58,988 nucleotides of DNA from an uncultured bacterium. Lineage in GTDB: Bacteria; Verrucomicrobiota; Kiritimatiellia; RFP12; UBA1067. The stretch is from assembly GCA_902779865.1 (NCBI GenBank), contig CACZDG010000004.1, forward strand, positions 1 to 58,988. Reading direction: 5' to 3'. The notes under the pieces are model-generated. The model searched no databases. It saw only the letters and a list, made by a program, of their open reading frames with translations, and had not been told where the DNA came from. The translations under genes were made by a program, and so were the position numbers. Shown piece after piece: positions 1 through 58,988 of this stretch; the stretch's first letter is position 1; every line of letters starts with the position of its first letter.

Positions 1-1
1 G

Positions 2-472
2 CCCGCCTCCAAGGACCACCATCTGGCCGTAAAAGGCGGGCTCGTCCAGCACTCCCTCAACGTCACCACACGGTTGTCTGTTTTGTCCACCCAGATGCAC
101 ATTCACTGGTCGCGGGAGGAGTCGATCTACATCGTAGGCATGTTGCACGACTTGGTCAAGTGCCAGTGCTACAAGCTCAACCCCGACGGCAAGACGTACA
201 GCTACGTGCAGCCGAAGTGGCCCGGACACGGCACGGCGTCGGTGATGATCGCCACGGTTGAGTTGGGCATCCAGCTCAACCCGGACGAGGCCGCTGCGAT
301 CACCTACCACATGGGCGCGTTTGGCCTCACCGGCCGCGCCCTGGATGAGTTCGACGCCGCGCTCGACGCCTTTCCGGGGCAGATCATCGCCACCCACACC
401 GCCGACTGGTCCGCCTCCCGCCTGGACGAAAGCGAGGTGCGCCATGAACTGGAGGGCGGCGAATGGCAGTGA
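2..472 (+). CDS. HD-domain phosphohydrolase, 5' partial
   Basis: The reading frame is open to the window's left edge, so the true start lies outside; about 156 residues are visible. The pieces of an HD metal-dependent phosphohydrolase are present in order: an early His-His pair, a VQHSLNV segment, the HD doublet in GMLHDLVK, a His in HGTAS, YHMG, and a final HTADW. These would bind a divalent metal and cleave a phosphomonoester or phosphodiester, but the substrate cannot be read. Short stand-alone HD proteins of this type occur in phage and plasmid gene strings. Its stop overlaps the next start by 10 bases, suggesting co-transcription with a small unknown gene and a serine recombinase. Family call fairly sure, role not. 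Confidence 0.7.
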   Translation, partial: PASKDHHLAVKGGLVQHSLNVTTRLSVLSTQMHIHWSREESIYIVGMLHDLVKCQCYKLNPDGKTYSYVQPKWPGHGTASVMIATVELGIQLNPDEAAAITYHMGAFGLTGRALDEFDAALDAFPGQIIATHTADWSASRLDESEVRHELEGGEWQ

Positions 473-699
473 GCCGACGAATAATGGCATTGGCTGACGC
501 CATGCACACTGCACCGTGCAAAATTGCCGATGTCTTTGGCGCAAATCCCTTTTTTGCCGAGAGGTTACTTCATTCACGCGGCCAGCGTTGCCTAGACGGT
601 GAGACGTTGCTGGATTGCATTGCCCGCCACTACGGGGACGCCGTGGCTCGTGAGTTCAACGAGTGCATCAGCGTAGATGCGTGGGAGGACGCGAAATGA
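463..699 (+). CDS. Small hypothetical protein, 78 aa
   Basis: I do not recognise this protein. It overlaps the end of the HD gene by 10 bases and its stop overlaps the recombinase start (ATGA), so translational coupling within one phage-like operon is likely. The sequence is a short mixed alpha/beta-looking protein with one central Arg/His-rich stretch (ERLLHSRGQR) and an acidic C-terminus; there is no signal peptide or membrane segment. No clear Shine-Dalgarno precedes the ATG, consistent with coupling to the upstream gene. It is supported by its tight packing rather than by a motif. Confidence 0.5.
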   Translation: MAVSRRIMALADAMHTAPCKIADVFGANPFFAERLLHSRGQRCLDGETLLDCIARHYGDAVAREFNECISVDAWEDAK

Positions 700-1364
700 T
701 CTACTGTTATCTCAGGGTGTCAACCGACACACAGGACGTCAACGCGCAGAAGATTGGCATCCAGGATTTTCTCAAGGCCAAGGAAATGCCAGGCGATGTC
801 CAGTGGATTATGGACGAGGGAATATCTGGCGCCGTGGACTGGCGGAAGCGGAAACTGGGGAAAATCCTCAAGCAGGCCGCAAAGGGCGACGTGTTGGTGT
901 TCTCGGAGATCTCGCGTATAGCCCGCCGCCTCGTGTTGGTGCTGGAAGTGATCAAAGAATGCACCGAGAAGGGAGTGAGCATCTACACCGTCAAAGACCG
1001 CTACACACTTGAGGACACAATCCAGAGTAAAGTGTTGGTCACAGTAATGGGCCTTGCAGCGGAGATAGAGCGCGACCTGCTTAGGCAGCGTACAAAGGAG
1101 GGATTGCGGATCGCCTTAGAGAAAGGAAAAACACTGGGGCGTCCGAAAGGCCGTAAGACAACTATTGAAAAGCGGAGGCTCTATGGCAAGGACGACGTCA
1201 TTATCGACATGCGGTTGCGCGGGATGTCGTGGAATGCCATTGCAAGGCGTCTGAAAATCCACCGCAACGCATTAGCACGATGGAGAAGGGATTCTATTGA
1301 GATCAAAAACTGGGAAATCGGACAAGAGTTGCAGATGCCCTACAAGAAAGGGGGCGTGAAGTGA
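696..1364 (+). CDS. Serine site-specific recombinase (resolvase/invertase family)
   Basis: A 222-residue protein with the resolvase N-terminal catalytic domain: the nucleophile Ser9 is in YLRVSTDTQD, followed by a SEISRIARR segment matching the family's conserved Arg-containing helix, and the long E helix around residues 110-135 (AAEIERDLLRQRTKEGL). The C-terminus (residues 165-205) reads as a DNA-binding helix-turn-helix (MSWNAIARRLKIHRNALARW). The family cuts and rejoins DNA through a 5' phosphoserine. I chose the ATG at 696 because the upstream in-frame Met lacks family sequence and MIYCYLRVS is a typical start. The size is that of a small resolvase/invertase, not a large integrase. It could invert or resolve DNA of the surrounding element. 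Confidence 0.9.
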   Translation: MIYCYLRVSTDTQDVNAQKIGIQDFLKAKEMPGDVQWIMDEGISGAVDWRKRKLGKILKQAAKGDVLVFSEISRIARRLVLVLEVIKECTEKGVSIYTVKDRYTLEDTIQSKVLVTVMGLAAEIERDLLRQRTKEGLRIALEKGKTLGRPKGRKTTIEKRRLYGKDDVIIDMRLRGMSWNAIARRLKIHRNALARWRRDSIEIKNWEIGQELQMPYKKGGVK

Positions 1365-1819
1365 ACGGCCTTTCGCAATCCCAGCGCCGCACCCTGTTCG
1401 CCACGATCCGCGAGGCCGCCCGCGAGCAGGGCGAGCAGCCGGAAGCCTACCGCAAGCGCGTCATGGCCGAGGAGTTGGGCGTGGACCACCTCTCCCAGGT
1501 GACGGCCACGACCGGCTACGACACGCTCATGGCGCGCATCTGCCGCGACGCCGGCGACGACGCCAACGCGATCAAGTACGCCCTCGCCACGTCCACGCGC
1601 CTCCGCCACCTGGTCGTGGACGCCGCCGAAGCCCTCGCGCCCGGCAACGCGCTCGGCTACGTGGCGGGCGTGATGATCCAGTCGCACACCGTGCGCGGCT
1701 ACGACCAGCCGACCCTGGCCACCCGCCTCGCGTCCGACACCGGCTGGCTCGACCTCACCAACCCGCAGCTCCGCCGCATCCTGGCGATGCTCAAAACCCA
1801 CCTCCGCCGCCATGCGTAA
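1361..1819 (+). CDS. GemA/Gp16-like phage regulatory protein (DUF1018-type), tentative
   Basis: A 152-residue protein that starts at a GTG overlapping the recombinase stop by four bases. Residues 5-65 resemble the Mu Gp16/GemA family: LSQSQRRTLFATIREAA, then EAYRKRVMAEELGVDHLSQVT and TGYDTLMARI, a short helical domain usually found in Mu-like phage early regions. The C-terminal third (LTNPQLRRILAMLKTHLRR) is also helical and basic. GemA-type proteins are thought to modulate host or phage gene expression. The similarity is by eye and partial, so this could be another small helical phage protein. Its packing with a recombinase and an HD protein supports a phage origin. Confidence 0.5.
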   Translation: MNGLSQSQRRTLFATIREAAREQGEQPEAYRKRVMAEELGVDHLSQVTATTGYDTLMARICRDAGDDANAIKYALATSTRLRHLVVDAAEALAPGNALGYVAGVMIQSHTVRGYDQPTLATRLASDTGWLDLTNPQLRRILAMLKTHLRRHA

Positions 1820-2021
1820 CGTCTTCTACCCACAATGCCGCCACCTCGATCCCAACACCCGCGACACACAAGGATGTTTCTGGTGTGAGTATCGTTGCCG
1901 CTTCGTTACGCGGGCACCAACGGTTTCCTTCAAATATCGCCGGAGGCGTATTTTCAACCCAGACCTTTGTGCGCCCAATTGCTTTCACCGATCCGGCAAG
2001 ACCAGACGTTTGATATGGTGA
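1812..2021 (+). CDS. Possible small Cys-rich protein, 69 aa
   Basis: This short frame begins 8 bases before the end of the preceding gene and stops just before a strong terminator. It contains a Cys cluster, C-x(12)-CFWCEYRC, that could bind a metal as a zinc knuckle, followed by an Arg-rich tail. I do not recognise it. In favour are the overlap with the upstream gene and the terminator directly downstream; against are its unusual composition and the lack of a visible ribosome binding site. Treat as a possible last gene of the phage-like operon. Confidence 0.3.
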   Translation: MRNVFYPQCRHLDPNTRDTQGCFWCEYRCRFVTRAPTVSFKYRRRRIFNPDLCAPNCFHRSGKTRRLIW

Positions 2022-2041
2022 CCGTGTTGTATAAACAATTC

Positions 2042-2078
2042 AAGCCCCCTGCAATCCACTTGCAGGGGGCTTTCTTTT
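2042..2078 (+). terminator. Rho-independent terminator of the phage-like operon
   Basis: A perfect 13-bp inverted repeat (2042-2054 and 2060-2072, AAGCCCCCTGCAA and its complement) with a 5-base loop is followed by a T-rich run. It closes the plus-strand gene string that starts at the left edge. Confidence 0.85.
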
Positions 2079-2208
2079 ACCTTGCAAACTCCATGTCAAG
2101 GCAAGTTGATATTCTCAACAATTTGATACTTTGCCAAATTCAGCGGCCATCCGCCCGCCGCGATTCTCAATCTACCAGGCGACCGATCGCGCGGATCGCG
2201 CACCGTCC

Positions 2209-2238
2209 TAAAATGAGAAAAGCCCCGTAAACACGGGG
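2209..2238 (-). terminator. Rho-independent terminator downstream of the sigma factor gene
   Basis: On the minus strand a 6-bp GC stem (2223-2228 with 2233-2238, CCCCGT and complement) is followed by TTTTCTCATTTT. It lies about 65 bases beyond the sigma factor stop, at the expected place and orientation. Confidence 0.7.
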
Positions 2239-2302
2239 TCTATTCTCACATCGTCGCACATTTTCTCACCTTCTCGCACATTCTCAACACCACCCGCATT
2301 AA

Positions 2303-2866
2303 TCACTGGCACGCCTTGGCGAACGCCTTGCCCACGCCTCGCGGGGACATCCCCACCAAGCGCGCAACCGTGCGGTCGGAGAGCGTCTCGCCCCGCCCTG
2401 CGGCGCACAGGCGCAGACACACCATCTTGCGCAGTTTGCGCGGGAGAGTGCGGATGGCGCGGGTCAGCAGGTCTGCCAGAAGCGCCCACTCAGCGGCGCG
2501 TCGCGGCGAACGCGCGCGCGAGGTCGGGAGGCGGAGTGCCTGGTCGAGCGCTGTGTCGGGCTGCCCGTCGGCGAGGGCGTCGAGCGAGACGACCTCGGTG
2601 CGGTTCTGCCTGCGCCAGAAATCGGCGAGCCTCCGGCTGAAGACCGTTCGGCTGAACGATATGAGCGCCTCCCGCACGGTTTGTCCCGGACGGCATCGGA
2701 GCCTGTTCCCCTCCACTGCCTTGCAGAGGTCGTGAAGGGTGTCCTGCACGATGTCGTCAAGGTCGGCGCGATCCGGCACCCGCCTGTTCGTTTTCATCAG
2801 TTCGCTCCGCAGCCAGCGGGCGTCGTCTTCGGTAATGGGCTTTGCGCCACGGTTTAGTTTCTTCAT
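2303..2866 (-). CDS. RNA polymerase sigma factor, ECF/sigma-70 family
   Basis: A 187-residue protein with the two-domain layout of a small alternative sigma factor. Region 2 is seen around residues 33-55 (DLDDIVQDTLHDLC, the core-binding DDIVQDT signature) and continues to about residue 95. Region 4 is at residues 140-185, with TLPRKLRKMVCLRL and a helix-turn-helix ending in GMSPRGVGKAFAKA for -35 recognition. The start is supported by AAAGGAAAA about 8 bases upstream. It is transcribed opposite to its neighbours, with its own terminator. No anti-sigma gene is adjacent. Its place inside an accessory region suggests it controls element genes, but its target promoters cannot be read. Confidence 0.8.
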   Translation of the reverse strand: MKKLNRGAKPITEDDARWLRSELMKTNRRVPDRADLDDIVQDTLHDLCKAVEGNRLRCRPGQTVREALISFSRTVFSRRLADFWRRQNRTEVVSLDALADGQPDTALDQALRLPTSRARSPRRAAEWALLADLLTRAIRTLPRKLRKMVCLRLCAAGRGETLSDRTVARLVGMSPRGVGKAFAKACQ

Positions 2867-2943
2867 TTCGGTTTTCCTTTCCGGCTGAAATCAGCCGTTC
2901 AGGTCAACCAATCGCGGGAGGGCCGCTCACCGTGAACCGCCGC

Positions 2944-2972
2944 AAAAAATCCCGCGTTTGGCCGACGCGGGA
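2944..2972 (-). terminator. Minus-strand terminator-like hairpin upstream of the sigma gene
   Basis: Read on the minus strand, TCCCGCGT (2965-2972) and ACGCGGGA (2950-2957) form a perfect 8-bp stem with a 7-base loop, followed by six T residues (2944-2949). It lies between the sigma factor start and the divergent promoter at 3039. It would stop minus-strand transcripts before the sigma gene, so it is either an attenuator or the end of a short RNA. Confidence 0.6.
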
Positions 2973-3038
2973 TATGAAACTAAAGACCATGGGAAGATAC
3001 TTTTCCAAGCGATTCCAGAATGTCCGGGGCGGGCCCGG

Positions 3039-3068
3039 TTGACTCCGACGACCCCTCTGTGGTACAAT
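3039..3068 (+). promoter_or_regulatory. Sigma-70-type promoter of the 3091 gene
   Basis: TTGACT at 3039-3044 and TACAAT at 3063-3068 are separated by 18 bp. A Shine-Dalgarno-like AAGGAGAG follows 7-14 bases before the ATG at 3091. Confidence 0.7.
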
Positions 3069-3090
3069 ACCGGCCCAAGGAGAGAACGGA

Positions 3091-3786
3091 ATGCAAATCA
3101 CACCGCAGTACCTCAAAGAGATTGCTGAAGAGGTTGACAGCGAACTTGCCCCTTCAATGGAGCGGAGTATGGCCCATTGGGATGAGGAGGAGAGGAAAAC
3201 GATATCCAACGTGTGGAAGTTCTTCGTCGAGAACATGGATTTAATGGCGGAGGAGCGGTCATTCCAGTCGTGGACGAAGGAGGACTGGTTTCGCAAGTGG
3301 CTGACGGCGACGCTTGAGAGTCTTTTGATATTGGGAGCTGCAAAGTCTGTGCATCGGCGCGCGCTTGCCGAACTCAAGGAGAAGCTCGACGCCGAGCACT
3401 ACCGGACTGTCGAATGCATCGTCAAATCAGCGGACAAGGAACTCGCCGCTGAAAACGACTACCTCAAGGGGATGGTCTTCGCTTCGGGGCTCGACACGCG
3501 CGAAAACCGCAAAAGGGCGCTTCTGGGGAAAATTGTCGAATGGATGAAAGCCCACGTGGAGGAAAACTGGTCGGTGAACGCCGTCGCGCAAATCTTCAAG
3601 GGCGACATCGGGGAAACCGCAAACGACTTGCACAAGGAGAGGATGTGGAAGGCACACCGAAGTCTGCCGGAGTACATCCGCAACGAAGTGGCCGAACTCT
3701 ACCAAGGCGCCAAGGACCACCAAAGCCTCCGCAAGGACCTTGAAAAATACCTGAAAAACATGGCGCGCCCCATCAACGCGCTGTGA
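3091..3786 (+). CDS. Hypothetical protein, 231 aa, helical
   Basis: I do not recognise this protein. It has its own well-formed promoter and ribosome binding site, so it is very likely expressed alone. The sequence is rich in Glu, Lys, Arg and Trp, soluble, and predicted by eye to be almost entirely helical; residues 95-125 (RALAELKEKLDAEHYRTVE and on) look like a coiled-coil segment. No signal peptide, membrane segment or Cys motif is visible. The last third has repeated aromatic/charged positions (EENWSVNAVAQIFKGDIG) that might form a small helical bundle. It sits between an element sigma factor and a RepA-like gene, so it is probably element cargo. No function is proposed. Confidence 0.75.
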   Translation: MQITPQYLKEIAEEVDSELAPSMERSMAHWDEEERKTISNVWKFFVENMDLMAEERSFQSWTKEDWFRKWLTATLESLLILGAAKSVHRRALAELKEKLDAEHYRTVECIVKSADKELAAENDYLKGMVFASGLDTRENRKRALLGKIVEWMKAHVEENWSVNAVAQIFKGDIGETANDLHKERMWKAHRSLPEYIRNEVAELYQGAKDHQSLRKDLEKYLKNMARPINAL

Positions 3787-3870
3787 CGCGCCCCGCGCGC
3801 GCATGGGCGCGTGCTGACGCGCGTCGCGCACACGTGCGCGTATAGAATTACCAGATATTAATATAACAAT

Positions 3871-3893
3871 GGGTAGCCCCTAAAGGGCTACCC
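3871..3893. repeat. Perfect 9-bp hairpin
   Basis: GGGTAGCCC (3871-3879) and GGGCTACCC (3885-3893) pair across a 5-base loop. There is no T run on either side, so it may be a transcript-end stem or a protein site rather than a classical terminator. Confidence 0.6.
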
Positions 3894-3959
3894 TGATTAA
3901 GCATTGTTTAAGTATTGTACATTGTCTTATAGATGCAGTAACCAAATATCGTGATTTTC

Positions 3960-4016
3960 AGCCGCAAAGACCGCAAAGAGTACAAAGACTTTGCGAACTA
4001 TGCGTTCTTTGTGGCT
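3960..4016. repeat. Foldback (imperfect inverted repeat) element
   Basis: The 19-base arms 3960-3978 and 3998-4016 match at about 16 positions as inverted repeats (AGCCGCAAAGACCGCAAAG against the complement of CTATGCGTTCTTTGTGGCT). A smaller CAAAG-A-CTTTG hairpin is nested between them. It resembles dispersed intergenic foldback repeats. Confidence 0.55.
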
Positions 4017-4141
4017 CACCATATTTCGTAGCCAGGGCAATAGTACATGGCGTAATGCATTTTCCTGCGTTTTCTGGTTCACACTCGCCCCTCCTTCCGC
4101 GATTGAGGATTCAGAACCCTCAATCAAAGGAGAAATGCAAA

Positions 4142-5488
4142 ATGACAAATAACGAAACAAGCACCATGATCGACCTTGACACGGCCCGCGCCCTGGTGGC
4201 GCGGGGCTGGAGCGCGGTGCCTACGAACAGCGACGACGAGAAGCGTCCGCTGGGACGCTTCGCCACCGCGAAAAGCTGGCGCGACTTCTCGGAAAGGCTT
4301 CCGACGGACGCCGAACTGCTGGGCTGGTTCGGACCAAAACCGCGCCGGGGCGGCGTCGTGCTGCACGCAGGTCAGCTCTGCGTGGACCGCGACACCAAGG
4401 ACGCCATGCCCGACGGCTCCGCGCCGTGGGAGGAGACCGACCACGGCAGTCACGAGTTCTTCAGGTGTCCGCCAGGGACAACGCCGAGCCACGACCACGA
4501 TGCGAAGATCGACTACCTGACATGCGGCACATTCGTGAGGCTCGCAAACCCGCGATGTCTGCTCGACTGGAAGGACGAGCTGCCTATGTACCAGGCGGCC
4601 CCGTCCGCCGTCCCGGCCGCCGTGGAGAAACCGTCCGCCGCGACAATCCGCGACATGCTTGTGGCGCAGGGATGGCGTCCGCTCGGCGTTCATGGCAACC
4701 GCGAGGATTTCTCGCGTCCCGGCGCGGCGCACCCCCAAAAGTGTGACGCCTCGCTGTTCGACGGTTCCAGCTTCAAGGTGTGGTCAACCGCCGCGACCTC
4801 TCCCGCGCCCGCACACGTTTCCGTGCCGGAGGAGCCGGAGATCGTGAACGCCGCAGAACTTGCGGCGCAGAACCCCGCGCTCGCCGAACCGATTCTGAAA
4901 TTCTGCCGGCGCGGCAGTTTCGCGCTCGTGTCGGGCGACCCGAAGGCGGGCAAGACCACGTTCGCGCTGAAGCTCTGCGCGAAGAAGGCGTCCGATGGGA
5001 AGACCTGTCTCTACGCCGACTTCGAGAACGGCCCCGCGCTGTTCTGGCACCGCCTTCAAAGGATTGGCGGCACGCCGGACCTTGCGAACATCCACTACCT
5101 CGACTGCCGCTATTCGCCAAGCATCGACTACATCGCGTCCGCTATGCGCGCCATTGGCAACGTGGACATCCTCATAATCGACTGCTGGGGGCTTCTCATC
5201 GCGGGCGACGGGGTTGAGGACGAAAGCAGCAACGCGCTCGTTTCGGCGTACTTCCTCAGGGTGAGGCGCACGCTCGCCGAGTTCGACGCGGCGACGGTGA
5301 TACTGCACCACACTCCGAAGTCGGGAGCGAACGAAAAGCTGTGCTTCGCGGGAGCGGGGGCGTCGAGCCTCCAGCGGTACGTGCAGACGATCGCGCGCAT
5401 CTCCCAGGACAAGGCCGGCGCGTATTGGTTCAACGCCCTCTGCCGCGAGTTCGACGATCCCTTCAAGCCCGTCATGTTACGAAAGTAA
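4142..5488 (+). CDS. Primase-polymerase/RepA-like replication ATPase
   Basis: A 448-residue two-part protein. The N-terminal part (residues about 10-170) resembles a bifunctional primase/polymerase: ARGWSAVPTNSDDEKRPLG, then a VDRDTK segment whose two Asp residues could bind metal. Residues 255-430 form a RecA/RepA-type ATPase: Walker A GDPKAGKTT at 265-273, Walker B DILIID at 342-347, and a sensor-like LHHTPKSG. Such fusions prime and unwind DNA at plasmid, phage or integrative-element origins. I chose the ATG at 4142, which follows AAAGGAG; an upstream in-frame Met would add 29 unlike residues. The two dyad-repeat arrays downstream are plausible replication or partition sites for it. Primase activity is inferred, the ATPase part is clearer. 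Confidence 0.75.
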   Translation: MTNNETSTMIDLDTARALVARGWSAVPTNSDDEKRPLGRFATAKSWRDFSERLPTDAELLGWFGPKPRRGGVVLHAGQLCVDRDTKDAMPDGSAPWEETDHGSHEFFRCPPGTTPSHDHDAKIDYLTCGTFVRLANPRCLLDWKDELPMYQAAPSAVPAAVEKPSAATIRDMLVAQGWRPLGVHGNREDFSRPGAAHPQKCDASLFDGSSFKVWSTAATSPAPAHVSVPEEPEIVNAAELAAQNPALAEPILKFCRRGSFALVSGDPKAGKTTFALKLCAKKASDGKTCLYADFENGPALFWHRLQRIGGTPDLANIHYLDCRYSPSIDYIASAMRAIGNVDILIIDCWGLLIAGDGVEDESSNALVSAYFLRVRRTLAEFDAATVILHHTPKSGANEKLCFAGAGASSLQRYVQTIARISQDKAGAYWFNALCREFDDPFKPVMLRK

Positions 5489-5560
5489 ACCATGATCATT
5501 TCCACACAAAAACACCATTCCACGCAAAAACATCCCGTTTTTGAGATTTTGAAGTTTTTG

Positions 5561-5759
5561 TACGGTGATATTACGCTTCGGACCAACCATTCTGCGCCCC
5601 TCTTACCCACCCGTTCCGCACCGTAATATTGCGCTTCGGAACGACCCATTTTACCCCCTTCACCACCACCCAGTCCGCACCGTAATATTGCGCTTCGGAA
5701 CGACCCGTTTTACCCCACCATTCCCCTTCGTTCCGCACGTAATATTACGGCCCGGACTA
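5561..5759. repeat. Dyad-repeat array 1 (four units, 57-59 bp period)
   Basis: Four copies of an AT core (GATATT at 5567; AATATT at 5625, 5684 and 5741) recur at 58, 59 and 57 bases. The best copies are 32-bp dyads (5612-5643 and 5671-5702): a CGTTCCG arm, 6 bases, AATATT at the exact centre, 6 bases, and a CGGAACG arm. The first and last units are degenerate. The spacers are C-rich and less conserved. The symmetry suggests a dimeric protein's binding sites, iteron-like. No gene is credible in the stretch from 5489 to 5925; besides the array it holds ATACAATTT-type short repeats near 5807-5830. Confidence 0.9.
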
Positions 5760-5925
5760 GATGGATGGCCTTGTGGAGTGCCTGGCGGAACATGTCGGCA
5801 TAAATACAATTTGCATACAATTTACATACAAATCTTTTACAAACATTTGACAGTTTAGGGGGTTCACACGGACGGCGGAAAATGGTAATATTATGGCGTC
5901 AGGACAAACAGGAGAAAATGTCGCC

Positions 5926-6969
5926 ATGAGAAAAGACGTAGCAGAGAAAATCAGGGACACGGGCCGCCAGCTTGCGGAGCCGCCGCGTGAACCTGTGCCG
6001 TGCGATTTCGCAAGTCTCGTGGACGGGTTCCTCGTGCATGTGCTGGGACTGGACACGGAGGAGTACCGCCGGACGTTCTGGTGCGAGGCGTACCGTAACG
6101 GGCACACCATCGGGCACGTGCCGCGCACGTTCAACGGGTTCGTCAGGCGCAACGCGCATACGCCAGAGGAGCTTTTGTCACTTTTGCTTGGCGTGTTCGT
6201 CCTTTTCGGGGCGTATTCTGGGACGGTATTCCTGCTGAACCGGATCTCGCACCTAATCCGCATGCTACGCCGGCCGACGTACTACGAGCGGGAGCGGTTG
6301 CGCCGCCAAAAACTGGCCGCCGGACGGCGCAGGGTCGTTCCGCGCCGCACGCTGAACCCTCGCCCGAGCTACGACGCGATCCGCGCCGCGCTCGCCGCCG
6401 CAAGGACATCGCCGGAGGCCGCGCTGCGGTGCGGGTCTCTCATGATGGACCTCGCCTGTTTCGCGGACGCCTCCCTCCGCTTCGACGGAGCCGGGCGCAT
6501 CGTGGGCCGCCGCGGCGGCGTGAAGCGCCTCCTGCAGCGCGAGGCGCCGGACCTATTCGAGAAGTATCCCACGCTTATGCGGCACAAGGCGACGGCCGCC
6601 CGCTTCCGTCAGGCATGCGGCGCTGAGGACCCGACACCCGTTGACGCGCTTCTGCCCGTGCCCGAAGCGCCAAACGATATTGCGGCGCGGAATGAAGCCA
6701 GGTGCCTTGACGCGGGAACGCCGGGAATTGGTCCGGCACGTGATGTCGCGAAGGAGATTCTGGGGGAGTGCGATGGGACGATCATATCGCTGGAGGCGGC
6801 GCTTGCGCTACGGCTTGACCCGGACTGCATTCCCGTGCCGGGGAACGACGCCGGCGTTGGCCAACCCATGCTGGCGAATGGAGCGGGCGCGCGAATAGGA
6901 GTGCATGGGGCGAATGCCTGTACCGCGAAGCGGGTAGTGGAGTGGCTGTTGCGGCGTCAAGTCGCATGA
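5926..6969 (+). CDS. Hypothetical protein between the two dyad arrays
   Basis: I do not recognise this 347-residue protein. It is basic and Arg-rich. One hydrophobic segment (LLSLLLGVFVLFGAYSGTVFLL, about residues 81-105 counted from the earlier Met) is long enough to cross a membrane and is followed by a strongly basic region (RRPTYYERERLRRQK). A second conserved-looking block lies around residues 140-230 (SYDAIRAALAAAR through KRLLQREAPDLFEKYPTLMRH). I prefer the ATG at 5926 because AGGAG precedes it by about 12 bases; an in-frame ATG at 5893 is possible and falls in an AATATT-like sequence. Being flanked by matching repeat arrays and lying behind a RepA-like gene, it may act at those sites, but that is only context. 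Confidence 0.65.
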   Translation: MRKDVAEKIRDTGRQLAEPPREPVPCDFASLVDGFLVHVLGLDTEEYRRTFWCEAYRNGHTIGHVPRTFNGFVRRNAHTPEELLSLLLGVFVLFGAYSGTVFLLNRISHLIRMLRRPTYYERERLRRQKLAAGRRRVVPRRTLNPRPSYDAIRAALAAARTSPEAALRCGSLMMDLACFADASLRFDGAGRIVGRRGGVKRLLQREAPDLFEKYPTLMRHKATAARFRQACGAEDPTPVDALLPVPEAPNDIAARNEARCLDAGTPGIGPARDVAKEILGECDGTIISLEAALALRLDPDCIPVPGNDAGVGQPMLANGAGARIGVHGANACTAKRVVEWLLRRQVA

Positions 6970-6995
6970 GTCCGCGTTCGGGCCATCCACGGCGA

Positions 6996-7020
6996 AGGCC
7001 AAATACCCTGGCTTTGGCCT
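6996..7020. repeat. 8-bp hairpin after the orphan gene
   Basis: AGGCCAAA (6996-7003) and TTTGGCCT (7013-7020) pair perfectly with a 9-base loop, 27 bases past the stop. No T run follows, so it is a transcript-end stem at best. The rest of 6970-7160 shows no gene. Confidence 0.5.
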
Positions 7021-7160
7021 GAAATGAAATCACGGGCGCCGTGCGCCATGTCCTTTGGGCCGGCGCACGCCCGCCGCGCTTTCGGACGTTTCTGGCACAA
7101 GCGCAAAATACATTGCTGATGCAATAGACCACGCCGCAATCCTGGTCCTCTGCCTTGATA

Positions 7161-7365
7161 TTCCCCGATATTACGTTTCGGACCGCCTCGTTCCGCCTCC
7201 ATGCATCCACTCGTTCCGCATGGCAATATTACGGTTCGGAACGCCTCGTTCCGCCTCCATGCATCCACTCGTTCCGCATGGCAATATTACGGTTCGGAAC
7301 GCCTCATTCCGTCTCCATGCATCCCTCCGTTCTGCATGGCAATATTATGGTTCGGAACGACCGAT
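7161..7365. repeat. Dyad-repeat array 2 (four units, 58 bp period)
   Basis: AT cores at 7167 (GATATT), 7225, 7283 and 7341 (AATATT) are spaced exactly 58 bases apart. Three are 32-bp dyads (7212-7243, 7270-7301, 7328-7359) with the same CGTTCCG and CGGAACG arms as array 1, and the spacers here are nearly identical too, each carrying one more CGTTCCG half-site. As in array 1 there are four units and the first has GATATT and a degenerate left arm, so the arrays look like copies of one ancestral array in the same orientation. The repeat is tandem with conserved spacers, not CRISPR. Confidence 0.92.
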
Positions 7366-7386
7366 TTTGGCAAAAGGGATATTTTG

Positions 7387-7482
7387 ACACTCCACGAACC
7401 ACGAACAAAAAATCACAAACCACAAACCACAAACCGCGAATCATGAACCATGAACCAAGAACACAAGAACCAAGAACACAAG
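7387..7482. repeat. Low-complexity AC-rich heptamer-like repeats
   Basis: Short units such as CACAAAC, CATGAAC and AAGAACA are repeated imperfectly in tandem. No coding signal. The sequence resembles degenerate short tandem repeats seen between genes and separates the accessory region from the DRTGG operon promoter. Confidence 0.65.
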
Positions 7483-7509
7483 ATTCCCTGCCGCGAGAAA
7501 AAAATAGGC

Positions 7510-7539
7510 TTGCAAAATACGACGGGATTGTGGGATAAT
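7510..7539 (+). promoter_or_regulatory. Promoter of the DRTGG-CBS-PHP operon
   Basis: TTGCAA (7510-7515) and GATAAT (7534-7539) with 18-bp spacing, 33 bases before the first start codon, which is preceded by AAAGGAACGG. Confidence 0.6.
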
Positions 7540-7571
7540 GTGTCGTACCCGAAAAAAGAAAGGAACGGAAA

Positions 7572-7919
7572 ATGACGATAGCCGACGTAGTGAAGATTCT
7601 TAACGGCAAGCTTATGGCCGGTGACGGCACGAGTCCGCGCGCCGTGGGCGCGGTCGTGGCGAACGACCTGATGAGCGACGTTCTGCTGAACGACGCGGAC
7701 GACATCCTGCTGATAACATCCCTCGCAAGCGACCAGGCCATCCGCACCGCCCACATCGTGGGCGCAATGGGCGTGGTGGTGCATAACGCGAAGCCGCTCT
7801 CCGAAACAATGCTGAAGGTGGCGGCGGACCTCGGAGTGCCGCTTGTCTCGAGCCCGCTCTCGAAGTACGACGCATGCGTGCGTCTGCATGACGCGTTCCT
7901 CGCCGAAGAGCGCGGCTGA
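7572..7919 (+). CDS. DRTGG-domain protein (first copy)
   Basis: A 115-residue single-domain protein of the DRTGG type: an N-terminal KILNGKLMAGDG strand-turn, the central AVVANDLMSDVLL segment, and a C-terminal GVPLVSSPLSKYDACVRL helix. The DRTGG domain is also found in HPr kinase and phosphotransacetylase-like proteins and is believed to bind a small ligand or nucleotide; no enzymatic activity is assigned. It opens a four-gene run with a CBS/HATPase protein, a second DRTGG protein and a PHP protein. In Thermotogae and clostridia similar runs sit beside electron-bifurcating [FeFe]-hydrogenase genes, which are not present within this window. Confidence 0.75.
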   Translation: MTIADVVKILNGKLMAGDGTSPRAVGAVVANDLMSDVLLNDADDILLITSLASDQAIRTAHIVGAMGVVVHNAKPLSETMLKVAADLGVPLVSSPLSKYDACVRLHDAFLAEERG

Positions 7920-7932
7920 CTGAGGAGGGGAT

Positions 7933-8958
7933 ATGGACAGCGACTATTCCCCAACAATCCTCCAGGGGCAGCAGACGAACGACGACGAAATCCTCGCCAA
8001 GACTCCGCCGCTCGACCCGAGGGCACTCGGCGGCGATTCAAGCGTGATCATCATGGAGCTGCTCCAGCGCTTCAAGGTGCGCGACGTGATGAAGCGCCAG
8101 ATCATCAGCGCGGCGCGTAGCACCACCCTGCGCGAGGCGCAGCGCCTCATGCGCGAGAACCGCATCTCAGGCCTGCCCGTGTGCGAGGAAGGACGCCTCT
8201 ACGGCATCGTGTCCGTCAACGACATCATCACCGCGCTCGACAACGGCTGGATCGAGGACACGTGCGAGAAGCACATGGCCTGCAACCTCGTGGTGCTTGA
8301 GGCGGGAATGCCAATCTCGTTCGCGCTCAGGTACTTCAACAACTACACGTACGGACGCTTCCCCGTGCTCGACTCCAACCGCAAGCTCGTGGGAATCCTC
8401 TCCCAGCGCGACGTGATGCGCGCGCTTCTCTACGAACTTTCGGTGGAGATCCGCAAGCTGGAGCGAAAGACCTCGAACAACGCGCCTTCCCACGCGACCA
8501 GCGAACACTACTTCCGCCGCGAATGGGCCGTGGTGCGCAACGACCTCTCCCGCGCCGGACACGCCGCGAACGACATCAAGGGAATACTGCGCGAACGCAA
8601 GGTGGACCGCACCGTGGCCCGCCGCGTGGCCGTGGCCGCTTACGAGCTGGAAATCAACATCTGCATCCACTCGCACGGCGGCGTGCTGGTGCTGCTCATC
8701 TCGGACGACACGATCACCATCACCGCCAAGGACCGCGGCCCCGGCATCTCCGACATCGAATGGGCCTGCCGCGACGGCACTTCAACCGCAAACGACTGGA
8801 TCCGCTCCATGGGCTTCGGAGCTGGGATGGGTCTTTCCAACTCCAAGCGCGTTGCGGACGAGTTCGACATCCAGTCCGAAGTCGGCAAGTTCACGAAGGT
8901 GACGTGTACCTTCAAGTTAAGCAAGCCCGAACAACCAGCGAACGGAGGCGCAGCATGA
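7933..8958 (+). CDS. CBS-domain pair with anti-sigma-type histidine kinase-like ATPase
   Basis: A 341-residue fusion. Residues about 50-175 form two CBS motifs (VRDVMKRQIISA, RISGLPVCEEGRLYGIVS; then GRFPVLDSNRKLVGILSQRDVM), which usually bind adenine nucleotides or SAM. Residues 195-330 are a GHKL ATPase like RsbW/SpoIIAB: an N box AAYELEINICIHSHG, the G1 box DRGPGISD and the G2 box GFGAGMGLSNSKRVAD. There is no phospho-acceptor His domain, so it is a switch kinase or ATP-binding sensor rather than a classical sensor kinase. The start follows GAGGGG. It overlaps the next gene by ATGA. A likely role is relaying energy or redox state through its DRTGG partners. Confidence 0.85.
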   Translation: MDSDYSPTILQGQQTNDDEILAKTPPLDPRALGGDSSVIIMELLQRFKVRDVMKRQIISAARSTTLREAQRLMRENRISGLPVCEEGRLYGIVSVNDIITALDNGWIEDTCEKHMACNLVVLEAGMPISFALRYFNNYTYGRFPVLDSNRKLVGILSQRDVMRALLYELSVEIRKLERKTSNNAPSHATSEHYFRREWAVVRNDLSRAGHAANDIKGILRERKVDRTVARRVAVAAYELEINICIHSHGGVLVLLISDDTITITAKDRGPGISDIEWACRDGTSTANDWIRSMGFGAGMGLSNSKRVADEFDIQSEVGKFTKVTCTFKLSKPEQPANGGAA

Positions 8959-9290
8959 CCGCCGAGGAAATCTGTACCAAGGTGAACGGCACGCTCGCCG
9001 TATCTGCGGAGGACGCCGCTGCAACCGGCGTTTACGTCGGCGACCTGCTTTCGGACATCATGGGCCACGCGGGCGAGGACTGTGCGCTAGTGACGATCCA
9101 GAACCACCTGAACACGATTGCCGTCTGCACGCTCGTGGGATGTTCCGTGATCGTGCTTTGCCACTCGCGTCCCGTCCCGCCCGACATGGCGGAGGCAGCG
9201 GCGCGCGAGGGCGTTGCCATCATCATCACGCCGCTGTCGCAGTACGCCACGGCGCGCGCGCTTAACGACCTTCCCCCGTCAGAGCACTGA
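8955..9290 (+). CDS. DRTGG-domain protein (second copy)
   Basis: A 111-residue paralogue of the protein at 7572: TAEEICTKVNGTLAV, a central GVYVGDLLSDIMG matching AVVANDLMSDVLL, and a C-terminal GVAIIITPLSQYATARAL. I set the start at 8955, whose ATG overlaps the stop of the CBS/HATPase gene; a much longer upstream frame is only overlap with that gene. Two divergent DRTGG copies flanking one HATPase suggest a heteromeric sensor. Three nucleotides separate it from the PHP gene. Confidence 0.75.
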   Translation: MTAEEICTKVNGTLAVSAEDAAATGVYVGDLLSDIMGHAGEDCALVTIQNHLNTIAVCTLVGCSVIVLCHSRPVPPDMAEAAAREGVAIIITPLSQYATARALNDLPPSEH

Positions 9291-9292
9291 CC

Positions 9293-10024
9293 GTGAAGTT
9301 CGACCTCCACATACACAGCTGCCTTTCGCCGTGCGCGAACTTGGAGATGTCACCCTCCGAAATCGTGAAACGCGCGGTGGCGGCTGGCATGGGCGGCATC
9401 GCTCTCACCGACCACCAGAGCGCGCGCAACACGCCGGCAATCGCGGAGTGCGCCCGCCGCGCGGGGATGGCCTGTCTCTTCGGGCTTGAAGTCTGCACGG
9501 CGGAGGAAGTCCACACGCTCGCCCTCTTCGACACAACGGAGCAGGCGCTCGCCATGACGGACTGGGTGTACGCCGCGATGCCAAAGCGCGTGAACGACCC
9601 GGAGACGTTCGGCGACCAGCCCGTTGTAACGTGGGACGACGATATCGTGGAACTTGAGTGGCGCATTCTCGCGATGGGCTGCCGCAAGATGATTCCTGAA
9701 GTCTCAGCTAAATGCCACGAGCTCGGCGGCATATACATCGCCGCGCACATCGACCGCAGCGCGTTCTCTGTCTATTCACAGCTCGGCGGCATTCCCGAAG
9801 ACGGCGCGTTCGACGCGGTGGAGTTTTCGCGCACCGCAGACGAGACCGCGTGGCTGCCGAAGGCGGGGGGCTATGCCGTCACGCGCAGTTCCGACGCGCA
9901 CAACCTTGACGACGTGGCGCGCGTGTGGACGGAGGCTGACATCCCCGCGTTCACCACCGCCGCGCTCAAAGACGCCTTCCGCTCGCACGCAACGCGCATC
10001 TCTCCGCGCCTTACTGCTTTTTGA
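9293..10024 (+). CDS. PHP-domain metal-dependent phosphoesterase
   Basis: A 243-residue PHP protein starting at GTG. The metal-binding motifs are visible in order: DLHIHS (H6, H8), the ITLTDH-equivalent IALTDHQS near residue 40, GLEV near 63, a middle AHIDR, and a C-terminal SSDAHN. PHP domains hydrolyse phosphomonoesters or phosphodiesters with a trinuclear metal centre. The substrate is unknown; relatives in DRTGG/HATPase clusters are uncharacterised as far as I know. Its last 14 bases overlap the end of the convergent Gfo/Idh/MocA gene. Confidence 0.85.
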   Translation: MKFDLHIHSCLSPCANLEMSPSEIVKRAVAAGMGGIALTDHQSARNTPAIAECARRAGMACLFGLEVCTAEEVHTLALFDTTEQALAMTDWVYAAMPKRVNDPETFGDQPVVTWDDDIVELEWRILAMGCRKMIPEVSAKCHELGGIYIAAHIDRSAFSVYSQLGGIPEDGAFDAVEFSRTADETAWLPKAGGYAVTRSSDAHNLDDVARVWTEADIPAFTTAALKDAFRSHATRISPRLTAF

Positions 10025-11351
10025 TTCCGCGTGCGGCGTCCCATGCAAGGCGCTTGCCCGGCATCGACATCGCGGCGTTGCCGAGCAGCACCATCTCGGA
10101 CATCCGACCCGCCCACGAGAAGGAGCTCGTGGTCGTTCCGCCGTCAAGGCACGCGTTGATGTACTCGTGCCAATGCGAAGGCGCCTTGCCGACGTTCGGC
10201 AGTTTCGGCGAGGCGGCACCGTTCTTGAACACGATGGCCGGGGGCTTGTCGTAGTGGACGGAAAGAAGCCACCCCTCCGTACCTTCGACGACGCGTCCCT
10301 GCAACGGCTGCTTGCCGATTGCGCTCTTTGCAAACAATTCGTTGAACGCGGCGGGCGGGAAATAATTCGCGGGCGTCTTCGCCTTCACCTTCGGATCGAC
10401 GAGGTTGCCGTCGCACCACTCGATGGGGAACGGCTTGCCGCTGGATGCAGCGCATCCTGGCATTTCCCATGTGACGTGCGACATCCTCGGCCAGAACTGC
10501 GTACGCTGCGGCTCCGGCTCCACCGGCACTTCGGCGATGACGGACGTAGGGCCAGTCGTGCCGAGACCGAGGCCAATCCATACGGGGCTGAGCAGGTGAA
10601 GGCCGAGGTCGCCGAGCCACGACGTTCCAAAGTCGCGCCACTTGCGCCAGGAACCGGGATGATAGGCTTTGGGCACGTACGGACGAAACGGTGCGCCATC
10701 GAGCCACGTCTTCCAATCGAGCGTCTTCGGCACCGGCGCCTCGGCGAGCGGCCACGTGTGGTTGGCGGTGGTCTGTCCCCCGCGGTTCGAGAATATCCAG
10801 ATGTGTTTCAGCTCGCCGATGAGACCGCTCTTCAGGAGCGCCACCGTCTGCCGGTCACACGCCCACGCGGCGATCTGCGTTCCCATCTGCGTGACGGCCT
10901 TCTTCTCAGCTGCGAGGCGCTCGATCTTCCGGCACTGGTCGAGATCGTGACACAGGGGCTTCTGCGCGTAAACGTTGAGTCCGCGCGCAAGGGCGTCGAG
11001 GATGTATCCGGCATGGGAGTGGTCGGGCGTGGAGACGTTCGTCGAGTCGATGCGGTTGCCCTCCTTCTCGAACATCTCGTAGGCGTTGCGGTAGGTGCGG
11101 GCGTCGGGACACATCTTCTTCACGCGGGCGAGGTAGTTCGCGTCCACGTCACAGATCGCGGTGATGTGGATGCGGGAATGGCTGCGGAGTCCGCTGAAAT
11201 CGCCGAACGCCATGTTGCCCGTGCCGACGCAGGCGTGTGAGAGCATGGAGTTGGGGCTGCGGCGCGAAACAACGGCAGGGAAACCGGCGAACGGGACGAG
11301 TCCGGCTGCGGCCGTGGCGGATGCGAGGAATGATCGACGAGTTGTTTTCAT
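10011..11351 (-). CDS. Gfo/Idh/MocA family oxidoreductase with Tat signal
   Basis: 446 residues. A twin-arginine signal (TTRRSFLASATAAAG) opens the protein, so it is probably exported folded with its cofactor. An N-terminal Rossmann region follows (VGTGNMAFGDF, a variant glycine motif, then ITAICDVD), with the family's TPDHSH and AQKPLCHDL (EKP-like Lys) segments. The C-terminal part is the substrate-binding alpha/beta domain. The family oxidises or reduces sugars with NAD(P). I start at 11351 (MKTTRRSF) because the 22 residues before it would mask the Tat motif. It lies 10 bases after the DUF1080 gene, fitting the recently recognised 3-keto-glycoside processing pair, but its substrate is unproven. 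Confidence 0.88.
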   Translation of the reverse strand: MKTTRRSFLASATAAAGLVPFAGFPAVVSRRSPNSMLSHACVGTGNMAFGDFSGLRSHSRIHITAICDVDANYLARVKKMCPDARTYRNAYEMFEKEGNRIDSTNVSTPDHSHAGYILDALARGLNVYAQKPLCHDLDQCRKIERLAAEKKAVTQMGTQIAAWACDRQTVALLKSGLIGELKHIWIFSNRGGQTTANHTWPLAEAPVPKTLDWKTWLDGAPFRPYVPKAYHPGSWRKWRDFGTSWLGDLGLHLLSPVWIGLGLGTTGPTSVIAEVPVEPEPQRTQFWPRMSHVTWEMPGCAASSGKPFPIEWCDGNLVDPKVKAKTPANYFPPAAFNELFAKSAIGKQPLQGRVVEGTEGWLLSVHYDKPPAIVFKNGAASPKLPNVGKAPSHWHEYINACLDGGTTTSSFSWAGRMSEMVLLGNAAMSMPGKRLAWDAARGIKKQ

Positions 11352-11361
11352 TGCGGGTTCC

Positions 11362-12528
11362 TTACTTTTGTTTGGAGAATTGTTCGAGGGTGGCGCGGAG
11401 CGGGTAGTCGTTGGCACCGATGACCTTATTGCGGATGAGCACGTTGAATCCCTTCAACGTACCGTCGATGTAACTTTTGTTTGCCGCAAGTTTATCTGGC
11501 GGAAGCGACTTCAGCCAAGCGTCGTACCCGGCACAGAGCGACTTCGCGGCCTTAAGGTATTCGGGCTTCTTCGAGTAGGAAAGAACTTCGAGGATGCCGT
11601 TGACGTTCTTTGCATCTGGAACATTCAGGTCGATCTTGGCGAAGAGCGCGGCGGCGGTCTTCTCGCGGAGGGAACGCACGTCCTCTTCTTTCGCGGACAT
11701 CTCGGAGTGCGTGGTGTTGTCCCAGCGCGAGGGGATTTCGCGGATCCAGATGTTGCGGAATGGAACGGGATCGCCGTGATCCTGAAGCATCCACGGAAGT
11801 TTCGTTTCGTGCTGCCGCAGCGGAATGCGCACACGGTGCGTGGCCATGCCCTCAAGCTCCCAGGCGTCCTGCACCAGCACGCCGTTGTGGAGCACGGTGA
11901 CGGTGCCGGGGTGAAGGACCTTGCCGTCCTTCCAGATGGGCTGGTGGAAGATGATGTCGTACGTCTGCCACACGCCGGCGGGGCGGCTTGCATTGACGAG
12001 CGGCGGATTCTGCGCGTAAACAGACGCCGCAATGCCATCAGGGTAGTTGCGCTCGACGTCTGCCGACGGATCGGGGTCGTACGAATTGAGGATCTGGATT
12101 TCGTACCTACCCATTGGAATCACGCCTGAGTTGCCCCCGAGCTGTCCGTGCTTCTTCGCGTCCGCGACGGGGCTGAGCCATTCGACGTGGAACTGTGCGT
12201 CGCCAAACGCGCGCTTCGTGCATGCGAGGCCGGAGCCGGGCGTGCAGACGAACAGGCCATCTTTCACGCGCCACTTCGTGGGGTTGCCTTTTCTGTCACA
12301 CCAGTTTTCATCGACGCTTTTCTGCGTGCCGTCAAAGAGGACAATTGCATCGGATGGAGGCTTGCCCGGAGGCGTCTCGACCTGCTTGGGGTAGGGACGG
12401 TTGAAGTCGTGTACGGCCCATGCGTGTTTCGCGTCGGGAGTGTCGCCGTACAGACCGAAGATGCCTCGTTCGCCGGCTACGGCGGAAAACGCTGCAAGTG
12501 AATATGCCAGGATTATTTTTGTTTTCAT
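11362..12528 (-). CDS. DUF1080 family protein (3-keto-disaccharide hydrolase-like), secreted
   Basis: A 388-residue protein with a short signal peptide (KTKIILAYSLAAFSAVAG). The DUF1080 jelly-roll fills most of it: IVLFDGT, W-x-V-KDGLFVCTPGSG, FGDAQFHVEWLSP, NSGVIPMGRYEIQILNSY, VWQTYDIIFHQP, VTVLHNGVLVQD, and QDHGDPVPFRNIWIREI. Members act as 3-keto-glycoside hydrolases or lyases, or bind such sugars. A helical C-terminal extension (residues about 285-388) follows. It is sandwiched between metX-metW and the Tat-exported Gfo/Idh/MocA gene on the same strand with very short gaps, so the oxidoreductase and hydrolase are probably co-expressed in the periplasm. Confidence 0.88.
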   Translation of the reverse strand: MKTKIILAYSLAAFSAVAGERGIFGLYGDTPDAKHAWAVHDFNRPYPKQVETPPGKPPSDAIVLFDGTQKSVDENWCDRKGNPTKWRVKDGLFVCTPGSGLACTKRAFGDAQFHVEWLSPVADAKKHGQLGGNSGVIPMGRYEIQILNSYDPDPSADVERNYPDGIAASVYAQNPPLVNASRPAGVWQTYDIIFHQPIWKDGKVLHPGTVTVLHNGVLVQDAWELEGMATHRVRIPLRQHETKLPWMLQDHGDPVPFRNIWIREIPSRWDNTTHSEMSAKEEDVRSLREKTAAALFAKIDLNVPDAKNVNGILEVLSYSKKPEYLKAAKSLCAGYDAWLKSLPPDKLAANKSYIDGTLKGFNVLIRNKVIGANDYPLRATLEQFSKQK

Positions 12529-12531
12529 AAA

Positions 12532-14310
12532 TCAGCTGCGGGATACGCGGGCGATGATGCGCGACGCGCCGAGGTTCTTCAGTCCGAGCGCGCAGAGGAT
12601 GCGGCCTAGGAAGTGATTTGTCTCGGCTCGAATCTCCTTGATCACGAGTCCGCTCTTCTCGCAAAGCGCGCGGAAGTCCTTGAGCGTGACCACGTGGATG
12701 TTCGGCGTGTCGTACCACTCGAACGGAAGCTGGGGGTTCACGGGGAGGTGTCCGGTGAAGAGCAGCAGCAGGCGGATGCGGTACGATGCGAAGTTGGGGA
12801 ACGACACGACTGCCTCGCCCGCCTTGTTGAGAAGGCGCGTGAGAAGCTCACGCGGATATTTGACGGTCTGGAGCGTCTCGGAAAGAACCGCCACGTCGTA
12901 TGCACCGTCGGGAATCAGGTCGAGACCGGCGTCGGCATCGTCGAAAAGAACGTCGAGACCGTCGCCGACGCCGGCGGCGATCTTGTCGTCGTCAATCTCA
13001 ATGCCGGTACCGCGAACGTGCTTCTCGTCGCGGAGCAGGTGCAGGAGCGAACCCGACCCGCAGCCGACATCCAGTACGCGCGAGCCTTCGGGAACGAGCG
13101 CCATCACGGACGCAAGCGCCGCGCGCTTCTCGGGATAGATCGTGCGGCCGCCCTCGCCGAAGAACCCGCCCATCAGCTTGCTTAGTTCCTTCGTGTGCGT
13201 AAGGAAGCCGTCGTGCCCGACCTTGATATCGAGATGCGCATACGCGACTGACTTCCCCTGCCGCAACATGCACGACGCTATCGTGCGGCTCTGGTCCTCG
13301 GAGAAGAGCCAGTCGCCGGAAATCGAGACGAGCAGTAGGCGCGACGTGATGCGGCTGCAAACCTCATCGAGCGAACCGTACTTCGCCGCAGCGTCGTAAC
13401 GGTCCATTGCATGGGTGATCTGGAGATAGGAGTTTGCGTCGAAGCGAGCGAGGAACTTGCGCGCCTGGTATTCAAGGTAACTCTCGATCGCGAAGGTGGT
13501 GCCGAAACGCGAGGCGTGTTTCTCAAGCCATTCCTTGCCGCGCTTGAGCCAGTCCTCCTGCTGCTTGCGCCCGAAGCGGCGGTTGAGGAGGTCGAGGGAA
13601 AGGTATGTTATGTGCGCGACCTGGCGCGCCTGTGCGAGACCCATGAGCGGACCGGGGCCGTCGTCGTAATAGTCGCCGCCGCGCCAGCCGGGATCGAGGG
13701 TGATTGCGTAGCGGCCCACGATGTCGAAGGCGAGCGCCTGCGCGTTGAGCGCAGCGCCGGAGGCAATCATAACCGCCTTGTCCACTTCGCCCGGATGCGC
13801 CGTGATCCACTCGATCACCTGAATACCGCCGAAGCTGCCGCCGACGAGTCCGGCAAGATGCGTAATGCCGATCTCGCGCAGGAACGCGCGGTACACCTCG
13901 ACAGTGTCGCCAATGGTGAAGCGGGGGAAAGCGGAACCGTAGGGCCGACCAGTTGCGGGGTTGACGGAAGAGGGACCGGTCGTTCCCTTGCAGCCGCCGA
14001 GCACGTTCGCGCACACCACGCGGTAGCGGTTCGTGTCGATGGCCTTGCCCGGACCTACGACCGAATCCCACCAGCCGCTTGCGGAATCCTCGCCGGGATG
14101 GCGTCCGGCCACGTGCGCGTCGCCGGTGAGCGCGTGGCAGATGAAGATTACGTTGTCGTTTTCAGGACGTTCAAGGCCGCAGCTTTCCCACGCCACGTCA
14201 ACGCGCTGAAGTGCGCCACCGTCCTCGAGGCGAAAGCCTCCGGGCGGCAGCGTAAGCGTCGTCACTCGTGGTTCGACGACGCCAACCGTCTGGTGATCAA
14301 CAGCATCCAC
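12532..14310 (-). CDS. metX: MetX-MetW fusion: homoserine O-acyltransferase plus MetW
   Basis: 592 residues. Residues 1-390 are an alpha/beta-hydrolase homoserine O-acyltransferase: NVIFICHALTGDAH, GGCKGTTGPSS, the nucleophile elbow GGSFGG (Ser159), Asp333 in SISGDWLF, and His366 in VGHDGF complete the triad. From about residue 395 a MetW methyltransferase-like domain follows (RVLDVGCGSGSLLHLL, then VLSETLQTV, and VSFPNFASYRIR). In proteobacteria metX and metW are usually separate adjacent genes, and MetW is needed for full MetX activity; here they are one polypeptide. It makes O-acylhomoserine for methionine synthesis in the cytoplasm. It starts 2 bases after the secDF stop, so it shares that transcript. 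Confidence 0.92.
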   Translation of the reverse strand: MDAVDHQTVGVVEPRVTTLTLPPGGFRLEDGGALQRVDVAWESCGLERPENDNVIFICHALTGDAHVAGRHPGEDSASGWWDSVVGPGKAIDTNRYRVVCANVLGGCKGTTGPSSVNPATGRPYGSAFPRFTIGDTVEVYRAFLREIGITHLAGLVGGSFGGIQVIEWITAHPGEVDKAVMIASGAALNAQALAFDIVGRYAITLDPGWRGGDYYDDGPGPLMGLAQARQVAHITYLSLDLLNRRFGRKQQEDWLKRGKEWLEKHASRFGTTFAIESYLEYQARKFLARFDANSYLQITHAMDRYDAAAKYGSLDEVCSRITSRLLLVSISGDWLFSEDQSRTIASCMLRQGKSVAYAHLDIKVGHDGFLTHTKELSKLMGGFFGEGGRTIYPEKRAALASVMALVPEGSRVLDVGCGSGSLLHLLRDEKHVRGTGIEIDDDKIAAGVGDGLDVLFDDADAGLDLIPDGAYDVAVLSETLQTVKYPRELLTRLLNKAGEAVVSFPNFASYRIRLLLLFTGHLPVNPQLPFEWYDTPNIHVVTLKDFRALCEKSGLVIKEIRAETNHFLGRILCALGLKNLGASRIIARVSRS

Positions 14311-14311
14311 A

Positions 14312-16855
14312 TCAGGAACGCTTCGCGGCGCCTTCGGCTGAGAACTGCGGACGGCGGCCCTTGTAGAACCACATCATGATCGGCGTTGCAACGAACACCG
14401 AGGAATACGTACCAGCGATGACGCCGATGAGCATCGTCAGCGCGAAGTCAAAGATCGAACCGTCGCCGAACGCGAAGAGCGCGAGCACCGCGAAGAACGT
14501 GGTGATGGACGTAATCACCGTACGGCTAAGGCACTCGTTGAGGGCGCGGTTGCAGAGATCCTTGAACTTGCTCTTCTGGTCGCGGCGCAGATCCTCGCGG
14601 ATACGGTCGAACACGACGATCGTGTCGTTCACCGAGTAACCGATGATCGTGAGGAGCGCCGTGATGACGAGCAGGGAGACCTGACGCCCGCACAGCGAGA
14701 AGAGGCCGAGCGAGACCAACGCGTCGTGCGCGAGCGCTACGAGCGCGCCGAGGCCGAAGCCGAACTCGAAGCGGAACGCGACGTAGATCAGGATCGCGCA
14801 AAGCGAGAGGATCACGGCCCACGTGCCGGACTTCTTGAGGTCGGAGCCCACGACGGAACCGACTTCCGACGCGTCGCGGATTGCAATGTTGGCCTTCGGA
14901 AAGGCTTCCTGCAGCAACTTCGTCACGTGGCCGGCGACGTCCGTCACGCCCTTGTCCTTGGCGTTGTCGGAGGTATAGCCCGTCTTCACGAGGAGCTTCG
15001 ACTCGCCCTGGGTCTGGATGACCGTGGCGTTGTCGAAAGGATTGAGGACCTTGCGGATGTCGGAATCCGAAGGACGGTTCGCCGCATCGACGTCGAACAC
15101 TATCGACGTGCCGCCCGTGAGATCGACGGCGAGAACCGACGCCGGCTTCACGACCGCACGTATGCCGAAGATGGCGACCGTGACAACCGCGATGGCGAGG
15201 GACGAGATCACCGCGACCTTACCGAGCTTGACGAAATCGACGTTCGGCACTTTCTTGAAGATGTTGAGCATCTTGAACGCCTTCATCGAATCGGGGTTCG
15301 TGGTCTTCTCGAACACGAGGCGCGTGACGATCACGGCGGTGAACATCGAGATCACGACGCCGGCCGTGAGGGTGATGGCGAAGCCGCGCACCGGACCCGT
15401 GCCGACGATGAACAGGATGATGCCCGTCACGATGGTGGTGATGTTGGAGTCGAGAATCGCGGTGAAGGCGCGTCCGTAGCCGTTCTTGATGGCGGTGCCG
15501 ACGGAGACCTTGTTGGCGAACTCCTCGCGGATGCGCTCGAAGATGATCACGTTGGCGTCAACCGCCATGCCGAGCGTGAGGACGATGCCCGCGATGCCCG
15601 GCATGGTGAGCACCGGCAGCTGCAACGATCCGGACGCGCCCATCGACGCGTCCTTCGCGAACACGCCGAGCACGTTCGCCACAATGACGAGAGCTGCGGG
15701 CAGGAGCACGATGTCGAGGAACAGCGCGATGTCAGCGACGAGACCAGCATACCAGTAGTAGATGAACATGAAGATTGCGACGAGCGCGAAGCCGAGGCCG
15801 GCGGCGATCAAGCCCGCCTGCTTGGCGTCCTCGCCCACCGTCGGGGAGACGGACTCCTCGGCGAGCAACTTGAGCGGCACTGGCAACGCACCAGCGTTGA
15901 GATCGTTCGCGAGGCGCTGCGCCTCCGCGACGGAGAAGCTGCCGGAGATCTGTCCGCTCGTGCTGATTTCGCTCTCGAGCACCGGGGCGGAGACGAGCGT
16001 GCCGTCAAGCACGATTGCGAGCTCGCGGCCGCGGTCGGAATCGTTGCGTGCGCCGTGCGCGATGTAGTTGCGCGTAAGCCGGCGCATGAGGTTGCCGCCC
16101 TGGCTGTTGAGCTTGAAGGCGACGACGGGGCGTCCGACCTGGTCGCGGTCAACGTGCGCCGAGACGAGGTACTCGCCCGTGAGCTCCGTCTTGCGGCTCA
16201 CGTAGTTAGGATAGTAGGTGCCCTCCTTCGTCTTCTCAAGCATGAACTGGTAGCCCTGCGGAGGACGGCCGAACGCGGCGAGGCGGCTCTGGTAGCCGGG
16301 CTTGCTCGCGACCTTGTCGTAGTCAGGCGCACGGCTGAAGCCCTCGCCCTTCGCGCTGGTCACGTAGCCCTCCGGCACCTTGCCGTCGGCAAGAAGCTTG
16401 TTGGCGAGCTCGCGGTTGTTGCGGTGCGTGAGGCGGAACTCGAGGAACGACGCGCTCTGGAGCGAACGCTTGGCCTCGGCGCGGGTCTTATCGTCGATGC
16501 CGGGCAGCTGCACGAGCAGGCGGTGGCCCTTCATACCCTGGATCACGGGCTCGTTCATGCCCATGCCGTCAACACGGCGGCGGACGACCTGGATGATGCG
16601 CTCGTCGCTGCCATTGAGAGCCTCGTTCATCTTCTGCTGGATCGCCGCAGTATCATTCGTATCGGCGACCTGTGCGAGAACGGACTCACGCAGCGCGTCC
16701 TCGTCCACGCCAAGCGTGAAGGACGTACCACCCTTAAGGTCAAGTCCTAGCCGGATTTTTTCGCCCAGCGGGGTCGTAACACAAATGGAGAATACGGCAA
16801 TGACCAGCAGGGCCAGCCATTTCCACATGTTCGCACGCGAAGTATCAGAACTCAT
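14312..16855 (-). CDS. secDF: Protein translocase subunit SecDF (fused)
   Basis: 847 residues combining SecD and SecF. SecD: first membrane segment (residues 10-27), the LGLDLKGGTSF signature, a periplasmic P1 region, SVSPTVGEDAKQAG, then five membrane segments with GMAVDANVIIFERIREE. SecF: a membrane segment near 575, LAVDLTGGTSIVFDVD, GSVVGSDLKKSG, and five more segments with GYSVNDTIVVFDRIRE. The pair uses the proton-motive force to pull exported proteins across the inner membrane after SecA. The fused form is common in PVC and some Gram-positive bacteria. Its own promoter lies at 16889-16917 and it leads a transcript with metX-metW. Confidence 0.96.
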   Translation of the reverse strand: MSSDTSRANMWKWLALLVIAVFSICVTTPLGEKIRLGLDLKGGTSFTLGVDEDALRESVLAQVADTNDTAAIQQKMNEALNGSDERIIQVVRRRVDGMGMNEPVIQGMKGHRLLVQLPGIDDKTRAEAKRSLQSASFLEFRLTHRNNRELANKLLADGKVPEGYVTSAKGEGFSRAPDYDKVASKPGYQSRLAAFGRPPQGYQFMLEKTKEGTYYPNYVSRKTELTGEYLVSAHVDRDQVGRPVVAFKLNSQGGNLMRRLTRNYIAHGARNDSDRGRELAIVLDGTLVSAPVLESEISTSGQISGSFSVAEAQRLANDLNAGALPVPLKLLAEESVSPTVGEDAKQAGLIAAGLGFALVAIFMFIYYWYAGLVADIALFLDIVLLPAALVIVANVLGVFAKDASMGASGSLQLPVLTMPGIAGIVLTLGMAVDANVIIFERIREEFANKVSVGTAIKNGYGRAFTAILDSNITTIVTGIILFIVGTGPVRGFAITLTAGVVISMFTAVIVTRLVFEKTTNPDSMKAFKMLNIFKKVPNVDFVKLGKVAVISSLAIAVVTVAIFGIRAVVKPASVLAVDLTGGTSIVFDVDAANRPSDSDIRKVLNPFDNATVIQTQGESKLLVKTGYTSDNAKDKGVTDVAGHVTKLLQEAFPKANIAIRDASEVGSVVGSDLKKSGTWAVILSLCAILIYVAFRFEFGFGLGALVALAHDALVSLGLFSLCGRQVSLLVITALLTIIGYSVNDTIVVFDRIREDLRRDQKSKFKDLCNRALNECLSRTVITSITTFFAVLALFAFGDGSIFDFALTMLIGVIAGTYSSVFVATPIMMWFYKGRRPQFSAEGAAKRS

Positions 16856-16888
16856 TTTTTACCTCTTTCTTGTCAAAACGGAATGAAT

Positions 16889-16917
16889 AGTATAACATAA
16901 CGCTGGCTAATTGGCAA
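16889..16917 (-). promoter_or_regulatory. Promoter of secDF
   Basis: On the minus strand TTGCCA (16912-16917) and TATACT (16889-16894) are 17 bp apart, 34 bases before the secDF start, which is preceded by AGAGGT. Confidence 0.75.
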
Positions 16918-16950
16918 GGGGTGCAACAGCACTTTTACGCATAGTGCCAA

Positions 16951-17187
16951 TCACCCCTTCGCCTTTTTGGCCTTTCGCCAGAGGAACAGGCAAATTACCG
17001 CGTAATAGAGTGCCACGCCCGCAAGGTAGAGCGCCCACACAGCCGGCACCTCTGACGCACCAACCTGATTCGCCGCGGCGATTCGGATACAGAAGAAAGC
17101 CGCCGTAAACACAACTGCCGCGCCGATGGAAAAAATGACGCGGCGCCCGTAGCGTGGTGGCGGAACTGGCGTAAGCGCAGGGTTCAT
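16951..17187 (-). CDS. Small membrane protein, 78 aa
   Basis: I do not recognise this protein. After a Pro-rich N-terminus there are two hydrophobic segments (about residues 18-38 and 48-68) and a lysine-rich C-terminus (RKAKKAKG), giving a two-span inner-membrane hairpin. Its start overlaps the stop of the pseudouridine synthase gene (ATGA), so it is the last gene of that operon. An alternative frame in the same place lacks this topology and coupling. Confidence 0.6.
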   Translation of the reverse strand: MNPALTPVPPPRYGRRVIFSIGAAVVFTAAFFCIRIAAANQVGASEVPAVWALYLAGVALYYAVICLFLWRKAKKAKG

Positions 17188-18113
17188 GCAATCAATCCCC
17201 AGTCTGGATACGGGGTACGGATTTCCATCTCGTCGCCAGTCATCGGGTGACGGAACGTCGCCGCAAGGGCGTGGAGGTTGTGTCCCTTTTGGTTCTCCAC
17301 CGCGAACGCGCCGTAGAGACGATCGTTGATGATGTGCATCCCGGCGAGGGCGAGCTGTGCGCGAATCTGGTGCGTGACGCCAGTGTAGATCGTAACCTCA
17401 AGGAGCGTCCGTTCCTCGTTGCCGCACGAGGTACGTCCGATCGGCGTAAACTGCGTGACGGCGTGGAGTGGCGCTGCCTTCACGCGGGCGCGGGCGCGGC
17501 GGATGTCTATCATGCGGCAAAACGGAAGCGTAGGATCGTGGACGAGGTCGTTCTCGAGCGTGCCGCCTACGGCAACGGAACCTTCGACGAGAGCGAGGTA
17601 GGTCTTTTTCACCGTCTGCGCGGCGAACTGCGCGCGCAGCGCCTCGAACGCTTCTGCGGTGCGGGCGACAAGAACGAGGCCGGAAGTGTCTGCGTCGATC
17701 CGGTGCAGCGCACCGGCCATGAGCGGCTGGTCGCCGATTTCCCGTACGTCCGGCCATCTGGCAACTATGCCGTTCATGAGCGTGCCGGTCTCACGGTAGG
17801 TGAGCGGCTGAACGGGAAGGCCTGCGGGTTTGTCGAACGCCAGAAGGCTGGCGTCCTCAAATAGACAGCGCACAGGCACGTCGCGGTTCGGCGCCACGCG
17901 GTTGTCGCTCGCCTCGGCAAGGCGGCGCACGGTCACGGTTTCGCCGCCGCGAAGTTTCTGCCCTTTGATTGCCGGCCTACCGTCAACAAGAACGTCCCCC
18001 GCCGCACACGCATCGCGACAGAACGCGCGGGTGGACGAAGGGAATTGCGACAACAAGGCGGCATCCAGTCGAATGCCGCCCTGTTCCACGGTGAAGCACC
18101 GTTCGTTAATCAT
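17184..18113 (-). CDS. RluA-family pseudouridine synthase
   Basis: 309 residues with an N-terminal S4 RNA-binding domain (GGIRLDAALLSQF through GDVLVDGRPAIKGQKL) and a C-terminal RluA catalytic domain. The catalytic Asp140 is in HRIDADTSG, followed by VLVARTAEA, KTYLALVEG and the late GVTHQIRAQLA motif. It isomerises uridine to pseudouridine in rRNA or tRNA; the family size fits RluC/RluD, but the target base cannot be read. The start at 18113 lies inside the end of the upstream lipoprotein gene (8-base overlap), indicating translational coupling. Confidence 0.92.
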   Translation of the reverse strand: MINERCFTVEQGGIRLDAALLSQFPSSTRAFCRDACAAGDVLVDGRPAIKGQKLRGGETVTVRRLAEASDNRVAPNRDVPVRCLFEDASLLAFDKPAGLPVQPLTYRETGTLMNGIVARWPDVREIGDQPLMAGALHRIDADTSGLVLVARTAEAFEALRAQFAAQTVKKTYLALVEGSVAVGGTLENDLVHDPTLPFCRMIDIRRARARVKAAPLHAVTQFTPIGRTSCGNEERTLLEVTIYTGVTHQIRAQLALAGMHIINDRLYGAFAVENQKGHNLHALAATFRHPMTGDEMEIRTPYPDWGLIA

Positions 18114-18279
18114 AGTGGTCCGTCATCTGCGATGGCAAGGGGCCGAGGCTTTCCCAATTGTGGTTGGTAGCCCAAGGCAGGTCTGAATCCGCCGCAGTAT
18201 CCGCTATGCAGCCAGTGAGGCCGAGCAGAACCAGCGCGGCGAGCGCAGCCATCAGCCATTTAGTCTGGAATGACGACAT
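18106..18279 (-). CDS. Small lipoprotein, 57 aa
   Basis: A short gene read directly from the sequence. It encodes a basic N-terminus (MSSFQTKW), a hydrophobic core and a lipobox LTGC whose Cys24 would be lipidated, then a short mature part of about 34 residues with two Trp (DLPWATNHNW) ending in an acidic tail. A good ribosome site (AAGGAAGG) precedes the ATG at 18279, which is inside the end of the upstream coiled-coil gene (20-base overlap). Its stop overlaps the pseudouridine synthase start. The tight double overlap and lipobox support it as real. Small lipoproteins of this sort sit in the cell envelope; the function is unknown. Confidence 0.75.
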   Translation of the reverse strand: MSSFQTKWLMAALAALVLLGLTGCIADTAADSDLPWATNHNWESLGPLPSQMTDHYD

Positions 18280-19405
18280 CGCCTTCCTTCACCGGGGTCT
18301 GCAGCCAATCGGGCAAGACGTCGGCCATCACGAAGTTGGTGTTCGGCGTCCACTGGCGCAGGCGAATCCTGCCGACGACCGTAGGCTTGTCCTTGCCCTT
18401 CTCCTTGCGGTACAGCAACATCTCAAGTTGCGGCAGCACGCCGCTGTGGTCTTCTCCAAGAAGTTCATTGATGGCCGTGTCTTCAAACTTGATGACCACG
18501 AACGACTTCTCGACCTTTACGACCTTGCCCTTGTCGCCGCTCGTCATCGTTCCGCTGCCACCGCCGGCCGGCGCTGCTCTCGCCGTGGCCGTCTGCGTCT
18601 TGAGGAGGTTGGTGAGACGTTCCACGTTCTTCTTTTCCTTCTCAAGGTCTTCCTTCACTGCCTCGGTCTCGTCCTTCGCGGCGGTCAATTCCTCCTTGAG
18701 AGAAGTGACTTCCGTCTTGAGTTCCTCAACCTCGGCCTTAGTCTTCTGCAACTGATCCTCAAGCGCTGCCTTCTCGCTGGTGAGCTTCTCGATTTCCTTG
18801 TTCTTCTTCTCGATGGTGATCCGGTCCTGGCGCATTTGCGGAGGAAGCTTGTTGTATTCCGCAACGAGTTCCTGGAGTTTGACGCGCATCTTCCTGAGTT
18901 CGTCGCGGGTTGTGTTGAGCGTCTCCAGCTGTCTGCGCGCACGGCCCTCGACGACTTCGATAAGCGCGGACGCGGTGTTCGGGCCAGTCGTCTGGTACTT
19001 GTCGGGATTCGCGGTATCACGCACGCGATTGCCCTCTCCGTCAAGGAAGTAGAGTTTGCGCAGCTGTCCGGACTCCTTGCTGCCCCAACTCAGAAGCTTC
19101 TGCCCTTCCTTCTCGTACTTATAGGCGTATTCCTTGAGCAGGTTATCCCAAGAGATGTCTTCCACCTCCTGAGCCTCGACGGGCGAATCATCCTTGTTCG
19201 CTGTGGGAGCGGGGTCGCCGCCAGCGTCGTCCTCCTTGGCATCCTCTGCCTCGATGTACGACGACAGCTTGACTATGCAGTCTCGCAACTGGCTGTTGCT
19301 GTCCTTCAGCAACTCCTTCTTGTCGAACAAGTTGATTTCAAAATACAGCGCAACTCCGGCCACTGCCAGAATTACGTAGATGAGCGCGTGTACTGCCTTA
19401 TTCAT
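18260..19405 (-). CDS. Membrane-anchored coiled-coil protein with C-terminal beta domain
   Basis: 381 residues. One N-terminal membrane segment (residues 6-24, LIYVILAVAGVALYFEI) anchors a periplasmic protein. Residues about 150-275 are a long heptad-rich, Lys/Glu coiled coil (KKNKEIEKLTSEKAALE, KAEVEELKTEVTSLKEEL), then a Gly/Ala linker, then a small beta-rich domain (GKVVKVEKSFVVIKFED, then VVGRIRLRQW). The layout recalls scaffolding or cell-envelope organiser proteins of the MreC type but without the MreC signature. It begins the operon with the lipoprotein and pseudouridine synthase. Function unknown; an envelope role is inferred from topology. Confidence 0.75.
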   Translation of the reverse strand: MNKAVHALIYVILAVAGVALYFEINLFDKKELLKDSNSQLRDCIVKLSSYIEAEDAKEDDAGGDPAPTANKDDSPVEAQEVEDISWDNLLKEYAYKYEKEGQKLLSWGSKESGQLRKLYFLDGEGNRVRDTANPDKYQTTGPNTASALIEVVEGRARRQLETLNTTRDELRKMRVKLQELVAEYNKLPPQMRQDRITIEKKNKEIEKLTSEKAALEDQLQKTKAEVEELKTEVTSLKEELTAAKDETEAVKEDLEKEKKNVERLTNLLKTQTATARAAPAGGGSGTMTSGDKGKVVKVEKSFVVIKFEDTAINELLGEDHSGVLPQLEMLLYRKEKGKDKPTVVGRIRLRQWTPNTNFVMADVLPDWLQTPVKEGDVVIPD

Positions 19406-19517
19406 CTTCTTTCTTTCTCTCTTTCAATCCTTTAAACCGATGGCACAAAACCTAATCTGTGCCGTTACGGCATATTAGAATAATAGAAATTCGTCCGTAA
19501 AGCAACTGTAAAATGAC

Positions 19518-19539
19518 AAAAAATTTTCAGCCCCTGAAA
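19518..19539 (-). terminator. Terminator of the efflux operon
   Basis: On the minus strand TTTCAG and CTGAAA pair with a 3-base GGG loop, followed by A and a run of six T (19518-19523). It starts 5 bases after the stop of the outer-membrane factor gene. Confidence 0.75.
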
Positions 19540-19543
19540 TCGA

Positions 19544-21058
19544 TCAGAGCGCAATTCCTCCTCCAAGCGCCTTGTAGAGGGCGATCAAATCGGTCGTAAT
19601 CTTGCCTCTGCTGATGGTCAAAGCCTCCTCGAGCGTGAGCAGCGAACGCTGCGCGTCGAGCACGTTGTTGAAGTCCTTGAGGCCGTTTTTGTAGAGGTCC
19701 TGCGAAATGTTCACCGCGTCCTGCGCGGCCTTCACGGCACCTTGCAGAGACTGGTAGCGGTGGTATTCCTGCGTGTACGCGCTGTACGCGCTGCGTGCCT
19801 CGCTGAATGCGTTCTGCAAGGCGAGCTCATACTTGAGCGCGGCCTCCGAAAGCTTCGACTCCTCCACCTTCATGGCCGCGACGAGATTGCCGCCTTGGAA
19901 GATCGGCCAGCTGAACGACGGGCCAATCGAGCCCATGAACGCCTCGCGGCGGAAGAACTTGCCGGCCTCGATGCTGTCGAGTCCGATAGAGCCGTTGATG
20001 TAGAACTTCGGGAAGAGAAGCGAGGTGGCGACGCCGACGGCGGCGGACTGCGCGGCGAGCGAGCGCTCGGCGGCGCGCACGTCCGGGCGGCGGCGCATCG
20101 CGTCGAGGGGAATCGACGCAACGCGCTGCGGTGCCACGAGCCAGTCGCGCTCAGGTTGGGGATTGAGCGTGCCGTGGAGCGCGCCCGGCATCTTGCCGGC
20201 CAGAATCTCAAGCGCGTTCTTGTATTGCTCTTCGCTCGCGAGGAGGTTCGGGAGCGAGGCACGCGTTTGCTCAACGTTGTACTTCGCCTGCTTGACGGCG
20301 AGTTCGTCGCCGATGCCGCTGTCGAGACGCGACTTGAGGATGTCGTACGTCTCGCTTTGCAGCTTGAGGTTCGTACGCGCCACCTTGAGACGCTCCTGCA
20401 CCGTGCGCAGCTCTACGTAGGTACTCGCTATTTCGGCAGTGAGCGACACCAAGGCATCCTCAAGCGTGCAGACGGATGCGTCAAGACGTGCCTCCGCCGA
20501 TTCGTATGCACGACGCGAGCCACCGAAGATGTCGATTTCCCACGTGGCGTCGAAGCCGCTGTTCCAGTGGTCGCCGTGGTACGCCTTGCCGGAACCGGCG
20601 CGCGAACTGGTGAAGCTGTGCGCACCCGAACGCATGTAGGTGCCGTCCATCGTGACGTTCGGAAGGAACGCGGCCGCCGCGCCGACCAATGTCCAGCGTG
20701 CCTGGACAAGACGTTCCTGCGCCATGAGGAACGAGAGGTTGTTGGAGACTGCTGTGTCAACGAGATTCACGAGCACGTCGTCGTTGAACTGCGTCCACCA
20801 CATCTTTATCGACTCAGCAGTAATCTCCTTGCGCGGGTCGTCCTTCGCGTCCGCTGGCTTGAACTCGCCAGTCGCCGTCTTGTTCGTCGTCGGGTAGCCG
20901 GCGTCTGGCAACGGCGCGGCGGCGGCTTCTATTTCCGGCTCCTTGTAGTCGGGGCCGACCGACCATAAATGCGAGCAACCAACAACGCCAAGCGCCAGGC
21001 CTCCGGCCAGCGCTGGTACGCAAGCCGCAATCCACGAATCACGAATCACTAACTTCAT
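19544..21058 (-). CDS. RND efflux outer-membrane factor (NodT/TolC-like lipoprotein)
   Basis: 504 residues, with a signal sequence ending in a lipobox-like VVGC (Cys about 28) and the SHLWSVGPDYKEPE start typical of NodT-family factors. Two TolC-like halves follow, each with long helices (LSFLMAQERLVQARWTLVGA, then VEESKLSEAALKYELALQNA) and the R-R-P-DVRAAERSLAAQSA signature. It forms a trimeric outer-membrane channel for the pump encoded upstream. It is last in the minus-strand efflux operon, 21 bases after the pump gene, and is followed by a terminator. Confidence 0.93.
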   Translation of the reverse strand: MKLVIRDSWIAACVPALAGGLALGVVGCSHLWSVGPDYKEPEIEAAAAPLPDAGYPTTNKTATGEFKPADAKDDPRKEITAESIKMWWTQFNDDVLVNLVDTAVSNNLSFLMAQERLVQARWTLVGAAAAFLPNVTMDGTYMRSGAHSFTSSRAGSGKAYHGDHWNSGFDATWEIDIFGGSRRAYESAEARLDASVCTLEDALVSLTAEIASTYVELRTVQERLKVARTNLKLQSETYDILKSRLDSGIGDELAVKQAKYNVEQTRASLPNLLASEEQYKNALEILAGKMPGALHGTLNPQPERDWLVAPQRVASIPLDAMRRRPDVRAAERSLAAQSAAVGVATSLLFPKFYINGSIGLDSIEAGKFFRREAFMGSIGPSFSWPIFQGGNLVAAMKVEESKLSEAALKYELALQNAFSEARSAYSAYTQEYHRYQSLQGAVKAAQDAVNISQDLYKNGLKDFNNVLDAQRSLLTLEEALTISRGKITTDLIALYKALGGGIAL

Positions 21059-21079
21059 GTTGTTTTCCTTTCTTGAAAT

Positions 21080-24000
21080 TCAAGCTCTCGCCTTCAGGTC
21101 GCGACGGCGGCGTGCACGCGCCGACAGGTATGCGAAGAAGCGCTTCACCCTCTCGCGCCACGTCTGGAAGAGCGCATAGAGGCCAGGCACCAGCAGTATG
21201 CCGAACGCGACGGACGCGAACATTCCCCAGAACTCGGTCGTGCCGAGATGGTTGCGGCTCGCGGCGCCCGCGCCCGTCGCAATCATCATCGGGAGCGTGC
21301 CGAGGAGCGTGGTGAGAGCCGTCATCAGGAGCGCGCGCAGACGTTCGCCCGCAGCCGCACCGGCGGCATCGACTATCGAGAAGCCCTCGTTCTCGTGCTT
21401 GTCCTTCGCGAACTCCACGAGCAAGATGGCGTTCTTCGAGGCGAGGCCCACGAGCAGCACGAGGCCGAGCTGCGCGTAGATGGAGAGCGCGTACGGTTTC
21501 CCAGAGGCGAAGATGCCCCAGTACTTAAGGCCCAGGAGAGCCCCGAACACCGCCACGAAAATGGAGAGCATCACCGGCATCGGAATCGTCCAGCTTTCGT
21601 ACTGCGCGACGAGGAAGAGGTATCCGAACAACACGGCGAGGAGGATGAGCGGAGCGGCCGTGCCTTCGTTGCGCTGCTCTTGGTAGGAGAGCGCAGCCCA
21701 GTTGTAGCCAAAACCCTCTGGCATATCCGTCTTGAACAGTTCGCGCAGTTCATTCATCACGAGGCCTGACGGCACGCCGGGCTTCGGCAGGATGGTGAGC
21801 TGTGCGGTCACGTACTTGTCGCGCGTGCTGATGGCGCGCGGGCCAAGTTCGTGCGAGATGGTGCCGAGCGACCCCACGGGCACCATCGCGCCGGTGGAGG
21901 AGCGCACGTAGAGGCGTTCAACGGCCTCGGGCGTTGCGCGCGCCGACGCCTCGGCGGCCACGGTTACGCGGTTGACCTGCGTGCCAAGGTTGACGTCGTT
22001 CACGTAACGCGAGCCGAGATAGTTCTGGAGCGTGGCGTAGATCGTCGCGACAGGCACGTGGAACATCTCCGTCTTCTTGCGGTCGAGGTTGAACTTCAGG
22101 TGAGGCGTCACGGCGTTGTAGCCGGAGAATGCCATCAACACGTTCGGGTTCGCGTTGATCTTGGCGAGAAGCTTGTTCTTCACCTCGTCCATCTTCATCG
22201 GATCGGCGTCGGCCTTGTCCTGGATGTGTACGGAGATGCCGTTCGCCATGCCGAGTCCGGGGATCGCGGGCGGCATGAACACCTGCCACTTCGGTTCAGG
22301 CACCGCAGCTAGCAAACCCTGGATTTTACCCACGAGCATGGCGGCGTGCTGCTCCGGCAGCGGACGGTCGTCCCAGCCCTTGAGGTCGATGATGAGCGTG
22401 GTCTGGTTCTCGCCGCGCCCGCCGATCATGCCCCAGCCGGTGATGGAGAGGACGCTCGACACTTCTGGCAACTCGCGCAGCAGATCAACGGCGCGAAGTG
22501 CGGCGTCGCGGCTGCGGTCGCGCGCGGTTCCCTCGGGCATCTCCATCGAGGCGAAGATGACGCGCTGGTCCTCATCCGGCAGGAACGCGGTCTGCGTCTT
22601 CGTGAAGAGCGAGACGGTGAGCATGACCGTCAGCGCGAGCAGCACGCCCGCGAGGAAGATGCGGCTTGCGAGCCACTTCGCCGCCGCAACGAACAATCCC
22701 TTGAACCTCTCAACGCACCAGTTGAACCATGCGAGCGGGCCGTGCTTGTAGGGGCGCGACTCGCGCAGCACGAGCGAGCAGAGCGCGGGCGCGAGCGTGA
22801 GCGCGCACAGCGTGGAGAAGCACACGGCGGCGGAGAGCGTGACGGAGAACTGCTGGTAGATGCGGCCCGTGATGCCGCTCATGAAGCCCACGGGCACGAA
22901 GATGCCCAGGAGCACGAGCGTCGTCGCGATGACGGCGCTCGTCACGTCGCTCATCGCCTGGATCGTCGCCTCCTTCGCGTTGAGGCCGCGCGTCTCGATG
23001 AGGAACTGCACGCGCTCCACCACCACGATGCAGTCGTCCACCACCACGCCGATCGCGAGCACGAGCCCGAAGAGGGTGAGGATGTTGATGGTGTAGCCGA
23101 GGACGGCCATGAGAATGAACGTGGAGCAGAGCGAGACGGGGATCGTGAGGCACGGGATGAGCGTCGCGCGCCAGTCCTGCAGGAAGAGGTAGCACACGAG
23201 CACCACGAGGCCGAAGGTGATGAGCAGCGTCTCGACGATCTCCTTCACGCACATGCGCACGTAGTCGGTGGCGTCGTAGGGGGTGATCCACTCCAGGTCC
23301 TCCGGGAAGGACTGCGCGAGGTACTCCATCTCCTTGTAGATCTGGTCCATCGTCGCGATCGCGTTCGCGCCGGGCTTCTGCTGGAGGGCGATGGAGACGG
23401 CATTGCCGCCGTTGAACTGTCCGGTGAACATGTAGTTCTGCTCGCCGATCTCCGTGCGCGCGATGTCCTTGAGCTTCACGATGCCGCCCTTTTCGTCACG
23501 GCGCACCACGATCTCGTTGAACTCCTCGGGCTTCATCAGGCGTCCCTTTGCGGTGAGCGTATAGACCTTCGCTCCATGCGCGGGAATCGGCGATGCGCCC
23601 ACGGAACCTACCGACGCCTGCACGTTCTGGCGCGTGACGGCGGCGATAACTTCCTCGGAGTTGATACCCTGCGCGGCCATGCGGTCTGGGTCCATCCACA
23701 CGCGCATCGAGAGACGCGGGCCATAGACCGTGGCCTCACCCACGCCGGGAATGCGCAGCAGCACGGGCTGGATGTTGCCGTAGATGTAGTCGCTGATCTG
23801 GAGGCGCGACATCGTGCCCTTCGGCGAGCGGAGGCAGATGACGCCGAGCATGTCCTCGGCCTGCGCGCGGATGCGCCTGCCAAGCTGCTTCACCTCGGTC
23901 GGCAGCTTCGCCTCGGCCTGCGCCACGCGGTTCTGCACTTTGACCATGTCCATGTCTCGGTCCGACTCCACCTCGAAGGACACCTGCAGTTGGTAGTCGC

Positions 24001-24298
24001 CGGTGTCGGAGCAGGAGCCGACCATGTAGAGCATGTCGTCAACGCCGTTCACTTCGTCCTCGATCGGCATGGCGATGGTGTTGAGGATCTCCTTGGCATT
24101 CGCGCCGGGGTAGCTGTAAGACACCGAGATTGACGGCGGCGTGAGCCGGGGATACTGCGAGATCGGCAGCCACTTGATGGCCATCACGCCGGCCATCGTC
24201 AGCACGATGGAGATCACCATCGCGAACCTGGGACGTTCCACGAATATACGCGAAAACGTCTTGATGTTGTCGATTGACTCTCTGATTCCTAGTTTCAT
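21080..24298 (-). CDS. RND multidrug efflux transporter (HAE1/AcrB type)
   Basis: 1072 residues, full length for an AcrB-like pump. There is a membrane segment after residue 25 (FAMVISIVLTMAGVMAIKWLPISQYP), a large periplasmic loop, then transmembrane helices with the proton-relay Asp pair in GVVVDDCIVVVERVQ (TM4) and the matching Lys in GLASKNAILLVEFAKD (TM10). The second loop carries GYNAVTPHLKFNLDRKK. It exports hydrophobic drugs, detergents or bile acids using the proton gradient, with the adaptor at 26778 and the channel at 19544. Its ATG overlaps the stop of the BASS gene by one base. Confidence 0.95.
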   Translation of the reverse strand: MKLGIRESIDNIKTFSRIFVERPRFAMVISIVLTMAGVMAIKWLPISQYPRLTPPSISVSYSYPGANAKEILNTIAMPIEDEVNGVDDMLYMVGSCSDTGDYQLQVSFEVESDRDMDMVKVQNRVAQAEAKLPTEVKQLGRRIRAQAEDMLGVICLRSPKGTMSRLQISDYIYGNIQPVLLRIPGVGEATVYGPRLSMRVWMDPDRMAAQGINSEEVIAAVTRQNVQASVGSVGASPIPAHGAKVYTLTAKGRLMKPEEFNEIVVRRDEKGGIVKLKDIARTEIGEQNYMFTGQFNGGNAVSIALQQKPGANAIATMDQIYKEMEYLAQSFPEDLEWITPYDATDYVRMCVKEIVETLLITFGLVVLVCYLFLQDWRATLIPCLTIPVSLCSTFILMAVLGYTINILTLFGLVLAIGVVVDDCIVVVERVQFLIETRGLNAKEATIQAMSDVTSAVIATTLVLLGIFVPVGFMSGITGRIYQQFSVTLSAAVCFSTLCALTLAPALCSLVLRESRPYKHGPLAWFNWCVERFKGLFVAAAKWLASRIFLAGVLLALTVMLTVSLFTKTQTAFLPDEDQRVIFASMEMPEGTARDRSRDAALRAVDLLRELPEVSSVLSITGWGMIGGRGENQTTLIIDLKGWDDRPLPEQHAAMLVGKIQGLLAAVPEPKWQVFMPPAIPGLGMANGISVHIQDKADADPMKMDEVKNKLLAKINANPNVLMAFSGYNAVTPHLKFNLDRKKTEMFHVPVATIYATLQNYLGSRYVNDVNLGTQVNRVTVAAEASARATPEAVERLYVRSSTGAMVPVGSLGTISHELGPRAISTRDKYVTAQLTILPKPGVPSGLVMNELRELFKTDMPEGFGYNWAALSYQEQRNEGTAAPLILLAVLFGYLFLVAQYESWTIPMPVMLSIFVAVFGALLGLKYWGIFASGKPYALSIYAQLGLVLLVGLASKNAILLVEFAKDKHENEGFSIVDAAGAAAGERLRALLMTALTTLLGTLPMMIATGAGAASRNHLGTTEFWGMFASVAFGILLVPGLYALFQTWRERVKRFFAYLSARARRRRDLKARA

Positions 24299-25281
24299 TA
24301 TTTCAATCCTCGTAACTTTTTCCTTGTACCGGCAACGAGCGCGTCAGCCGCGTTGAATATACCCGCAAGGAGCGCGCCGGAAACTGAATGCCACACGCAC
24401 GAGACGGCCGAGGCAACGGCCGCCTCCGGCATTGTGGGGAAGTGCTTGCCCGCAAGTACGGTAGCGAGACCAGCGTTCTGCATTCCAACTTCGATGGAAA
24501 TCGTACGCCGCTTCGACTGCGTGAACCGTGCCGCAACGCCGGAAAGATAGCCCAGCACATAACCAAGCGAATTGTGCAGGAACACGCCCACGAAGATGAG
24601 CACACCCGACTTCACAATGCTCGCGCCGTGTGCTGACACCACTCCGCCAACAATACACGCGAGCCCCAGCACCGCCACGCCCGGCATTACCTTCATCGCC
24701 TCGCGGTAGCCGCTCCTTTTCTCGAACATCGCGTTTAGCGCATAACCCACCGCAATAGGCAAGATGGTGACGATCAAAATTGACTTGAACATGCCGATTG
24801 CGTCCACGTCCACGGTCTCCCCCGCGAGCCACAGCATCAGGAACGGCGTCATCAGCGGCGCCGCAAGTGTCGAGACCGTCGTCATCCCCACGGAGAACGC
24901 AACGTCGCCCTTGCAGAGGAAACTCATGATATTTGAGGATACACCGCCGGGACAGCACCCCACGAGCATCAACCCCACGCCGACCTCGCGTGGCAGGCCG
25001 AGCACGCGAACTAGAATCCACGCGATGAGCGGCATGAACGTGAACTGCGCGAGCGCACCTATGACCATGTCCTGCGGACGCGACGCGAGGATCTTAAAGT
25101 CTTCATCCTTGAGCGTCATACCCATCGTAAGCATGATTACGCCGAGGACAGCAGTCTGCGTGTCACCGCGCACCCACCCGAACGCATCCGGCACGAAGTA
25201 CGTCCCTACCGCTACGCCCGCGATGAACAGCGGCGTCCATTTCGCAAGCCACGCCGAAACTGCCTGAAGAAACAGCATCAT
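24298..25281 (-). CDS. Bile acid:sodium symporter (BASS) family transporter
   Basis: 327 residues with about ten hydrophobic segments and BASS signatures: GVIMLTMGMTLKDEDF, VGCCPGGVSSNIMSFLCKGD (the crossover region that binds Na+), and ISIEVGMQNAGLATVLA. The family takes up bile acids, pantoate, pyruvate or other organic anions with sodium. I start at the ATG at 25281; a second ATG follows directly at 25278, and the upstream thioesterase stop overlaps here. Lying between a thioesterase gene and an RND pump gene, it suggests that the operon handles bile salts or organic acids, but substrate is not proven by sequence. Confidence 0.9.
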   Translation of the reverse strand: MMLFLQAVSAWLAKWTPLFIAGVAVGTYFVPDAFGWVRGDTQTAVLGVIMLTMGMTLKDEDFKILASRPQDMVIGALAQFTFMPLIAWILVRVLGLPREVGVGLMLVGCCPGGVSSNIMSFLCKGDVAFSVGMTTVSTLAAPLMTPFLMLWLAGETVDVDAIGMFKSILIVTILPIAVGYALNAMFEKRSGYREAMKVMPGVAVLGLACIVGGVVSAHGASIVKSGVLIFVGVFLHNSLGYVLGYLSGVAARFTQSKRRTISIEVGMQNAGLATVLAGKHFPTMPEAAVASAVSCVWHSVSGALLAGIFNAADALVAGTRKKLRGLK

Positions 25282-26054
25282 ACGCCCACCTCCCTCAACG
25301 GCACCATTGCGGCGGTGGCGAGGATCGCACCGTCTGACGGGCGACGGATGGCGTGGAGCATCTTTTCGCCATCGGCGCAAAACTCCGATACGAGCGCCTC
25401 TCCAGCCTTCGCCGCCTGACGAAAGACGATATCAATATCCCCTACCCCGCATTTTACAACATCCACTTTACACTTCACACTTTCCAACATCCACTCAACG
25501 TAATGAACGTTGTTCACGTGGTCATTGAAATCAAGGTCGCTATGACGCGTGAGGATTTCGGCGCTGCCCTCCACGGATGGCAAATGCGCGAACTTTCCGC
25601 CGATGTCGGACAACTCGAAGTCTGGTGTCCCCACTGGCACAAGGTCCGCAAACGTCTCCGGCAGCTTTGCGATCTTCTGTGCGGCCATATCAACGTACAA
25701 CCACTCGGAACTAGCGCGGAAAAGTTCATCGCCCTTCTCGTCAAGCCCAAGGAAGCAGCGCTTGGCAATGAGCCGACCTTTGGTCCCGCTCGGCCACGTG
25801 CGCACCGTGACGGTCTCGCCCCACGGCACGTAGCGTATCACGCCCACCCTGAGGCGCGATAGCATCCACGTGAGGCCCTCCGCCTGAAGATCCTGAATGC
25901 CCCAGCCGAGGCGCGCCGCATTTACTCCCGCCGCTTCCTGCATATAGTTGCACAGCGTAGGCAACGTCACGTGGTTCGCGATGCCGGCCTCGTACGACCG
26001 CACCGTGAACGCCACGTCACAGGCATTGGGAATATTTTCCGCGCCGCAGTTCAT
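25278..26054 (-). CDS. Acyl-ACP thioesterase (FatA/FatB-like, double hot-dog)
   Basis: 258 residues with two hot-dog folds. First half: EAGIANHVTLPTLCNYMQEAA, GLTWMLSRLRVGVIRYVPWG and VRTWPSGTKGRLIAKRCFLG. The second half starts near residue 165 with RHSDLDFNDHVNNVHYVEW, holding the Asn and His of the plant/bacterial FatA-type catalytic site. The enzyme releases free fatty acids from acyl-ACP and influences membrane lipid supply. It is embedded in an efflux operon, 9 bases after the superoxide dismutase stop, which is unusual and may link envelope lipid adjustment with detergent export. Confidence 0.88.
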   Translation of the reverse strand: MNCGAENIPNACDVAFTVRSYEAGIANHVTLPTLCNYMQEAAGVNAARLGWGIQDLQAEGLTWMLSRLRVGVIRYVPWGETVTVRTWPSGTKGRLIAKRCFLGLDEKGDELFRASSEWLYVDMAAQKIAKLPETFADLVPVGTPDFELSDIGGKFAHLPSVEGSAEILTRHSDLDFNDHVNNVHYVEWMLESVKCKVDVVKCGVGDIDIVFRQAAKAGEALVSEFCADGEKMLHAIRRPSDGAILATAAMVPLREVGV

Positions 26055-26063
26055 GCCTCATGC

Positions 26064-26768
26064 CTATGCGAAACGGCGGGAGGCAGAGTTCCAGTCGAGG
26101 AGTCCACCGACGACCGCCTTGACGTAATCGGCGCGGACATTCTGCCAGTCGAGGTAGTAGGCGTGCTCCCAAACGTCCACCACGAGGAGCGGCTTCACGT
26201 CGGCGCGCGTGATCGGCGTTTCGGCGTTGGGCGTACTTTCCACGGACACCTTGCCGTTCTCGGCAACAAGCCATCCCCAGCCGCTGCCAAAGCGCTTGAT
26301 GGCGGCATCCGCAAGCGCATTCTTGCAGGCGTCAACCGAACCGAACGCCGCATCTATCGCCGCCTGCAGTTTTGTGGACGGCGCACCGCCCTTCCCCGCA
26401 GGAGCAAGCGAGTTCCAGTAGAACGTGTGGTTCCACGTCTGCGCGGCGTTGTTGAAGATAGCGGTGTCACCATGTTCAGCGGCGGTGCGGACGATCTCCT
26501 CGAGAGGACGTCCCTCGTACTGCGTTCCGGTGATGAGGCTGTTCAGCGTCTTCACGTATCCGGCATGGTGCTTCCCGTAGTGGAACGAAATCGTCCTTGC
26601 CGAAATGACTGGCGCAAGGGCGTCATCAGCGTAAGGAAGGTGTTCAAGCGTTATTTCCTTCATCTTCTTTTCTCCTTCTGCGGCAAAAACCATTCCCGAC
26701 ACTGCAGCTCCTGCCGCCATGCCAATGAATTGTCGCCTTGCCACTTTGCATTGATTGCGGTTTTTCAT
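26064..26768 (-). CDS. sodB: Fe/Mn superoxide dismutase with Tat signal
   Basis: 234 residues. An N-terminal twin-arginine signal (VARRQFIGMAAGAAVSG) precedes the SOD fold. Metal ligands appear as His in SFHYGKHHAGYV, His in WNHTFYWNSL, and Asp plus His in DVWEHAYYLDW. The NNAAQTWNHTFYWNSL and GSGWGWLV segments favour the iron (SodB) type, although metal choice is not settled by sequence alone. It converts superoxide to peroxide and oxygen, probably in the periplasm, which is uncommon for a SodB-like enzyme. It is 10 bases downstream of the adaptor gene of the efflux pump and co-transcribed with it. Confidence 0.93.
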   Translation of the reverse strand: MKNRNQCKVARRQFIGMAAGAAVSGMVFAAEGEKKMKEITLEHLPYADDALAPVISARTISFHYGKHHAGYVKTLNSLITGTQYEGRPLEEIVRTAAEHGDTAIFNNAAQTWNHTFYWNSLAPAGKGGAPSTKLQAAIDAAFGSVDACKNALADAAIKRFGSGWGWLVAENGKVSVESTPNAETPITRADVKPLLVVDVWEHAYYLDWQNVRADYVKAVVGGLLDWNSASRRFA

Positions 26769-26777
26769 AAAGTCAGA

Positions 26778-27989
26778 TTATTCCTGTACCTTGGCCCTGT
26801 ATTTGGGGTCGAGGTCGTCGTTCATCGTAGGCTGCACAACCTTCACCTTCATTCCGGGCACAAGCTTGCCGGTGCCGGAAATCACCACTCTCTCGCCGAC
26901 TTTGACGCCCTTGACCACGGGACACCACCCCTCGCTCATCTCACGCACCTCAACGACGCGCTGCTCCACGGTGCCGTCGTCCTTCAAAATCCAAACCCCC
27001 TGGCTTCCGCCCACCAGGTCAAAGACGGACTGCTGTGGAATGCAGGGTAGTTTCGGTGGCGTCTTGTAGTCGGTGAGAAGCGTCACGTAGCTGTTGGGGA
27101 TGAGCAGGCGGTCAGGGTTGGGGAAGGAAAGGCGCATGATGATCGTCGCGGTGTCGCGGCTCATCTCGTTGTCGTCGAAGTCCCACTTGCCCTGGCCAGA
27201 ATATTCACTACCGTCCGGCAGCAACAAACGCATGCGGTAGTCAGGGGCCTTGCCCTTCTTCATCGCGGCGCGCCAACCAACGTAGGCGCGGTCGGTAAGC
27301 GGGAAGGTGACGCGGATTGGATCAATCTGCACGATGCGAGCGAGCGCCCCCTTCGACGGTGCCACGTAGTCGCCTACGTGGGCTGAGGTCTTACCGATCT
27401 GTCCGCTTATGGGCGCGATTACCTTCGCCTTCTTGAGGTCGTACTCGGCCACGACGAGGTTTGCCTTGGCCTGAAGGACGGACGCCTTTGCCTTTTCGGC
27501 ACCAGCCTCGGCATTGTCGCGCTCCAACTGGGTGATGCCGCGGGAGTCGGCCTTCTGCATTCGCTCCCAATATCGTTCCGCGCGACGGGCTTCGGCCTCG
27601 GCGGCTTCGAGGTCTGCCTTACGCTGGTTCACCACGGCGCGATAACGCTCGTCATCAAGCACGTAGAGGGTCTGTCCCTCCTTCACGATGTCGCCCTCGT
27701 TGAAGCACATTTCCTTTATGTAGCCGTCCACCTGCGGAAGCAAGTCAACTTCCTGAATCGGTTCGGCATGGGCGACAAACCGTTCGGGAAGATTGTAGAG
27801 ACGCATTTGGGCGTTCGTCACCGCGACAGTGGCGACGGGCATCTGCGGTGCGGCCACCTCCGGCGGTTTCTGGTTCTTCAGCCACATTTCATGCCCGAAC
27901 CACCCGCCAGTGCCACAGGCTGCGGCCAGGACAATTGTCGCGATAACCGATCCGACAATAGACTTCTTCGATTCTTTTTTTTCTGCCAT
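26778..27989 (-). CDS. RND efflux membrane fusion (adaptor) protein
   Basis: 403 residues. An N-terminal membrane anchor (residues about 10-30, GSVIATIVLAAACGTGGWF) leads to HlyD/AcrA-type domains: a beta-barrel/lipoyl half (VDLLPQVDGYIKEMCFNEGDIVKEGQTLYVLDD), a helical hairpin (YRAVVNQRKADLEAAEAEARRAERYWERM), the second lipoyl half (VIAPISGQIGKTSAHVGDYV), and a membrane-proximal C-terminus. It joins the inner-membrane pump to the outer-membrane channel. It is the first structural gene after the TetR regulator, 27 bases away, and heads an operon that continues through SOD, thioesterase, BASS, pump and channel. Confidence 0.93.
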   Translation of the reverse strand: MAEKKESKKSIVGSVIATIVLAAACGTGGWFGHEMWLKNQKPPEVAAPQMPVATVAVTNAQMRLYNLPERFVAHAEPIQEVDLLPQVDGYIKEMCFNEGDIVKEGQTLYVLDDERYRAVVNQRKADLEAAEAEARRAERYWERMQKADSRGITQLERDNAEAGAEKAKASVLQAKANLVVAEYDLKKAKVIAPISGQIGKTSAHVGDYVAPSKGALARIVQIDPIRVTFPLTDRAYVGWRAAMKKGKAPDYRMRLLLPDGSEYSGQGKWDFDDNEMSRDTATIIMRLSFPNPDRLLIPNSYVTLLTDYKTPPKLPCIPQQSVFDLVGGSQGVWILKDDGTVEQRVVEVREMSEGWCPVVKGVKVGERVVISGTGKLVPGMKVKVVQPTMNDDLDPKYRAKVQE

Positions 27990-28016
27990 TATTCACTCCT
28001 GTTCTCTAAACTGAAA

Positions 28017-28637
28017 TCATTTTTTTCTGATGCTTTCCCACACGGCCCAATAGGCGTTACTCAAAGTCTCGCCAAGGTCGCATGGGAGGAAATGGTCTAT
28101 GCGGCTTTGCACAAGGCCATCCCAAACGGCAATGCACATGGCCGCAACCTGCTCAGGCGCAACGGAATCCTTCACGCGACCAGCGCGTATATCGTTGCGC
28201 ACTGCGTCCATGAATGCCTGGAATGGGCCAAAACGCCGATTTGTGAGAAGCTCTTCGCGGACGTGCGACATCGACGCCTCGCGCCACTTCACCTGCGTCT
28301 TCATCAACATGAAGAACGCACTGCCCTTTGGATCCTCGACAATCAACTCCGCATTCTTCACCATCATGTTCGCAATTGCCGGGAACGAAAGTTCGTCTTT
28401 GGGCATCAATTCCGAAATCTGCCGTTGGAACTTGGCAAGCATCTCGTCCACAAGCGCCACAAGCAGTACTTCCTTGGACTCGAAGTGCCAGTACACCGCA
28501 CCCTTCGTCATCTTCAGGCGTGCGGCAATGTCATTGAAGGTCGTGTGGTCGTAACCTTTGCCGGCAAAGAGCGACAGCGCACTCGCAAGTATGCGCGCAC
28601 GCGTCTTTTCTGCATCCTTCTGTGCCCTTCTAGCCAA
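28017..28637 (-). CDS. TetR/AcrR family transcriptional repressor
   Basis: 206 residues. The N-terminal helix-turn-helix is typical (ILASALSLFAGKGYDHTTFNDIAARLKMTKGAVYWHFESKEVLLVAL, residues about 15-62), followed by a helical ligand-binding C-terminal domain. Start is TTG at 28637, with AAGGA 8 bases upstream. AcrR-type proteins repress efflux genes until a drug or bile acid binds. The gene precedes the pump operon on the same strand, and an operator-like palindrome lies inside its promoter, so it likely represses itself and the whole run through 19544. Confidence 0.9.
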   Translation of the reverse strand: MARRAQKDAEKTRARILASALSLFAGKGYDHTTFNDIAARLKMTKGAVYWHFESKEVLLVALVDEMLAKFQRQISELMPKDELSFPAIANMMVKNAELIVEDPKGSAFFMLMKTQVKWREASMSHVREELLTNRRFGPFQAFMDAVRNDIRAGRVKDSVAPEQVAAMCIAVWDGLVQSRIDHFLPCDLGETLSNAYWAVWESIRKK

Positions 28638-28669
28638 ATGTTATTCCTTATTTGTCAAAAACGCCGTAC

Positions 28670-28699
28670 ATTATACATACCTTCAGGTAGGTATGTCAA
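28670..28699 (-). promoter_or_regulatory. Consensus promoter with embedded TetR operator
   Basis: On the minus strand a perfect TTGACA (28694-28699) and a perfect TATAAT (28670-28675) are 18 bp apart. The spacer is filled by an inverted repeat, ACATACCT and AGGTATGT arms (28675-28696), of the kind bound by AcrR-type TetR regulators. Repressor binding here would block RNA polymerase directly. Confidence 0.85.
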
Positions 28700-29033
28700 G
28701 TATTGTTTGAAGAATTTTCTATTCGGTAAGGCAAGGTATAATGGCATGACGCTATTGATTACTGATTGATTAATGAAAAGTTATTCAGGATGTTCCCAGA
28801 CATTCAGGATGTTCAGGGTTCGAAACCTGTAGATAACTAGTAGATAATTTGCGAAAAAGTTTTCATATCTTCCTCTTGATTTTTACAACATCTCTTGGAA
28901 TCCCTTGCAAATAAAGGGTCAAATGCATATTTGCCATTTACATGTTGTCGCATAACATTGTATTTCCATGAATTTTATATTTTGTTTACAACTTCATTAT
29001 GTTTTCTCTATAAATATGGTATAATACGGACCC
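28700..29033. other. AT-rich divergent intergenic region
   Basis: No gene is credible here. Transcription leaves this stretch in both directions (TetR to the left, mnmG to the right). It contains a CATTCAGGATGTTC-like direct repeat (about 28785-28815), two TAGATAA motifs (about 28830-28850), runs of A and T, and the mnmG promoter. It could be part of a replication origin region, but good DnaA boxes are not seen here. Confidence 0.5.
29017..29025 (+). promoter_or_regulatory. Extended -10 promoter of mnmG
   Basis: TGGTATAAT (extended -10) lies 8 bases before the ATG at 29034, with no ribosome binding site between, so the mRNA would be leaderless or nearly so. A second, upstream possibility is TTTACA (28985) with TATAAA (29009). 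Confidence 0.6.
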
Positions 29034-31877
29034 ATGCAACAGCAATATGACATTATCATAGTAGGCGGCGGACATGCCGGTGCAGAAGCGTCGCTCATCG
29101 CAGCAAGAATGGGCGCACATACGCTTTTGGTGACAGGTCTTCTTGACGCCATCGCCCGTATGCCTTGCAATCCGTCCATCGGCGGTTTGGCAAAAAGCCA
29201 TCTTGTATTTGAGTTGGATGCCCTTGGCGGTGAAATGGGATTCAATGCCGACTTGACCTCACTTCAGGAAAAGACACTCAATACCAGCCGTGGACCCGCC
29301 GTTCAGGCCACGCGGGCCCAATGTGATAAAAAAGAATATACTCTCCGAATGCAACGGGTAATCGCCTCGCAACCCAATCTGGATATCATTGAAGATGCTG
29401 TAATCGGGATTGAGACATGCATCACCCAATCATCAAATGCTGAATCAGAAACATCCACCCGTTACCAAATTACCGGCATACAAACCGAACACCATGGTTT
29501 CATTCCTGCAAAGTGCGTAATTCTCACGACAGGAACATCCTTGCGCGGCCGCATCTTCATAGGGAAAGAATCCACACCTTCAGGGGGAGATGGTCGCCCA
29601 GCTGTTGACCAATTAAGTGAATCACTCAAAAAACACGGCTTCAAACTCATACGACTTAAGACTGGTACACCCCCTAGACTGGCAGCCAATTCTATTGATT
29701 TCACAAGAACGTCAATGCAATCAGGTGAGGAGAATCCACCATACTTTTCCCTTCGTACAAGATTTTACGAAGGTGAATTAGCATCAAATTTCCAATCTGT
29801 CGAAATTCCTCACAGTTTTAATAATGAACTTCCAACATCTAACCGCGAGAGTGCTATTTCAACTTTTTCTTCTGGCACTAATGGGATCACCGTATTATCT
29901 ACAGAGGTTAGCGCGAATAATTATTCTTCTATAGCTGCTATTCGTGATGCAACAACTACTATCACATCAGTAAGGAAAACTAATTTCCAATCTTCTGAAC
30001 GTGTTTCCACGTGGAAACATGCGATTGGTATTCATGATGAAATCACCAACGTTCCACACACACATTCCCTTTCACACACACTCATTCATCACAATACTAT
30101 CCACGAATTACCCTGCGTTACAACCCATCAACCCACTGATATATCATCCATGCACCGTACAAAGACAGAAAGGTCAGATCATAAAGAAAACTCTTCCAAT
30201 CAACCTTATGGACGTACAAACTCCAATACGTGTACCACCAATTACAAAGATATCATTGATGATATTACGGATAACAATGCTCACCACATTTTCAACCATA
30301 TAAACCATTCTACATCCAATTGTAGTGATATAAATTTTACGTCTAATGACATTCATGAGCAAAACTCCAACATAAAACAATGTCATCATAGTTACCATTT
30401 CTCAAATGATGCGACGACCCTCTCAAATAATAATCTCCATGAAACGCGAAAAGAAAATATTCTACACTCCTCTCCTGTTGTAGAGACCGCTCATCCATGT
30501 TGTAAACCTGAACACAATCTTGATTCATCAAGTCTAATCCAAAAACTAGGCATAAACATACCTAATATCAATCCTAGTTCTATCAATCATATATGTTTTG
30601 ATTCTTATTCATCCCTATCCCTCAATAAAACTATTTCTGTTTCCACGTGGAAACATGCAATGCCGACTGCACAGCTGCATTACGCCCCATGGCTGCTAAA
30701 TTCGCCCAAAATGGCGTGTTTTGCAACTCGCACTACATCCAAAACGCATGAAATAATACAATCTCACTTGAAGGACAGCGCCCTATATGGTGGTGCAATT
30801 GAAGGTACAGGAGTTCGATATTGTCCCTCAATTGAAGATAAAATCGTGCGCTTCCCTGATGCATCTAGCCACCATGTGATGCTTGAACCTGAAGACCGAG
30901 CGGGAACTATCATATATCCAAACGGTCTTTCAAACAGCTTGCCTAAGGAAGTACAGGAAGAACTTGTCCATTCCGTTCCAGGTCTTGAACACGCAAAGTT
31001 TCTTGCATACGCATATGCAATAGAATATGACGGTATAGATGCACGTGAATTAAAACATACTCTTGAATCAAAACGTATTTCAGGATTGTACTTTGCGGGG
31101 CAAGTCAATGGAACAACAGGATACGAAGAAGCCGCCGCACAGGGAATTATGGCTGGTATCAACGCTGTTTTTGCAATCCGTAACGAGAAACCATTGGTGT
31201 TAAGCCGACAGGATGCCTACATAGGTGTGCTAATAGATGATCTGGTCACTAAAGGAACAGACGAGCCGTATCGTATGTTTACTAGTCGCGCTGAACGACG
31301 TCTCATTCTTCGACAGGACAACGCAAGATTTCGTTTGTCAAACGCTGCCAACCGGATAGGTGTCCTTCCGATGGCAATTAGAGAACAGACTCATCGTATC
31401 GAAAAGATTATATCATATATCGAGTGTGAAACGAACCTTGACATACAATCCAAACGAAAAGCTCTCAATCATTTTCTAAACTCATGTAACGCACTTTCTA
31501 CAGATTTTGAAGGAACGCCGTCATCCATTCCAATTGAACTTGACGAACTATTTTCAATAGCAGAAACTGCAACTGAAATAAAAACACCTTTAGACACGTA
31601 TGAACGGTTGACCATTCTTGAACAACTTTGGATACGACATCATTACGCTAGTTACATACGGCAAGAAAATATTGCGGCAGAAAGGGCAAAGCGTGATGAG
31701 AACATCCAAATTCCTCGCTGGCTTGACTTCGACTCATGTACAGCTGTGCGATATGAAAGCCGGGAAAAACTCAAGAAATACCGTCCGGAAACACTTGCCC
31801 AAGCAAAACAGATTCCTGGAGTAAATCCTGCAGACATCGCAGTTCTTGCTATAATAATCAAGCGAGGTCATATATAA
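29034..31877 (+). CDS. mnmG: tRNA uridine modification enzyme MnmG (GidA) with large internal insert
   Basis: 947 residues, against roughly 620-650 for the family. Residues 1-243 carry the FAD-binding N-terminus ([52 protein letters not shown]). The conserved sequence resumes near residue 560 with [60 protein letters not shown] and a normal C-terminus. Between them lies a roughly 310-residue Asn/Ser/His/Thr-rich segment. MnmG with MnmE adds the carboxymethylaminomethyl group to U34 of tRNAs. mnmG is often close to the chromosomal origin, as here (dnaA is 2.5 kb on). No ribosome binding site precedes the ATG. Confidence 0.95.
30002..30019. promoter_or_regulatory. parS-like palindrome 1
   Basis: A perfect 18-bp palindrome, TGTTTCCACGTGGAAACA. 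Its core shares CCACGTGG with ParB-binding parS sites (consensus near TGTTTCACGTGAAACA or TGTTCCACGTGGAACA). In the mnmG frame it encodes VSTWKH. Confidence 0.7.
30638..30655. promoter_or_regulatory. parS-like palindrome 2
   Basis: An identical second copy of the 18-bp palindrome, 636 bases from the first and in the same codon frame (again VSTWKH). The identity extends two bases further (TGC after the site), while the surrounding insert is unrelated. Confidence 0.7.
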
Positions 31878-31921
31878 ATTATGCGTCAAATTTTGAAAGC
31901 GCAGAAGTGCCGGAATTGTGA

Positions 31922-31927
31922 TATACT
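31922..31927 (+). promoter_or_regulatory. Extended -10 element before the antiporter gene
   Basis: TGATATACT (TGn plus TATACT) lies 10 bases before the ATG at 31938, with no Shine-Dalgarno between. A TTGAAA at 31893 is too far for a normal -35, so this would be an extended -10 promoter. Confidence 0.4.
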
Positions 31928-31937
31928 TAAAAGCGTT

Positions 31938-34229
31938 ATGAACAAAAAGATTTTCTGGACTTGTTTGTCCTTTTTGCTTGTCTCCAGCGTGTTAGCCGGA
32001 GATGCATCTGGCGTGGAAAATGTAAAGCAGGCCGTGCAGGAAGTACCGCTTGCCCATAAGATGACATTGCTAGCACTGCAGATCGGCCTAATCCTTTTCG
32101 CGGCAAAGCTTGGAGGTATGCTTGCATCTCTCTTCCGCCTTCCAAGTGTTCTTGGTGAACTTGCGAGTGGCATTGTTATCGGACCTTATGCGTTCGGCGG
32201 AGTAGGATTAGGCAACGGACTATTTGCAAACGGATTGATTCCAGCCGCTTCTGGAACAATGCCCATCACTCCGGAATTGTACGGACTCTGCACGATAGCC
32301 TCCGTGATACTTCTATTCATGTCCGGCCTTGAGACAAACCTGAAGATGTTCTTGAAGCTGGCGTTCGCAGGCTCGCTCGTCGGCATCGGCGGCGTGGTGG
32401 CGAGTTTTCTGCTTGGAGATCTGTGTACCGTCTATCTGCTGCCGAAGTTCCTGCCAAGCAGTTTTGGTTATCTCGCGCAACTAGCTGCAAGTAATCCAGT
32501 CCAGGCAATTCTCGATCCGGCTGCCATGTTCATGGGAATTATGTCAACAGCCACAAGCGTAGGCATAACTGCGCGCATTCTCTCTGAACGCCGAAAGATG
32601 GACAGCGAAGAGGGCGTAACAATAATGTCTGGCGCTGTCATTGACGACGTACTTGGCATCATTGTTCTCGCCATCGGCATGGCTATCATCAAAGCAGAGG
32701 AGGCAAGTGGTGGAAACGGGCAAGCCAGCGTCAAGTGGCTTGAAATCGGCAAAGTTGCTCTCAACGCATTTGGCCTCTGGCTTGGTGGCACCGCAGTGGG
32801 CATAATCTTCGCCCGAAGAATTTCCTGGTTGCTGAAACTGTTCAAGAGCCCGATTGCGATTGGAACACTCGCGTTTGGACTATCATTAGTTATAGCTGGC
32901 CTATTTGAAGCTTTCGGGCTCACATTGATAATCGGCGCATACGTCATGGGCCTGTCGCTTTCTCGCACCGACATCAAATACATGATTCAGGAAAACCTTG
33001 AACCTATCTATACTTTCTTCGTTCCTGTGTTCTTCTGCGTAATGGGCATGATGGTGGATTGCAAGGCACTATGCTCGGAACCGGTACTCATCTTCGGAGG
33101 CATCTACACAGCATTGGCAGTAGTCGCGAAGATTACAGGTTGCGCACTTCCTTCGATGTTCTGCGGCTTCAACTTGAAGGGAGCTCTACGTATCGGCGCA
33201 GGCATGATACCGCGTGGAGAGGTGGCGCTTATCATCGCCGGCATAGGCGTTTCAACGATGCACAACGGCAAACCCATACTTACGCAGGAAGTGTTCGGCA
33301 TAGGCATAATGATGACTCTCATAACAACTATCGTTGCGCCTCCATGTCTGGTTGGATTGTTCAACTTGAAGGGTGCAGGGGTACGTCATCGGAAGATTAA
33401 CACCGACGGTTCGCGTGCCGTTACCTTTACGCTCAAGAACGAAATGATGGCAGACTTGATGCTCCAGAAACTCGTGAACGTCTTCAGACAAGATGGTTTC
33501 TTCACGCATCTCTACGATTCCCGCGAAAACATCTGGGCTATTTCAATGGACGATATTGAGATATCAATAAGAAAAGAGGACAACAACATTTGCTGCGAAT
33601 GTACACCTGCAGAGGAGAATCTTGTAGTCAACGCATGGATGGAGGTTGTAAGCGAAATGAACACGCTGGCAAAGACTCTGTCTCGTCCGATCCGTAAATC
33701 GGAAATAGAGAAACTGATTCCGAAAAACGACGAGAAGGCTAATACCGACAACATCGCATCTCGTTTCATCCGCGGATTCCTTATGATTCCAAATTTCAAG
33801 GCACACTCGAAAAAGGAGGCTCTCGAAAAACTAGTCGATGCAATCCAAGAAGCATGCCCCAAGAGCGTGGTAGATACGGAACTCTGCAAGAAATCCGTGT
33901 TCGAACGCGAGGAATCAATGCCCACTGGACTTGATCATGGAATCGCAGTGCCTCACGGACGTACCACTGGCGTCAATAGCGTCGTAGGTGCAGTGGCTCT
34001 TGTTGACAACTCAGAAAACGAAAATGGTATCATCCCAGACTACGAGACAATAGACCATTCACGTATCCAAATCATAGTTCTCACGCTCGTTCCGGCAGAA
34101 GGACAGACCCCTTATCTACAGTTGATGGCGTTCATAAGTCGCGTAATGAGATCGGAAGAAAGCCAAGAAAAATTGCTTGCATGTAAAACAGAAGAAGAAA
34201 TGAAAAAGTTTTTTAAACATCTTCAATAG
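31938..34229 (+). CDS. CPA2-type cation:proton antiporter fused to PTS EIIA-like domain
   Basis: 763 residues from the ATG at 31938, which gives a clean signal-like N-terminus (MNKKIFWTCLSFLLVSSVLA). Residues about 40-450 have some twelve hydrophobic segments of a KefB/NapA-type Na+/H+ or K+/H+ exchanger (PSVLGELASGIVIGPYAFGG, VIDDVLGIIVLAIGMAI, MIPRGEVALIIAGIG). Residues about 480-600 are a soluble linker domain. Residues 605-763 form a PTS EIIA type-2 domain, with the phospho-acceptor-type His673 in HGIAVPHGRT. An EIIA domain could let phosphotransferase status regulate ion exchange at the inner membrane. An in-frame ATG at 31881 is less likely because it would hide the signal-like segment. 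Confidence 0.88.
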   Translation: MNKKIFWTCLSFLLVSSVLAGDASGVENVKQAVQEVPLAHKMTLLALQIGLILFAAKLGGMLASLFRLPSVLGELASGIVIGPYAFGGVGLGNGLFANGLIPAASGTMPITPELYGLCTIASVILLFMSGLETNLKMFLKLAFAGSLVGIGGVVASFLLGDLCTVYLLPKFLPSSFGYLAQLAASNPVQAILDPAAMFMGIMSTATSVGITARILSERRKMDSEEGVTIMSGAVIDDVLGIIVLAIGMAIIKAEEASGGNGQASVKWLEIGKVALNAFGLWLGGTAVGIIFARRISWLLKLFKSPIAIGTLAFGLSLVIAGLFEAFGLTLIIGAYVMGLSLSRTDIKYMIQENLEPIYTFFVPVFFCVMGMMVDCKALCSEPVLIFGGIYTALAVVAKITGCALPSMFCGFNLKGALRIGAGMIPRGEVALIIAGIGVSTMHNGKPILTQEVFGIGIMMTLITTIVAPPCLVGLFNLKGAGVRHRKINTDGSRAVTFTLKNEMMADLMLQKLVNVFRQDGFFTHLYDSRENIWAISMDDIEISIRKEDNNICCECTPAEENLVVNAWMEVVSEMNTLAKTLSRPIRKSEIEKLIPKNDEKANTDNIASRFIRGFLMIPNFKAHSKKEALEKLVDAIQEACPKSVVDTELCKKSVFEREESMPTGLDHGIAVPHGRTTGVNSVVGAVALVDNSENENGIIPDYETIDHSRIQIIVLTLVPAEGQTPYLQLMAFISRVMRSEESQEKLLACKTEEEMKKFFKHLQ

Positions 34230-34361
34230 TTTTTTCAATTTTATCGTTTAAAAGTTATCTAAAATAATTGTTAATAACTTGTAAACATTTTATCATCTTT
34301 TGTGCGTGGCTTTTGTCCGAAATTATGGTTCAATATTGATATCGATTTTGAGGAAAATGGA

Positions 34362-35795
34362 ATGATAGAGAACACATTACAGATTGCTCCCGATGGATTG
34401 TGGGAGAAGGTTTGCAATTTGGTGAGAAACCATTTAGCAACTGAAAGCGAACGTAGTCAGATGGAACGCTATTTTCCGATGTTCGTTTCTCACGAACTTG
34501 TGGAAAACGTAGTGCACATCGGCGTTGCGGAGGCCATTCAAGTGGAATGGTTTACTCCTCTTTACGAAAAGCCTATCGAAAGGGCGTTTGAGGAACTTGG
34601 GTATCCAGGTGTCAGCGTTGTATTCGAAGTTTCGCAATCCAGAAAACAGTCAGCGCAGTTGATACCTGCTTTTTCACCTGCACAGACATTTCTGCAAAAG
34701 CAAACATCGCCACAGCATGTGTTTACTGGCGTACCATCTACTCTCCCTCTTGAGGAAAACTACACGTTCGAAAACTTCGTGACAGGTCCTTCGAACTCTT
34801 TCGCTCATGCGGCCGCTAGTGCAGTGGCAAAGGGACTTGGACGCACTTCGTACAACCCGCTTTTCATCTATGGAGGCACTGGGCTAGGCAAAACTCACTT
34901 GATGCAGTCAATCGGACATTACGTGTTGGATAGAAATCCAAGCGCGTCAGTGTGCTACATCACTTCTGAAACTTTTCTAAACGAATACGTCAACGCAATC
35001 GCAAACGGAGCAATGCCGGCTTTCCGTGAACGCTACCGAAAGGTGGACGTACTTCTTCTCGACGACGTGCAGTTCATTGCGGACAAGAAACAGTTCCAGG
35101 AAGAATTCTTCAACACGTTCAGTTCTCTAATGACGTATAAAAAGCAAGTCGTAATGACAAGCGACGTGGCGCCAAAGAACCTAAAGGGATGCGAAGAGCG
35201 TCTGACCGGACGATTCCAGCAGGGAATGGTTGTGGAAATCGAGGCACCTTCCTACGAAACGAGACTTGCAATTCTCAAGTTCAAGGTCAAGTCACTTGAA
35301 TCCAAGCATGTGATTCCAGAGGAAATACTCAAGTTCATAGCTGAAAACATACGCTCACACGTCCGTGCGCTGGAAGGGGCCATAAGCCGCGTAATCACTT
35401 TCATGGACTTGAACAAAGACATGCCTATGACGCTTGAAATTATCCAGCACCTTCTCAAGGATTCGATAGAAGAGGAAAAGACCATAAAAGACCTCACCGT
35501 AGAAGACATAATGAAGGCTGTATCAAGCACGTACGGCGTTACGCTGTCGGACATCGTTTCGCCGCAGCGCACGCAGACTCTCGTTACGCCAAGACAAGTC
35601 GCAATGTACCTTTCATACAAGCTATCAACGCGCTCGCTTCAGGAGATAGGGCGATCCTTCGGCAAGACGCACGCAACGGTTTACCACGGTGCACAGACCA
35701 TCCAGAAGCGGATAGACGTTGAAAGCGATTTGAGGAAAACAATAGAGAACATAACGTCTCAGCTCGGAAGAAACCCGTCGGAACTCTATAAATGA
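34362..35795 (+). CDS. dnaA: Chromosomal replication initiator protein DnaA
   Basis: 477 residues. N-terminal helicase-interacting domain (residues 1-85), a Gln/Ser/Pro linker, then the AAA+ core: YTFENFVTGPSNSFAHAAA, Walker A GGTGLGKTH at 171-179, Walker B VDVLLLDDVQFI, and a sensor with LTGRFQQGMV. Domain IV has the DnaA-box-binding helix-turn-helix and signature RSLQEIGRSFGKTHATVYHG. It binds DnaA boxes and melts the origin. I chose the ATG at 34362, which follows GAGGAAAATGG; the 20 residues upstream are unlike DnaA. The gene sits 70 bp after the antiporter and is followed by dnaN, a common origin layout. Confidence 0.98.
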   Translation: MIENTLQIAPDGLWEKVCNLVRNHLATESERSQMERYFPMFVSHELVENVVHIGVAEAIQVEWFTPLYEKPIERAFEELGYPGVSVVFEVSQSRKQSAQLIPAFSPAQTFLQKQTSPQHVFTGVPSTLPLEENYTFENFVTGPSNSFAHAAASAVAKGLGRTSYNPLFIYGGTGLGKTHLMQSIGHYVLDRNPSASVCYITSETFLNEYVNAIANGAMPAFRERYRKVDVLLLDDVQFIADKKQFQEEFFNTFSSLMTYKKQVVMTSDVAPKNLKGCEERLTGRFQQGMVVEIEAPSYETRLAILKFKVKSLESKHVIPEEILKFIAENIRSHVRALEGAISRVITFMDLNKDMPMTLEIIQHLLKDSIEEEKTIKDLTVEDIMKAVSSTYGVTLSDIVSPQRTQTLVTPRQVAMYLSYKLSTRSLQEIGRSFGKTHATVYHGAQTIQKRIDVESDLRKTIENITSQLGRNPSELYK

Positions 35796-36059
35796 CAACC
35801 ATTCAAAAACGTGTGCGCATCATGTTCATAACATCTGTCGTTATCTAAATTAATCTACAGTCGAAACAAAAATGAAAAGTTCCCTACAGAGTGCTTTAAG
35901 CAATGTCAACAGCAATGACATGCGTCGCATCACTGTAAATGCGCACCGAAACCAACTTATGAACAGTATCAACATCCCTAATAATATTTACTTAAATTAC
36001 TTTACTCAATACAAATAATAGTGTAAACTGTACGTCCATCCAAACAAAAGGAGTTGTCT
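35796..36059. other. dnaA-dnaN intergenic region
   Basis: 264 AT-rich bases without a gene. The dnaN promoter is at its right end. Only weak 9-mers such as TTATCTAAA resemble DnaA boxes, fewer and poorer than those at 38469-38574. Confidence 0.5.
36001..36029 (+). promoter_or_regulatory. Promoter of dnaN
   Basis: TTTACT (36001-36006) and TAAACT (36024-36029) with a 17-bp spacer, followed by AAAGGAG 6 bases before the ATG at 36060. Confidence 0.55.
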
Positions 36060-37154
36060 ATGAAGTTTAAAATAGTAAGATCGAAGTTTCTAGAGGGCCT
36101 CAAGAAGGTTCAGAACATCGTTGGTTCTAAAGGAACGATGCAAATTCTCCAGAATGTCATGATAGAGGCAAGGGAGAAGCAGTTGCTTTTGACTACGACT
36201 GATCTCGACATTTCAATTCGTAGCGTCATAGAGTGCGAAGTTGATGACGAGGGTAGCACCACTCTTCCCGTGAAGCTTCTTTTCAGCGTAATATCCAAGG
36301 CTGCGGAGGGCGTGGTCGAGGTTGAAGTAGATTCGCAGGACCGCGCCATCATAAAAGCCGGCACGGCCACTTTCAAGATCACGGGAATGTCAGTGGTTGA
36401 CTATCCCGCCCTGCCTGTTGATCAGAACACGTTTGAATACGTCCTTCCGCAGATTACATTGCGCGAGATGCTTCGCAAGACAGCATACGCAGCTTCCCAG
36501 GACGATACCCGCAAAACGCTCAAGGGCGTGTTTGCGTCGTTCAAGGAAGGAAAGCTAACGATGGTGGTCACGGATGGACGCCGTCTCGCTCTGGTTGAAC
36601 ATGAAATCGAACTTCCCGAGCAGGCGGAGCGCGACGTGATTCTTCCGCTCAAGGTTGTAAACGAATTGCAGCGTTCGCTTGCCAACGAAGGTGACGTTCG
36701 CATTACCATCGAGAAGACTCAGATAGCGTTCAACCTTGGTGATACCCGCATTTATTCAAAGCTGCTCGACGAAGTTTATCCAAACTACCGTCAGGTCATT
36801 CCAACCGAGTTTGCCGAGAAGATAGTTGTGGATAGACAGCTTCTGCTGTCCGCACTTGATCGCGCGAGCGTGATGATGCTCGAAGATTCAAACTCCACCA
36901 GGCTTATCTTCGACTCCAACCAGCTTATCGTGACTGCAAGTGCCACGGAAGTTGCGGAATCCACCGATGTCGTGCCAATCAAGTACGATGGTCCGCGCAT
37001 TGAAATAGTTTTCAACCCTGGTTACGTGATGGATCCGCTTAAGGCGATTGACGAAGATGAAGTCACGATCGAATTGAACGACGGAACAAAGCCTGCCATG
37101 ATCAGGTGCTCTATTCCGTTCCTGTATGTGATGATGCCGCTGCGAATCAGCTGA
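36060..37154 (+). CDS. dnaN: DNA polymerase III subunit beta (sliding clamp)
   Basis: 364 residues, normal clamp length. Three repeated clamp domains are visible: the N-terminal VQNIVGSKGTMQILQNVMIEA, the middle FEYVLPQITLREMLRKTAYAAS with VTDGRRLALVE, and the C-terminal segment ending in CSIPFLYVMMPLRIS (the usual Y-V-x-MP-x-R-L end). The ring holds polymerase III on DNA. Start is ATG at 36060 with a strong ribosome site. It follows dnaA as in many origins, but recF does not follow; an RNA methyltransferase gene does. Confidence 0.97.
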   Translation: MKFKIVRSKFLEGLKKVQNIVGSKGTMQILQNVMIEAREKQLLLTTTDLDISIRSVIECEVDDEGSTTLPVKLLFSVISKAAEGVVEVEVDSQDRAIIKAGTATFKITGMSVVDYPALPVDQNTFEYVLPQITLREMLRKTAYAASQDDTRKTLKGVFASFKEGKLTMVVTDGRRLALVEHEIELPEQAERDVILPLKVVNELQRSLANEGDVRITIEKTQIAFNLGDTRIYSKLLDEVYPNYRQVIPTEFAEKIVVDRQLLLSALDRASVMMLEDSNSTRLIFDSNQLIVTASATEVAESTDVVPIKYDGPRIEIVFNPGYVMDPLKAIDEDEVTIELNDGTKPAMIRCSIPFLYVMMPLRIS

Positions 37155-37184
37155 CTCTAACCCTGCCGCCATAAGGAGGGATAC

Positions 37185-38504
37185 ATGAAAATTTGGACGG
37201 ATAGGCGCTATCCGATCATTCTCTCATGCGCCAAATGTCTTGCGCCATGGGTTGAGGACGAGGTGCGCAGCCTTGGCTACAAGCCTATAGACAAAACTGA
37301 AAACATGGTTGTGGTTGAGGGAGCGATGCGTGATGTGTTCAAGTTGAACCTTCGCCTTCGCACCGCTCACCGAGTTCTCGTTCCACTGCTTCGTGCTAGA
37401 TGCAGGCATATCCGTGAACTCTACGACCTGATAACGACCATTGATTGGGAAAACCTCATCGCAGATGACGACTACTTTTCAGTTTCATCAGTAGTTTACA
37501 ATGACACCATCCGCGATACCCGCTTGCCGTCGCTTAAGACAAAAGATGCCATAGCCGACCGCATCCGCAGCAAGTGTGGGCGGCGTCCTGATTCCGGACC
37601 TGACTACGACCGTGGCGTTGCAGTGTTTTTGCATTGGGAACGCGACCGCATGATAATCTACCTCGATACAAGCGGTGCACCGCTCTCTAAACGCGGCTAC
37701 CGCAAGATTCCAGGTTCCGCCCCAATGCAAGAGACCCTTGCAGCAGCCTGCATAGACGCGCTGCACTGGGATAGGAAGACGCCGTTTCTTTCTCCGATGT
37801 GTGGTAGCGGCACTCCTGCCATTGAAGCAGCACTTGCCGCAATTAACCGCGCACCTGGTTCACTTCGTGCACATTTCGGCTTCATGTCGATAAAGGGATA
37901 TAAACAAATCATCTCTGGAACTACCGCGCCTAGATCAGCTCCACGCCAGCGCTTCGGAGTTACCCCCGAGCAAATATGGAAAGATATGGTGCTTGAAGCC
38001 GCTGAACAGGAAAAAACTGACGATTTACCGCCTATAATCGCTACAGACATTTCCCCCGAGGCAATTGAAAACGCCAAATCAAACGCATACGCGGCAGGAG
38101 TTCATAAGTACATCACGTTCAAGGCATGCGATTTCGGAGATACGCCAATACCTCCTTCAGATACAACTGAACCTTTTGTTTCATTCTCAAAGACAGGAAA
38201 AGAAGGTTATAAAGCGCGTGGATGCGTGTTTTTCAATCCTGAATACGGCATACGCCTTGGTGATCCTGCCGAACTTGCCCCTATCTACGAAAGAATAGGC
38301 ACATTCATGAACGAGAAATGCCAAGGTTATACCGGTGGTGTGCTTACTGGAAGCCCAGAACTTTCAAAAATGATAAATTTGTTTTATGTAACTCGCTTTC
38401 CTTTTTACAATGGACCAATTGATTGCCGGTTGTTCGTATTTCCGGGATGTGAATTGAAGGGCGAACAGTTATCAACACAATTATCACCAACTGTTGATAA
38501 ATGA
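37185..38504 (+). CDS. RlmL-like THUMP-domain RNA methyltransferase
   Basis: 439 residues with an N-terminal ferredoxin-like/THUMP region (residues 1-165, CLAPWVEDEVRSLGY through VFLHWERDRMIIYLDTSG) and a UPF0020-type class I methyltransferase. The SAM motif reads FLSPMCGSGTPAIEAA, with Ser where RlmL usually has Asp, and the catalytic motif reads NPEYG (residues 351-355) rather than NPPYG. The ATDISPEAIENAKSNA motif is intact. Relatives methylate G2445 of 23S rRNA; here the altered motifs leave activity open. The ribosome site AAGGAGGG is strong. The last dozen codons overlap DnaA-box-like repeats. Confidence 0.85.
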   Translation: MKIWTDRRYPIILSCAKCLAPWVEDEVRSLGYKPIDKTENMVVVEGAMRDVFKLNLRLRTAHRVLVPLLRARCRHIRELYDLITTIDWENLIADDDYFSVSSVVYNDTIRDTRLPSLKTKDAIADRIRSKCGRRPDSGPDYDRGVAVFLHWERDRMIIYLDTSGAPLSKRGYRKIPGSAPMQETLAAACIDALHWDRKTPFLSPMCGSGTPAIEAALAAINRAPGSLRAHFGFMSIKGYKQIISGTTAPRSAPRQRFGVTPEQIWKDMVLEAAEQEKTDDLPPIIATDISPEAIENAKSNAYAAGVHKYITFKACDFGDTPIPPSDTTEPFVSFSKTGKEGYKARGCVFFNPEYGIRLGDPAELAPIYERIGTFMNEKCQGYTGGVLTGSPELSKMINLFYVTRFPFYNGPIDCRLFVFPGCELKGEQLSTQLSPTVDK

Positions 38505-38574
38505 GTAATAAACAGACTTATCATCACCTGTTTATAACTTGACTTGTGATAAAACTGTTGATAATTGTTGATAA
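38469..38574. other. DnaA-box cluster, candidate oriC element
   Basis: Within 106 bases there are four exact TTATCAACA 9-mers, at 38469 (plus) and at 38492, 38556 and 38566 (minus, TGTTGATAA), and four near copies (TTATCACCA at 38481, TTATCATCA at 38518, TGTTTATAA at 38529, TTGTGATAA at 38544). TTATCAACA differs from the classic TTATCCACA box at one base. The cluster lies 2.7 kb after dnaA, overlaps the end of the methyltransferase gene and is AT-rich, so it could be an origin or a DnaA titration/regulation site. Confidence 0.65.
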
Positions 38575-38582
38575 TTTCAGTC

Positions 38583-38611
38583 TTGCCAAATGACAATAAA
38601 AAGAGCATACT
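38583..38611 (+). promoter_or_regulatory. Promoter of the XRE/zinc-ribbon gene
   Basis: TTGCCA (38583-38588) and CATACT (38606-38611) with 17-bp spacing; only 9 bases separate the -10 from the ATG at 38621, and no ribosome site is present, so a leaderless transcript is likely. Confidence 0.6.
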
Positions 38612-38620
38612 ATTAGCCGC

Positions 38621-39181
38621 ATGTCCAACATATCGAAAGAACTATGCATTCGCCTAGCTGAGGCGCGACGCGCGAAGGGATTCCGGCAAACGGAACTCGC
38701 CGCGCAAGTTGGTTGCACACAGTCGGCTCTTTCGATGTTTGAGGGTGGACAGCCCACCAAGCTTTCGGACGAAACGGTCAAAAAGCTTTCCGAATTGCTT
38801 GAAGTTCCTCTGATTGAGCAAGAGAATGTTGTGGATACTTCAGACGAAACTCAGTTGGCTTCTGTAGGGATTCCGGTGGTACATGGTTTTTGTCCGAACT
38901 GTCAGTGTCCAAGCAACGTGCCTTATGTGGTTTCTGGAAGGCTTTTTTTCCGTCCGTCCCGTAATATTGCCTCGCCAAATGGCGGAAAGAGGTGTACACA
39001 ATGCGGCGAGGTGCTTGAAATGCGTTGTCCAGTTTGTGGTGCACCTTTGAATGATGGAGCTTGTTGCGCCGTATGCGGTTCTAATTACGTGACTCCCGTT
39101 GTTCCAGACGGCATTGATGTATCTGCATACGCACAATCGCGTCGCGCAGAAATCATCCAATTACGTGAACTTGGATTGTAA
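38621..39181 (+). CDS. XRE-family HTH protein with C-terminal zinc ribbons
   Basis: 186 residues. An N-terminal Cro/CI-type helix-turn-helix (LAEARRAKGFRQTELAAQVG, then CTQSALSMFEGG, residues 10-62). A linker leads to a Cys-rich C-terminus: CPNCQC near 91, then CTQCGEVLEMRCPVCG and CCAVCG, with enough paired CxxC motifs for two zinc ribbons. This combination suggests a DNA-binding regulator that also contacts another nucleic acid or protein. Its promoter starts 8 bases after a DnaA-box cluster, so DnaA might affect its expression. I know no named family with exactly this layout; the HTH call is firm, the role is not. Confidence 0.8.
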   Translation: MSNISKELCIRLAEARRAKGFRQTELAAQVGCTQSALSMFEGGQPTKLSDETVKKLSELLEVPLIEQENVVDTSDETQLASVGIPVVHGFCPNCQCPSNVPYVVSGRLFFRPSRNIASPNGGKRCTQCGEVLEMRCPVCGAPLNDGACCAVCGSNYVTPVVPDGIDVSAYAQSRRAEIIQLRELGL

Positions 39182-39233
39182 GCAAATCAATGTTACTAGT
39201 TTTTTATGACCGCCTTGTGGTGGTCAAATTAGT

Positions 39234-39262
39234 TTGCAATGGGCGGAACTATATGCTACTAT
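39234..39262 (+). promoter_or_regulatory. Promoter of the second Gfo/Idh/MocA gene
   Basis: TTGCAA (39234-39239) and TACTAT (39257-39262), 17 bp apart; the ATG at 39269 is only 6 bases further, with no Shine-Dalgarno. This implies a leaderless mRNA. An inverted repeat GACCGCC/GGTGGTC (39208-39225) lies just upstream. Confidence 0.55.
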
Positions 39263-39268
39263 TCTCCC

Positions 39269-40567
39269 ATGAGAATACAAGATACTTCAAGAAGAAAATT
39301 TTTGAAAGACGCAGGTGCGGCGGTTGCAATGCCTTTGTTCGTACCCGCGTCGGCGCTTGGACGTGACGGCGCCGTCGCGCCGTCCAACCGCATCACCGTG
39401 GCCGGCATCGGCCTCGGCGGACGCGGACAGGGCGTCATGCGCAGCTGGGTGCTGCCGGAGAAGGATGTGCAGTTCGTCGCCATCTGCGACGTGTGGAAGC
39501 CGCGCCGCGAAGCCGTGAAGAACATCGTCGATGCCCATTACGGCAACCACGACTGCAAAACTTACATCGACATGCGCGAGCTGCTGGCGCGTCCCGATAT
39601 CGACGTGATCCACACCGCGACGGGCGACCGCTGGCACGCGGGCGTTTCCATCACAGCGATGAAGGCGGGCAAGGATGTTTACACTGAGAAGCCCGCCTCC
39701 ATGACGATCCGAGAAGGTCAGGCCGTCGTGGCGACCGCCGCCAAATACGGCCGCGTCTATCAGGCAGGAATGCAGCGCCTGAGCGAACCAAACTTCGTCG
39801 TGTGCAACGAGCTCATGCGTCTCGGGCGCCTCGGCAAGGTGCATACCGTGTACGCTCATCTTGCGCCATGGTCAAGCGTTCTCCGCCGCGACTGGTTGCC
39901 TGCCGAGCCATTGCCGCCGCGCGACGTCATCGACTGGGATGCGTGGCTCGGTCCGTGTCCGTGGCGTCCCTACAACCACAAGTATCTGCCCAGCGGCTGG
40001 CATCGCGACCACGACCTCTACACTGGTCGGATTGGCGAATGGGGTTCGCACACCTTCGCGCAGTGCCATGACGCCGTCGGCGCGGAATCGACGTCGCCGG
40101 TGTACTACCAGTACGTGAACGGCCTTGTGCCGGACGGACAGCGGATGCGCTTCGCGAACGGCATCGAGATGGTGTCGGTGCGCAAGGGCTGGCACGGGTC
40201 GTGCGGCGTGAGGTACGTGGGCACTGAGGGATGGGTGTCGTGCGCGGACGGCTATTCGCGTCCGGAGGCGTCGCGTCCGTCGCTCCTCGCCGACTACGAC
40301 AAGATCCTCGCCGACTACTGCGTGCGCACGGGCTACACAGGCCAGAACCACATGCGTCAGTTCCTCAATTCGGTAAGGTCGCGCACGAAGACCATTGCGA
40401 ATCCCGTGATGATGCACCGTTCCATGACGACGGTCCACTGCGCGAACATTGCCCAGTGGCTCGGTCGCGACATGAAATGGGATCCCGTGAAAGAGCGCTT
40501 CATTGGCGACGACGAGGCCAACCGCATGCTTTCCCGCACACAGCGCGCAGGCTGGGAGATTGTTTAG
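39269..40567 (+). CDS. Gfo/Idh/MocA family oxidoreductase with Tat signal (second copy)
   Basis: 432 residues from the ATG at 39269. A Tat signal (SRRKFLKDAGAAVAMPLFVPASA) is followed by a Rossmann domain with VAGIGLGGRGQGV, FVAICDVW, HTATGDRWHA and VYTEKPASMTIREG, the conserved Lys being in EKP. The C-terminal domain has DWDAWLGPCPWRPYNHKYLPSGW and HTFAQCHDAVG, typical of exported PVC members. It probably oxidises a glycoside at C3 with NAD(P), periplasmically. It is followed 17 bases later by a HEAT-DUF1080 gene, repeating the pairing seen at 10-12.5 kb, though the two oxidoreductases are clearly divergent. Confidence 0.9.
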   Translation: MRIQDTSRRKFLKDAGAAVAMPLFVPASALGRDGAVAPSNRITVAGIGLGGRGQGVMRSWVLPEKDVQFVAICDVWKPRREAVKNIVDAHYGNHDCKTYIDMRELLARPDIDVIHTATGDRWHAGVSITAMKAGKDVYTEKPASMTIREGQAVVATAAKYGRVYQAGMQRLSEPNFVVCNELMRLGRLGKVHTVYAHLAPWSSVLRRDWLPAEPLPPRDVIDWDAWLGPCPWRPYNHKYLPSGWHRDHDLYTGRIGEWGSHTFAQCHDAVGAESTSPVYYQYVNGLVPDGQRMRFANGIEMVSVRKGWHGSCGVRYVGTEGWVSCADGYSRPEASRPSLLADYDKILADYCVRTGYTGQNHMRQFLNSVRSRTKTIANPVMMHRSMTTVHCANIAQWLGRDMKWDPVKERFIGDDEANRMLSRTQRAGWEIV

Positions 40568-40584
40568 TGGCTGGAGGTGAAAAA

Positions 40585-42405
40585 ATGAAGAAAGTTTTTT
40601 TGATATGTTGCTTTGTTTCACTCGTCACGTCGGCGGCGGAACTGAAAGAACCCGTGTTCCGCATGACCGAGCCGGAACTGCTGGCCGTGCTGAAGGAAAA
40701 CGGCCTCAACGACAAAGTGACGGCCTGTCAGGAACTCAGCCACGTGGGCACGTCCGCCGCCGTGCCCACGCTCGCGGTGCTACTGACGGATGCCACCGAA
40801 CCGGCCCTGTTCCTCGCCGCCCGCTACGCGCTTGAGAACATCCCCGGCGCCGAGGCCGAGACTGCGTTGAAGCGTGCGCTCGCCGTCGTCACGGACGCCA
40901 AGCGGCGTGGCGGGATTGAAAAGTCGCTTCGCACGCGCACGAACCCAATCCCGGATGGCTACGTCGGCGCGAGTGAGAAACTGACAGCTTTTCCGCCGAA
41001 GACTGCCGTTCAGAAGGGCGACCTCTCCGTGGTGCCGGCGCTCGTGGAGACCGCGATCGGCACGGGTTCCGCAGCCACGTTCGCTCGCCGCCATCTGGTC
41101 GGTTTTCCGAACGACGGCATCGTGGATGTGCTGCTGGGTCTGTTGGAAGGAGCAGATGTGAAGAAGTCCCGACTCGCGCTCGACGTTCTTGGTGCCCGCC
41201 GCGCTCGCATTGCGCTGCCAAAGTTGTTTGCGTTCGCGCGCACGACGAAACACGAGGGACTTCGCATGGAGGCGTTCAAGGCGTTTGCCACGCTGTGCGA
41301 TCCGGAAGACCTGCCGCAGCTGCTGGCTCTGCTGAAGGAGTTCCCGAAGGCGGACCGTCTGTCTGGAAGCATCATCCGCGTCGTCTCGCGCGCGTTCGAG
41401 ATGGATACGACGCCGGTGACGATCGTCAAGGCCGAATACGGATTTTTCGGGACTCCGCGTCAGGTTGCAGACATCATTGGGGGGGTACGTGCACTTGTCG
41501 GGGGCGGCTCGCGTGCCATCATGGCGAGCAACCATCTGGCGGGACAAGGAGGCTTCCCGTTCGACCCCGCGCCGGGTAAGCACAAGGAACTCCACCTCAC
41601 GTATCGTATCGGCGACGGGCCGGAACTCTCGGCCATCGTACAGGAGAGCAGCGAAATCAAGTTTACGGACTATCGCCTTCCCGAATCGCTGGCGAAACAG
41701 CTCGTCTCCGCTGCGCAGGCGGCTACGGGCGACGAACGGTCCGCGCTCGTGTACATCCTCAACACGCTCGACCGACGTGGTTTCGTGCCTGGCGCAGACG
41801 CGGTGTTGTTCCGTCCTATCTTCAATGGACGTGACCTCACGGGCTGGAGCCAACAGGACAATTACTTCTCCGTCAAGGACGGCGTGATCATCGGCGAGTC
41901 CACGGCGGACCACCTGTGCAAGCCCAACCACCACCTCGTCTATACCGCCGAGGAGCTGACCGACTTCGAACTACGTGCTGAGTTCCGTCTGTCAAAGAAA
42001 GCCAACAGCGGAATACAGCTGCGCTGCAAGCCGCAGTTCGTTGGCGACAACGGCTACCAGGCGGACATGAACGGCGGCGGCAACTTCGTTGGCTTCCTCT
42101 ACCATCCGAAGCAGCACCTCATTGGCGAGCGCGGAGCGGACGTGGTGATTGACGCGGCGGGCAAGAAGACTGTCAAGCGCTTTGCGGACGGCAAGGCGCT
42201 CCAGGACCTCTACCGCGTCGAGCAGTGGAACAACATGCGCGTGAAGGTGGAAGGGTGTGCGATCACGGTGTGGATCAATGGTGTTCGCACAACATCCGTC
42301 AAGGATGCGCGTACGGCTTTCCTGCCTGAAAAAGGACACATCGCCCTACAACTGCACCAAGGTCCGCCGATGAAAATCGAATACCGCAACTTGCGTATTC
42401 GCTGA
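40585..42405 (+). CDS. Secreted HEAT-repeat and DUF1080 protein
   Basis: 606 residues. A signal peptide (KKVFLICCFVSLVTSAAE) precedes a helical HEAT-like region (residues about 25-275, with QELSHVGTSAAVPTLAVLL, ALEKALAV-type turns and ALDVLGARRARIALPKLFAF). Next is a beta-rich region (YGFFGTPRQVADIIGGV to SSEIKFTDYRL). The C-terminal DUF1080 jelly-roll starts near residue 410: FRPIFNGRDLTGWSQQDNYFSVKDGVIIGEST, KKANSGIQLRCKPQF, QADMNGGGNF, and HIALQLHQGPPMKIEYRNLRIR. The DUF1080 part likely acts on or binds 3-keto-glycosides. Start at 40585 follows GGAGGTG. Co-transcribed with the Gfo/Idh/MocA gene. Confidence 0.88.
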   Translation: MKKVFLICCFVSLVTSAAELKEPVFRMTEPELLAVLKENGLNDKVTACQELSHVGTSAAVPTLAVLLTDATEPALFLAARYALENIPGAEAETALKRALAVVTDAKRRGGIEKSLRTRTNPIPDGYVGASEKLTAFPPKTAVQKGDLSVVPALVETAIGTGSAATFARRHLVGFPNDGIVDVLLGLLEGADVKKSRLALDVLGARRARIALPKLFAFARTTKHEGLRMEAFKAFATLCDPEDLPQLLALLKEFPKADRLSGSIIRVVSRAFEMDTTPVTIVKAEYGFFGTPRQVADIIGGVRALVGGGSRAIMASNHLAGQGGFPFDPAPGKHKELHLTYRIGDGPELSAIVQESSEIKFTDYRLPESLAKQLVSAAQAATGDERSALVYILNTLDRRGFVPGADAVLFRPIFNGRDLTGWSQQDNYFSVKDGVIIGESTADHLCKPNHHLVYTAEELTDFELRAEFRLSKKANSGIQLRCKPQFVGDNGYQADMNGGGNFVGFLYHPKQHLIGERGADVVIDAAGKKTVKRFADGKALQDLYRVEQWNNMRVKVEGCAITVWINGVRTTSVKDARTAFLPEKGHIALQLHQGPPMKIEYRNLRIR

Positions 42406-42414
42406 TTTGGGAAG

Positions 42415-42490
42415 TGGAGCCAGGTAACGGATTCGAACCGCCGACCTGCTCATTACGAATGAGCCGCACTACCAGCTGTGCTAACCTGGC
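42415..42490 (-). tRNA. tRNA-Thr (anticodon CGT)
   Basis: 76 bases including an encoded CCA. The acceptor arms GCCAGGT and ACCTGGC pair perfectly, the D stem is GCAC/GTGC, the anticodon stem GCTCA/TGAGC encloses TTCGTAA (anticodon CGT, reading ACG), and the T arm carries TTCGAAT. The 3' end lies 10 bases past the stop of the convergent DUF1080 gene. Confidence 0.95.
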
Positions 42491-42509
42491 TTGGTTGAAA
42501 ACGGAGTAT

Positions 42510-42538
42510 AGTTTACTAAAACCCCGCTCCGCTTGCAA
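42510..42538 (-). promoter_or_regulatory. Promoter of tRNA-Thr
   Basis: On the minus strand TTGCAA (42533-42538) and TAAACT (42510-42515) with a 17-bp spacer, about 20 bases before the tRNA 5' end. Confidence 0.5.
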
Positions 42539-42571
42539 GTGTGTTTTTCAACTTTTGCATATTTTTCGTTA

Positions 42572-42601
42572 TTGACATGAACGCCACAAGTGTGTTACGA
42601 T
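42572..42601 (+). promoter_or_regulatory. Promoter of the secreted repeat-protein gene
   Basis: Perfect TTGACA (42572-42577) and TACGAT (42596-42601) with 18-bp spacing. GGAAGGAA precedes the ATG at 42634. Confidence 0.6.
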
Positions 42602-42633
42602 AATGCCGATCGACGCATTGGAAGGAATTTGAC

Positions 42634-44817
42634 ATGAAAAGAAGCGATCATATATGCAAAATCGCATCGGCATTCCCGATGCGAAGGTCATTGTTTGTAA
42701 AGCACCTTATGGTTGCGTTCGCGTCAGTCTGCCTTGCCATGTCCGCTTGGTGCGATAGCGGCAATGACGCTTGGGAAAAAGCTGCCGTGCTTTCCGGAGG
42801 AACAGGTTCCTCTATCGGCAACAACACCAGTGCGACTGCCGAGGCGAACGAACCTAAGTTCACGGAAAATCGTTCGCTGTGGTGGAAGTGGCAGGCGCCC
42901 GACGACGCCAAGAAAGCAGCCTTCCACACTTACGGCAGCGATTTCGATACTGTCATTGGCGTCTATACCGGCACGGCCGTGAATTCATTGAAGACAGTTG
43001 TCACCAATGACGACCACAACCGTTGGGGCGGCGTCAGCTCGCCCGGCAACGAGTATGCAAGCCTCGTTTCCTTTGACGTCACCCCCGGCGCGACGTATTA
43101 CATCTGCGTGGGCGGCAAGGACGTCGGCGCGTACGGGAACGTCAAGCTTGGATGGTGTTCAGGCTCGGGCTTCACCTTAGTAACATGCGACGACGGCAAA
43201 ACGCTCCTTGGCTTCATCGGAGAATGCGCGGATAGCGTGACCATCCCGGACAACGTAACAAAGATAGAACAGAGCGCGTTCGACCGTGATTGCGATGGCA
43301 GCGTCACCAATCTCAAGAGCGTTGTCATTCCCCAAAATGTAACCAATCTCGGGCTTTATGCGTTCTGCAAATGTTCAAACCTTTCTTCGGTCACTTACAA
43401 GGGCGATGAGAAAAACATTGCGATGGATAATTACTGGCCTTTCTTCGATACGCCATTCCGAGCAGAAGCAAACTCAAAGGACGACGATCCTGGCGATACA
43501 CCCGAAACGCCCAAGGAAAGCACGATTACGCTTGATCTCGGCGGCGGCACCGGAGCGGAATCAATAAAAGTCGCATACGGCTCGAAGGTTGGCGACATCC
43601 CCGTGCCCACGCGCAACAAATACAGGTTCGTTGGCTGGTTCACTTCGCCAACAGGCGGGATGCAGGTGTCTGATGACACGGTAATCACCGCCGACATGAA
43701 GCTCTATGCTCGCTGGGAGGAAATGGGCTACGACGACGGAGATGATGAGTTCGAGGTATTCTACCTTTACGAAAACGCCGTAGGCGTAATGGCGGCAACT
43801 GCCGCGACGGTGTATGACGGATATTTGTACGAAGGCAATGATTGCGTCGGCACGATCCAGGTGAAGGTCGGCAAGCCTAACAAGAGAACCGGCCTTGCCA
43901 CCGCGAAGGCTACAGTTGTCGGCAAGGATGGCAAAAAGAAGAACATCAAGGCTGCGGAGAAAGGCAAGGTGCTGATTGCCGGCGACGGTCCGACTTCCAT
44001 TACGTTCGTCGGCGGTAACGCTTGCGAAGTGACGCTTGGAACTTACGGCATGAAGGGCAAGTACGGCAACTACGAAATCGACGGTGCGCGAAACGTGTTC
44101 TCGTCGAAGACCGCTGCGGACAAGGCCGTAGCCGCAGACATCCTTGAAAACTGGAAGGGCGCGGTGAACGTGGCGTGGGAAGGCTCTCAAGGATGGAACG
44201 GAGTTTCCGTATCCATTGCAAACAAGGGCAAGGCGAAGGTCATTGTGACCCTTGCGGACGGCACCAAGTCGTCGGCGAACAGCCAGTTGATCGTCGGCGA
44301 GAAGTGGTGCTGCGTGCCGGCGCTGGTGATTAAGAAGATGAATATGGCGTTCATCCTCTGGGTGCCTAGAAACGGACAGGGCAGCGGTACCCTCGGCGTA
44401 GTCGGCATTGAAGAGTCCGCCGTGGGCAAACCGGGTTCGCTGAAGCCTAACGCCGCATTCCGCATTGACGTGGATGCATTCGCGGCGATGTGGGGCAAGA
44501 GCGCAATGCCATATCTGCCAAACGGCGTAACCGTGGGCGGTGACACGAGGTGGACGTTGCCAAAGGCAGGCAAGGTGGCGTATGTCCGCGGTACTACCGA
44601 AGTGGACACCGCGAAGCTGCTTGACAATCCGTCCGCACTCAAACTCACATACAAGGCGAAAGACGGCACGTTCAAGGGATCGTTCAGGGCGTATGCAGTT
44701 GAAAAAGGCAAGCCGAAGGCGACGACGGTGAACGTGATCGGCGTACTGGTGGACGGCGTAGGCTACGGCACGGCCACAATCAAGAAGATTGGCAGCGTCC
44801 CAGTTAAGGTGGAATAA
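42634..44817 (+). CDS. Secreted protein with BspA-like LRR and InlB-type repeat
   Basis: 727 residues. A signal peptide ends near residue 41 (MVAFASVCLAMSAWCDSG). Residues 45-175 form a beta-rich domain like bacterial pre-peptidase modules (WWKWQAPDDAKKAAFHTYG, FDTVIGVYTG, YYICVGGKD). Residues 185-275 are a short BspA-like leucine-rich stretch (VTIPDNVTKIEQSAFDRD, SVVIPQNVTNLGLYAF). An InlB B-repeat/Flg_new unit follows (residues 298-370, ITLDLGGGTGAESI, GWFTSPTGGM, LYARW). The last 350 residues hold two copies of an unfamiliar beta module (TIQVKVGKPNKRTGLATAKA; VNVAWEGSQGWNGVSVSIAN). An adhesin or surface-binding role is inferred; nothing enzymatic is seen. Confidence 0.75.
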   Translation: MKRSDHICKIASAFPMRRSLFVKHLMVAFASVCLAMSAWCDSGNDAWEKAAVLSGGTGSSIGNNTSATAEANEPKFTENRSLWWKWQAPDDAKKAAFHTYGSDFDTVIGVYTGTAVNSLKTVVTNDDHNRWGGVSSPGNEYASLVSFDVTPGATYYICVGGKDVGAYGNVKLGWCSGSGFTLVTCDDGKTLLGFIGECADSVTIPDNVTKIEQSAFDRDCDGSVTNLKSVVIPQNVTNLGLYAFCKCSNLSSVTYKGDEKNIAMDNYWPFFDTPFRAEANSKDDDPGDTPETPKESTITLDLGGGTGAESIKVAYGSKVGDIPVPTRNKYRFVGWFTSPTGGMQVSDDTVITADMKLYARWEEMGYDDGDDEFEVFYLYENAVGVMAATAATVYDGYLYEGNDCVGTIQVKVGKPNKRTGLATAKATVVGKDGKKKNIKAAEKGKVLIAGDGPTSITFVGGNACEVTLGTYGMKGKYGNYEIDGARNVFSSKTAADKAVAADILENWKGAVNVAWEGSQGWNGVSVSIANKGKAKVIVTLADGTKSSANSQLIVGEKWCCVPALVIKKMNMAFILWVPRNGQGSGTLGVVGIEESAVGKPGSLKPNAAFRIDVDAFAAMWGKSAMPYLPNGVTVGGDTRWTLPKAGKVAYVRGTTEVDTAKLLDNPSALKLTYKAKDGTFKGSFRAYAVEKGKPKATTVNVIGVLVDGVGYGTATIKKIGSVPVKVE

Positions 44818-44855
44818 GAGGAAAAGCGAAAAAAGTTCATTTTCCCTATTCACAT

Positions 44856-44884
44856 TTCACCGATTTTTCGATAAACTATATACT
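44856..44884 (+). promoter_or_regulatory. Promoter of rpsT
   Basis: TTCACC (44856-44861) and TATACT (44879-44884), 17 bp apart, with TAGGAG about 10 bases before the ATG at 44917. Confidence 0.5.
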
Positions 44885-44916
44885 CATTTGTTTCCAGCAA
44901 TAGGAGTAAAGTTACA

Positions 44917-45210
44917 ATGGCGAACATCAAAGGCGGCCGTGCCGCCCGTAAACGCGACAGGCAGAACGCAAAGGCCCGTGCCCGCAACACGTCGGTCAAG
45001 GCGCGTCTGCACACCGAGCACAAGAAGCTCTTCAAGGCGGCTGACGCCGGCAAGAAGGAGGATGCTGAGAAGGAATTCAAGGCGTTCGTGAGCGGCCTCG
45101 ACAAGGCCGTGAAGAAGGGCATCATCGCGAAGAACACGGCCGACCGCAAGAAATCCCGCGCCCAGCTGAAGCTGAACAAGATGGCTAAGGCTGCGGAAGC
45201 GGCGAAGTAA
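44917..45210 (+). CDS. rpsT: 30S ribosomal protein S20
   Basis: 97 residues, the usual S20 length, very Lys/Arg/Ala-rich. It starts [20 protein letters not shown], a form close to the family's MANIKSAKKRI start, continues with the helix [17 protein letters not shown], and ends with [20 protein letters not shown], the conserved S20 C-terminal helix. It binds 16S rRNA in the small subunit. It has its own promoter and lies just before pgk, with no obvious terminator between the two, so some read-through is possible. Confidence 0.96.
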
Positions 45211-45295
45211 GAAGGCTGCAGTTCCTCTATCAAACCGGGGGAGCGGCCTTGTGGCTGTTTCCTCTCTTTCCATTTACAGAAAAAGGAGTATTACA

Positions 45296-46588
45296 ATGAG
45301 CAAGAAGACGCTTAGAGACGTCGATCTCAAGGGCAAGCGCGTGCTGATGCGCGTGGATTTCAACGTGCCGATGGCCAAGGACGGCAGCGGTAAAATCACG
45401 GACGATACGCGCGTCGTGGCGGCGTTGCCGTCGATCAAGTATGTGCTGGAGCAGGGCGGCAGCCTCGTGCTGATGAGCCACCTCGGCCGTCCGAAGGGCA
45501 AGGGCTACGAGGCCGAGTTCTCGCTGAAGCCCGTGGCCGACCATCTCGCCGAACTTCTCGGCAAGCCCGTCGCGTTCGCGGCGGACTGCATGAACGCCGA
45601 CGCGGAAGTCGCCGCGCTCAAGCCGGGCGACGTGCTGCTTCTCGAGAACACCCGCTTCTACAAGGCCGAGGACGGCAAGGTCAAGAAGGACGACGAGAAG
45701 AAGGGCATCCACCTCACGGAGGAGGAGTACCAGACCAAGAAGGCCGAGCTGAAGGAAAAGCGCGCCGAGATGGCGAAGAAGCTCGCTTCCTACGGCGACG
45801 TCTATGCTAACGACGCGTTCGGCACGGCGCACCGCGCCCACGCATCGACCGCTGTCGTCGCCGACTACCTCCAGCCTGCGGTCAGCGGCTTCCTCCTTGA
45901 AAAGGAAATCAAGTTCCTCGGCGAGGCCGTGGAGAACCCGGTGCGCCCGTTCGTGGCGATCCTTGGCGGCGCGAAGGTGAGCGACAAGTTGAAGGTCATC
46001 AAGAACCTCCTCGGCAAGGTCGATACCCTCATCGTCGGCGGCGGCATGGCCTACACCTTCAAGAAGGCGCAGGGCATGAAGGTCGGCAACTCCCTCTGCG
46101 AGGACGAGCAGCTCGCCTACGCGAAGGAGATGCTCGACGCGGCGGCGGCGAAGGGCGTCAAGTTCCTCCTGCCCGTCGATAACGTGATCGCGGACAAGTT
46201 CCCGGCCGAGAAGGACGCTTCCGACATCCAGATGAAGGTTGCAGAGGGCGACATCCCCGACGGCTGGATGGGCCTCGACATCGGCCCGAAGACGGTTGAG
46301 CTTTTCTCCGAGGCGATCAAGGGCGCCAAGACGGTCGTGTGGAACGGCCCGATGGGGTGCTTCGAGTTCGCCCCGCTCGCGAAGGGCACGTTCGGCGTGT
46401 GCGACGCTGTCGCCACGGTCAAGGCGAACGGCGGCATGTCGATCATCGGCGGCGGCGATTCCGTCAGCGCGGTGAAGAAGAGCGGCAAGGCCGCGGAGAT
46501 GACCCACATCTCCACCGGCGGCGGCGCCTCCCTCGAATACCTCGAGGGCAAGGTCCTTCCCGGCGTCGCGGCGCTCAACGACAAGTAA
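45296..46588 (+). CDS. pgk: Phosphoglycerate kinase
   Basis: 430 residues, slightly longer than the usual 390-400. N-terminal substrate domain: [11 protein letters not shown], the [13 protein letters not shown] signature and [10 protein letters not shown]. The hinge and nucleotide domain contain [49 protein letters not shown] and the end GGGDSVSAV with [14 protein letters not shown]. The extra length comes from a charged insert around residues 120-160 ([20 protein letters not shown]). It transfers phosphate from 1,3-bisphosphoglycerate to ADP in glycolysis. Start at 45296 follows AAAAAGGAG; an upstream in-frame ATG is not needed. rpoZ follows 37 bases later. Confidence 0.97.
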
Positions 46589-46625
46589 TCCCCGCGACAA
46601 GTCCATTCTAAAACCCGGAGGAATC

Positions 46626-46901
46626 ATGAACGTAGAACTTCTGAAGAAAGCCCATGAACGCGTCCCGTCGGTGCCGGTTCTCGTGAATCTCATCTCGAAG
46701 AGGGAAAAGCAGCTCATCGCCGGCGAGAAGCCGCTCGTGAGGCCGGAGTCGTCCGATGAGGACAAGGTGGACACCGCGCTGCGCGAGGTCGCCGAGGGCA
46801 AGCTCATCTCCGAAATCGACTTCGACGCAATCGCACGTGCCGAGGACGCGAAGACGCGCCACACTAAGCACGCGGCGTTGAAGTCCATCTTCGCCGACTG
46901 A
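46626..46901 (+). CDS. rpoZ: DNA-directed RNA polymerase subunit omega
   Basis: 91 residues, as expected for omega. The conserved core is VPVLVNLISKREKQLIAG followed by PLV, then a short region EDKVDTALREVAEGKL typical of the family's I-A-L-x-E-I-A segment. It helps assemble and stabilise RNA polymerase around the beta-prime subunit. A CCGGAGG ribosome site lies 6-12 bases upstream. Its stop shares one base with the start of smpB (TGATG), so the two are coupled. Confidence 0.88.
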   Translation: MNVELLKKAHERVPSVPVLVNLISKREKQLIAGEKPLVRPESSDEDKVDTALREVAEGKLISEIDFDAIARAEDAKTRHTKHAALKSIFAD

Positions 46902-47368
46902 TGGCTGAAAAAAAGAAAAAGTCCGCCGCGCCGGGCGACTTGGCCGTCAACCGGCGGGCGTGGCACGACTATGCCGTTCTCGACAAGATCGAGTGCGGCA
47001 TAGTGCTGTCTGGCACCGAGGTGAAGGTGGTCCGCCACGGCGAGGCAACCCTCTCCGGCGCATACGGCGCGGTGCTCGGTGGCGAACTGTACATCGTGCA
47101 GATGAACATCCCCGTGTACGCGTTCGGCAACCGTTTCAACCACCGCCCCCAGCAGAACCGCAAGCTGCTCGTACACAAGAAGGAAGTGGAGTCCCTGCGC
47201 CTCAAGACCGAGGCCAAGGGGCTCACCCTCATCCCCTTGCGCCTCTATCTCAAGAACGGACGAATCAAGCTTGAGCTCGGCGTGTGCCGCGGCAAGGCGC
47301 TTCACGACAAACGCGATACGTTGAAGAAGAAGGCGCTGAAACGCGACATGGAGCGCGGCGATGTCTAA
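46901..47368 (+). CDS. smpB: SsrA-binding protein SmpB
   Basis: 155 residues, normal length. Signature stretches: AVNRRAWHDYAVLDKIECGIVLSGTEVK (the start of the OB-fold core, seen here as its pieces NRRAWHDY and GIVLSGTEVKVVRHG), LYIVQMNIPVY, RKLLVHKKEVESL, LYLKNGRIKLELGVCRGK, and the helical tail HDKRDTLKKKALKRDMER. It binds tmRNA and brings it to stalled ribosomes. No ssrA gene was seen nearby. The D-aminoacylase start lies within its last codons. Confidence 0.97.
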   Translation: MAEKKKKSAAPGDLAVNRRAWHDYAVLDKIECGIVLSGTEVKVVRHGEATLSGAYGAVLGGELYIVQMNIPVYAFGNRFNHRPQQNRKLLVHKKEVESLRLKTEAKGLTLIPLRLYLKNGRIKLELGVCRGKALHDKRDTLKKKALKRDMERGDV

Positions 47369-48992
47369 AACGCTCATCTGCGGCGGATTGGTGATAGACG
47401 GTACCGGCCGCGCCGCCTTCCCCGCCGACGTGCTTGTGGATGGCGACCGTATCGCCGACGTTATCGAGTGCGATGAATCGGGGAGGGCCGCGCTCCGTCG
47501 CGGCCACGCTGATTCCGAAATCGACGCCTCCGGCTGCCTCGTCACCCCTGGTTTCATCGACTCCCACGCGCACAGCGACGCATACCTCCTGATTGAACCC
47601 GACGCCCCGTCGAAACTTTCGCAGGGAATCACCACCGAAATCAACGGACAGTGCGGTGGCAGCGTGGCACCGCGCTACGGCGCGGCGCGTCTTTCAAGCG
47701 ACTGGGCGTCAATGACTTATCCTGGCGGTGACGGCACTCCTGGCCCAACATGGCGGTCGATGGCGGAGTACCGCGCCCTGCTCGATCAGGTGCGCCCCGC
47801 CATCAACACCGTCCAGTTCGTGGGACACAACACCCTGCGCAGTTCAGTGATCGGATACGACCCCGTCCGCGCCACGCCAGAAACGCTGCGCGAAATGGAA
47901 AACCTCCTCGCTCGCGAACTCGATGACGGCGGCTGGGGACTCACAACCGGCCTCATCTACCAACCCGGCAAATATTCCGACGCCGCCGAGGTGACGTCGC
48001 TCGCGCGCGTGGCGGCGGCGCACGGTGGGTTCTACGCCACGCACATGCGCTCCGAAGGCGACGCCATCATCGAGGCGATAGACGAAGTGCTCGACCTCGT
48101 TCGCGCCACGGGAATCCGCGCAGAAATCTCACACCTCAAGACGAGCGGCAAGCGCAACTGGGGTAAAATCGACGACGTGCTCGCCAAAATCGAACGCGCC
48201 ATCGACGCTGGCGAACTGCTCGGCAGCGACCGCTATCCCTACTGCGCCGCCGGCACGGACCTCGACGTTGTCTTCCCCGACTGGGCTGGCGAAGGTGGCG
48301 TGGTGGCTGAAATCAAGCGCCTCGCAGACCCCGCCACCCGTGCGCGCATCGCCGCCGAAATCGACGCACAAGACCGCGACTGGTCAACCGTGATGATCGG
48401 CGGCACGTGGTCTGAAGAGACCAGCCAATGCAGTGGCCAAAGGATAAATGAATTGGTCTTGAGGTGGCGGGCCACCGGGCCCGCTACCCCCGGTACTCTC
48501 ATTTGCGATATCTTGAGCGCCGACGCGTGCCGCACGGGCGCATTCTTCTTTGGCATGAGTGAGGATAACCTCCAGAAGATTTTCTCGCGCCCGTGGATCG
48601 TGCCGTGCAGTGACGCCTCGTTGCGCGCGCCGTGGGGTCCGCTCGGCAAGGATCATCCGCACCCGCGCGCGTACGGCACGATGCCACGCTTCTTCCGTAT
48701 GCTCACGGGCCGCGTCGAAGGCCATGCGTGCATCTGCTCGCGCGAAGAGGCCATAAAGCGCATGACCTCCGTGCCGGCGGAACGCTTCGGCATACGCGAC
48801 CGCGGAGTGATTCGCCCCGGTGCTTACGGTGATATTACGGTGTGGAACGAAGATACGTTCCGCGAGACGGCAACCTATACATCACCGCATTCGTTCTGCG
48901 AGGGAGTTGAGGCCGTGATGGTCAACGGTTCGGTTTCATATCGCTCCGGCAAGTTCACGGGCAATCGCTCTGGCCGTTTTCTCGAGCGGTAA
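47361..48992 (+). CDS. N-acyl-D-amino-acid deacylase (amidohydrolase family)
   Basis: 543 residues in the D-aminoacylase/amidohydrolase superfamily. The metal-binding H-x-H motif is in GFIDSHAHSDAYLL, followed by GITTEINGQCGGSVAP (the conserved Cys ligand), GLTTGLIYQPGKYSD, a catalytic-His segment YATHMRSEGD, ISHLKTSGKRNWGK, and the late VPCSDASLRAPWG with HPRAYGTMPRFFR. It removes acyl groups from N-acyl-D-amino acids in the cytoplasm; related enzymes act on D-Glu or D-Asp derivatives and the precise substrate is open. Its ATG overlaps the smpB stop by 8 bases, so it is the third gene of the rpoZ-smpB run. Confidence 0.9.
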   Translation: MSKTLICGGLVIDGTGRAAFPADVLVDGDRIADVIECDESGRAALRRGHADSEIDASGCLVTPGFIDSHAHSDAYLLIEPDAPSKLSQGITTEINGQCGGSVAPRYGAARLSSDWASMTYPGGDGTPGPTWRSMAEYRALLDQVRPAINTVQFVGHNTLRSSVIGYDPVRATPETLREMENLLARELDDGGWGLTTGLIYQPGKYSDAAEVTSLARVAAAHGGFYATHMRSEGDAIIEAIDEVLDLVRATGIRAEISHLKTSGKRNWGKIDDVLAKIERAIDAGELLGSDRYPYCAAGTDLDVVFPDWAGEGGVVAEIKRLADPATRARIAAEIDAQDRDWSTVMIGGTWSEETSQCSGQRINELVLRWRATGPATPGTLICDILSADACRTGAFFFGMSEDNLQKIFSRPWIVPCSDASLRAPWGPLGKDHPHPRAYGTMPRFFRMLTGRVEGHACICSREEAIKRMTSVPAERFGIRDRGVIRPGAYGDITVWNEDTFRETATYTSPHSFCEGVEAVMVNGSVSYRSGKFTGNRSGRFLER

Positions 48993-49049
48993 TCCACGAA
49001 CCTCGAAAAACTTTTTCATTTTTTCGTTTCCTTTTTCGTAAAATATGTG

Positions 49050-49055
49050 TATAAT
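49050..49055 (+). promoter_or_regulatory. -10 element before the C10 protease gene
   Basis: A perfect TATAAT (49050-49055) in an AT-rich stretch; no good -35 is visible. It precedes a palindrome and a 70-base leader. Confidence 0.5.
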
Positions 49056-49071
49056 TTCATGTGACTTTCGG

Positions 49072-49089
49072 GAGAAGTGTACACTTCTC
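49072..49089. promoter_or_regulatory. 18-bp palindrome in the protease leader
   Basis: GAGAAGTGTACACTTCTC is a perfect palindrome 17 bases after the -10 and 36 bases before the start codon. Arms extend to 12 bp with one G-T pair (49069-49092). It is an operator or a hairpin in the 5' leader. Confidence 0.7.
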
Positions 49090-49125
49090 TCGTGGGTGGC
49101 TTGTCTGAAAGGACGGTAGGAAGGT

Positions 49126-52100
49126 ATGAAGAATAGAGTTTTATTGGCATTTATCGCCAGTGTTACCGCGTGTGCAACGTACGCGGAAGAGGTCACGCCC
49201 GCCATGGCGTTGGCCGCTGCCGACGCTTGGGCCGAGCGCAACGCGCAGTTCGAGACCGGCAACAACGCGACGAACGTAATCACAGTCTGCGACACCAACG
49301 CCGCGCAGACAGTCCTGTGGCATCAGGTGTCGATGGCCGGCGGCGGCTGCTTGATCATTGCGCCCGTCACTGAAATCGAGCCTGTTATCATGGCGCTTGA
49401 ACGCGATCCCGGTGAACTGCCTGCGGCGCATCCGCTACACGGGATCCTCACGCTGGATATGCGCGGTCGTCTCCGCTTTCTGAACCTCTACCCGGAAAAC
49501 GCACCGTCCTCCGGCGGCAGGCTGCGCCTCGCGGCATCGTCATCGAGCGAGCCAGAGGAGGATGAAGAAAAGGCTGCACACAAGGAGGTGGTGCGTCAGG
49601 AATGGGCGGAGCAGCAGCAGTCGAAATGGGAGAAGCTCCGTGCGCCCCGCAAGGGCGGCAAGGCGCGCCTCGGCGCAGACCTCACGAAAGCGGCACCCGA
49701 TAGCGAGATGAAGTACAAGATCGTTTTGCCGGGCTTTGAGCCGAGTGGCAAGCTCACGCACTGGAACCAGGGCGGCGGCGTTTACAACATGTACACGCCG
49801 GGTGGCGTGCCGTGCGGCTGCGTGGCCACTGCGGCGGCGGCGATGATGGAGTACTTCCATGTTGGTGAAAAAGCAGGGCAGGAAATCGAAACTGGGAAGG
49901 CAGACGCGGGTACCACTTACCTGGGAAAAGCTTACGCGAGCAAGACGAAAGGCGGCAAGTACGACTGGGCAAATGCAAATTCAGAGCTTTACGGCCGCGT
50001 GGCATACGATGCGGGCGTTGCCGTAGGAATGGGCTGGAACGTGGGGGGGTCTGGCGCATCGGAGATGGCCACGGCCAAGGCGCTTGTGGAGTATTTTGGC
50101 TTCCAGGAAGCCCGTTACGTGGACAGTCCCAGACCAGACCAGTACGAAAAACTCATCTACGCCCAATGCCGTTCTGGTGCGCCGGTCGGCATGGGCATCC
50201 ATAAAAGCCAAGGCGGCTCTGGACACTCCGTCGTTGCGGTCGGCTACGGCATAGACGACGACGACGTGGAGCGCGTTCGCGTGTTCCTCGGCTGGGGTGG
50301 ATCGGGCGACGGCTGGTACGCGCTCCCGTACATCAACACCAAGAGTACGCTCGAAGGCGAAGAAGACCTCTACGACATCCTGGACGGCATCATCACGATG
50401 ATCGGCTACGAGAACGACAACGTCGTGCCCGTTTTCGGACGGCTGCTTCCCTACATCAATCCGCCCATGACGATCGGCGGCGTCGAGTACAGCCACGAGA
50501 AAGACGGAGACTTCTTTGACAACATCTTCACCGACGGCTTCTTCGGCGCACGCGTTTCCGCTGCCGGAACGCAGGCGAATAAACAGGTTGAACTTTCCTG
50601 CGCGGGCAAATCGGGCAGCGTGACCATTGGCCCGGCCGCAAGCAAGAACTCATCTTATATAAGTAGCGGCGACGCCATCTGCAAGTGGGTGCCCGATCCA
50701 ATCTTCTTCCCGCTTCTCAATTCCGAGGTGGCGTTGAGCTTCGCGGATGCGCGGGAGAAGTGCATCGCGTCGTTTGAGACGACAACGAACAAGCCTGTCT
50801 TTGCCTTCAGCGGAAGCTGGGGCGAACCGGCCACCGACGCCGCCTGGAACTACCTGTATTGGCTGGATACGGAAGCGGACGACGCGACGAAGGAGGCCTT
50901 CACCAACAAGTACATCGTCCTGTGCATCCCGTACAGTCTGGGGCTCTCCTCCGAGTCCGACGGCAAGCCGTCCCTCGCCCTGTTCGACGGACGCGCCATT
51001 TCCGCAGACGAGAACAAGATGTGGTCGTTCTACAACGGACGCCTTTCGTACTGGACGATCGGCAGCGCGAAGTACACGAACGACGTGGACGGCGCGGGCT
51101 TCCCCTACACGAACGTGGTTGAAACCGTTGACGGCCCGTATGTGACGTATTCCTACACGAACGTGATTGACGGCGTAAGCGGCGAGGGCATTGAGTACGT
51201 GACGGGCGAATTGATCACGAACGAATTGATCCGCGTGATGGAGGTGGGTCTCACGAACTTCCTCGAAAGGGCGTCCGGCATCACGCTTGCGGTGGAGGCT
51301 GCGGGCTTCACGAACACCGTCTCGGAGATGACCGGCGCGGCCGGCATCGGGGTGACGGGGATGTACGAAGGTTCCGACAGGCCTGGCCATGCTGATCCCG
51401 ACTACGGACTCTACGAAAACATATACACCAACGGAACGACCATCGCGATATCTGCGCCCGCGTTCGCCACGAACGCCGCCGGGAACGTCGAGTTCGCGTG
51501 CCGCGGCTACCTTCTTTCATCGACCAACACGCCCGAAGTAGTGACGAACCTTGACACCACGGCCTTGACGCTCGCCCCCATCCGCAACGGCGCCTACACG
51601 GTCACGTGGCTATGGGAGACCAACGCCGTTAAGATCACGCGGGAGATTGCCTACGGATCGGGGACCGGCACCATTACGCCCGACAAGGGCGACAACGACT
51701 GGTACAAGGTCGGAGAAGTCGTCACCTTCACCGCCACCGGGGCACAGGGGAACATGACGACCATCCATACGTTTAATAGCTGGGTAGTAGACGGCGTGTT
51801 CTGGGAGGATGACGAGTATTCCGAATCTGGGAACATGCTGGTAATGAAGGCGACACACCCCGCGAACATAAGGGCTTCGTTCGACAAGGGGGCCACAACC
51901 AAAACTGGATCGTTCAACCTGACGGTGAAGAACTACGGCATCAAAGACGGCGACCCCGTGCCGAAAACATTCGTTGGCGGCACCGAGCTTCCATACGATA
52001 CGGTCACGAATCTCAGTCGGGTTTCTACGGACGTCAGACTTGAAACGAATTTTGACGGCACTGGACGGCCGTGCCTTGGGTGGCGGCTCATCGATGACGA

Positions 52101-52944
52101 CGGTATGGTGCGCTGTGCCATGTACGATCTCGGCGTGGTTGCCGTGCCGACCAATTTCGTCAATGCCTCCCTGGATGGCAACAATGTGCTCTTGCAGGGC
52201 AATGGCGGTGGGCTTGCCATCTACGGCAATGACATCGTCGATCCGAGTACGGGAAAGATCGTCAAGGAGGAGGAAGGCTTCAGGCTCTACGAAAGGGGCG
52301 AAACGAGTCCGCTGTCGTGGGTCGGCGTGAATCCGAACATCTACGGCATCACGAACGGCGCGTCGGTCACGCTCGAGTGGCTGTGGGATATCCCAATGGA
52401 GCCGGATGATGACACAACGTTTGACATCGCATGGAACGATACGCTGGACAATCTCCACGTCGGCGACGTGACGAACCTTCTTTCCAAGGCGGAAATGGAG
52501 GAATTGGGCGTGGAGCTGGACGACCTCACCGTGACCGCGCCGGTTGGTTGGATCGCCACGAAGTCGTTGGACGCCGACGGCAACGCCATCGCCACGCTCA
52601 CGCGTGACGACGCGGCCCTCTCCGTCGCGATGGACACCTGCACGCTCACGATATTCTCCAACGACGACGGCTCCGGCAAGTGCACCGTCCAGGCCGATAT
52701 CACGCATGCCCTGCGCGGATTCTGGTACGTGCTCTATGGCTCCGACGACCTCGCCACATGGACGCCAGTCGCTTCCGGCACATACGAATCAGGCACGCCC
52801 GCCGCGCAGGGGCAGGGGACGGTGGACATTCCCGTCACACCCGTTACGCTTTCAATCGTCGTCACGCCCGGCGATTCCGGCGCCGGCGCCAAACGCTTCT
52901 ACAAGGTCGTTACCGGCGCAACTAACACACCACTCAATGAGTGA
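49126..52944 (+). CDS. Secreted C10-family (streptopain-like) cysteine protease with repeat modules
   Basis: 1272 residues. A signal peptide (residues 1-20) is followed by a Spi-type propeptide (residues 22-110) and an acidic linker. The peptidase domain holds the catalytic Cys232 in CGCVATAAAAMMEYF and His367 in GSGHSVVAVGYG, with downstream VFLGWGGSGDGWYALPYIN. Residues about 545-660 look like a thioredoxin-fold module (KPVFAFSGSWGEPATDAAWNYLYW) but without a CxxC. A divergent InlB-type repeat (EIAYGSGTGTITPDKGDNDW) near residue 845 and a C-terminal module ending in a GAGAKRFYKVV segment complete it. Relatives digest host or microbial proteins. It is followed 20 bases later by a giant adhesin-like gene, probably co-transcribed. 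Confidence 0.87.
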   Translation: MKNRVLLAFIASVTACATYAEEVTPAMALAAADAWAERNAQFETGNNATNVITVCDTNAAQTVLWHQVSMAGGGCLIIAPVTEIEPVIMALERDPGELPAAHPLHGILTLDMRGRLRFLNLYPENAPSSGGRLRLAASSSSEPEEDEEKAAHKEVVRQEWAEQQQSKWEKLRAPRKGGKARLGADLTKAAPDSEMKYKIVLPGFEPSGKLTHWNQGGGVYNMYTPGGVPCGCVATAAAAMMEYFHVGEKAGQEIETGKADAGTTYLGKAYASKTKGGKYDWANANSELYGRVAYDAGVAVGMGWNVGGSGASEMATAKALVEYFGFQEARYVDSPRPDQYEKLIYAQCRSGAPVGMGIHKSQGGSGHSVVAVGYGIDDDDVERVRVFLGWGGSGDGWYALPYINTKSTLEGEEDLYDILDGIITMIGYENDNVVPVFGRLLPYINPPMTIGGVEYSHEKDGDFFDNIFTDGFFGARVSAAGTQANKQVELSCAGKSGSVTIGPAASKNSSYISSGDAICKWVPDPIFFPLLNSEVALSFADAREKCIASFETTTNKPVFAFSGSWGEPATDAAWNYLYWLDTEADDATKEAFTNKYIVLCIPYSLGLSSESDGKPSLALFDGRAISADENKMWSFYNGRLSYWTIGSAKYTNDVDGAGFPYTNVVETVDGPYVTYSYTNVIDGVSGEGIEYVTGELITNELIRVMEVGLTNFLERASGITLAVEAAGFTNTVSEMTGAAGIGVTGMYEGSDRPGHADPDYGLYENIYTNGTTIAISAPAFATNAAGNVEFACRGYLLSSTNTPEVVTNLDTTALTLAPIRNGAYTVTWLWETNAVKITREIAYGSGTGTITPDKGDNDWYKVGEVVTFTATGAQGNMTTIHTFNSWVVDGVFWEDDEYSESGNMLVMKATHPANIRASFDKGATTKTGSFNLTVKNYGIKDGDPVPKTFVGGTELPYDTVTNLSRVSTDVRLETNFDGTGRPCLGWRLIDDDGMVRCAMYDLGVVAVPTNFVNASLDGNNVLLQGNGGGLAIYGNDIVDPSTGKIVKEEEGFRLYERGETSPLSWVGVNPNIYGITNGASVTLEWLWDIPMEPDDDTTFDIAWNDTLDNLHVGDVTNLLSKAEMEELGVELDDLTVTAPVGWIATKSLDADGNAIATLTRDDAALSVAMDTCTLTIFSNDDGSGKCTVQADITHALRGFWYVLYGSDDLATWTPVASGTYESGTPAAQGQGTVDIPVTPVTLSIVVTPGDSGAGAKRFYKVVTGATNTPLNE

Positions 52945-52964
52945 AAACAGGAGGTGAAGCCATA

Positions 52965-55900
52965 ATGCGTCTGACTTCCATTTTTGTTTTGCTGTCGGCC
53001 GCATTGGCGGCCTTCACGGCAAGGGGCATTACGGTCAATGCGACCGTTGATTCGCGCATAGAATCTGTAAAGTTGACTGCCACGTTATCGGACAGTCTGA
53101 CCCAGATCATGGGACCCGTTGGCAGAAACGGGAGTGATACATGGACGGCCTGGGCGATTGACACTGCCTACACGCCCGCCTTCTCTGGCGTGCCAGCGGG
53201 TTATACCGCCCGTTGGAAAGTGACGGTAAACGGCGTTGGTGTTTTGTCCGGCGGGGCGGGCAATTCCATTACGCTTCAACAGTCCCACGCTGGCTGTACG
53301 CTGAGCTTCTACGCAGCCCCCGCTACATACACGATCACATTCGATCGGCAGCCCGGCAGCGGTGGCACGGCATCCACCACTGCCACCTACGGCGCACCGA
53401 TGCCATCAATCACCCCTCCCACCCGCACCGGCTACGAGTTCTGCTCCTACACCAATTCTCAAGGCATTTCGTACTACAACGCCGACGGCACGAGCGCAGC
53501 CAATTGGAACATCACCTCGGGCGCCACTCTCTACGCCCAGTGGAAGGCATCGGAGCAAATCATCACCTTTGATCGGCAGCTTGGCACTGGCGGCACTACT
53601 TCCACAAACGCCACCTATGACGCGCCGATGCCCACCATCACCCCTCCCATCCGCCCTGGCTACGAGTTTTGCTCCTACAATACCGCGCCCAACGGCGGCG
53701 GCACGCAATACTACAACGCCGACGGCTCCAGCGCGCGCACGTGGGACAAGACCGAGGCCACCACCCTCTATGCCTATTGGGCCGTGATCACCAACACCGT
53801 ATCCCTCAACCCGCAAGGCGGCATAAACGGCACCACTTCCATCACGGCCACCTACGCATCCCCGATGCCACCGATTACGCTTCCCGAGCGTCCCGGTTTC
53901 AAGTTCCACGCTTACTTCAATGAGCGCGGAGGTACAGGCACACGGTACTACAACGCCAAGGGAGCCAGTGCGCGCAAGTGGGATCAGACCACCAATGCCA
54001 CCCTCTACGCATATTGGATTGAAATCCCAGCACCTCCACCCCCTCCGCCGGATGATCCAGAACCACCAAGCACCTACACCGTCACTCTTGATCCTCAGGG
54101 CGGCAGCGGCGGCACAGAATCGGTCACTGCCACCAACGGTGTTGCAATGCCCTCCATCACCCCTCCCACTCGCCTAGGCTACGAGTTTTGCTCCTACACC
54201 AACTCCACCGGTGTGGCATACTACAACGCCGATGGCACCAGCGCGACCAATTGGAATATCGCAGCAGATACCACCCTCTACGCATCTTGGAAGTTGGTGC
54301 GGGTGCCTGGAGTGCTCGCAGTTGCGCTTGACGCGCTGGATCTAGAGTTCACCACATTTGGCACGGTCGGTCCTTCGGGGCTATGGAATGAGACAAAAAC
54401 CAACTACAACTGGGGTGTAACTGATTTCGCGGACGGTGGCGAGAGCTCCGCGCGGAGCGGGGAGTTGCCAGCATCGACACCGGAATCTGTAAGAGAGGAC
54501 ATAGTATATTGCTCGTGGTTGACCACAACAGTGACCAATGGGCCTGGCGTATTGTCATTCTCGTGGAAGTGCGCCGCCAAGGAACTTAAAGATCCTGGAG
54601 GGTTGATAGAAAAATATTACGGCGACACCTTCCGCTTTGGCGTTGTTGCAGACGGTCTGTTTTCGGAGTTGCCCGATGTCGCATATTTGAGCGGCGAGAC
54701 CGAATGGCTGCGCGTTGTATATACTAACGATGTAGCAGGCAGCGTTACGTTCGCATGGGTGTTCATGTACAGCGACTATGTTGGGCGTAATTTCAACAAC
54801 GGCGGCGGCACTGGCTGGGTTGATCGCGTTGAGTGGAAACCGTTTTCTGACGAGCCGCCTCCAGGCACCGACCCTGATCCCGTGGTGACGCAGCAGGTTT
54901 GGACTGTAACGTTCGATGCGCAGGATGGTACTATCGCCGAGGTTGATGCGACGCGATCCATTACGAACGGGTGCGAGGTAGGCACGCTTCCGACGGCAAC
55001 GAAGGACGGCTATAATTTCCTCGGCTGGTTCACCGATCAGGATACCGGCAACCAAGTGACGAATACAACGCCAATCACGACTAACGTAACGTTCTACGCG
55101 CATTGGAATAAGCACAATGATGATCCGTCTCCAGGCACCGACCCAGATCCCGTGGTGACGCAGCAAGTTTGGACTGTGACGTTTGATCCGAAGGGCGGTA
55201 CTGTCGCTGAGAGGGAGCGTTCCGTTACGAATGGTTGCGCGGTAGGCACGCTTCCGACGGCGACAAAGACTGGTTACAGAGGTGGAGACTGGTACACCGC
55301 GTCTGATGGCGGTAGCAAAGTATCGGCATCGACGGTGATTACGAATGACGTGATTTTCTACGCGCATTGGAATGCGGAAACGTTTACGGTTAAGTTCAAC
55401 AGGAACCATTATCCGGACGATGAAAGATATACGTCCTTGAAGTGGACATACGGCTCCAGTCTCACATCCTCACTCTCTCCTTCTGCGCATGAGCGTGACG
55501 GCTATGATTTTCTAGGTTACTTTACTGCACGTGAGGGCGGTACGCAGTACATCAATGCGGATAGTACGAGCACAACATGGAACATCCCCTCCAACACCAC
55601 CCTCTACGCGCACTGGGCACCGATTCAATACAGCATTTCGTTCGACGCCAACGCAACCGATGCCACAGGCAATATGGAGCCGATGGCCTGCACCTACGAC
55701 GTGCCGACCAACCTGACATCATGCTCATTCACGCGCACGGGCTACGGCTTCGCGGGTTGGACGAACAGTGTAGGCACTACGTTTGCTGACGGCGCAGTAG
55801 TATCGAACCTTACTAAGACCGCCAACGAAACTGTGACCCTCTACGCGCAGTGGACAGGGAAAACTTACACGGTCTATTTCAATGATGGCAGCGGCTCGTC

Positions 55901-58900
55901 TCCCTCCAGCATAACCTACGGCGATCCTCTTGCGACCATTCCCACGCGCGAGGGCTACGCCTTCGGCGGATACTTCACTCAATCCGATGGTAAAGGAACG
56001 CAGTGCTACAACGCGAATGGCAACATGACGGAATCAGTTGCCGAAGCGACAATATCTGGTGCCACGCTCTACGCCTACTGGATGGCCAATGCTTACACGG
56101 TGACGTTCGATGCGAACGGCGGCGAAGGCGGCTGGAGCAGCAACTTGACGTGCGGTGCAACGCTCACAGCGCCGACGGTAACGAAGACGGGCTACAGCTT
56201 CGCCGGCTGGTCGCCGAAGGTGCCAGACAACGTTCCGGCGAGCAACGCCACCTACATTGCGCAATGGAATATCAATCAGTACACGATCACGTTCGACACC
56301 GACGGCGGCTCTGAGATCGATTCGATCACACAGAACTACGATACACCCATCACTGCACTTACCGATCCAACGAAGACGGGCTATACATTCGCCGGATGGA
56401 ATCCTGCCGTTCCTACGAGGATGCCAGCCGAAAACAAGACGGTGACAGCGCAGTGGACGCCAAATACTTACACGGTCACGTTCAACCCCAACGGCGCTGA
56501 CGGTGATGATTCGATGGCTGCGATGTCCTGCACCTACGACGTGCCGACCAACCTGCCATCGTGCGACTTCACGTGCGCGGGCTACGACTTCGCCGGCTGG
56601 ACCACGAACGGCGCCGAAGGTGCGGTTCAGTTCCTGGACGGTGCGCTCGTCTCGAACCTGACGGCGGCAGTCGATGGAACCGTCGCCATGTACGCCTGCT
56701 GGACCGCCACTGTAGATGCCGTGTCCGCCGCGCTTGCTGAAGCGGTGGACGCTCCTAGCTTGGAGTTTGAGACCAGGGGTAGTATTGTTAATGGTGAAGA
56801 GGAATTGCCGACCAATGCCGACTGGTTTGCGCAGGCCGATTGCTACGATGCCCCCGGAACGAGCGCCGCGCAGAGCGGGGCGCTGCCGACTGACACCAAA
56901 GGCGGGTATAGTTATATTTCATGGCTGACTATGACCGTTACGGGGAAGGGCGTATTGTCCTTCTCCTGGAGGTGCGACGCCAAACAGCGGATACAGGGAG
57001 AAGAGTGGTCCGATAAGAAACTTTACGGCAACGTACTTCGCTTCGGCCGTCTTGAAGGGAACAGCTTGACGGCAGTTGCCGAGGTGCCAGAACTGGAAGG
57101 TCACACCGGATGGCAGCATGCCGCCTACACGAAAACGACGGACGGTGCGGAAAATGTTGCGTGGGCGTTCATGTACGAAGATGGCGGCTATGGTAACGGC
57201 GGCGGTACCGGCTACGTGGACCACGTGACGTGGAGCCCCGGCTACGAAGTTACGCTCGATCGGCAGGGCGGCAGCGGCGGCACCGAGTCGGTGATAGCCA
57301 TCACAAATGCCGCGATGCCAGCGATTACTATCCCATCACGCCCCGGCTACGAGTTTTGCTCCTACACCAATGCTCAAGGCGTTTCTTACTACGACCGCTA
57401 TGGTGCAAGCGCGGCCAACTGGAACCTTACTTCCGACACCACGCTCTACGCGCAGTGGCAGCCGAATACTTACGAAGTGGCATTCCACGCGAATGGCGGT
57501 ACTGGCGATGCGTATTCAATGATCTGCACCTACGACGTACCGACCAACCTCACGGATTGCGTGTTCGAGTGCGAGGGCTATGGCTTTGCCGGATGGGCAA
57601 CCAATGGCGTGGATGAAGTGGTGTTCACGAACTGCGAGGAGGTGTTGAACCTCGCTACCGGCGGCGTTGTGCGGCTCTACGCCCAGTGGGTGCCAAAAAA
57701 TTACACGATCACACTTGCTGGCAATTATGAAGGTGGTGATTTGGTTTCTACGATTTCTGTACAATACGGCTCTGACATGATAAGGGTATATCCACGTGTC
57801 CGCAGGGGTTACGATCTTCTAGGTTACTTTACGGCACCAGAAGGCGGCAAGCAATATTTTGATGCGGATGGAAATGGTGTGTGCTCGTGGGATATTCCTT
57901 CGAACACCACCCTCTACGCGCAGTGGACGCCTTGCACCTACATGGTCAAGCTCGATCCCCAGCTGGGCAGTGGTGGCACCACTACCACCAACGCCACATA
58001 CGACGCAGCTATGCCAACGATCATCCCACCCGAGCGCCCCGGCTACGAGTTTTGCTCCTACACCAATGCTCAAGGCGTTTCTTATTACGACCGCTATGGT
58101 GCAAGCTCGGCCAACTGGAACCTTACCTCCGACGCCACCCTCTACGCGCAATGGACGCCTCGCACCTACACCATCACGCTCGATCCGCAGGACGGCAGCG
58201 GCGACACCACTTCCACCAACGCCACATATGACGCGGCGATGCCTACGATCACTCATCCCGAGCGCCCCGGCTACGAGTTTTGCTCCTACACCAATGCTCA
58301 AGGTGTTTCGTACTACAACGCCTCCGGCGAGAGCGAGCACAATTGGGATGTGGATGGCGATGCGCAGCTCTACGCGCAGTGGTCGCCGATTCAATACAGC
58401 ATTTCTTTCAACGCCAACGCCGCCGACGCCACTGGCGGCATGTCCCCAATGACCTCCTGCACGTACGACGTGCCGACCAACCTGACTCAGTGCGCATTCG
58501 AGCGCACTGACTACGAGTTTACCGGTTGGGCCACGAACGCGGCGGGCCCGGCGGTATTCGCCGACAGAGCGACGGTGAGCAATCTGACTGCAACCGCCAA
58601 CGCGGAGGTGGAGCTGTTTGCATGCTGGTCCGTCACGCTTGCGGCGGCAGTTGATGCTCCCGGACTGGAGTTCGAGACGAAGGGCACGGTTGGGTCTTTT
58701 GGCCACTATGACGAAGCCCCGACCAATGCCGACTGGTTTGCGCAGGCTGATTGCTACGAGGAGCCTGGAACGAGCGCCGTACAGAGCGGGGCGCTGCCGA
58801 CGGGCGGCTATAGCGGGTATAGCTACGTCTCTTGGCTGACTACGACCATCACAGGGAAGGGCGTTTTGTCCTTCTCGTGGAGGTGCGATGCAAAGTCGCG

Positions 58901-58988
58901 GGCTGAACACGATTATGAATATTGGGGCGATGTATTCCGCTTCGGCCGCCTTGAAGGGAACAGCTTGACGGCAGTTGCCGATGTGCCG
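52965..58988 (+). CDS. Giant secreted InlB/Listeria-Bacteroides-repeat protein, 3' partial
   Basis: This frame opens at the ATG at 52965 behind a strong AGGAGGTG site and has no stop up to the window end, giving at least 2008 codons. It starts with a signal peptide (MRLTSIFVLLSAALAAFTARG). Most of it is about 70-residue InlB B-repeat (Flg_new) units, recognised by GGSGGT, a GYEFCSYTN-like turn, YYNADG and LYAQW; many copies hold a single Cys. At least three copies of a larger beta module interrupt them, near 54316-54831, 56713-57236 and 58624 onward (LEFET, LSFSW, GNSLTAVAEVP). Short frames in other registers here are shadows. It is most likely a cell-surface adhesin; the C-terminal anchor is outside the window. 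Confidence 0.9.
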   Translation, partial: MRLTSIFVLLSAALAAFTARGITVNATVDSRIESVKLTATLSDSLTQIMGPVGRNGSDTWTAWAIDTAYTPAFSGVPAGYTARWKVTVNGVGVLSGGAGNSITLQQSHAGCTLSFYAAPATYTITFDRQPGSGGTASTTATYGAPMPSITPPTRTGYEFCSYTNSQGISYYNADGTSAANWNITSGATLYAQWKASEQIITFDRQLGTGGTTSTNATYDAPMPTITPPIRPGYEFCSYNTAPNGGGTQYYNADGSSARTWDKTEATTLYAYWAVITNTVSLNPQGGINGTTSITATYASPMPPITLPERPGFKFHAYFNERGGTGTRYYNAKGASARKWDQTTNATLYAYWIEIPAPPPPPPDDPEPPSTYTVTLDPQGGSGGTESVTATNGVAMPSITPPTRLGYEFCSYTNSTGVAYYNADGTSATNWNIAADTTLYASWKLVRVPGVLAVALDALDLEFTTFGTVGPSGLWNETKTNYNWGVTDFADGGESSARSGELPASTPESVREDIVYCSWLTTTVTNGPGVLSFSWKCAAKELKDPGGLIEKYYGDTFRFGVVADGLFSELPDVAYLSGETEWLRVVYTNDVAGSVTFAWVFMYSDYVGRNFNNGGGTGWVDRVEWKPFSDEPPPGTDPDPVVTQQVWTVTFDAQDGTIAEVDATRSITNGCEVGTLPTATKDGYNFLGWFTDQDTGNQVTNTTPITTNVTFYAHWNKHNDDPSPGTDPDPVVTQQVWTVTFDPKGGTVAERERSVTNGCAVGTLPTATKTGYRGGDWYTASDGGSKVSASTVITNDVIFYAHWNAETFTVKFNRNHYPDDERYTSLKWTYGSSLTSSLSPSAHERDGYDFLGYFTAREGGTQYINADSTSTTWNIPSNTTLYAHWAPIQYSISFDANATDATGNMEPMACTYDVPTNLTSCSFTRTGYGFAGWTNSVGTTFADGAVVSNLTKTANETVTLYAQWTGKTYTVYFNDGSGSSPSSITYGDPLATIPTREGYAFGGYFTQSDGKGTQCYNANGNMTESVAEATISGATLYAYWMANAYTVTFDANGGEGGWSSNLTCGATLTAPTVTKTGYSFAGWSPKVPDNVPASNATYIAQWNINQYTITFDTDGGSEIDSITQNYDTPITALTDPTKTGYTFAGWNPAVPTRMPAENKTVTAQWTPNTYTVTFNPNGADGDDSMAAMSCTYDVPTNLPSCDFTCAGYDFAGWTTNGAEGAVQFLDGALVSNLTAAVDGTVAMYACWTATVDAVSAALAEAVDAPSLEFETRGSIVNGEEELPTNADWFAQADCYDAPGTSAAQSGALPTDTKGGYSYISWLTMTVTGKGVLSFSWRCDAKQRIQGEEWSDKKLYGNVLRFGRLEGNSLTAVAEVPELEGHTGWQHAAYTKTTDGAENVAWAFMYEDGGYGNGGGTGYVDHVTWSPGYEVTLDRQGGSGGTESVIAITNAAMPAITIPSRPGYEFCSYTNAQGVSYYDRYGASAANWNLTSDTTLYAQWQPNTYEVAFHANGGTGDAYSMICTYDVPTNLTDCVFECEGYGFAGWATNGVDEVVFTNCEEVLNLATGGVVRLYAQWVPKNYTITLAGNYEGGDLVSTISVQYGSDMIRVYPRVRRGYDLLGYFTAPEGGKQYFDADGNGVCSWDIPSNTTLYAQWTPCTYMVKLDPQLGSGGTTTTNATYDAAMPTIIPPERPGYEFCSYTNAQGVSYYDRYGASSANWNLTSDATLYAQWTPRTYTITLDPQDGSGDTTSTNATYDAAMPTITHPERPGYEFCSYTNAQGVSYYNASGESEHNWDVDGDAQLYAQWSPIQYSISFNANAADATGGMSPMTSCTYDVPTNLTQCAFERTDYEFTGWATNAAGPAVFADRATVSNLTATANAEVELFACWSVTLAAAVDAPGLEFETKGTVGSFGHYDEAPTNADWFAQADCYEEPGTSAVQSGALPTGGYSGYSYVSWLTTTITGKGVLSFSWRCDAKSRAEHDYEYWGDVFRFGRLEGNSLTAVADVP

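Follow-up and report, generated by a model that had tools for sequence, protein, structure and literature searches.

Few protein-DNA pairs in bacteria are as conserved as ParB and its site parS, and the question at stake here is how they change when several sites have to change at once. Sites within genes have been described: in Pseudomonas aeruginosa, nine of ten predicted parS sites most likely lie within coding sequences, according to PMC4368675, in the text of which gidA (mnmG) was not found. In the laboratory, ParB specificity has been switched from parS to NBS at residues 173, 179, 184 and 201, as described in PMC7383237, which also names Q162, G170, K171, S172 and N178 of Caulobacter ParB as contacts to parS that are conserved between ParB and Noc, with R173 reading guanine 1 of parS. 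Titles and abstract starts of the open-licence PMC literature yielded no paper on parS in mnmG or gidA, nor did our searches of it find one on natural ParB types with a longer half-site. Hence parS within genes and laboratory switching of ParB specificity are known, whereas the mnmG location and the natural switches described below look new.

The sites analysed here resemble chromosomal parS in their CCACGTGG core and in occurring as a few copies in one cluster near dnaA and dnaN and, as in ParABS systems, there is a ParB gene in the genome whose product has ParB_N and HTH_ParB domains and a GERRQRA stretch. They depart from chromosomal parS in a half-site that is one base longer (YGTTTCCAC versus TGTTCCAC), and in that both copies lie in one conserved enzyme gene, a location common to many genera. 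Like those of P. aeruginosa they are inside coding sequence (PMC4368675), but they occupy one enlarged loop of one gene, in frames that differ between species. As in the ParB/Noc switch (PMC7383237), a few residues of the DNA-binding domain would change the specificity of a ParB-family protein; in contrast to that switch, the change here is natural and concerns residues 162, 178 and 181 together with a one-residue insertion in the turn. We read both palindromes as the parS centromere of this chromosome, lying inside the mnmG coding sequence in a loop that has probably grown to hold them and predicted to be bound by ParB, and assign this reading a probability of about 0.92.

The window (the whole 58,988-nucleotide stretch of DNA that was analysed) has these features around the sites:

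29034..31877, + strand: mnmG (gidA), the host gene, 947 aa (Pfam GIDA, E 3.4e-141; SAM_GIDA_C, E 2.1e-20)
29754..30707, + strand: MnmG loop expansion, residues ~241-558, carrying the sites (approximate boundaries, from structure alignment)
30002..30019, no strand: first parS-like palindrome, TGTTTCCACGTGGAAACA (exact match; VSTWKH in mnmG; ParB co-variation)
30638..30655, no strand: second parS-like palindrome, identical to the first, TGTTTCCACGTGGAAACA (exact match; in mnmG)
31881..34229, + strand: gene of the Na+/H+ exchanger type, carrying a PTS EIIA domain and separating mnmG from dnaA (domain search)
34302..35795, + strand: dnaA (Pfam Bac_DnaA, E 7.5e-63)
36054..37154, + strand: dnaN (Pfam DNA_pol3_beta domains)
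38469..38574, no strand: putative oriC, four DnaA-box-like 9-mers with one mismatch to TTATCCACA, in AT-rich DNA

As reported in an earlier note on this DNA, the 18-mer TGTTTCCACGTGGAAACA occurs twice, 636 bases (212 codons) apart from start to start and both times in frame as VSTWKH. That note had proposed a genome scan in which a random spread of the 18-mer would speak against parS; both copies proved to be in mnmG, near dnaA, and with up to three mismatches allowed there is no third place in the 4,298,331-base assembly (272 contigs, 92% complete). None of 100 dinucleotide shuffles of the window had two matches at up to three mismatches. The palindromes are thus few and clustered (2/2 in mnmG) rather than scattered, as expected of parS, and they also have the expected proximity to the putative origin, with dnaA and dnaN ~4-5 kb and the DnaA-box cluster ~8 kb away. 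mnmG is near dnaA and dnaN but not, as had been stated, directly beside them, since the exchanger-type gene intervenes. The DnaA-box-like cluster, a candidate oriC, lies downstream of an RlmL-like gene. Around the palindromes runs a direct repeat of 24 bp (96% identity), whose copies flank a G-poor segment of 612 bp. From the first site to the second (window 30002-30655) the G content is 10.7%, and the peptide between them appears by eye to abound in His, Asn, Ser and Thr. Known structured RNA at the sites was ruled out, with no Rfam family at gathering score in window 28800-32000.

The segment that carries the sites is indeed absent from ordinary MnmG: the ~318-residue loop has no counterpart in the solved MnmG structures aligned, although the core matches on both sides, and E. 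coli MnmG has 9 residues in its place (chain residues 250-258 of 9hip). That the loop might contain a known domain was rejected, as no Pfam family was found there.

The canonical 16-bp palindrome, TGTTNCACGTGNAACA, was not found in this genome, which has no exact GTTNCACGTGNAAC. With one mismatch there are 13 places, compared to 17 for the backwards control, and canonical parS elsewhere in the genome was hence rejected. Because the test with the canonical sequence failed here, the sites are counted as a variant that would work like parS. Three spellings occur among the relatives: variant A, TGTTCCACGTGGAACA, which is canonical parS; variant B, GTTTCCACGTGGAAAC, that of this genome; and variant C, TGTGCCACGTGGCACA. 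Most related genera, other than that of the window, have the canonical pattern. What is invariant among relatives with the spelling of this genome is the inner 16 bp, GTTTCCACGTGGAAAC, and not the full 18-mer; the base pair outside the 16-mer varies, with a pyrimidine on the left and a purine on the right in 33 of 33 VSTW[KE] copies from 11 genes, so that the variant-B site is best written YGTTTCCACGTGGAAACR. Judged by its letters, each half-site is most aptly described as the canonical TGTTCCAC lengthened by a single T. The difference from the classic 16-bp parS, which the earlier note had placed in the outer bases, is better put as this extra T. In G015 and G019, both copies in each have a non-palindromic centre, CATGTG instead of CACGTG.

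The strongest support for the parS reading comes from the agreement between the helix-turn-helix (HTH) of ParB and the type of site. One HTH_ParB gene was found in this genome and encodes a 362-aa ParB with the N-terminal domain, HTH and dimerisation domain of the family (ParB_N, E 4.2e-27, and HTH_ParB, E 1.6e-22, both over cut-off; ParB_C, E 8.2e-4, below its cut-off). The gene is on another contig than mnmG and adjoins rsfS; an M28 peptidase gene follows parB in G007 and G008, and the neighbours of parB that were scanned did not include parA. We fetched ParB for 57 genomes; the site type was known in 41 of these (with G019 taken as A and G015 as C), and 16 had none. We left out the variant-B genomes G002, G005, G013 and G022, which had no usable ParB HTH, and assigned Caulobacter residue numbers from the alignment with a constant offset of 10. 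HTH type and site type agreed in all 41 genomes (A 29/29, B 7/7, C 5/5). Variant-A ParBs have Q162, a turn without insertion, N178 and R181 (29/29); variant-B ParBs have Y162, one extra turn residue (GKKGR or GKKNR), N178 and G181 (7/7), a type found in 0/34 genomes with other site types; and variant-C ParBs have H178 (5/5). Residue 162 and the turn 170-173, two of the three variant-B differences, are parS contacts named for Caulobacter in the available sections of PMC7383237, where residue 181 is not named as one. A ParB whose site is clearly different had been held to count against parS: the protein of this genome does differ from the usual kind, but it does so together with the site (7/7 versus 0/34). 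As HTH and site type match, the site can be understood as a re-spelled parS whose half-site is one base longer, and the likeness to ParB sites first noticed in the window, with the centromere reading built on it, gains support from this co-variation and from canonical TGTTCCACGTGGAACA in the same loop of relatives.

In a tree of 37 of the 57 ParBs, variant C forms a clade inside the window's genus (99/99) and a second clade in another family (100/100), with well-supported branches between them. N178H would accordingly have arisen twice in these sequences, with variant C both times; given two separate clades, the same residue change met the same base change twice. As the 41 genomes are related, their agreement reduces to a small number of independent events, with B originating once and C twice. 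Of four genomes of the genus without mnmG, G001, G006 and G009 have a type-B ParB and G003 a type-C one, and they are predicted to show variant B and variant C, respectively, once their mnmG is known.

We consider it very improbable that the palindromes serve another protein, be it a factor for nucleoid occlusion like Noc or one that regulates mnmG or dnaA. The palindromes that Noc binds are similar to parS, according to PMC7383237, and, at 92% completeness, the assembly could lack a second ParB-type gene. Yet one HTH_ParB gene was found in this genome, and its product, the sole ParB-type HTH found, does not have the Q173 and R201 of Noc but keeps R173 and the glycine of GHA, R173 and G201 being kept in the ParBs here. 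Noc sites are usually many and scattered, whereas those here number 2-6 in one gene. Moreover, site type tracks the ParB ortholog in 41/41 genomes, and sister genera have canonical parS at the same place.

Variant-B genes have 2-6 VSTWK repeats, as might be expected if the MnmG loop had VSTWK as a functional motif and the palindrome simply followed from the codons used for it. That explanation has next to no probability left, and was rejected, because the reading frame changes between genera. The peptide over the palindrome is VSTWK in most of the window's genus and CATWH in some of its members, but CSTWN, FHVE(H/Q) or VPRGT in further genera. Variant-A sites use every reading frame, with a split of 13/23/6 for the 42 sites of 23 genes (sites with repeated contexts removed) and of 16/19/5 for the 40 sites of 13 further family genes (16 chosen family mnmG genes with L213, L217 and L221 dropped, these being L082, L077 and L081, already counted), and two frames are used within one gene in 6 of the 16 fetched family mnmG genes. 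Since the same palindrome is read in all three frames in sister genera, it is the DNA that is conserved and not the peptide. Codon choice also argues against a peptide motif: 30 of the 33 VSTW[KE] copies are spelled exactly GTT TCC ACG TGG AAA, for which the codon usage of 13 window genes gives an expected share of 0.6% per copy. Most other loop sequence cannot be aligned, the loop being alignable with relatives chiefly around the sites and near its ends. The comparison of MnmG from relatives therefore gave the reverse of the outcome named beforehand as refuting parS, the palindrome being kept as DNA while the peptide changes.

We searched for the sites in this genome and 40 relatives (154.1 Mb), with an MnmG match in 34 of the 41. 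Exact GTTTCCACGTGGAAAC occurs 30 times in 11 genomes, each time in mnmG, compared to a chance expectation of ~0.04 for that amount of DNA at equal base frequencies. In these genomes, exact A and C sites lie within mnmG or next to it, except in G036, where five canonical sites lie in a stretch without mnmG (L162:2722-3520), no mnmG match having been found in that genome; in G024, two exact sites are just downstream of mnmG and one degraded site is inside the gene. These two exceptions indicate that the mnmG location is usual but not obligatory. Inexact matches were distributed differently, with 10/20 one-mismatch A/C matches and 22/24 two-mismatch B matches outside mnmG.

In a sample of the phylum, exact TGTTNCACGTGNAACA was present in 60/115 genomes, versus none for the backwards control. 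Among the 75 sites listed, which come from 48 genomes, 61 fall within the mnmG match and 14 no more than 700 bp from it, and 60 of those 61 lie 676-810 nt from the start of the match, which places them in the MnmG loop seen in the window. We fetched 20 further mnmG stretches, 19 of them belonging to genomes that lack an exact site. A loop site with one or two mismatches is present in eight (six class relatives and two others), G074 has a two-mismatch canonical-type site, G060 has an exact site elsewhere in the stretch, and 10 of the 20 stretches, from some families of the phylum, have nothing within two mismatches. The last site precedes an RYCPS motif by 148-193 nt in the ten variant-B loci placed. 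In the family members L212, L218 and L219 (G178, G184 and G180), one canonical site each lies in a second, upstream loop expansion of MnmG (residues 180-230), which means that the enzyme has two loops able to carry a site.

Within the family, 55 of the 60 genomes with mnmG have an exact pattern match; the other five comprise G015 and G019, with one-mismatch pairs, and three with partial genes. The 17 of 77 genomes without clear mnmG (TIGR00136 match absent, or E 2e-6 or worse) have no palindromic site, and G003, whose single match is a non-palindromic degenerate one on another contig, is excluded from the 55. These 17 assemblies have a stated completeness of 56-92%. The association of mnmG with the site over the 77 genomes, as rows related to each other, gives a Fisher p of 5e-13; in this sample the backwards control matched 4 times. 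Location was covered for 47 of the 55, a count that leaves out G154, G155, G167, G179, G185, G191, G194 and G196 (covered for neither position nor palindromy), and is inside mnmG in 46 and just downstream in G024.

Named relatives found through MnmG bear the titles Kiritimatiellae, Lentisphaerae and Verrucomicrobia, and four come from goat gut. Canonical or variant-B sites are present in 13/13 of the loci L074-L086 (titled Kiritimatiellae, Lentisphaerae, Verrucomicrobia, uncultured bacterium and, once, Akkermansia), all of them inside mnmG. The other 67 of the 80 named mnmG loci, mostly titled Bacilli, Clostridia, Mycoplasmatota/Tenericutes or Cloacimonadota with some titles giving no phylum, have no exact site in mnmG, and two of them (L140 and L146) have canonical sites in flanking DNA. 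By eye, the MnmG loop of L084, titled Akkermansia muciniphila, matches the loop of G037, which belongs to the window's order, and the label looks wrong.

Palindromic elements occur within Rickettsia genes, and insertion in frame of a mobile or repetitive palindrome of that kind could be suggested by the 24-bp direct repeats around the 612-bp G-poor segment and by a palindrome copy number that differs between species, but we rejected it as scarcely credible, because the palindrome searched has no exact copy outside mnmG in its own assembly or in the 41 genomes, the sequence between the sites is not common to distant species and ParB co-variation would be left unexplained.

With the palindromes read as parS, other ParABS systems suggest how they would act. 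By analogy with these, from which binding, clamp loading, spreading and ParA action are all taken, ParB dimers would read each 9-bp half-site via the HTH, load as CTP clamps and spread over mnmG and the neighbouring origin genes, and ParA (and SMC) would pull and fold the origin region. The loop can host parS DNA presumably because this does not interfere with the tRNA-modifying enzyme. In variant B the half-site has gained one base pair, from TGTTCCAC to YGTTTCCAC, which puts the outer G one base pair further out, and ParB has gained one residue in the turn that places the recognition helix, no more than a few positions ahead of R173, the arginine that in Caulobacter reads the outer G, besides Q162Y and R181G. 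From these paired changes it is likely that the contact between arginine and guanine shifted one base pair outward along with its partner.

On balance, we think it probable that mnmG has doubled as a centromere gene across a large part of this phylum, by record titles Verrucomicrobiota, with a loop kept open, and expanded to ~320 residues in one Kiritimatiellae-like genus, as a coding-neutral platform for parS; that within this genus ParB and all parS copies moved together to the longer half-site via a one-residue HTH insertion; and that a second re-spelling (T to G, with N178H) took place independently in two families.

Closely related genomes thus seem to hold three ParB/site pairs, one of them reached twice. 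The sites are easy to find because they are in one gene, and with three findable pairs the route by which a centromere and its ParB co-evolve becomes directly testable. The pairs could become new orthogonal DNA-labelling systems, and mnmG could be an origin marker in metagenome assemblies of these bacteria. For the bacteria themselves, the finding would mean that a conserved enzyme gene has been shaped over many genera by a non-coding task.
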